A stretch of 25,668 nucleotides of DNA from a virus (IMGVR_UViG_3300013130_000041:1-25668); one strand, 5' to 3'. Positions 1 through 25,668 are shown, numbered from the stretch's first letter. Translations and numbers: made by a program. Notes: generated by a model not told the origin, from the letters alone.

Positions 1-144
1 GCAAAGTCCGTTGATCGTTTTCGCCGGACCAAGTTCCACAATCTTGCCGTTCCGCGAGTCGGTCTTGGATGTGTAGGCTTCGCTACCGACCAACACCGTC
101 TTGCCTCGCTTGAACGCTATCCAACCTAGGTATTGCTTTAGTCG
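1..144 (-). pseudogene. TnpB-like (IS200/IS605 OrfB) C-terminal fragment
   Basis: On the minus strand an open frame of 48 codons runs from a TGA at 145-147 to the left edge. It contains SEAYTSKTDS followed by NGKIVELGPAKTI. The E-A-Y-T-S-K-T block preceded by a hydrophobic V-L-V strand is characteristic of the TnpB/OrfB region leading to the last RuvC motif. In some family members, as apparently here, the Cys pairs of the zinc finger are replaced by a W/N-G-x-I-x-x-L-G segment. No ATG, GTG or TTG start precedes the conserved part. The N-terminal roughly 300 residues expected of TnpB are absent, because the neighbouring phage gene ends at 191. It is therefore read as a 5'-truncated relic whose 3' end lies outside the window. 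The assignment rests on motif recognition over a short stretch and is moderately secure. Confidence 0.5.
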
Positions 145-190
145 TCACAAACGGTATGAAAGGGCCAATCTATTTGACCCGATCTTTCGT

Positions 191-922
191 TTAGCGGACC
201 CTTTCCTTCCGGTTGTCGGCTTCCAGGACGACCTCGGCCCCTTCCTTCTTGACCGCAAGGAACTTCTCGATTTCCTTGTAGATCATCTCCGCCGAAGGCA
301 ACTTGGTGAACGGCGTCGAACACTTCATAGCCACCGGAACATGCCAGGAATAAGTGCCGCGCTCGACCAGTTTGGACTTCAACGTCACCGGAATGGGGCC
401 ATGCGGCTTCTGTCCCATGAGATCGGGATTGGCCTCAATCATGGCCGGCGTCAGCGGAAGATACGGAAAAACCTTCTTGGCTTCAGTGCGCATACTCTTC
501 GTACCGCAGAAGAACTCCAAGAATTGACCCGTACTCCGCTCATAGACGAGGAAGCTAGGGCCAAACATGCAGTGGCTATCCTTCTGTTCGGCCGTCTTCG
601 AGATGCGCTGAAACTCAGGGTCATTCACGTCGTAGACCGAGATGATATTCTCAATGTCGCTCATGTCAATGGCCTTGGGCCGGCGCGCGAGCGGCAGAAT
701 GTCGATCTCATCACCCAGGTCTGTCACCTCATCTTCAGAAAGAGGGACACCGTAATTGCCGGGGCCGACGAGTTTCCGGTTGACAGCCTTACCCTTCGTG
801 TAGAGTTGAAGACGGGGAAGAAAGTTAGATGACTTAGCGATGGCAGCGAAATCCTGATCGGTGCCAATCTGAGTTGAAGGAAGTTGCTCTAAGTTCATCA
901 GAATCAAAGCGTTCTCAGACAT
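191..922 (-). CDS. conserved phage protein of unknown function, next to ParB
   Basis: A 243-residue protein starts at ATG 922 behind a strong GAGGAG ribosome binding site 8 nt upstream, 30 nt after the parB stop. It is soluble, with no signal peptide or membrane segment. A G-P-G-N-Y-G-V-P loop (about residues 53-60) and a central block with H-C-M-F-G-P-S-F-L-V-Y-E are the kind of conserved patches seen in phage proteins encoded near replication genes. The C-terminus is highly charged (KEGAEVVLEADNRKERVR). I recognise the general type as a conserved phage replication-region protein but cannot assign a biochemical activity. A single-strand DNA-binding or accessory replication role is only a guess from position. 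It is probably cotranscribed with parB. Confidence 0.8.
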   Translation of the reverse strand: MSENALILMNLEQLPSTQIGTDQDFAAIAKSSNFLPRLQLYTKGKAVNRKLVGPGNYGVPLSEDEVTDLGDEIDILPLARRPKAIDMSDIENIISVYDVNDPEFQRISKTAEQKDSHCMFGPSFLVYERSTGQFLEFFCGTKSMRTEAKKVFPYLPLTPAMIEANPDLMGQKPHGPIPVTLKSKLVERGTYSWHVPVAMKCSTPFTKLPSAEMIYKEIEKFLAVKKEGAEVVLEADNRKERVR

Positions 923-952
923 TGAAAACTCCTCAAGAGAAAAGGGAAAAAA

Positions 953-1933
953 TCAGGTTACTTCAACATCATCCGTGACAGGTCTCACGTCATGGTTGTT
1001 CTCCTGTCTACGAAGAATTGCGGGCTTCAACTTACGCAGGTATCTTCGCTTCGTGCGTTCAAGACTGTCGGGGTCCAGATGAAGAATCCACTCAAAAGCC
1101 AAACGCCAACCTTCCAAAGCAGTCTTGCAATTCGTGATTACAATTCGCATGGGACCAACTTTTAGATTCTCGTGTTCTTCTCGAATCTCTCGAAATGTTC
1201 GCAACCACGGCCGAGGAGTAAATCCCTCGTAAAATCGTTCTAGCCTACCTTGCTTAATAGCAATTCGATACTGCGATAAAGCACCCAATACCGCTGCCTT
1301 AAATTCCGGCAGTGACAGTATTCGAGCTTCATCAACAAACTGACTTCTCAATTGAGTTGGCAGTTTGCTAAGATGATAGGCCGCCTCTAAAGCCATTTCA
1401 CCACGATCCACTGAACGCTGAATGGCAATCGGGAGCGCTGTTAGTTGAAGCATCCAACTAATCCAAGTCGGACTCTTATGAAGCGTGCGCGCCATCGCGG
1501 CCATTGTCATGCCAACATCACTCTGGAGCACACGTCGAATCTGCAAAGCAAACTCAGACTTTGTAGTAGTCGGGCGCACTGCATTCGCGGCAATCTGCAT
1601 TGCCAACACGTCTGTATCACTCAAACCAAACTTGACGATGCACGGGATAGCTGGCAATCCAATCTCTTTTGCAGCCGTCCAACGATAGCGACCATCGACA
1701 ACCTCAAACTTTCCAGGCACCCGAGGAGACGGGCGCACACAGATAGAATTGAGGAAACCGCGAGCAGCCAATGAATCGCGCATCTCCAAGTATTCGACAC
1801 CTCCCTCTTTCACCTCCCGAAGAATTAGAGGGGAGTCAACTAACTCTTCAGTGGGGATAAGCCGAAACTCATCAGGCATGGTCGAATCCAGCGCCGAATT
1901 ACTCATCTCACTATAGGTACGGCCAAACGGCAT
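953..1933 (-). CDS. ParB-like DNA-binding protein
   Basis: A 326-residue ParB/Srx-fold protein. The N-terminal ParB domain starts near residue 21 (F-R-L-I-P-T-E-E-L) and contains the signature V-D-G-R-Y-R-W-T-A-A (the GxRRxxA-type nucleotide-binding box) and I-P-C-I-V. A helix-turn-helix follows (MTMAAMARTLHKSPTWISWML), then a helical C-terminus ending in a basic stretch. Such proteins bind specific sites and, in phages and plasmids, act in partition, transcription control or nuclease-type functions. No ParA is visible, so partition is not implied. I chose ATG 1933 because an extended -10 box lies just upstream. ATG 1906 is a credible alternative, and the longer frame back to 2194 has no support. 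The frame crosses the left arm of an inverted duplication in its first 15 codons. Confidence 0.8.
   Translation of the reverse strand: MPFGRTYSEMSNSALDSTMPDEFRLIPTEELVDSPLILREVKEGGVEYLEMRDSLAARGFLNSICVRPSPRVPGKFEVVDGRYRWTAAKEIGLPAIPCIVKFGLSDTDVLAMQIAANAVRPTTTKSEFALQIRRVLQSDVGMTMAAMARTLHKSPTWISWMLQLTALPIAIQRSVDRGEMALEAAYHLSKLPTQLRSQFVDEARILSLPEFKAAVLGALSQYRIAIKQGRLERFYEGFTPRPWLRTFREIREEHENLKVGPMRIVITNCKTALEGWRLAFEWILHLDPDSLERTKRRYLRKLKPAILRRQENNHDVRPVTDDVEVT
1890..1929 (-). repeat. left arm of inverted duplication (parB 5' end)
   Basis: Read on the minus strand from 1929 to 1906, this arm matches the plus strand 2013-2036 at 22 of 24 positions, with the core TTGGCCGTACCTATA (1926 to 1912) identical. 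After a gapped stretch, ATTCGGCGCT (1899 to 1890) is identical to 2056-2065. The arm covers the first codons of parB, or its immediate leader if translation starts at 1906. Confidence 0.85.
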
Positions 1934-1955
1934 TCTTTCTTGCGCGATTTTTCTG

Positions 1956-1964
1956 ATTATACCA
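1956..1964 (-). promoter_or_regulatory. extended -10 promoter for parB
   Basis: The minus strand reads TGGTATAAT, a perfect TGN plus TATAAT extended -10. The spacer leads to a poor -35, which is usual for extended -10 promoters. Transcription would start near 1949, about 16 nt before ATG 1933, with AAGAAAG as a weak ribosome binding site. No plus-strand promoter of similar quality is visible in 1934-2135. Confidence 0.55.
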
Positions 1965-2012
1965 GATTTCCGGTTCACGCCACTTTTACCGATTTTGTGC
2001 AAGAAAATAGCT

Positions 2013-2065
2013 CGATTGGCCGTACCTATATTGAGACGCGACAGTAACCCAAGCGATTCGGCGCT
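2013..2065 (+). repeat. right arm of inverted duplication (primase relic leader)
   Basis: This plus-strand arm carries TTGGCCGTACCTATA at 2016-2030 and ATTCGGCGCT at 2056-2065, both exactly matching the left arm in inverted orientation. The core centres are about 104 bp apart, close to ten helical turns. The arm runs directly into the relic of the primase 5' end. Confidence 0.85.
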
Positions 2066-2136
2066 TTCTTGCTGCCCAACAAGAATGGCATCCCGGCGCT
2101 GACCTGATTGACCGATACCTCCAACTGGGTGGGATA
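2041..2136 (+). pseudogene. relic of the primase gene 5' end
   Basis: Read from 2041, 32 codons translate to a peptide matching residues 3-34 of the primase at 2644: TVTQAIRRFLAAQ against TVTEAINRFLASQ, then WHPGADLIDRYLQLGG against WHPGFDLIQRFLTLGG. By eye, 22 of 32 residues and 67 of 96 bases are identical. The codons where the primase has its ATG read GAC here, and an in-frame TGA lies at 2032-2034, so no start remains. Homology stops at ATA followed by TGA (2137-2139), which overlaps the HNH start as ATATGA. It is a decayed duplicate lying just before the endonuclease gene. Confidence 0.8.
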
Positions 2137-2656
2137 TGAAACACAAACCCATTCCACAACTCACCCAAGACGAAATTGCTTCATTCTGGTCCAAAGTCGA
2201 TCAATCCGGTGGCCCAACAGCTTGTTGGGAGTGGCAAGGGGCAACCAATGGGCAGAAAGGATACGGCCAACTAACCATCCGCCAACGACATCTCTATGCA
2301 CATCGTCTTGCCTACGCCTTAACCCACTGCGACCCCGTGAATTGCTAGTGTGTCATCGCTGTGATAATCGCCTTTGTTGCAATCCAAGTCATCATTTTCT
2401 TGGTACCATGAAAGATGACGTTAGAGACATGGTAACAAAAGGCCGCGCCCGTGGCGGAGCACAGCAACCACTTAAAGGAATCCACCATCCGCAGGCCAAA
2501 CTTACCGATGCCCTTGTCCTGCAAATTCGTGCATCAAATGGCATCAGTTGCAATGAATGGGCACGGCGGCTAGGTGTCTCACCTGGAACAATCTCATGCA
2601 TCTTCAACCAACGGACTTGGAAACATCTACTTAAAGGTTACTCATGCCAACGGTAA
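2136..2656 (+). pseudogene. HNH endonuclease, frameshifted
   Basis: The gene is split over two frames. The first frame, from ATG 2136, gives the N-terminal part typical of phage HNH proteins (EIASFWSKVDQSGG, CWEWQGA, GYGQL, HRLAYALTH) and stops at 2346-2348. The frame entered at about 2336 continues with LLVCHRCDNRLCCNPSHHFLGT, the HNH zinc-binding core, then MKDDVRDMVTKGRARGG and a C-terminal helix-turn-helix (CNEWARRLGVSPGTISCIF). Together they make a normal product of about 170 residues. The break is equivalent to one base missing from the C run 2333-2336; there is no canonical slippery heptamer there. It may be a true inactivating mutation or a sequence error. It sits between two copies of the primase 5' end, a typical homing-endonuclease setting. 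Confidence 0.8.
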
Positions 2657-5427
2657 CTGAAGCAATCAACCGCTTTCTTGCATCCCAAGAAAACTGGCAT
2701 CCCGGCTTTGACCTGATTCAACGCTTCCTTACCTTGGGCGGTGCCACAACTTTAGAGGTGCAAGTCAACGCAGCAGCCGATGGCGGCGAGCCGGTGGAAG
2801 GCCGGCGGCATACCTGGACTGATGGCAACCTGACATGGTTCAACATCCGGGTACCCAAAAACGCGAATACCAAGCCAGAGTTCAACGACTACGAGATGTA
2901 TTGGCCCCTGGAGTTGCACGCCGAGGGAGTAGGTTGTACTGGATTTGATTGGAAGAATCTTCGCTCTCGCTGGGTTGCCTACGACTTCGATGCAATCACT
3001 GGGCACGCCAAAGGCGTTGGCATCTCAGAAGAGATGTTGGCCCAAATCAAAGAGCGCGCCAAGGCGGACCCGACCGCCGAGATTCGGCTGAGCACTGGCG
3101 GTGCGGGGCTCCATATCTACAAGTTCTTCGATGGCGATGGCATCCCAACTGCCAACCACAACGAGCACGCTGCTCTCGCTCGGTGCATCCTGGGGCAAAT
3201 GTCCGAATTGGTTGGCTTCGACTTCGCCTCTCAGATTGATGCTTGCGGCCATATCATGTGGCTCTGGCATCGAAAGTTGACCCGCGAGAATCGTGGCCTC
3301 TCACTGCTGAAAGCTGCCGAGCGGAATCTAACTATTGCTGATCTCCCGCCCAACTGGCTCGACCATCTGGCCGTTGTCACCCGACGCCAAACCAAAATCC
3401 GTCTCCAAGGGGTCGATGAAAAGTCACTTGATCCTTTCGAGATGCTCACTTCGTCGCGCCGTATTATTCCACTGGATGAAATCCATAAAGCCACCATCCA
3501 AGAACTCATGGAGACGGGTTTCTCAACTGTCTGGGTTACAGACCATCATCTTCTCCAGACGCATACCAAGGCTCTTGAAAAACTGATGACCGATCCTAAG
3601 ATTCGGGCCAAACTCGGATTGATCGGCACCTTCAAGACAAACAGCCCTGGCACCAATCCTGGACAAGCCAATTGCTTTCTCTTTCCATTGAACAACGGCG
3701 GCTGGCGGGTCTATCGCTTCAGCCCTGGCATCAGTGAAGAGCAAACCTGGGTTCAGGATGGGCAAGGTTGGACCACTTGCTTCTTCAACCGACTCCCTGA
3801 TCTGGACATGGCCTGCCGGTCCTATGGCGGTCAACGAGACCCAGACCATAAGGCTCTCTACGTCTTCCCAACCGGCGAGAAAGCAATTGCTGCTGCACGC
3901 TCCATTGGTCAGACTCTTGAATTGGAGCCCGAGTGGAAACATCGACAAGTCTCATTGGAACGCACCGGCAATGGAACATTGGCTGTCCGTGTTGCTCACA
4001 AGAAAGGTGACAGTGAAGAGATTGCAGGCTGGATCAAAAAGAAATCAACATGGGTCCGCGACCTGAATCAACAACTACCCGCCGACGACAAAAACGAACT
4101 TGGGGCCACTGACTTTGATGACATCATTCGGGCCACGCGCGCACCAAGCGGCGACACAGCCGGATGGATGCACAAGTCTACCAATGGAGAGTGGGGCGGC
4201 GAGCACTCTAGCAATGTCAAAATGGTCCTTCAGAGTGCCGGACAATCAAAACCAGAGGCAGAGGTTATCATGGGTGGCTGTTCTCACAATCCGTGGAAAT
4301 TAGTCAGCCTTCCCTTTCAATCTGAATATCCAGGGGCACGACAATGGAACCGAAAAGCCCCTCAATTCCTCTACCCGATTGCCGAACTCAAAGATGATGA
4401 AGTGCCACAACATCCTCACTGGGACTTGATCCTAAACCATGTTGGCACCGAATTGACGCCCGTACTTCGCGCGCTCCCGTGGGCACGCGAGCACGGTATC
4501 CTTACCGGTGCCCAATACTTGCTTTGCTGGTTCTCCGCTTTAGTTCGGCATCCCTTCCGACAGTTGCCCTACATTTTCCTTTGGGGTAACGAGAATTGTG
4601 GCAAGTCAATTCTCTATGAGGCATTCAGCTACATCGTCACCCGTGGAGTCATCGGTGCTGCTAAGGTGCTGACTACAACAGGTGACTTCAATGGTGAACT
4701 TGAAGGTGCAGTGCTGTGTTATGTGGAAGAACTAGACCTTTCGCATCACAAGGTTGCCCTTCCCCGAATCAAAGAGTATGTCACGGCCTACATGATTCCA
4801 CTTCGCAAGATGCGGTTGAACACCTACCAGATTCCAAACACAACCCACTGGATTCAAGTCGCCAACGACCGCAATTTCTGTCCAGTCTTTAAGGGAGACA
4901 CGCGCATCGTTGTCATTCGCGTGCCAGACCTACTCCCGGAACAAGAGATTCCTAAGTTCCGCATGAAAGAGTATCTCCGACAAGAGGCACCTCACTTCAT
5001 CTACTCTTTGATGAATTGCAAGTTGCCGCCACCAATGGGACGCCTCCAGATTCCGATTGTGGAGACGGAAAGCAAACTCGACATTGCCGAAAGCAACCGC
5101 ACCCCACTACAAATCTTCCTTGATACCAAAGTTCAAATTGCTCCCGGCTACAAGATTAGAACCTCTACACTCTTTGCAGCCTATCAACTCTGGTGCAAAG
5201 AAAATAACCATCCTGATCCCAACATCGTTACCTTTGTCAAAGAACATTGCTTCCATACTTGGCGCGGGTCGGGTGGGGTTCGTTTCATTCCCAACTATTC
5301 CTTGTCTAAGGTTCCACCTGTCGCACACGGCAACATTGAAATCATTGATGCCAAACCTCACTATCGAGATGCCAACGGAAATCTGCAACGTCTAACAGAT
5401 GCCCAGATTCCAGGAGATGGACTATGA
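2644..5427 (+). CDS. primase-helicase (AEP primase fused to SF3-type ATPase)
   Basis: A 927-residue replication protein. The N-terminal half resembles archaeo-eukaryotic primases: motif I YDFDA (D114, D116), motif II STGGAGLH (H157), and a likely third metal ligand in QIDAC (D199). The C-terminal half is a D5/SF3-like helicase: Walker A GNENCGKS (648-655), Walker B AVLCYVEELD (689-698), a motif C-like VANDRN (739-744, N741), and a probable arginine finger in GDTRIVVIR (R754). It would prime and unwind phage DNA at the fork. The middle (about residues 260-560) has no motif I recognise. ATG 2644 has AAAGG 7 nt upstream and lies inside the end of the HNH gene (13-nt overlap). An ATGA overlap couples it to the next gene. 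Confidence 0.85.
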   Translation: MPTVTEAINRFLASQENWHPGFDLIQRFLTLGGATTLEVQVNAAADGGEPVEGRRHTWTDGNLTWFNIRVPKNANTKPEFNDYEMYWPLELHAEGVGCTGFDWKNLRSRWVAYDFDAITGHAKGVGISEEMLAQIKERAKADPTAEIRLSTGGAGLHIYKFFDGDGIPTANHNEHAALARCILGQMSELVGFDFASQIDACGHIMWLWHRKLTRENRGLSLLKAAERNLTIADLPPNWLDHLAVVTRRQTKIRLQGVDEKSLDPFEMLTSSRRIIPLDEIHKATIQELMETGFSTVWVTDHHLLQTHTKALEKLMTDPKIRAKLGLIGTFKTNSPGTNPGQANCFLFPLNNGGWRVYRFSPGISEEQTWVQDGQGWTTCFFNRLPDLDMACRSYGGQRDPDHKALYVFPTGEKAIAAARSIGQTLELEPEWKHRQVSLERTGNGTLAVRVAHKKGDSEEIAGWIKKKSTWVRDLNQQLPADDKNELGATDFDDIIRATRAPSGDTAGWMHKSTNGEWGGEHSSNVKMVLQSAGQSKPEAEVIMGGCSHNPWKLVSLPFQSEYPGARQWNRKAPQFLYPIAELKDDEVPQHPHWDLILNHVGTELTPVLRALPWAREHGILTGAQYLLCWFSALVRHPFRQLPYIFLWGNENCGKSILYEAFSYIVTRGVIGAAKVLTTTGDFNGELEGAVLCYVEELDLSHHKVALPRIKEYVTAYMIPLRKMRLNTYQIPNTTHWIQVANDRNFCPVFKGDTRIVVIRVPDLLPEQEIPKFRMKEYLRQEAPHFIYSLMNCKLPPPMGRLQIPIVETESKLDIAESNRTPLQIFLDTKVQIAPGYKIRTSTLFAAYQLWCKENNHPDPNIVTFVKEHCFHTWRGSGGVRFIPNYSLSKVPPVAHGNIEIIDAKPHYRDANGNLQRLTDAQIPGDGL

Positions 5428-5624
5428 GAATCCGAGTCTATAAGTATGACGGTCAAGTGACTCGCTCCATCCTACACGCCTCTTGTGTTGCGGCATTCGA
5501 TCTTTCCCCGCGTGACTTCTACGAACACCACCAAATACTCGCCCAAGAACACGGGGGTGATTTCATTACCGTCAATGAACTTGACACCGATCCCGATGAA
5601 CCAGAAACAATGGAGTCAATATGA
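5424..5624 (+). CDS. small acidic phage protein, unknown function
   Basis: A 66-residue protein starts in an ATGA overlap with the primase-helicase stop, with AGGAG 8 nt upstream (5413-5417). It ends in a second ATGA overlap with the next gene. The N-terminal half looks like a small alpha/beta unit (MRIRVYKYDGQ), and the last 20 residues are strongly acidic (NELDTDPDEPETMESI). No family is recognised. The tight coupling on both sides argues that it is real and belongs to the replication operon. Confidence 0.75.
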   Translation: MRIRVYKYDGQVTRSILHASCVAAFDLSPRDFYEHHQILAQEHGGDFITVNELDTDPDEPETMESI

Positions 5625-6043
5625 GCAAGTATGGCATGACCGACAGTGGCAAACGGCAATCCTTTGGCAAGAACATGGCAATCCGTGATACGGCCGACGA
5701 CAAGCCCCGTCCTGACCTGATCTCGCCATTCGCCGAGGAACGACAGGGGCATTGGCTCCGCATGGGTGCAGCCAAGTATGCCGAGCGAAACTGGGAGAAA
5801 GGAATGCCCTTCTCACGGTGTATCGCCTCGCTCAAGCGCCATGTCATGCACTATCAGCAAGGTCAGCAAGACGAAGATCACCTGGCCGCCATCATGTTCA
5901 ATGCAATGGCCCTGATTCACTACGAGGAAATGATCGAGCGCGGACTGTTGCCGGCCGAACTCAACGACATGCCGAACTATCAGCCCGCCAAATCCAAGCA
6001 GCGCAAAACAACCAAACGCACGCGCAAAACGAGGAAGAAATGA
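5621..6043 (+). CDS. dATP/dGTP diphosphohydrolase-like protein (DUF5664, MazZ-type)
   Basis: A 140-residue all-alpha protein of the family annotated as dATP/dGTP diphosphohydrolase N-terminal domain. Characteristic features in order are KPRPDLISPFA (residues 28-38), the block AAKYAERNWEKGMPFS (50-65), RHVMHY (73-78), and DEDHLAAIMFNAMAL (84-98), whose D/E residues fit the metal-binding helix of MazG-like folds. Residues 124-140 form a Lys/Arg-rich tail. Family members hydrolyse purine dNTPs to the monophosphate and pyrophosphate; MazZ supplies dGMP for 2-aminoadenine (Z) genome synthesis in some phages. No PurZ or DatZ is present in this window, so base modification is not shown. It has GGAG upstream and ATGA overlaps on both sides. 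Confidence 0.75.
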   Translation: MSKYGMTDSGKRQSFGKNMAIRDTADDKPRPDLISPFAEERQGHWLRMGAAKYAERNWEKGMPFSRCIASLKRHVMHYQQGQQDEDHLAAIMFNAMALIHYEEMIERGLLPAELNDMPNYQPAKSKQRKTTKRTRKTRKK

Positions 6044-6666
6044 GCAAAGTCTACCCAGGACTTCCACATCTCACTGGCAGTCTGATGGCTGCCATTGACT
6101 TTGAGACAACCGGCCGGCGACCTGGATACAGTGAGATTATCCAAATCTCCATCCTTCCCCTGGATGCTGAGTTCTTTCCACTCAAAGAAGTGCGCCCCTT
6201 CTACATCAACGTCAAACCTGCCCATCCCGAGCGGGTTGAAAGTGGTGCCTTCAATGTCCACGGTATCGACATGGACATGCTGTTGCTTCATGCACCCGAA
6301 CAAGACCGTGCTGTTGATCTGCTATGCGAATGGTTCAATCGTCTCGACCTTCCACAGAACAAAGTCATCGTGCCACTGGCCCACAATTGGGCTTTCGAGT
6401 CATCTTTTCTCAAGGGTTGGCTCGGGCCGGACATGGTAGACCAAATGTTTCATAGCCATGCCCGCGATTCCATGCTACTCGCCATTGCATTGAATGATCG
6501 CGCCTTCTTCCTGGGTGAAAAGATACCTTTCTCCAAAGTCAGCCTCACGGCTCTCTGCGCCCAACTTGGCATCGTCAATGACCACGCCCACGATGCCCTA
6601 GCAGATTGCAAAGCCACAGCCGAACTCTACCGGCGTCTCCTCCGCTTCCAAGCAGGCGTCTCGTGA
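6040..6666 (+). CDS. DnaQ-like 3'-5' exonuclease (DEDDh)
   Basis: A 208-residue exonuclease. Exo I is AIDFETTG (D20, E22), Exo II is AHNWAFESSFL (residues 114-124), and Exo III is HAHDALAD, with H184 and D189 in the H-x4-D spacing of the DEDDh subclass. It would remove 3' nucleotides, either as proofreading with a separate polymerase or in DNA/RNA turnover. The usual Asp in Exo II (HNxxFD) is Glu here (E120). The start is ATG 6040, in an ATGA overlap with the previous stop and behind GAGGA. The same frame is open far upstream to 5752, but that part is the shadow of the preceding gene. It ends in a GTGA overlap with the next gene. Confidence 0.85.
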   Translation: MSKVYPGLPHLTGSLMAAIDFETTGRRPGYSEIIQISILPLDAEFFPLKEVRPFYINVKPAHPERVESGAFNVHGIDMDMLLLHAPEQDRAVDLLCEWFNRLDLPQNKVIVPLAHNWAFESSFLKGWLGPDMVDQMFHSHARDSMLLAIALNDRAFFLGEKIPFSKVSLTALCAQLGIVNDHAHDALADCKATAELYRRLLRFQAGVS

Positions 6667-7013
6667 CCAATCTCATCACCCAAGTTATGGACACCCTCCC
6701 ACCCTACGTAGTAGGGCGAGATCGTCGATTCCATTTTGAGTCCGATGGCACTCTCATCTACGAACGCAAGGAAGGCGATTGGGAACCCCCACGTATTGCC
6801 GATGGGTTTGAGGCTGATCCAGACAACCCGTGGTGCCAGCGGCCTCTCTGGAACCCCTGTGCGGCCCGCCTATACACCGCCGTGCGATTTCCGAATTGTG
6901 GATGCATCGGTATCATCGCCCGTTGCAATGAACCCAAGGCAGTGTTTACACAGCGCGTGACGCCGGAGACGTGTAAACAGTGTCCTTTCCAGGAGAGCAA
7001 TCATGCCTTGTGA
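6663..7013 (+). CDS. Cys-rich phage protein, paralogue A
   Basis: A 116-residue protein starting at GTG 6663 (GTGA overlap with the exonuclease stop); ATG 6687 is a weaker alternative without a clear binding site. It contains DGTLIY (28-33), GFEADPDNPW (48-57), cysteines at 58, 66, 79, 81 and 88, and a C-terminal C-x2-C-P (104-108). The cysteine spacing suggests a small zinc-binding or redox unit. It resembles the following gene in the order of its motifs, so the two are probably a tandem duplication. No known family or function is recognised. Confidence 0.7.
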   Translation: MTNLITQVMDTLPPYVVGRDRRFHFESDGTLIYERKEGDWEPPRIADGFEADPDNPWCQRPLWNPCAARLYTAVRFPNCGCIGIIARCNEPKAVFTQRVTPETCKQCPFQESNHAL

Positions 7014-7428
7014 CGGCTGCCCTGAACATGCCCCTCCCGACGATCCAAAAGGGACCGCCTATCTTGTCTACACCGGCGGGTCGCCACAGGCAATCTTCGT
7101 CATGGTAGGCCGGGCTCTCACTCAAGATGATCCAGCCATTGTGCGCAAATGGAGCCGACCAACCGTTGAAGAAGATGGTTCGATTGTCTACAAACAAGAA
7201 GAGTCGGAGCCATCTGAGATTGAAGGATACGAACGCGATCCCAGCAATCCCAGACGACTCCGACCCGTCTGGCCTCATTGTGTTTGGCGTGCTTTGCGCG
7301 TCTGGCGAACTGACTCCGGGGAAGCCCGAATCGTTGCCTGTTGTTTGACACCGGCTTCGGGACTCAAAGCCCATGAGGCGGTCAAACTTTCTCAATGCAA
7401 AGGCTGCCCGCACAAAATCACTAGATAG
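7003..7428 (+). CDS. Cys-rich phage protein, paralogue B
   Basis: A 141-residue protein starts at ATG 7003 behind a strong AGGAGAG site, overlapping the previous gene by 11 nt. It opens with C-x2-C (C3, C6). It then has DGSIVY (58-63), GYERDPSNPR (75-84) and C-x2-C-P (132-136), in the same order as the preceding protein, with extra cysteines at 93, 113 and 114. It is about 25 residues longer at the N-terminus than its neighbour. Its function is unknown; a metal-binding fold is inferred only from the Cys pairs. It is the last gene of the plus-strand operon, and its end overlaps the convergent SPFH gene by 8 nt. Confidence 0.7.
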   Translation: MPCDGCPEHAPPDDPKGTAYLVYTGGSPQAIFVMVGRALTQDDPAIVRKWSRPTVEEDGSIVYKQEESEPSEIEGYERDPSNPRRLRPVWPHCVWRALRVWRTDSGEARIVACCLTPASGLKAHEAVKLSQCKGCPHKITR

Positions 7429-8002
7429 TATTCTGTGCAATTGTAGACAATGCCCCGTGGCGTTGTCCGTTGCCATCCGTGACCAACTTGAAGACACGGC
7501 AATCCGAGAAGTCCGTCAACTTAGCACGGGCTACATAGACACCGAACTGTCGTAGTTCTTTTCGTATCGCATGTGTGAGCAAGTCATTCAACTTGTCAGC
7601 GGCAAGTGAATCGAGTAGTTCTTGATAGGTGTATTTTGCAATCACACTCACCATACCTGCCAGAGCAATATCATTGATTGTGGTATCCACATCCCAATTC
7701 GATTTGCCAATTGCCTGCACAACATCCCTGATGCGATAAACAACCACAGCCCCGACAATCACCTTTCGCTGATCCTTGGTCGGGAGCACCTGGGTTGGAA
7801 GATTAAGCGTCTGTCTCGCTGTGACGATCACTTCGATCTCAGTCACAAGAGGCCAATAAATATGAAGCCCCGGTTGCATGGGTTTGATAGTGTTGCCGTG
7901 CTTCCATTTCACACCCCCATGCGTAGCTCGCACAATCATAATGCGAGGAACAAACTTCAGGATAGCCTCAAAAATCTGACCTAACCAAGCAAAAGCGTCC
8001 AT
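7421..8002 (-). CDS. SPFH/band-7 (stomatin-prohibitin-like) domain protein
   Basis: A 193-residue protein starting at ATG 8002 behind GGAGGTGAGCT. The N-terminal 20-25 residues are hydrophobic or amphipathic (FAWLGQIFEAILKFVPRI) and could anchor it to the membrane. Then come the band-7 landmarks G-x-G-L-H-x-x-W-P (here PGLHIYWP), T-L-N-L-P-T-Q, D-x-x-x-V-x-V-x-x-V-V-x-Y-R-I, and the later helical segment with L-x-x-A-I-R-K-E-L-x-x-F-G-V. The C-terminal coiled coil of full-size SPFH proteins is missing, so this is essentially an isolated SPFH domain. In bacteria such proteins scaffold membrane microdomains and control FtsH (HflK/HflC). The role in the phage is unknown. It lies beyond a strong terminator, so it may have its own promoter or rely on readthrough. 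Confidence 0.8.
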   Translation of the reverse strand: MDAFAWLGQIFEAILKFVPRIMIVRATHGGVKWKHGNTIKPMQPGLHIYWPLVTEIEVIVTARQTLNLPTQVLPTKDQRKVIVGAVVVYRIRDVVQAIGKSNWDVDTTINDIALAGMVSVIAKYTYQELLDSLAADKLNDLLTHAIRKELRQFGVYVARAKLTDFSDCRVFKLVTDGNGQRHGALSTIAQNTI

Positions 8003-8023
8003 AGCTCACCTCCAACAGTAGAT

Positions 8024-8058
8024 AACAAACGCCCTGGGATTGCCCCAGGGCGTTTGTT
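8024..8058 (-). terminator. Rho-independent terminator after the tail module
   Basis: A perfect 15-bp stem (8024-8038 with 8044-8058) has a 5-nt loop. In the minus-strand RNA the loop is GCAAU and the stem end reads GUUUGUU followed by AUCU. It lies between the 54-residue gene and the SPFH gene. The stem is also T-rich on the plus-strand side, so it could act in both directions. Confidence 0.8.
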
Positions 8059-8109
8059 GTTGCGCTGACGCTACTTGGCTTTCCTCGGGCCATGATGCCG
8101 ACGAAGTCA

Positions 8110-8274
8110 CTACAGCGTCTTTGCCAAGTTGATCTGCCGCTGCGTCTGCAACGAAATCCCCTTGGGTGGGTTAGCAATGTATGCCGAAACCGACATACCA
8201 GCCCCCTTCGCCTTGCGCGTCAGAGCGCCTGGGTGCTTAATCACACCCGAAATCCACTTCTTTGCCGCTGCCAT
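8110..8274 (-). CDS. 54-residue basic phage protein, KHPGALT...LAKTL type
   Basis: A short gene starts at ATG 8274 behind a perfect AGGAGG 7 nt upstream. The product begins MAAAKKWISGVIKHPGALTR and ends QTQRQINLAKTL. Tiny basic proteins with W-I-x-x-x-I-K-x-P-G-A-L near the start and a C-terminal L-A-K-T-L recur in many tailed phages, near structural or lysis genes. Their exact role is not established to my knowledge; a virion-associated or DNA-contacting role is possible from the charge. It is the last gene before the terminator at 8024-8058, and its start lies 17 nt after the end of the tail hub gene. Confidence 0.8.
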   Translation of the reverse strand: MAAAKKWISGVIKHPGALTRKAKGAGMSVSAYIANPPKGISLQTQRQINLAKTL

Positions 8275-8291
8275 AGAGCGTCCTCCTATTG

Positions 8292-11285
8292 TTAGGTATC
8301 TTGTAGATATGCGGTCCCCGCTGCGTACACGCTATAATCCTCAGCGTACTTGAAGTCAAAGTTGGTCTCCTCTCCATCGCCACCAGTAATCCAAACATCC
8401 GCCTGGAGGCAGAGATACTCTGAATCACCAATTGCTAAAGCATCCCGCAAAGCGGCTCCATCCGAATGCTCATCACTTGCCACGTAGCAATCCTCACTTA
8501 GACACACCCATTGATCGGATGTCAGATAGATGAGTGTATCAAGCGGCGCTCCATTTGGCACACTATCACTCGCAATCAAAGCATCATCACGCATCATCAA
8601 TCGCAATTCATCACCAGTCCCAGAGCCAAATCCCTGAAAAAAACTACTAAGCAAAACAGACTCATCTGGGTCGTCTGAATCAACAATGAGTGTACGTCTG
8701 ATGTCAATAACAAGGCGAGAATTTAACGCCGGTGGATTTTCAGGGTAAGTGGGTTCAGCCATGAACACGCGCAGATTCAACCGAGGTCTTGGTCCTGATT
8801 GCACTTCTCCATAGTGGGCAGGATTGATGACGGATTGAGCCGAGAAACCAACATCCGTAGGCCGACTATCACCCCAATCACTATGCGGCCGAAAAACAAC
8901 ATTGTGACCACCTACAATCACATTATCATCGCCATCAGGATTGAAGTAGCCAATCGGTAAGACTCCGCCCGCACCCATTCCCACTCCATCCCCACCAGCA
9001 TCACCAGCAGCAATCTCATCCGGCGGCGGCCATGTTAATGAGATTGGAAGTCCAGCCGGCCAGAACCAGTTATACTTCGTCATCTGGCCGGCTTTAATCG
9101 GCACCAGACACTCAAAGTCAATCTGATTCGTGTCAGAATTGTAGCTAGCCTTCTCAACAAGTGCCTTAACTGAACCAGTCGCCACATAAGGATGACTGAA
9201 GTTCAGAGTCACACAGTCAAATGTCTCCAGATTCAACTTGTGAAGAAAGGTGCTAAACTTGATTCGCTTCCAGGTATTCGACTTCCGAATCAACCAGAAT
9301 GTCGCACACTTGTAAATGCTATCTGGTTGATTATAGATGTAGAAGTCCTTTTCTTCCTCCTGAATCCCATAGCGATTGACATTGTGACGCAGAATGATGT
9401 ATTTCTCACTCTTGTCCTTTTCACGATCCGTCTGACCTGGCGACCAACTCATGCGCCATTTAATCTTCATCTTCGTCACAATGTCTTCCGTCGTCGTCAA
9501 CTCCGTCGTGATTCCTTTCTCAGCGTCAATATCACTTTCCGTAATCGTAGCAACGGCCGTCGGTTCCTCGGGTAGATACTTGATGTAAAAGACCCCGTTG
9601 CTGATCCACAAGGCACACCGAGCTTGATATGCGATGTCCTGAAGTACCCCCACTGCATTCTTTCGTTCAAGAACCGGAAAGTTCGCCGGAAAAGGATTCA
9701 ACTTAGTGCGCACCGCCGTGAATGATGTCACATCATACGTCAAATCCGTATATGTATTGATAAGATAAATCAAGATGTCGATGATGTGCGGCCCAACAGA
9801 CGATTGGAAAGTTACATACAAGTCATCAGTGTAACCTTGATCCTTGTAAGAACTCAACGGTTTGTGGCACACAATCTGAACCACTTGAAGAGTGCCGTAC
9901 CAGACAGTCTGAACTGTATAGTAACTGGCCGGAACATCTACCAACCGTCGCTCCCCTGTGAATTGTTTGTAGGCTCGTACCGCAAGCACCGTTCCTGGAA
10001 CAATCGACACGAAGTAGGTGATCGGTTCATCACTATAGATGCGCACCGTCGCCCCTGGTTCGGCCCAGAATTGTTGTACAACTGGATCATCTGAAATACG
10101 AGAAGCACGACCTTGAGTTTGACATATCCATCCATTAAAATGACAAAGACAATCTCTAAAAAAATCATTGCCGCAATGACACGGTACATCATACCGATAA
10201 TCATACTCTTGACAACGCTCTCCATCTCCCCCTGAACACGTCTCATCCCGATCTTCCTTCTGTTTCTGGGCCTCCTCCAATCCCTCCGGCCATGATCGAC
10301 TCGTGATGTGAAAATTGGTGCCACTAAAGTAGCCAACAAAGAGAGCACCATTTATCTCAATCGTAAGAACTGTATTCTGCGGGAAGTCTTCCCCTCCAAG
10401 TACCTGGATTGGATTAGGGCCTAAACCATGAGCCGTAGCATCAGCGAGTTGTTTGCTGCGCTGCCAACTCGCACAAGCTGCTTGTTGCAGGGCACTAAAT
10501 ATAATTTCACCACGTTGATGCTCCAATCCATTGATCTGGTCAAGAATCTCACTCTGCTTACGGCTATCAAGATTCCAACAATATTTTGCACACCAAAGTG
10601 TGCTTATCTGAGCCAAAATCAACGCAAGCGACACAGCAACACTGGAATCGGCATTAGTTCCATTACTAAATAGTGGCATTGATGATTGAAGCATCCAACC
10701 CTCAATGACACCAACACCGCTAAGCGTGGTGCCCGTAACTGCCTCGTTAATCTGGAGTGCCGGACAATCCATGACTGTCCCAAAAATCAACGGCCAGGTC
10801 TTCCCAACCATGCCGGCCGGCAGCCAATCAAAATCACCCTCTTCCGGTGTGAAACCAACTTCCTTGTCTTCAAGTTGTGAGATGATCGTAAAAGAAACTG
10901 TCCGTTCGCGCTCATCCCAAGTAATTGGCGAACTCAACTTGCCAGCAAACAATAAGAATTTGTCATCCAGGTCCAAACCTTGAAACCACTGGTAGACTCG
11001 GGCCGTTCGTTTATGCACGTCGGCTCCATCCATAATGGTCTTGATGCTACCATCTGTGTCGTCCAACACAATCTCAAGAGACTGAGAAGTGTTATTCGAG
11101 GAGACACCGACAACATTATCCATGCCACCGACAGTCAGGATGCGACCTGAAATCTCTTCAACATCGCGGTCAGCATACCAACATGGTGTAGACCCTTCCC
11201 GCCAATCAACCTCCAAGAGGATGATAGGTTCATTCCCATGCGTCTGCGCCAATTTCGCCAAACCTTCAGGAGAAATGGTACGCAT
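8292..11285 (-). CDS. tail hub / tail tip protein
   Basis: A 997-residue protein at the end of the tail module, the usual place for the hub that closes the tail tube and carries the receptor-binding parts. The N-terminal third (SGRILTVGGMDNVVG, LEIVLDDTDGSI, VYQWFQGL, RTVSFTIIS) fits a beta-rich hub domain. A later block with ERKNAVGVLQDIAYQARCAL and ISNGVFYIKYLPE is typical of phage tail hub proteins of this class. Residues about 347-392 form an inserted Cys-rich segment with seven cysteines. The C-terminal 250 residues are beta-rich, with DALIASD, YVASDEHSDG and LAIGDSEYLCLQ repeats resembling a fibre stalk or surface domain. ATG 11285 follows GGGGAGGAACAGTA and overlaps the previous stop by 1 nt (TAATG). 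Confidence 0.7.
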   Translation of the reverse strand: MRTISPEGLAKLAQTHGNEPIILLEVDWREGSTPCWYADRDVEEISGRILTVGGMDNVVGVSSNNTSQSLEIVLDDTDGSIKTIMDGADVHKRTARVYQWFQGLDLDDKFLLFAGKLSSPITWDERERTVSFTIISQLEDKEVGFTPEEGDFDWLPAGMVGKTWPLIFGTVMDCPALQINEAVTGTTLSGVGVIEGWMLQSSMPLFSNGTNADSSVAVSLALILAQISTLWCAKYCWNLDSRKQSEILDQINGLEHQRGEIIFSALQQAACASWQRSKQLADATAHGLGPNPIQVLGGEDFPQNTVLTIEINGALFVGYFSGTNFHITSRSWPEGLEEAQKQKEDRDETCSGGDGERCQEYDYRYDVPCHCGNDFFRDCLCHFNGWICQTQGRASRISDDPVVQQFWAEPGATVRIYSDEPITYFVSIVPGTVLAVRAYKQFTGERRLVDVPASYYTVQTVWYGTLQVVQIVCHKPLSSYKDQGYTDDLYVTFQSSVGPHIIDILIYLINTYTDLTYDVTSFTAVRTKLNPFPANFPVLERKNAVGVLQDIAYQARCALWISNGVFYIKYLPEEPTAVATITESDIDAEKGITTELTTTEDIVTKMKIKWRMSWSPGQTDREKDKSEKYIILRHNVNRYGIQEEEKDFYIYNQPDSIYKCATFWLIRKSNTWKRIKFSTFLHKLNLETFDCVTLNFSHPYVATGSVKALVEKASYNSDTNQIDFECLVPIKAGQMTKYNWFWPAGLPISLTWPPPDEIAAGDAGGDGVGMGAGGVLPIGYFNPDGDDNVIVGGHNVVFRPHSDWGDSRPTDVGFSAQSVINPAHYGEVQSGPRPRLNLRVFMAEPTYPENPPALNSRLVIDIRRTLIVDSDDPDESVLLSSFFQGFGSGTGDELRLMMRDDALIASDSVPNGAPLDTLIYLTSDQWVCLSEDCYVASDEHSDGAALRDALAIGDSEYLCLQADVWITGGDGEETNFDFKYAEDYSVYAAGTAYLQDT

Positions 11286-11680
11286 TACTGTTCCTCCCCC
11301 TCAAACTCAATGTCGATAGTCTGAGTCTCTCCCTTGGGCATCGGACTAATAGCCGGGGCCGCTCGACTCGGCGTATCAAACTCAAATGGATTGCTCGTGA
11401 AGTAGCCAAGCCAGACACGGTTCCGATGGTCGGTAATCCGAATCTTCGAGGCAAAGTAGGACATGAAGAATGCCCGCACTTCAAGCGCCTTATTGCGAGA
11501 CAATCGAAATGACCAGAGCATCTTCCGCCGAACCCGTCGTTTCACGTAGGTGTAGCGCGTCCCATCCATCGCCAGTTTCCGCGAGACCGTATTCAGGTTT
11601 GTCTCCTGATCGGAAAACTGCGGATTTGGCATGACGGTCAACGTCTGCAATATCGGATACGGCGCTTCCATCCGAAACAT
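11285..11680 (-). CDS. distal-tail-like protein, stand-alone copy
   Basis: A 131-residue protein from ATG 11680 (AAGAGGTGTAGC upstream), 10 nt after the previous gene. The longer frame back to 11779 lies in the preceding gene. It contains VSRKLAMDGTRYTYVKRR, a central helix (KALEVRAFFMSYFASKI), then IRITDHRNRVWLGYFTSN and a C-terminal IDIEFEGEE. The same plan (VSRETRGGTLIVYADP, GLHTFMDAHLGMEIGMLDWE, RFWKGILM, VGFEFEGE) forms the C-terminus of the 724-residue protein just upstream, so the two share a domain. Its size, position between tape measure and hub, and beta-strand pattern fit a distal tail or tail-tip adaptor. Confidence 0.7.
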   Translation of the reverse strand: MFRMEAPYPILQTLTVMPNPQFSDQETNLNTVSRKLAMDGTRYTYVKRRVRRKMLWSFRLSRNKALEVRAFFMSYFASKIRITDHRNRVWLGYFTSNPFEFDTPSRAAPAISPMPKGETQTIDIEFEGEEQ

Positions 11681-11690
11681 GCTACACCTC

Positions 11691-13865
11691 TTATGGGTTG
11701 TAGGTCGCCATTTCGCCCTCAAACTCAAACCCGACTGAATACTTGCATCCAGGACCATCCTGAACAATCGGGTCATCAAGTTTCATCAAGATTCCTTTCC
11801 AGAATCGGTGTTCCCAATCCAGCATCCCAATCTCCATCCCAAGATGTGCGTCCATGAAGGTGTGAAGACCACTAGCTTCCGCCCACGTCAAACCTGAAAA
11901 GTTCAGTGCCAAAGTCTGCACCTTCGGCCACATGGGGTCAGCATACACAATCAAGGTGCCGCCCCGCGTCTCGCGGCTCACTCGATTCATTTGCAACCGA
12001 TCTCGGTTGCCAAGTTTCGGAGCACGCAGGATAAGTGTGTCAGTAAACGGTCCAACTGATGGATAAAGCAACTTGAACTCTGTGATCCCTGGAATCGGCC
12101 CTTCCAATTCACTGGGAGGTGGTTCAGGATTCGTGTCAGGTCCAGTCCCGACAAATGGGTGATAGACCCAGAGATAGTCTTCCAAGACATTGTACCACAG
12201 CACCGCCTCGCCCAGAGTCAGTGTATCACTGGCTCCCAAGCTATTCCGTATCACCGTGGTTTCAGCTTCCTCCGTAAAGTCCAATTCATCCGCAAACAAA
12301 CTGGACTTAATGACTGCGGCAGCATCCGTTGCCGACAGTACATCCACAGCGGCTCCTGTTGTGACCAGGTAGGCCGCATCCGACATCACCAACGTATCAT
12401 CCGCCGATTCTGGAATGGCGTTGTAGTTGATCTTGATGCAGGTAGCTTGCTCACCAAAGAAAATTGCATCAACGGCCGGTCGCGGTGTTGCCGGAATCAG
12501 GTAGTAAGTAGCACTATCCCGAAGACCCTCATACGTAATGATCTCTTCATACGTGATCGGATCATAGTCGATGTGGACCGTTTGTAACTGATCGGCAGCC
12601 GAAAGGCGTCGAAACCCTGGATATGCCTTTTCAGTCAAGTTGAGGGCGACATTATCTACCGCATCTCGATAGCGAATGAAACCCGACTCTGCCAACTCTG
12701 CCAAATCAATCAATTCATCATTCGCAAACTGGCGATTGCTTGTATATCCCGGAGTCTCCCATAAGGTCAAGGTATCAAAGGCACTTCGGACGTTGGCCGC
12801 ATCCACTACCTCAGACAACGACAAACTCTCCGTGGCACTTCCAACAACTTCCCGAATACCAGTGGCACTCTCGCCCAGCGAAAGCGACTCACTGGCCGAC
12901 TTGTCCTTTTGCTTGACACCTGTAGCACTATCCGATAATGCAAGAGTCTCAATCCTCTTGCGACCATACTCACTACCGGCTCGACCCGCATCCTCAATCA
13001 GACTAAGAATATCTGCGCCCCACTTGACAATAATGAAACCGGCTTCATCCGTCAAAGAGATGTCATCAATGCCAACCTTGCAGTAATGGGCAACATTGGC
13101 TTCCGTAACAACTAGAGTGTCGGCAGCATCCCGAAGTACCTCTTTGTTTACCCCCGCCTGTTCAGTAAGACTAAGTGACTCATCTGCCGGTCGCATCCAT
13201 ACCATTTCAACGGAAATCCCCTCCGTCAAACTCAATGTGTCGATGCAAACCAGAACACGATCCACAACGGCGTGTTCAGTCACCACCAGAATGTCCACTG
13301 CCGGCTTAATCAAGTCGAAGGTGGCTTCATCAGACAGTATGATTGTCTCGTTCTTCCTGCAAATCTTAACCAGTCCGAGATCAATCACCTCGCCCAGAAT
13401 AATGTCTTCGGCAACCGACCGCAAAAACTCCATTGCCTCGCGGGCTATATCCTCCGTCAAACTCAGGGTATCAACAGCGAAGTGGGGAACTTCAAGTGTG
13501 GCTTCTTCAGCCAGTATCAGAGTATCAATACAGGATTTAATAATGACTCGGATAGCCGAATCACTCAAATCCAAAGTATCCGAGACAACAAAAATGCGAT
13601 TTGCTGCCTCAGTCAGACTTAAAGTATCAGTTACTCCATAACCAAGAATAACCTCTCGATTTGCCTCTTCACTCAATGATAAAGTTGAAGTAGCCTCCAC
13701 CTCGATAGGAGGTGAAGCCACTGTAGACAAAACCTCCACAAATTGCCGCGTAACGCGCGCTTTACCGATTCCAGCGGCGAGAGCCTCCACAACCTGCCGC
13801 GTAACGCGCACCTCACCGATGCCGGAGGCAAGTGTTTCAACTTGTTGACGAGTGACGCAAAGCAT
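11691..13865 (-). CDS. multi-repeat tail protein (VTRQ and DTLSLTE repeats) with distal-tail-like C-terminus
   Basis: A 724-residue protein in three parts. Residues 4-50 hold three copies of a 17-residue unit, VTRQxVExLAxGIGxxR. Residues about 58-590 hold some 25 degenerate units of about 17-21 residues with the pattern (V/I/A)-D-T-L-S-L-T-E-x-A, for example DTLSLTEAA, DTLILAEEA, ESLSLGESA and DTLVMSDAA. Residues about 600-724 are a domain related to the following 131-residue protein. Regular hydrophobic and acidic alternation suggests stacked beta strands, as in a fibre or adhesin stalk fixed to the tail tip by its C-terminal domain. There is no signal peptide. ATG 13865 (AGAGGTGGGCTA upstream) overlaps the previous stop by 1 nt. 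Confidence 0.75.
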   Translation of the reverse strand: MLCVTRQQVETLASGIGEVRVTRQVVEALAAGIGKARVTRQFVEVLSTVASPPIEVEATSTLSLSEEANREVILGYGVTDTLSLTEAANRIFVVSDTLDLSDSAIRVIIKSCIDTLILAEEATLEVPHFAVDTLSLTEDIAREAMEFLRSVAEDIILGEVIDLGLVKICRKNETIILSDEATFDLIKPAVDILVVTEHAVVDRVLVCIDTLSLTEGISVEMVWMRPADESLSLTEQAGVNKEVLRDAADTLVVTEANVAHYCKVGIDDISLTDEAGFIIVKWGADILSLIEDAGRAGSEYGRKRIETLALSDSATGVKQKDKSASESLSLGESATGIREVVGSATESLSLSEVVDAANVRSAFDTLTLWETPGYTSNRQFANDELIDLAELAESGFIRYRDAVDNVALNLTEKAYPGFRRLSAADQLQTVHIDYDPITYEEIITYEGLRDSATYYLIPATPRPAVDAIFFGEQATCIKINYNAIPESADDTLVMSDAAYLVTTGAAVDVLSATDAAAVIKSSLFADELDFTEEAETTVIRNSLGASDTLTLGEAVLWYNVLEDYLWVYHPFVGTGPDTNPEPPPSELEGPIPGITEFKLLYPSVGPFTDTLILRAPKLGNRDRLQMNRVSRETRGGTLIVYADPMWPKVQTLALNFSGLTWAEASGLHTFMDAHLGMEIGMLDWEHRFWKGILMKLDDPIVQDGPGCKYSVGFEFEGEMATYNP

Positions 13866-14890
13866 TAGCCCACCTCTACACCAAACTGAGCAGCATTAAG
13901 CGTAGTTAATGTCCAAGCCGCACTAAGATGTGGGTCTTGCTCAACGATTCGGTGAAATGTCGTATAACTGATAGAAGACACTGATTGGCCTGCGTCTGTA
14001 TTCTCTGTAGTATCCGATTTAACAAGAGTCTTGAGCGTAAATGAATTAGCATCCGTGACTCGCGCTTCCGTGTTAATCTGAATACCTGCAATCGTCCCAA
14101 GATTACTAGCCGCCTCATAATCCCACAAGTCTTGATCTGTAATAGTCAATGACTCCACATAATCCGTATTATCATTAGTAGGATTTTCGTCTACTAAAGT
14201 GTAATGATCTGCCGCCGCACTCGGCGTCCAATCCGTATAACCACTCACATCTCCATTAGGAAAAACAGCAACAACTTTCATATTGCCAAGAAAATTGTTG
14301 TTCACCGCCCCGGACCCGTCCAAGATGTAGATGTCGTCATAGCGCACGCTGTTGAGGCTTAGGGACGGAACCGTCACGATGTTGTGGTAGGCATTTGATC
14401 CAGCTTTTGTATCTATCCCACTTGCGCTGAGCCTATTGACGCCGCCAACACGTACCTCGTAAGTCCCCGCCGTATCGTGGCAGTAAACCTTCATCTCGAT
14501 CCAATGCCACGTCGCATTCAGTAAACCAAGCCCCGCCGTCCGCGCCAAGAATGTTGTTCCCCGATAAATCGCAAGCTCGCCAGTGGTCTCCAGACGAAGA
14601 TTGATACCTTCAGTTGTCCCATCATACAGCGACATGATTCGACCATTAGCAATGGCTGTAAAATAATAACCGAAACCAACTACCAATGTCGCATTGGTAG
14701 TAAGCGCAGGCGTGGAGAATCCACCCCAGCCGCGCATCTCCAAGCAATGGCCGCCCGTGCGACCTGCCATAAGATATTGATAAGGCACCTGCAATACATT
14801 AACATACTTGCGTGCCACTACCCCAGACGGTGCGGGCGCAGCGTTATCCGTGACGCCCATCCCCTCGAAGCCTTCGATCCAGAGAAGCAT
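13865..14890 (-). CDS. LamG/concanavalin A-like tail-associated protein
   Basis: A 341-residue protein that looks like a lectin-type jelly roll: GFGYYFTA, ISLYDGT-like strand MSLYDGTTEG, LRLETTGELAIYRG, WHWIEMKVYCHDTAGTYEVRVGG and RYDDIYILDGSG occur in the order expected of LamG-type domains (about residues 65-200). The second half (VVAVFPNGDVSGYTDWTPS, then DNTDYVESL and a series of short strands) is the pattern commonly attached to this domain in phage minor structural proteins. It may bind surface carbohydrate or decorate the tail. ATG 14890 has GGGGTG upstream. A terminator separates it from the previous gene, so it may have its own promoter, though I see no convincing one. Confidence 0.7.
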   Translation of the reverse strand: MLLWIEGFEGMGVTDNAAPAPSGVVARKYVNVLQVPYQYLMAGRTGGHCLEMRGWGGFSTPALTTNATLVVGFGYYFTAIANGRIMSLYDGTTEGINLRLETTGELAIYRGTTFLARTAGLGLLNATWHWIEMKVYCHDTAGTYEVRVGGVNRLSASGIDTKAGSNAYHNIVTVPSLSLNSVRYDDIYILDGSGAVNNNFLGNMKVVAVFPNGDVSGYTDWTPSAAADHYTLVDENPTNDNTDYVESLTITDQDLWDYEAASNLGTIAGIQINTEARVTDANSFTLKTLVKSDTTENTDAGQSVSSISYTTFHRIVEQDPHLSAAWTLTTLNAAQFGVEVG

Positions 14891-14915
14891 GTTTACACCC
14901 CGTAAAATGAGAAAG

Positions 14916-14953
14916 AGGCCGAGCCAGAGCCGGTAAAGGCTCCGGCCCGGCCT
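14916..14953 (-). terminator. Rho-independent terminator, minus strand
   Basis: A 16-bp stem (14916-14931 with 14938-14953) has a 6-nt loop. On the plus strand two positions are A-C mismatches; in minus-strand RNA they become U-G wobble pairs, so the stem is complete only in that transcript. It is followed by CUCUUUCUCAUUUUA. It lies 34 nt after the stop of the gene at 14987-15568. Confidence 0.85.
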
Positions 14954-14986
14954 TGGCGAGGGAGAGTACGCTTACTACGTAGTCAC

Positions 14987-15568
14987 CTACGCATTCACAG
15001 TATACGTGACCTTCAACTGGTCATTGTCCACGACGGCCACCGAGCCACTGGTGAATTGGACCGCGTTCCAAAGCGTGCCGCCACCAGCATTGTCACCCTT
15101 CGTGGATGGGGCCGTTCCGCCGCCCACCAGAAAGAGACCGTAGACCGTACCAGTTGCCGAAATGGTGAACACCACGGGGCTGGCATTGGTAATCGACTGG
15201 CTGGCAGCCGCACCTTCAGTCCACTCCTGACGAGTTGCCTCATCATAGGACGTGAACTCATCCCAACCGTTGGTCCCATTGATCTGAGCGTAAGTGTCAC
15301 CGGCGGCCACTGAAGGCGAGCCAGCACCGTCCACCAGGCCCAGATACCAAGTGGTGATCTGCGTGGCGGCATGAAACATCACATCAAGCAGTTGGTTCTT
15401 ACCCTGATTGACAATGAGATTAGGAATCTCATACTTGCCAATCAACTTGCCAGCGCGCCAGTGTTCGACATGAAACACGCCATGCACGCCAACCTTGTCC
15501 GCTGATTGCTTCGGGGCGCGGACCACCTCACAAGAGGCACTTTCCCGGAGTTGAATACGCGAAATCAT
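14987..15568 (-). CDS. minor structural protein, tail-fibre-associated type
   Basis: A 193-residue protein following the tape measure gene. It starts at ATG 15568 behind AGAGAGGATTGATTCC. Conserved landmarks are VFHVEHWRAGKLIGKYEIPN, IVNQGKNQLLDVMFH (about residues 52-66), TTWYLGLVDG, YAQINGTNGWDEFTSYDEATRQEW and a C-terminal run of short beta strands ending in a V-T-Y-T-V segment. I know this pattern from many phage proteins of unknown detailed role encoded near tail genes; it is probably a virion component. It is followed by a strong terminator, so it probably closes the transcript that contains the tape measure. Confidence 0.7.
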   Translation of the reverse strand: MISRIQLRESASCEVVRAPKQSADKVGVHGVFHVEHWRAGKLIGKYEIPNLIVNQGKNQLLDVMFHAATQITTWYLGLVDGAGSPSVAAGDTYAQINGTNGWDEFTSYDEATRQEWTEGAAASQSITNASPVVFTISATGTVYGLFLVGGGTAPSTKGDNAGGGTLWNAVQFTSGSVAVVDNDQLKVTYTVNA

Positions 15569-15583
15569 GGAATCAATCCTCTC

Positions 15584-18500
15584 TTAAAGGGTTGCTGTAC
15601 CGCGCCGGAGTTCGCGTCGTAACTCGGCGGCGATGTCTCTAGCCGTATGGCGGCCAGTATCGCCGCCTCGTACTGTCACGTTGATGTCCCCAATGTTCGT
15701 GACGCTCCCGCCCTCGCTACGGAAAGTGGGCCGAACACCGGCGTTCATCGCCACAAGCTGAGAGGCAAACTTCCTCGTTGCTGAGGCGCTCATCACAAAT
15801 TCACCCGGCGATAACATCGCCGGAATCACATCCGTGCCCACATTACCGCCTGCTGCGAGGTGGCGCATCTTCCCTCCACGAGATGCCAAAGCACCCTCAC
15901 CAGCCTTCTCCGCAGACATAGCTGCCGCCTGAACTGCATACAAAGCTGAGACAGCATTATATGCACTCATAACAATCCAATCTAACGCTCCTTCAATACT
16001 GTAGAGACCAGACGGGTCCATTGTTGGAACATCAAGTTGAGACAACTGTTGATCGGTAGCTGCACTGGTTCCACCAAGATCACGAGTGGCTTCCTGAGCC
16101 CTGCGCGTCCGATCCTCAAGCTGTTGCATTCCTTGATTTGCCTCTTTAACTGTCGGTCCAGCAGGGCGCTGTGCTTCCTGTCGTTCCTTCTCCCGCAACT
16201 TGATAATTTCCCGAAGTACCTCCAAACGACGTTCAAGATCAGTCCACGCCACTGGTTTGGCACCGGTTTGTGCTCTCCGAGCCTCAGCAATACGGTCACG
16301 CAACTGTTTCCACATCTCCATAGTCACAGTCGTAGACCGCGAAAGGTAATCGACCTGTTGATTAAAACGAGCAAGATTCACCGCCTCCTGCTGCAAGTGT
16401 ATCGGAAACGTATACCATCTGGGGCCCAACCTTTTGGGAATAGTACCCAAAAAACCGCGTACTGTCTGATACCATTGCGAGATTCTAGAGGCCGTAACAG
16501 CCGCAATACCCGCCATTTCTTCTTGCTTCTTCTGAAGCAATAAAAACGTCTCCGCATTGGCTACGGCACCCCGTTGAGCGGCATCTGCTGCATGACTCCA
16601 AGTATCAATGGCACTATCAATCTCTTGAAGTTGCTCGCCAATATCCATTAACTTAAAATCTTTAGGAAGAAATTTTTTCACAGCATCCGGGAGAATTGTA
16701 AGCGCTTTCTCAAGATTAGCAACAGTTCCCCGAATTTTTGTCTCCACATCAGCCATTGTCTTTGGCAAGTCTGCCAATTGACCAAGCTCAGCCCTACTGA
16801 CGCCAGCTTCCAATTCAGTCTGAAGACGCCGTTGAAGCGTCTCAAACTGTATCAACTTACTAATATCAATCGGTTTTCCAGGCGCGCCAAAAGCCTCGGC
16901 CCAAAAATCTGCCATAGCTTTGGACGCGGCCTGTAACTTCTTAGCACGTTCCTCCGCTGGCAGAGGTTCACCCTTCTTTGTGAAGAGATTGAGATTTTCC
17001 ACAATCTCTTTCATCAACTGCTTCAGCTTCTCAGCCTTGGCACCTTGAGCCGCTGCCGCCCGAGCCGCATCTGACGCTGTGCGAGCCTGTGTTGATTGAA
17101 ACTCTCGTTCAGCCCTAATCTGACGCTGTAGAACCTCCTCAATCGCCTTTTCAGCCCAAAACTTATCGCGGACATCTCCTGTTTGACCGGCAATCGACGC
17201 TGCCTCTTGAGCCGCCGCCTTCGCACGGTTGAAAATTTCGAGCGCCCGAGCCGCTTCTTCAGGTGTTGCGGCTCTAGCCAATGCGCGACTTGCTTCCGCT
17301 GCAAGTTCATCTGCCCTCTTGGCATACATCCGCATCTGAACAGTAGCTTCATTGTATCGTTCAGTACGGAACTTGAAGCGTGCGTCTTCAAGTTGCATCG
17401 ACACGTCATACTCTCGCTTCTGAGAGTCCTGAATCTGTTTATTTGCTGTCAAAGCAACTTGACGCAGTTGAGCCGCATATTTTTTATGGACATCAACAAT
17501 ACGACCAAGAGTTGACTTGGCATCTGCAACCATTGCCTCATTAGTTTCCTTTGCCTCATCCAATTGCCGGAAGTAACTCCGTCGAATCAGTGCCACCTGA
17601 GCGTGCGCTTGTTGAATAATCTTGTCATTCTTTGCCTTGGCAATATCTACCTTTTGCAACTCCTTCTCTCGAAAATCTTCCACATCTCGTGTGTATCGTT
17701 CACGAAATTTCTTCTGGGGTGCCTGCAACATCTTTAGATACTCGTCATTAAGCATTTGAAGAGTAAAATAAGCAGCCACCGCCAAAACCGCTAATTGTGC
17801 CAGTGAAGCGCAAAGTCCACGAGCGCCAGCCGCTGCCTTTGTCGCGTATTTTTTGCCTGTGAAAAGACTGGTATTAAAAAGACTATTACTGACGGCTGCT
17901 AACTTTGCATTCGCAGTAAACAGCAGCATAGCACCGCCCAGCAAAGCTACCGCTCCTATGGTAACACCAACAACAACCACAGCCCCTTTGAGAGCACCAA
18001 TAAAAATACCAACCGGAGCAAAGTTAAAAATACCTGCGAGGGTACGCACTAACGTCCCGCCGATGTCTACGGTAATCGCATTCTTGATGCGATTCATCGC
18101 CGATGAAACCTTCTCGGCATCCGTCTGCATCATCTCCCCGAACTTCGACCGCACCTCGCCACGCGAGGTTTCCATGATCTCTTTCAGAGCCTTCTCGAAT
18201 GCCTCACCACCATCTCGGGCCAATGCAAAGATGTCGCGCAAAGCACGCACATTGCGGAACAATTTGCCCATTGAATCGGCGGAACCATCCGTTGTCTGAA
18301 TGACCTTTTGGATAGCCCCCATGAAGCCGTAGGCGTTGATGGCTTGTTCACCTGAAGAGACGCCAATTTTGCGCAGCGCCTTCGCCATGTCTTCAGATGG
18401 TTTGATGAAAGCCGTGAAGGTAGCGGCAATCTGTGTGGCCGCTTCTTCAGCGCGCACACCTTTCTGCGTCAAGACAGCATAAGCTGCTTGAGCTTCTTCA

Positions 18501-19387
18501 AGTGAAGCACCCATTTCCTTGGCAACCGGAGCCACGCGACCAAAACTCACAATGAAGTCTTTGGCCGTGACATTACCAATGTCAATGGTGCGAAAGAACC
18601 GCGATGCAATCGAGTCAACATCATCCGTGGTATTGCCAAAAGCGTGCATCGTGCTAGTCAACAACTGCACAGCATCCGCTGCACTAGTGCCAGTGACTTT
18701 GGCAAACTCCAAAGCCGACTTTAACACAGCTTGCTGTGCTTCGGCTCCCTCAACCTGTTGCGATACAACATCATACAAGCCTTGAGAAACATCCATGATT
18801 GGAACATTCATCGCATCCGACAATCTTCGGACGGCATCGCTAAACTGTTGAAGTGATTGTCCTGGCTCAATCGTCTTAATAAGAGCCAAAGATCGGCTAT
18901 AGTCGATATTTGTTTTGATGGCATCCTGCATCACATCGCGCACTTGACTAATCATGCGCACGATCAACTGAGTCGCCACAACACGAACCATCGTCTCCCA
19001 ACTCATGGTCCATTTTCTTGTGGCATCCTTGGCAGCATTGATCGCCGAAACAGTGGTGGGCGGAACAGTGGGCGGAACAGTAAGCGTGCCCGACGGCGCG
19101 GCCCCTGGGGCGACAGGAGCGGCCCCTGGCGTCGGCACAGTTATGCCAGCGGCCTCGTGCAAGGCTTGCTGAAGAGCTAAGACAGCTTGAGAAGCCATCA
19201 TGCCCCTCTTCTCAATCTGAACCATCGCATTGACCACGCGGCCGGCCTGACGATTCCACAGTTGCATGGTCGTTCTGACGCCTTGCATCTTGGATTCAAA
19301 ATCCAACAATGCCTGGTCTAGTTTCCCTAGTTCAGCGATGGCGTCACTGGCGTCAAACCCCAGTTTATTGATGATTTCATCAGCCAT
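15584..19387 (-). CDS. tape measure protein (TP901 family)
   Basis: A 1267-residue protein that sets tail length and is ejected with the DNA. The TP901-type core lies at about residues 160-400: YSRSLALIKTI, DVSQGLYDVVSQQV, ALEFAKVTGTSAADAVQLL, FGRVAPVAKEMGASLEEAQAAYAVLT, then GVSSGEQAINAYGFMGAI. Two hydrophobic stretches follow (about 459-495 and 524-545), then long charged coiled coils (about 550-800 and onward). The C-terminus has the usual tape measure tail GGNVGTDVIPAMLSPGEFVMS and a basic end. At the usual 0.15 nm per residue it would predict a tail of about 190 nm. The start ATG 19387 lies 4 nt after the previous stop. Confidence 0.95.
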   Translation of the reverse strand: MADEIINKLGFDASDAIAELGKLDQALLDFESKMQGVRTTMQLWNRQAGRVVNAMVQIEKRGMMASQAVLALQQALHEAAGITVPTPGAAPVAPGAAPSGTLTVPPTVPPTTVSAINAAKDATRKWTMSWETMVRVVATQLIVRMISQVRDVMQDAIKTNIDYSRSLALIKTIEPGQSLQQFSDAVRRLSDAMNVPIMDVSQGLYDVVSQQVEGAEAQQAVLKSALEFAKVTGTSAADAVQLLTSTMHAFGNTTDDVDSIASRFFRTIDIGNVTAKDFIVSFGRVAPVAKEMGASLEEAQAAYAVLTQKGVRAEEAATQIAATFTAFIKPSEDMAKALRKIGVSSGEQAINAYGFMGAIQKVIQTTDGSADSMGKLFRNVRALRDIFALARDGGEAFEKALKEIMETSRGEVRSKFGEMMQTDAEKVSSAMNRIKNAITVDIGGTLVRTLAGIFNFAPVGIFIGALKGAVVVVGVTIGAVALLGGAMLLFTANAKLAAVSNSLFNTSLFTGKKYATKAAAGARGLCASLAQLAVLAVAAYFTLQMLNDEYLKMLQAPQKKFRERYTRDVEDFREKELQKVDIAKAKNDKIIQQAHAQVALIRRSYFRQLDEAKETNEAMVADAKSTLGRIVDVHKKYAAQLRQVALTANKQIQDSQKREYDVSMQLEDARFKFRTERYNEATVQMRMYAKRADELAAEASRALARAATPEEAARALEIFNRAKAAAQEAASIAGQTGDVRDKFWAEKAIEEVLQRQIRAEREFQSTQARTASDAARAAAAQGAKAEKLKQLMKEIVENLNLFTKKGEPLPAEERAKKLQAASKAMADFWAEAFGAPGKPIDISKLIQFETLQRRLQTELEAGVSRAELGQLADLPKTMADVETKIRGTVANLEKALTILPDAVKKFLPKDFKLMDIGEQLQEIDSAIDTWSHAADAAQRGAVANAETFLLLQKKQEEMAGIAAVTASRISQWYQTVRGFLGTIPKRLGPRWYTFPIHLQQEAVNLARFNQQVDYLSRSTTVTMEMWKQLRDRIAEARRAQTGAKPVAWTDLERRLEVLREIIKLREKERQEAQRPAGPTVKEANQGMQQLEDRTRRAQEATRDLGGTSAATDQQLSQLDVPTMDPSGLYSIEGALDWIVMSAYNAVSALYAVQAAAMSAEKAGEGALASRGGKMRHLAAGGNVGTDVIPAMLSPGEFVMSASATRKFASQLVAMNAGVRPTFRSEGGSVTNIGDINVTVRGGDTGRHTARDIAAELRRELRRGTATL

Positions 19388-19391
19388 GAGT

Positions 19392-19886
19392 CTACCCGAA
19401 CTTCTTGACAGTTACCCGCTTGATACTACCCACCACCGAAGGCAACTCGACTTGATTCGCAAAGTGCTTGAAAGCCGCTTGTCCCTTCACTTGAAACATA
19501 TACGGCCCTGGAGTCTTGAGATGGATTCCCCATTGAGTGGCATCGTGATACTCATTCACAATCAACCACCATAGCGTCGTGCTATACTCAAAGAAATACA
19601 AGCCCTTTTCTTTATCAGTCTCCCACTTCGCCCCTCCCTCAGCCAACCCTTGTCCCATGCGGCTTTCAACCACTGGGGCAATATCAATAGGACGGCCAAG
19701 TTTATTCGCAAGGTGAAGAAAAGTTGCCCGAGACGCTCCACTCCACACCGGCACTGTAGCATCCACAGTGGCATTCAACCACAAGTCACAGGCTTGCGAT
19801 AATGCCTCTTCCAGCGCCTTATGCAACGCCTCTTTATAGGCTTCCAGATTGATTCGCGGGGCGACAAGTTTACCGGTAAACTTCAT
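19392..19886 (-). CDS. putative minor tail protein, HK97 gp10-like or unknown
   Basis: A 164-residue protein between the tail chaperone and the tape measure, starting at ATG 19886 behind GGAGGGG. The N-terminal half is helical (EAYKEALHKALEEALSQACDLWLNATVDATVPVWSGASRATFLHLAN). The T-V-P-V-x-S-G-x-x-R-A pattern recalls HK97 gp10-type tail completion proteins, where a T-P-V-x-T-G-x-x-R motif occurs in the same place. The rest is beta-rich and aromatic (YFFEYSTTLWWLIVNEYHD). Tail completion genes usually lie before the tube gene, so the position is unusual for that family, and the call is tentative. Confidence 0.6.
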   Translation of the reverse strand: MKFTGKLVAPRINLEAYKEALHKALEEALSQACDLWLNATVDATVPVWSGASRATFLHLANKLGRPIDIAPVVESRMGQGLAEGGAKWETDKEKGLYFFEYSTTLWWLIVNEYHDATQWGIHLKTPGPYMFQVKGQAAFKHFANQVELPSVVGSIKRVTVKKFG

Positions 19887-19904
19887 TGGCCCCTCCGCAT
19901 TTGG

Positions 19905-20620
19905 TCAGGATTTTCTGCGCTTCGGCCTGGGTTCTTGCGTTGGCCTAGCCGGCGGAGACATGCTGCCGCCGGCTAGTTTGACTGCCCGTTCATCTTCATC
20001 ATATTCGCGTGTCTGATTGTAAGCAATAATGAGTGCGTGCATCTCAACGCCATTATCATCCCAAACCGGATTAACGCCCGGCGGCAAGATTCCTAGCCTT
20101 TCACAAGCACGCCAGACTGCGTACTCACCTGTTCGGTAGCTGGGCCAAAGGATTCTTGCTGATTGGCTTCCTGACCATGAAGAAAAACCTCGCGCGCCTT
20201 CGACAACTTCTCATCGTCCAGTGCATTGGCTTCCAACACCAAAGCCGCCACGCGGTTGACTTCGATCTGGGAGAGACCGCCATTGCGCAAGTCATCTTCC
20301 CAATGAGTCCAAGTACGCGGATCAGACAGGCTGACCGTATCCCACTCAATCTCAGTCGGCTCCAGCGATTTAACCAACATATAACCAAATCGCTTCTTGC
20401 CCCATTCCGTCAACACCTGTTGATACGTGGGATCATTCGTGTTTGGAATAAAGCCGTCGCGTGTCCGTTTTCCCGGTGGCTGTGGTTGCGGACAAACCTT
20501 ATTGAACTCTTCCATATCCCGAAGCCCGATGGCACGGAATACAATCTGACTGTCGCCACGAGGCAGCACCAGCACACACTCGTTGCACAGCGACTTGGGA
20601 TCAATACCAGCAATCTTCAT
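19905..20620 (-). CDS. tail assembly chaperone, frameshifted long form (gpGT-like)
   Basis: The -1 frame of the chaperone is open from about 20206 to 19905 and continues past the short form's stop at 20093-20095. It encodes TGEYAVWRACERLGILPPG, then VNPVWDDNG, HALIIAYNQTREYDEDE and a basic end. This matches the E-Y-x-V-W-R-A-x-E-R-x-G-I-x-P-P-G-V and I-A-Y-x-Q-x-R-E pattern of the T-domain extension in other phage chaperones. If slippage occurs at 20183-20189, the product has 238 residues (146 plus 92). A 60-residue frame with a TTG start at 20087 would cut the conserved block in half and is not treated as a gene. Confidence 0.75.
20093..20620 (-). CDS. tail assembly chaperone, short form (gpG-like)
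   Basis: A 175-residue protein between the tail tube and tape measure genes, the standard position of the chaperone that coats the tape measure during tail assembly. It begins MKIAGIDPKSLCNECVLVLP and has a helical C-terminal half (GGLSQIEVNRVAALVLEANALDDEKLSKARE). ATG 20620 has GAGGGAG upstream. The last 25 residues after the conserved helices look like a low-value tail, whereas the -1 frame carries conserved sequence; this is the typical design of a G/GT frameshift pair. Confidence 0.8.
   Translation of the reverse strand: MKIAGIDPKSLCNECVLVLPRGDSQIVFRAIGLRDMEEFNKVCPQPQPPGKRTRDGFIPNTNDPTYQQVLTEWGKKRFGYMLVKSLEPTEIEWDTVSLSDPRTWTHWEDDLRNGGLSQIEVNRVAALVLEANALDDEKLSKAREVFLHGQEANQQESFGPATEQVSTQSGVLVKG
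20183..20189 (-). promoter_or_regulatory. candidate -1 ribosomal slippery site
   Basis: The minus strand reads GGTTTTT in the phase G GTT TTT (codons 145-146 of the short form), followed by CTT. It resembles the G-GUU-UUC slippery heptamer described for T7 gene 10. The A-site UUU re-pairs perfectly in the -1 frame; the P-site GUU does so imperfectly. No other canonical heptamer occurs between the last -1 stop (near 20207) and the short-form stop, so the exact site is uncertain. Confidence 0.45.
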
Positions 20621-20656
20621 GGTTCATTCTCCCTCTTGTTTCCTCGGTAGGAAAAT

Positions 20657-20686
20657 CACCGGTGCCGGGTGCAACCGGCACCGGTG
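20657..20686 (-). terminator. hairpin terminator after the tail tube genes
   Basis: A perfect 12-bp GC-rich stem (20657-20668 with 20675-20686) has a 6-nt loop, and in the minus-strand RNA it is followed by AUUUUCC. It lies between the second tail tube gene and the chaperone. As a partial terminator it would lower chaperone and tape measure expression relative to the tube proteins. Confidence 0.75.
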
Positions 20687-20700
20687 CAAAACTCGCCAAA

Positions 20701-21744
20701 CTACTGATCTTCGCGCGTCACAACGGGCTCAATGACATTGCACTTGCCAGTGAGCGAGATTGTGGCTTCCTTGAAGTTGATTTCCTTCGTCTCAGCCCGG
20801 AAATCCGGGAAGAGAGTAAGTTCCTTCTGTGCCCCGCCGCATGGCGGAATATGCTCGACTTCAATGTCAATGGCATAGGGTTCACACGGATCACTAGCCG
20901 AACTGACCCAACCCGAAGCCTCACCAGTGCCCTTCAGAGCATCCATCGGGCTAATGTCTTCTGACGTTCCCGTAGTGATATGCTCGTAAGTGCAATCTAG
21001 TTTCACATCCATCGGCACTTCGTCTCCCTCCCGCACCGTATCAAGATCGCCCCGGTCAAGCATATACTCGTAATTCCGGTGCTCGGTATAGGTAATGTTG
21101 CCATCGCCCACCTTAATCTCGATTTGCTGCGAAAGGAAAGTAATGACAGCACCATTCACAGGCAAATCAGGTGGTTCATCTGCTTCCAATGCCGGGGAGA
21201 ATGTCAACTCCCAAGTTGTTCCACCAGGGCGAACCTGAGTAATAACCACGGTGCCTGCGCCGCCATCCTTCGTGAGAAGCGTCGTATCCGCCACAAGCAA
21301 AGCCACGTTCGTTTCGGCATATTGGCCGGTAAACTGAACCACGAAGTTGGGATTCGTGCCGCTAACCACCACATCCCCGGTGTCAAAATCATCGGTGGCA
21401 ATCAATGCCGCTTGAACAGCAGCGGCATCTGCGTTATACGCAATGTTGCCAGTGGGGTCGCCGGTAGCGCCCAATTTCAAGGTATAGGTTCCACCGTCAG
21501 CGTCGATTACAACCGTCTGCTTTTCGTTGGCATTCTGCGCCGTCACCGTGTAGGTTTCTTCAACACTGGCGATCTGAAATCGCGCACCAACCGGCACAAT
21601 CGAAGTCAGATTTGTGAGATTGGCAACGCTATCAATCTCCAATGTGGTGTTGCCGTCTGCAATCGACGTGTCATCGACCGCAGCCGCCCCACCAAAACCA
21701 TCCTTGAATCGGATGGTACAATCTCGGAGTTCAATACGCGCCAT
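20701..21744 (-). CDS. tail tube protein, long paralogue with inserted domain
   Basis: A 347-residue protein whose N-terminus (MARIELRDCTIRFKDG) and last 140 residues closely match the 249-residue protein encoded just upstream. The C-terminal core includes QQIEIKVGDGNITYTEHR, YEYMLDRGDLDTVREGDEVP, SEDISPMDALKG, EVEHIPPCGGAQ and FKEATISLTGKCN, the pattern of a phage tail tube subunit. About 100 extra residues lie between: GGTYTLKLGATGDPTGNIAYN, AAAVQAALIATDDFDTGDV and FTGQYAETNVALLVAD, an Ig-like beta module often attached to phage structural proteins. It would project from the tube surface. AAGAGGTGAAAC precedes ATG 21744. A hairpin terminator follows. Confidence 0.8.
   Translation of the reverse strand: MARIELRDCTIRFKDGFGGAAAVDDTSIADGNTTLEIDSVANLTNLTSIVPVGARFQIASVEETYTVTAQNANEKQTVVIDADGGTYTLKLGATGDPTGNIAYNADAAAVQAALIATDDFDTGDVVVSGTNPNFVVQFTGQYAETNVALLVADTTLLTKDGGAGTVVITQVRPGGTTWELTFSPALEADEPPDLPVNGAVITFLSQQIEIKVGDGNITYTEHRNYEYMLDRGDLDTVREGDEVPMDVKLDCTYEHITTGTSEDISPMDALKGTGEASGWVSSASDPCEPYAIDIEVEHIPPCGGAQKELTLFPDFRAETKEINFKEATISLTGKCNVIEPVVTREDQ
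21038..21138. repeat. near-identical direct repeat, copy in long tube gene
   Basis: This block matches 22092-22192 with a single difference (G21085 against A22139), at a constant offset of 1054. It includes third codon positions, whereas the flanking homologous sequence is visibly more diverged. It encodes the QQIEIKVGDGNITYTEHR to GDLDT segment. Confidence 0.9.
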
Positions 21745-21754
21745 GTTTCACCTC

Positions 21755-22504
21755 TTACTGATCTTCGCGTGTGACAGTCGGTTCAATGACGTTGCACTTC
21801 CCGGTCAACGCAATGGTCGCTTCCTTGAAGTTGATTTCCTTCGTTTCAGCCCGGAAGTCTGGAAACACAGTGATTTCCTTCTGCGCCCCGCCGCATGGCG
21901 GAAGATGCTCAACTTCCACGTCGATAGCGTACGGCTCGCACGCATCGCTGGCCGAACTAACCCACTCCTCTGCTTCACCGATGCCCTTCAGAGCATCCAT
22001 CGGGCTGATGTCTTCCGACGTACCCGTTGTAATATGCTCGTAAGTGCATTCCAGCTTCACATCAAGCGGGACTTCATCACCCTCGCGCACTGTATCAAGA
22101 TCGCCCCGGTCAAGCATATACTCGTAATTCCGGTGCTCAGTATAGGTAATGTTGCCATCGCCCACCTTAATCTCGATTTGCTGCGAAAGGAACGTCACAA
22201 CCGCTCCGTCAAGATATGTGCCGGCCCCAAGGGCAGGCGCAAAGACGATGTTGGTTGTCGGACTGGTACCAGTCGGTGTCCGGGCGGTCACAGTATGAAC
22301 AGTATCAGCAGCCGTCTCACCAACAACAGTGAAACGTGCGCCAACCGGAATCAGATCGATGTCTGCCGTATTCAACACGATTGTGTCAATGTCGAAATCG
22401 GTATCATCCTGAGCCGGAGGTGTGACAGGTTCATTGACTGCCCCAGTACCGCTCAGTCCATCCTTGAACCGGATAATACAGTCACGGAGTTCAATTCTTG
22501 CCAT
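21755..22504 (-). CDS. tail tube protein, short paralogue
   Basis: A 249-residue protein starting at ATG 22504 behind AGAGGAGAAC. It has the same N-terminus (MARIELRDCIIRFKDG) and C-terminal core as the long paralogue 10 nt downstream, and lacks only the Ig-like insertion. Its position after the connector and completion genes and before the chaperone and tape measure identifies it as the probable major tail tube subunit. The two genes may be co-assembled, or one may serve at a tail end. A 101-bp part of the shared core is almost identical at the DNA level. Confidence 0.8.
   Translation of the reverse strand: MARIELRDCIIRFKDGLSGTGAVNEPVTPPAQDDTDFDIDTIVLNTADIDLIPVGARFTVVGETAADTVHTVTARTPTGTSPTTNIVFAPALGAGTYLDGAVVTFLSQQIEIKVGDGNITYTEHRNYEYMLDRGDLDTVREGDEVPLDVKLECTYEHITTGTSEDISPMDALKGIGEAEEWVSSASDACEPYAIDVEVEHLPPCGGAQKEITVFPDFRAETKEINFKEATIALTGKCNVIEPTVTREDQ
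22092..22192. repeat. near-identical direct repeat, copy in short tube gene
   Basis: This is the partner of 21038-21138: 100 of 101 positions are identical by eye. The sharp edges against more diverged flanks suggest recent gene conversion between the two tail tube genes, or selection on the DNA or RNA itself. Confidence 0.9.
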
Positions 22505-22524
22505 GTGAGTTCTCCTCTCTTAGG

Positions 22525-23019
22525 CTATTCGTTGTTCGTTAATTCCATCACGTACCAGCAGTCAACCATCGACTGCCGAAGACGATCTACTGGAGTATGC
22601 TGACCAAAGTTAAACACACGGACAGCATCATTTCGACCGTTCAACGGGGACAAGCAACCAAGTAAGGTCTGATCGTCGCCGCTCTCATTTCCATACCGAT
22701 ACACCGCAATGACAGCATCCAATGCCTCGTGGTAAATACCAGCCAGGCGTTGCGGAGAATACCGATTCTTCGGAGGCTTATCCATCCGACTCTGAATCAG
22801 TATACGAACCCCAACCTTCAGTTGGTAGTAGTTTCGACTTAGTTCACGGGAAAAGGGGCCAGTGACAGCGATCTCGATATGTTCCGATTGCATGATCGCA
22901 CCGATGCAATCATCCACACCTTCAACCAAAGCCACAATCTGATTGTCCGTGGCAACCTTCTTCAAGTAGTCAGCGAGTGAGGCAAAAATCCAGCGAGCCC
23001 AGTTGGGATTTGCAGGCAT
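22525..23019 (-). CDS. tail terminator / tail completion-like protein
   Basis: A 164-residue protein from ATG 23019, preceded by GAGGTGTAAT and 1 nt after the previous stop. The longer frame to 23070 lies inside the previous gene. It starts MPANPNWARWIFASLADYLKKVA, has strands SEHIEIAVTGPFSRELSRNYYQLKVGVRILIQSR and ends VDRLRQSMVDCWYVMELTN. The order (connector, this protein, tail tube) and the small alpha/beta pattern with an N-x-Y-x-L-x-V-x-V strand fit a tail terminator that caps the tube at the head end. The assignment is mainly from gene order. Confidence 0.6.
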   Translation of the reverse strand: MPANPNWARWIFASLADYLKKVATDNQIVALVEGVDDCIGAIMQSEHIEIAVTGPFSRELSRNYYQLKVGVRILIQSRMDKPPKNRYSPQRLAGIYHEALDAVIAVYRYGNESGDDQTLLGCLSPLNGRNDAVRVFNFGQHTPVDRLRQSMVDCWYVMELTNNE

Positions 23020-23020
23020 A

Positions 23021-23527
23021 TTACACCTCACCGACCGCTTCAGACGTGATCTCCACGGTATCAGACGCACCTACCGTCTGCCCTGCCGTTTCATCATCAG
23101 TCTCGCCAACCAACAACTTGGCATTGATTATCCAGCCCGAGTCAAACTCCATTTCTTCAATCTTCTCGAACTGATACTTGTTGCCGTTCCACACCAGCCA
23201 GTCATCGTGACTAATCACAAGACCTCTGGCATCCCGTCTGTCGATAATGAACACCCGCCGTCCAGTCTCAAAAGCCCCTCCCTGCACCATCTGCTTATCA
23301 GCCGAGACAATAGAGATGTTTCGTATGGCTTCTCTTGTGACCATTACGGGCAACACAACTGCCCGTTTCACGCGGGTGGCAAGTGTATGAACAGTCGCTT
23401 CTCCGGTTCGCGGGTCAACCTCTGAACTCAGCAATTTGTAGACAATAATAGGACCGCCATATTGCCTCTTCAACGCATACAACGCCATTTGCATCTGGCG
23501 ATTGAGAAAGTATTGATGCGGCAACAT
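23021..23527 (-). CDS. head-tail connector / head closure-like protein
   Basis: A 168-residue protein. ATG 23527 has TGAGG about 7 nt upstream. GTG 23539, which overlaps the previous stop by one base (TAGTG), would add four residues and cannot be excluded. It begins with a helix (QYFLNRQMQMALYALKRQYG) and continues as a beta barrel-like series: GPIIVYKLLSSEVDPRTGE, RRVFIIDRRDARG, DDWLVWNGNKYQFEKIEEMEFDSGWIINAKLL. A D-x-L-V-W-N-G-x-x-Y-x-F-x-K-I-E pattern is common in head closure proteins of siphophages. Its position between capsid and tail terminator supports this. Confidence 0.6.
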   Translation of the reverse strand: MLPHQYFLNRQMQMALYALKRQYGGPIIVYKLLSSEVDPRTGEATVHTLATRVKRAVVLPVMVTREAIRNISIVSADKQMVQGGAFETGRRVFIIDRRDARGLVISHDDWLVWNGNKYQFEKIEEMEFDSGWIINAKLLVGETDDETAGQTVGASDTVEITSEAVGEV

Positions 23528-23538
23528 GACAAACCTCA

Positions 23539-23817
23539 CTACGCTTGCTCAGAACAAGGTGGCTTTGGACAAGTCTTACATGACCATCGTTCATCCATTG
23601 CCCGCTCCAACCGTCGCATAATAAGTGTATTTCGAGCAATCACCGAAGCACACTTTTCTACCAACGGAAAAAGCACTTTCTTCTGTTCATCTTCCAATCT
23701 TTCAATGCGTTTTGTCGAACGACATTCACGCACCCATCCTTGCCACAAGAAGAAAGCGACCACAAGAACAAGAGGGCCAAACTGTTTCAGCACTTCCAAA
23801 ACAACTACAAAATCCAT
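23539..23817 (-). CDS. single-pass membrane protein with coiled coil, holin candidate
   Basis: A 92-residue protein from ATG 23817 (GGAGGCCAAACA upstream). The frame to 23886 would run through the preceding terminator hairpin and is rejected. Residues 3-28 form one hydrophobic segment (FVVVLEVLKQFGPLVLVVAFFLWQGW). It is followed by a charged helix (STKRIERLEDEQKKVLF, then ARNTLIMRRLERAMDER) and a C-terminal CKTCPKPPCSEQ with three cysteines. The layout (one membrane helix plus charged cytoplasmic helix) resembles small phage holin-like or membrane-anchor proteins. The location between the capsid and connector genes is odd for a lysis gene, and no endolysin is nearby. Confidence 0.6.
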   Translation of the reverse strand: MDFVVVLEVLKQFGPLVLVVAFFLWQGWVRECRSTKRIERLEDEQKKVLFPLVEKCASVIARNTLIMRRLERAMDERWSCKTCPKPPCSEQA

Positions 23818-23847
23818 TGTTTGGCCTCCAGATTCTTGACGTGATAG

Positions 23848-23877
23848 AAACCCTCCCGGATTGCTCCGGAAGGGTTT
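23848..23877 (-). terminator. terminator after the major capsid gene
   Basis: A 13-bp stem (23848-23860 with 23865-23877) has a 4-nt loop that reads GCAA in the minus-strand RNA, a GNRA tetraloop. One C-A mismatch on the plus strand becomes a G-U wobble in minus-strand RNA. The stem ends in GGGUUU followed by CUAUC. It lies 21 nt after the capsid stop. Confidence 0.8.
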
Positions 23878-23898
23878 TGCAAACAACTTCAGCCAGGG

Positions 23899-25317
23899 TT
23901 AGCCGAGGAACACCACGGCCAAATTCTGATCCAGAACGGCAACACCGGCCAGGATGTCCAAGTTGACCACAGTGCCACCTTCCTGGATGTCGTACTGCAT
24001 CGACACCCTCATGGCAATGTTATTATACGCGCCGACATGGCTCATCACGCCAAGCACGTTATTCGGCACAGCCAGGGGCCGTGTGACCAGCGCGATCGAA
24101 TCGCGGTGGAACGCCATGTTAAGCGTTCCGGCCGGACCCGGATAGCACTTGTCATTGTCAGCCACAAGCACTTCCAGCGGGCGATCCAGAATCAAGGACT
24201 GCTCACCATCTGCCGACAACCAGCTTTCGATCACAGTGTAGACCCGACGACTCCCACCAGTCCCGAAAGCAACCACTTGCCCAACCGCCGGAGCCACAGT
24301 CCAGCCGTCAACCACAACGGCCTCACTGTGACCAGCAGCATAGGCACCCTTCGCGGCGCACGACTTGTAGACGGTCACAACGTCGCCGTTAGCGACCGCG
24401 TACTTGAGGGCCTCGTTCAGAGTGATTGCAACTGTGTCATCGCCACCATCGCCACCGAGAGTACGAGCCGTGCAGTAGGTGGGCTGGTCGTTGCCTTCCA
24501 GATTCACCCAGCAGTTGAGAGCATCGTAATCAGCGACAGCCACGGTGAGAGAACCAGTTGTGCCAGCCGCATAGTCGGCCCCAAGGGTGCCAGCAGCAAC
24601 CTCAGAACTCGAAGCCATGTAGTTGACGTTCTGATCCATATAGGTCTCAAAGCCCAAGATACGGCCAAGAGTGGCATTTTCCAGGGCTGTCCCACCATCA
24701 CCGCGCTCGTTGGCCTTGATGAACATATCGTTCTTCAAGAGAGCGGTTTCACTGGCAGGAGCCAGAACCAAACACCGGCCATCCAGCGGGGCCTTGTTGA
24801 CGTTCAGAATCTCACGGGCCTCAAGCAAGAAGTCCTTGCTATTGGTGGAGGTAAGATTCTGGAGCCGACCAGCACGCTTCGCCGGAGTCCGAATGAAATT
24901 GTGAACACGACCCAACACGGCACGATCCACCGCACGGGCGATAGACTGCATACCGGGACGAAGGTAAATGTCAACCAAGTCCTGGAACGCCTTGCTGGCC
25001 TCGCCGTCCTTGATGACGAACGAGGTATAGAACCACTGATCCAGCGGCACGGGCACATTGGTCGCGCTCGCGTCTTGCTGAGACAGAGTGGTTCCGTCCT
25101 TCTTGCGGCTGATGCGGAACTGACCCGGACGCCGGATGTTCACAACATCGCCAAAATTGCGAACCTCATCCTCGAAATCGCGGTGAACAAGATTAGCGAT
25201 AACCATGTTCTCTTCCAGGATCGCCAAGCCTTCCTGCGCCCACAACTCGGGGATGAAAGCATCGTTGTCATTGGCGAAGCAGGCGACCTGGGCCTTGCAC
25301 AGATAGAGGGACTTCAT
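23899..25317 (-). CDS. major capsid protein, P22 gp5-like
   Basis: A 472-residue capsid protein of the HK97 fold. ATG 25317 is chosen because GGAG lies about 9 nt upstream; the frame to 25356 has no ribosome binding site. The N-terminal region (LWAQEGLAILEENMVIANLV, FGDVVNIRRPGQFRI) and the block QQDASATNVPVPLDQW, FVIKDGEASKAFQDLVD, RPGMQSIARAVDRAVLGRV are the signature of P22-type coat proteins, where the latter forms the long spine helix region. A beta-rich Gly/Ala-rich insert follows (about 215-330). The C-terminal part (MRVSMQYDIQEGGTVVNLDILAGVAVL) closes the core domain. It is preceded by a scaffold-like gene and followed by its own terminator, fitting high expression. Confidence 0.85.
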   Translation of the reverse strand: MKSLYLCKAQVACFANDNDAFIPELWAQEGLAILEENMVIANLVHRDFEDEVRNFGDVVNIRRPGQFRISRKKDGTTLSQQDASATNVPVPLDQWFYTSFVIKDGEASKAFQDLVDIYLRPGMQSIARAVDRAVLGRVHNFIRTPAKRAGRLQNLTSTNSKDFLLEAREILNVNKAPLDGRCLVLAPASETALLKNDMFIKANERGDGGTALENATLGRILGFETYMDQNVNYMASSSEVAAGTLGADYAAGTTGSLTVAVADYDALNCWVNLEGNDQPTYCTARTLGGDGGDDTVAITLNEALKYAVANGDVVTVYKSCAAKGAYAAGHSEAVVVDGWTVAPAVGQVVAFGTGGSRRVYTVIESWLSADGEQSLILDRPLEVLVADNDKCYPGPAGTLNMAFHRDSIALVTRPLAVPNNVLGVMSHVGAYNNIAMRVSMQYDIQEGGTVVNLDILAGVAVLDQNLAVVFLG

Positions 25318-25393
25318 CTTTGATGTCTCCACAAAGGGTTTACGGTAGACGCACAATACGTCTATGTTCAGTCAGTGACGAAACCCCTGAACC

Positions 25394-25666
25394 TTAGCGG
25401 TGACGCTTCGGTCTCAATCCAAGAGCTTCAGGGTTCTTCTCTCGGAGTTCCCGGTATTGCTGCGGAGTCAATTTCCGCACGTCAACCCGACCGCCTCCCG
25501 GCATCTGGCCGCCAGTAGCCGTACCACTTCCGATGCCGCTCACAACACCGGACTTGAACAGGTTGCCCCATACCTCGGGCAATTCTTTCATCCGCTTCAC
25601 CGCCTCTTCAGGCGTGCGGACCATGACGACCGGCTCCCCCGTCTTGGGATCAACGTCGTTCATCTC
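25394..25666 (-). CDS. C-terminal end of a probable scaffold protein (partial)
   Basis: The frame is open to the right edge. The first ATG is 25663, but this could be internal. The visible 90 residues contain DPKTGEPVVMVRTPEEAVKR, MKELPEVWGNLFKSG, a Gly-rich linker (GSGTATGGQMPGGGR) and a basic helical end (LTPQQYRELREKNPEALGLRPKRHR). An amphipathic basic helix at the C-terminus is how scaffold proteins bind coat subunits, and this gene lies directly before the coat gene. The call depends mainly on position and composition. Confidence 0.55.
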   Translation of the reverse strand, partial: EMNDVDPKTGEPVVMVRTPEEAVKRMKELPEVWGNLFKSGVVSGIGSGTATGGQMPGGGRVDVRKLTPQQYRELREKNPEALGLRPKRHR

Positions 25667-25668
25667 AA

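Follow-up and report, generated by a model that had tools for sequence, protein, structure and literature searches.

The locus described here is probably a free-standing gene for an HNH homing-type endonuclease, inserted in a primase gene near codon 33 together with a foreign primase 5′ end; both cleavage by the nuclease and the donor are inferred. It lies in the window (the whole 25,668-nucleotide stretch of viral DNA that was analysed), where a relic of the native primase 5′ end precedes the nuclease gene and the working primase follows it (Table 1). The first-pass annotation, made from the sequence alone, had put forward as its main hypothesis that a homing endonuclease arrived with a diverged primase 5′ end and left the old end as a fossil. 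This is supported, and most of the tests proposed with it were passed. The closest relative found, L004 (contig IMGVR_UViG_3300032020_000131), has 90% amino acid identity to the window over the first 485 primase residues and served as the reference for the uninterrupted locus.

Table 1. Features of the parB-primase region of the window.
Feature	Position	Strand	Evidence or remarks
parB-like gene, divergent	953..1876	-	PF02195 ParB_N, E = 5e-9
Promoter-like motif TTGGCCGTACCTATAGTGAGA, facing parB	1906..1926	-	Inverted twin of the 2016-2036 motif; conserved in L004
Promoter-like motif TTGGCCGTACCTATATTGAGA	2016..2036	+	Precedes the primase in L004; fronts the relic in the window
Native primase 5′ end as a relic, codons 3-33	2038..2139	+	Start codon and leader missing; runs up to the HNH start
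HNH gene, N-terminal half, to the frameshift stop	2136..2348	+	phrog_3593, E = 5.5e-13; phrog_826, E = 2.8e-12
HNH core VCHRCDNRLCCNPSHH and C-terminal DNA-binding part, other frame	2333..2656	+	phrog_59, E = 5.6e-16; phrog_1872, E = 1.9e-12
Imported (foreign) 5′ end of the working primase	2644..2760	+	63% identity to L004 versus 83% downstream
Primase-helicase gene, 927 aa, native from about 2760	2644..5427	+	PF19263 DUF5906, E = 2.6e-10; phrog_1156 DNA primase, E = 2.4e-18

Two primase 5′ ends with different histories

The relic frame at 2035-2139 translates as DATVTQAIRRFLAAQQEWHPGADLIDRYLQLGGI followed by a stop. Its codons at 2041-2133 match residues 3-33 of the primase with 22 of 31 residues identical (BLASTP, E = 2e-14), and the relic and the working 5′ end share 72.2% DNA identity across 90 nt. 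The relic has no start codon, and its TGA stop overlaps the ATG of the HNH gene (ATGA, 2136-2139). The first-pass annotation had given the match as 22 of 32 residues, covering residues 3-34, at about 70% DNA identity, in a relic without a start codon that ends where the HNH gene begins. All of this held except the protein figures, which are corrected here, and a match no better than chance, which would have refuted the hypothesis, is not what was found. Compared with L004, a leader of about 35 nt and the start codon are deleted from the relic, and the promoter motif, the relic and the HNH gene are therefore contiguous.

In L004, parB and the primase diverge around the same motif pair, the primase has only one 5′ end, and the intergenic region is free of HNH genes; the C-terminal half of the HNH gene, used as a query, also had no match in the 15-kb L004 record. 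Relic and L004 share 83.3% DNA identity and 27 of 30 residues over codons 3-32, the changes being mostly silent. The primase bodies of the window and L004 are 83.2% identical in DNA, whereas the working right copy reaches 64.4% (21 of 30 residues) over the same codons. Identity to L004 switches from 63% to 83% at a single breakpoint, 2760 (support interval 2758-2775), and none of 2000 permutations gave one as good. Silent divergence is also raised in the right copy, where 14 of the 21 codons for identical amino acids differ, compared with 40% in the body (Fisher p = 0.02).

Among the variable sites, the left copy agrees with L004 at 19, the two copies agree with each other at 9, and the right copy agrees with L004 at 2. 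Quartet bootstraps for the left copy with L004 were 87%, 74%, and 97% with three outgroups. In the tree of the 90-nt segment, the right copy joins the distant L093 (80/84 support), outside the left copy, L004, L092, and L095. The AU test on this segment, which is low in power, did not reject a clade of the left and right copies (p = 0.13). The L004 primase 5′ end has its ortholog in the start-less left copy, and the 5′ end of the working gene, the right copy, is of foreign origin up to a sharp breakpoint. Because the left copy is L004-like and the right copy is the outlier, the HNH gene appears to have arrived with the foreign 5′ end.

The parB gene is the constant left neighbour of the primase, lying upstream of it in most relatives. 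In the intergenic region of the window, two long promoter-like motifs, GGCCGTACCTATA(G/T)TGAGA, lie in inverted orientation; they are the only two matches across the window (0.01 expected). L095 and L098 apparently have an inverted motif pair of their own with a different sequence, and a lineage-specific divergent operator or promoter is a possibility suggested by these differences. When ten relatives were searched with Pfam RNA_pol for a T7-type single-subunit RNA polymerase as the reader of the motif, no match was obtained, but the control was also matchless, so that this absence carries no weight. Elsewhere in the window, the adjacent genes at 20701-21744 and 21755-22504 (minus strand) both start with MARIELRDC.IRFKDG and have near-identical ends; they are a tandem duplication, the gene being probably one for a tail protein.

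Primase relatives, donor search and the nuclease gene

Most relatives have parB and the primase without an HNH gene, and no second primase 5′ copy was seen in about 60 relatives with a readable upstream region. Members of three other primase lineages (L097-099, L148-149, and L183) carry an HNH gene directly upstream of the primase without any relic, which is how a donor would be expected to be arranged. The HNH stop lies inside the first primase codons in L098, as in the window, and the HNH gene ends a few bases ahead of the primase ATG in L149 and L183. A truncated HNH gene is located directly upstream of the primase in L144 and L194. Scans of viral contigs with primase and HNH queries did not find a donor combining the 5′ end of the right copy with an HNH gene. 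Because no phage with this exact sequence and an HNH gene was found, the donor is inferred. A scan of genome contigs with the primase alignment yielded three MAG relatives, all without an HNH gene.

The predictions of the first-pass annotation for these relatives fared unequally. An uninterrupted relative was to be looked for, and L004 is one; the left copy was expected to be the native one, and it is orthologous to L004. The right copy was expected to group with HNH-bearing phages. This part failed, as no special grouping with HNH-bearing primases was found, and the donor lineage therefore remains unidentified. Relatives that carry both copies without an HNH gene would have counted against the hypothesis, and there were none among the approximately 60.

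Several other observations were made on these contigs. The primase relatives L214, L215, and L216 are in contigs binned as Planctomycetota/Pirellulales, which hints at planctomycete hosts. In L160 (3733-4410) and L162 (8495-9178), the full-length primase is followed after about 1 kb by a second, short ORF for a primase-type helicase; it was considered as a nuclease scar and rejected, being a separate paralogue of 226-228 aa. L144, a phage contig, has a tmRNA gene (2120-2358, minus strand; Rfam RF00023, E = 9.5e-36) near its parB-primase locus.

The nuclease of the window is identified as an HNH endonuclease by PHROG HNH-family matches for both of its halves; the Pfam HNH_3 and HTH_38 matches are weak and below the cut-off. 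A frameshift at about 2333-2348, which the first reading had overlooked, places the N-terminal half and the His-Asn-His core in different frames and is consistent with one missing base. The second frame stops at 2656, overlapping the primase start by 13 nt. Unless it is a sequencing error, the frameshift has probably inactivated this copy, and the window element, known from a single metagenomic contig, is likely to be decaying. Judged as a free-standing HNH homing endonuclease, the window gene fits in being an HNH_3/His-Me finger nuclease that has a separate DNA-binding part and lies in neither an intron nor an intein, and in varying between presence and absence at one site among relatives (absent in L004, L092, L093, L095, and L096; present upstream of the primase in L098, L149, and L183). 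It does not fit in lacking an intact ORF, because of the frameshift.

A second system in a phage helicase family

The arrangement recurs in a helicase family that is unrelated to the primase and constitutes an independent system. In the starting case, L295, an HNH gene separates a short N-terminal fragment from a DEAD/ResIII helicase gene (Pfam). The 80 helicase loci collected belong mainly to two alleles, A (54 loci, 85-100% identity to L295) and B (23 loci, 62-67% identity to L295, with the typical start MLRDYQQRTIDQLYA). A B-type 5′ relic is present upstream in 18 allele-A loci, with up to 14 of 14 residues matching, and the relic threshold was reached by none of 108,486 control windows. 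The relics correspond to the first 13-18 codons of the other allele, the breakpoints are confined to codons 13-18, and the order at the 18 loci is relic, nuclease, and intact helicase with its own start codon. Four kinds of nuclease follow the relics. Two are HNH_3, one is of the endonuclease VII type, and the last is NUMOD3/I-HmuI-NUMOD, with an N-terminus that by eye resembles GIY-YIG. Where the nuclease is HNH1, its gene runs past the helicase start and terminates within the opening codons of the helicase.

The helicase is immediately preceded by the end of one of these four nucleases at 41 of 53 allele-A loci, compared with 1 of 22 allele-B loci. The Fisher test for this association (p = 3e-9) presumes independent loci, which these are not. 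The 5′ kilobase of the helicase in L312 is A-type, and parts of both flanks are closest to B-type phages. The HNH2-type relics vary between loci (62 to 100% identity), which may reflect several insertions or exchange that used the relic as a homology arm. L309, L310, and L311, contigs from different samples, have the same relic junction. Across L309-L363, at least four nuclease types are found at codons 13-18 of one helicase gene, and L342/L344, L350, and L354 apparently have further types at the same site.

In a wider survey, flank duplications at ≥24 bits were found for 7 of 85 HNH ORFs and 10 of 603 other ORFs (Fisher p = 0.002). Because the window was counted twice and one of the hits is a tandem-gene repeat (L112), the statistic is only a lead; shifted-centre controls in an earlier version of the survey showed repeats too. 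Reading by eye, the 5′ end of a neighbouring gene appears on both sides of an HNH gene in L128 (2682-3484) and L238 (2950-3494), and the 3′ end in L116 (2729-3341), L113 (2648-3351), and L227 (2922-3508). It is possible that 5′-end and 3′-end versions exist elsewhere, each instance being a single locus. No relic was present beside related HNH genes in twelve isolate phages. In the isolate phages L297-L301, L303, and L307, the last 8-40 nt of the HNH gene, stop included, lie within the gene that follows, and there is no relic; the following genes encode endonuclease I, a DnaB-like helicase, gp16, or a single-stranded DNA-binding protein, and the joint is like that in the window.

Proposed route, rival explanations and known systems

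We propose that the mobile unit is an HNH gene and a primase 5′ end that were joined in a previous host, the HNH stop lying within the first primase codons. The nuclease would have cut the native primase near codon 33, both its activity and the cut site being inferred. The break would then have been repaired from the donor through homology on the right side, and the left side would have been sealed illegitimately or through an older relic; this repair route is also inferred. The foreign 5′ end, presumably without the cut site (resistance is inferred), would have replaced resident codons 1 to about 38 and supplied a ribosome-binding site and a start codon of its own, and the primase would therefore have stayed intact. 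The displaced native 5′ end would have been left between the promoter and the HNH gene, losing its leader and start codon later. In both systems, the putative cut is near the relic boundary and the donor would be a nuclease joined to a diverged, presumably uncuttable 5′ end. The recipient would gain the nuclease and a substitute 5′ end, keep the gene body, and leave its native 5′ end upstream, and later rounds of homing could use the relic as the left homology arm.

Because the same trick recurs in an unrelated helicase, selfish nuclease genes may use it generally to enter vital genes while leaving them functional. By a narrow margin, we favour the bolder reading that splicing-free homing elements with diverse nucleases (HNH, endonuclease VII, and NUMOD/GIY-YIG-like) form a general class in phages. 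Such elements would enter replication genes at a fixed position within the 5′ coding sequence and keep the gene working by supplying a substitute 5′ end that resists cutting; in further rounds of homing, what remains of the native 5′ end would act as the left homology arm. If true, this would account for sudden allele changes where phage replication genes begin, for stray N-terminal fragments ahead of HNH genes, and for the overlaps of HNH stops with next-gene starts in several isolates. Each relic would be a predicted cut site, and the adjoining gene a predicted resistant allele.

The alternative offered by the first-pass annotation is a tandem duplication of the primase 5′ end within the lineage, followed by HNH invasion between the copies and divergence of the right copy. 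In its favour, nine states are common to the left and right copies and absent in L004, and the AU test does not reject their grouping. It is nevertheless unlikely, because the working copy would have to change at roughly ten times the rate of the dead one (19 right-only versus 2 left-only differences). Moreover, the silent changes of the right copy exceed the gene average, and its divergence ends abruptly just beyond the duplicated stretch. No relative has the duplication without an HNH gene, and elsewhere HNH genes lie directly upstream of the primase without any duplication. The site counts, the breakpoint, and the relatives thus all disfavour this alternative.

A second rival, ordinary illegitimate recombination between two phages where genes meet, in which the HNH gene was merely carried along and no nuclease acted, is also unlikely. 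Phage genomes are mosaic, the HNH copy is frameshifted, and there are no cleavage data. However, random joints are not expected to produce the helicase series of relic, nuclease, and intact gene, with breakpoints at codons 13-18 and four nuclease types. A chimeric assembly of co-occurring strains, only some of which have the HNH gene, is less likely still. The locus is known from one metagenomic contig, but no sequence common to both sides of the relic-HNH joint was seen that an assembler could have used, the switch from foreign to native occurs inside one continuous primase ORF, and equivalent structures are present in contigs of different samples (the shared junction of L309, L310, and L311). 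A group I intron or intein with the HNH gene inside the primase can be all but dismissed: introns and inteins often carry HNH genes, but no Rfam intron match was obtained at the gathering score or at E ≤ 1, so that the criterion of a catalytic intron RNA is not met and a group I intron is rejected, and the flanking segments duplicate rather than continue each other, with the primase start codon downstream.

The reading we prefer, replacement of a gene end by homing, was compared with known systems. No phage case and no 5′-end case was found in the searchable literature; most subscription papers are outside it, and this absence is therefore weak evidence of novelty. The seg and mob genes of T4-like phages are free-standing (intronless) homing endonucleases (PMC2988022). 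They resemble the window in being intron-free endonuclease genes beside essential genes, with co-conversion of flanking coding sequence, but they sit between genes and cut the neighbour at a distance, and a split target gene with a relic end is not described for them in the bearing sections of PMC2988022. One-sided illegitimate repair has been documented for T4 intron homing (1999 work, summarised in PMC2988022). Homology on one side with a non-homologous junction on the other is a plausible route for a first insertion; however, that was a laboratory system with an intron, and the junctions were not linked to replacement of a gene end.

The mORFs of fungal mitochondria (Allomyces atp6; Glomus atp6/atp9/cox2/nad3) involve the 3′ ends of genes (PMC3630166). 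As in the window, an endonuclease ORF brings a foreign gene terminus, and the native terminus is a displaced duplicate matching an insertion-free relative. The mORFs differ in affecting C-terminal ends in mitochondria with LAGLIDADG or GIY-YIG enzymes, whereas the window has an N-terminal end in phage DNA.

The WHO elements of Torulaspora and Lachancea yeasts have a LAGLIDADG/HO-type enzyme and the 3′ end of FBA1 in nuclear DNA (Coughlan et al. 2020, eLife 9:e55336, PMC7282813). Their proposed logic, in which a nuclease travels with a resistance-conferring gene end and the leftover fragment acts as a homology arm, is backed by cleavage tests (PMC7282813). The likeness includes a mobile unit of a nuclease gene and a resistance-conferring end of the target gene (resistance being inferred for the window and the helicase loci), replacement of the end of an essential gene while the old end stays as a fragment beside the nuclease, the lack of splicing, and discordant histories of gene end and gene body. 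In contrast, WHO elements swap the 3′ end and the phage loci swap the 5′ end with a new start codon; the phage nucleases are HNH, endonuclease VII or NUMOD types, and cleavage, shown for WHO, is inferred for the phages. Of the WHO-like criteria, a duplicated target-gene end on both sides of the nuclease is met in the window and the helicase loci. A native displaced copy with a foreign working end discordant with the body is met in the window and by the mosaic L312. Replacement of a 3′ end is not met in either system and is seemingly present in L116, L113, and L227. The criterion of WHO proper, an HO/VDE-type LAGLIDADG protein, is not met, the matches being to HNH families instead. The classification as WHO-like is by kind, not by descent.

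Taken together, the phage loci likely match a rare but known type of homing element with the polarity reversed: the 5′ end is swapped without splicing, cleavage remaining an inference. Homing nucleases in essential genes are normally thought to require an intron or intein. WHO elements and mORFs represent a third route, replacement of the 3′ end, and our results suggest that phages use its 5′ mirror image, with nucleases of several families and in no fewer than two replication genes that are unrelated to each other.
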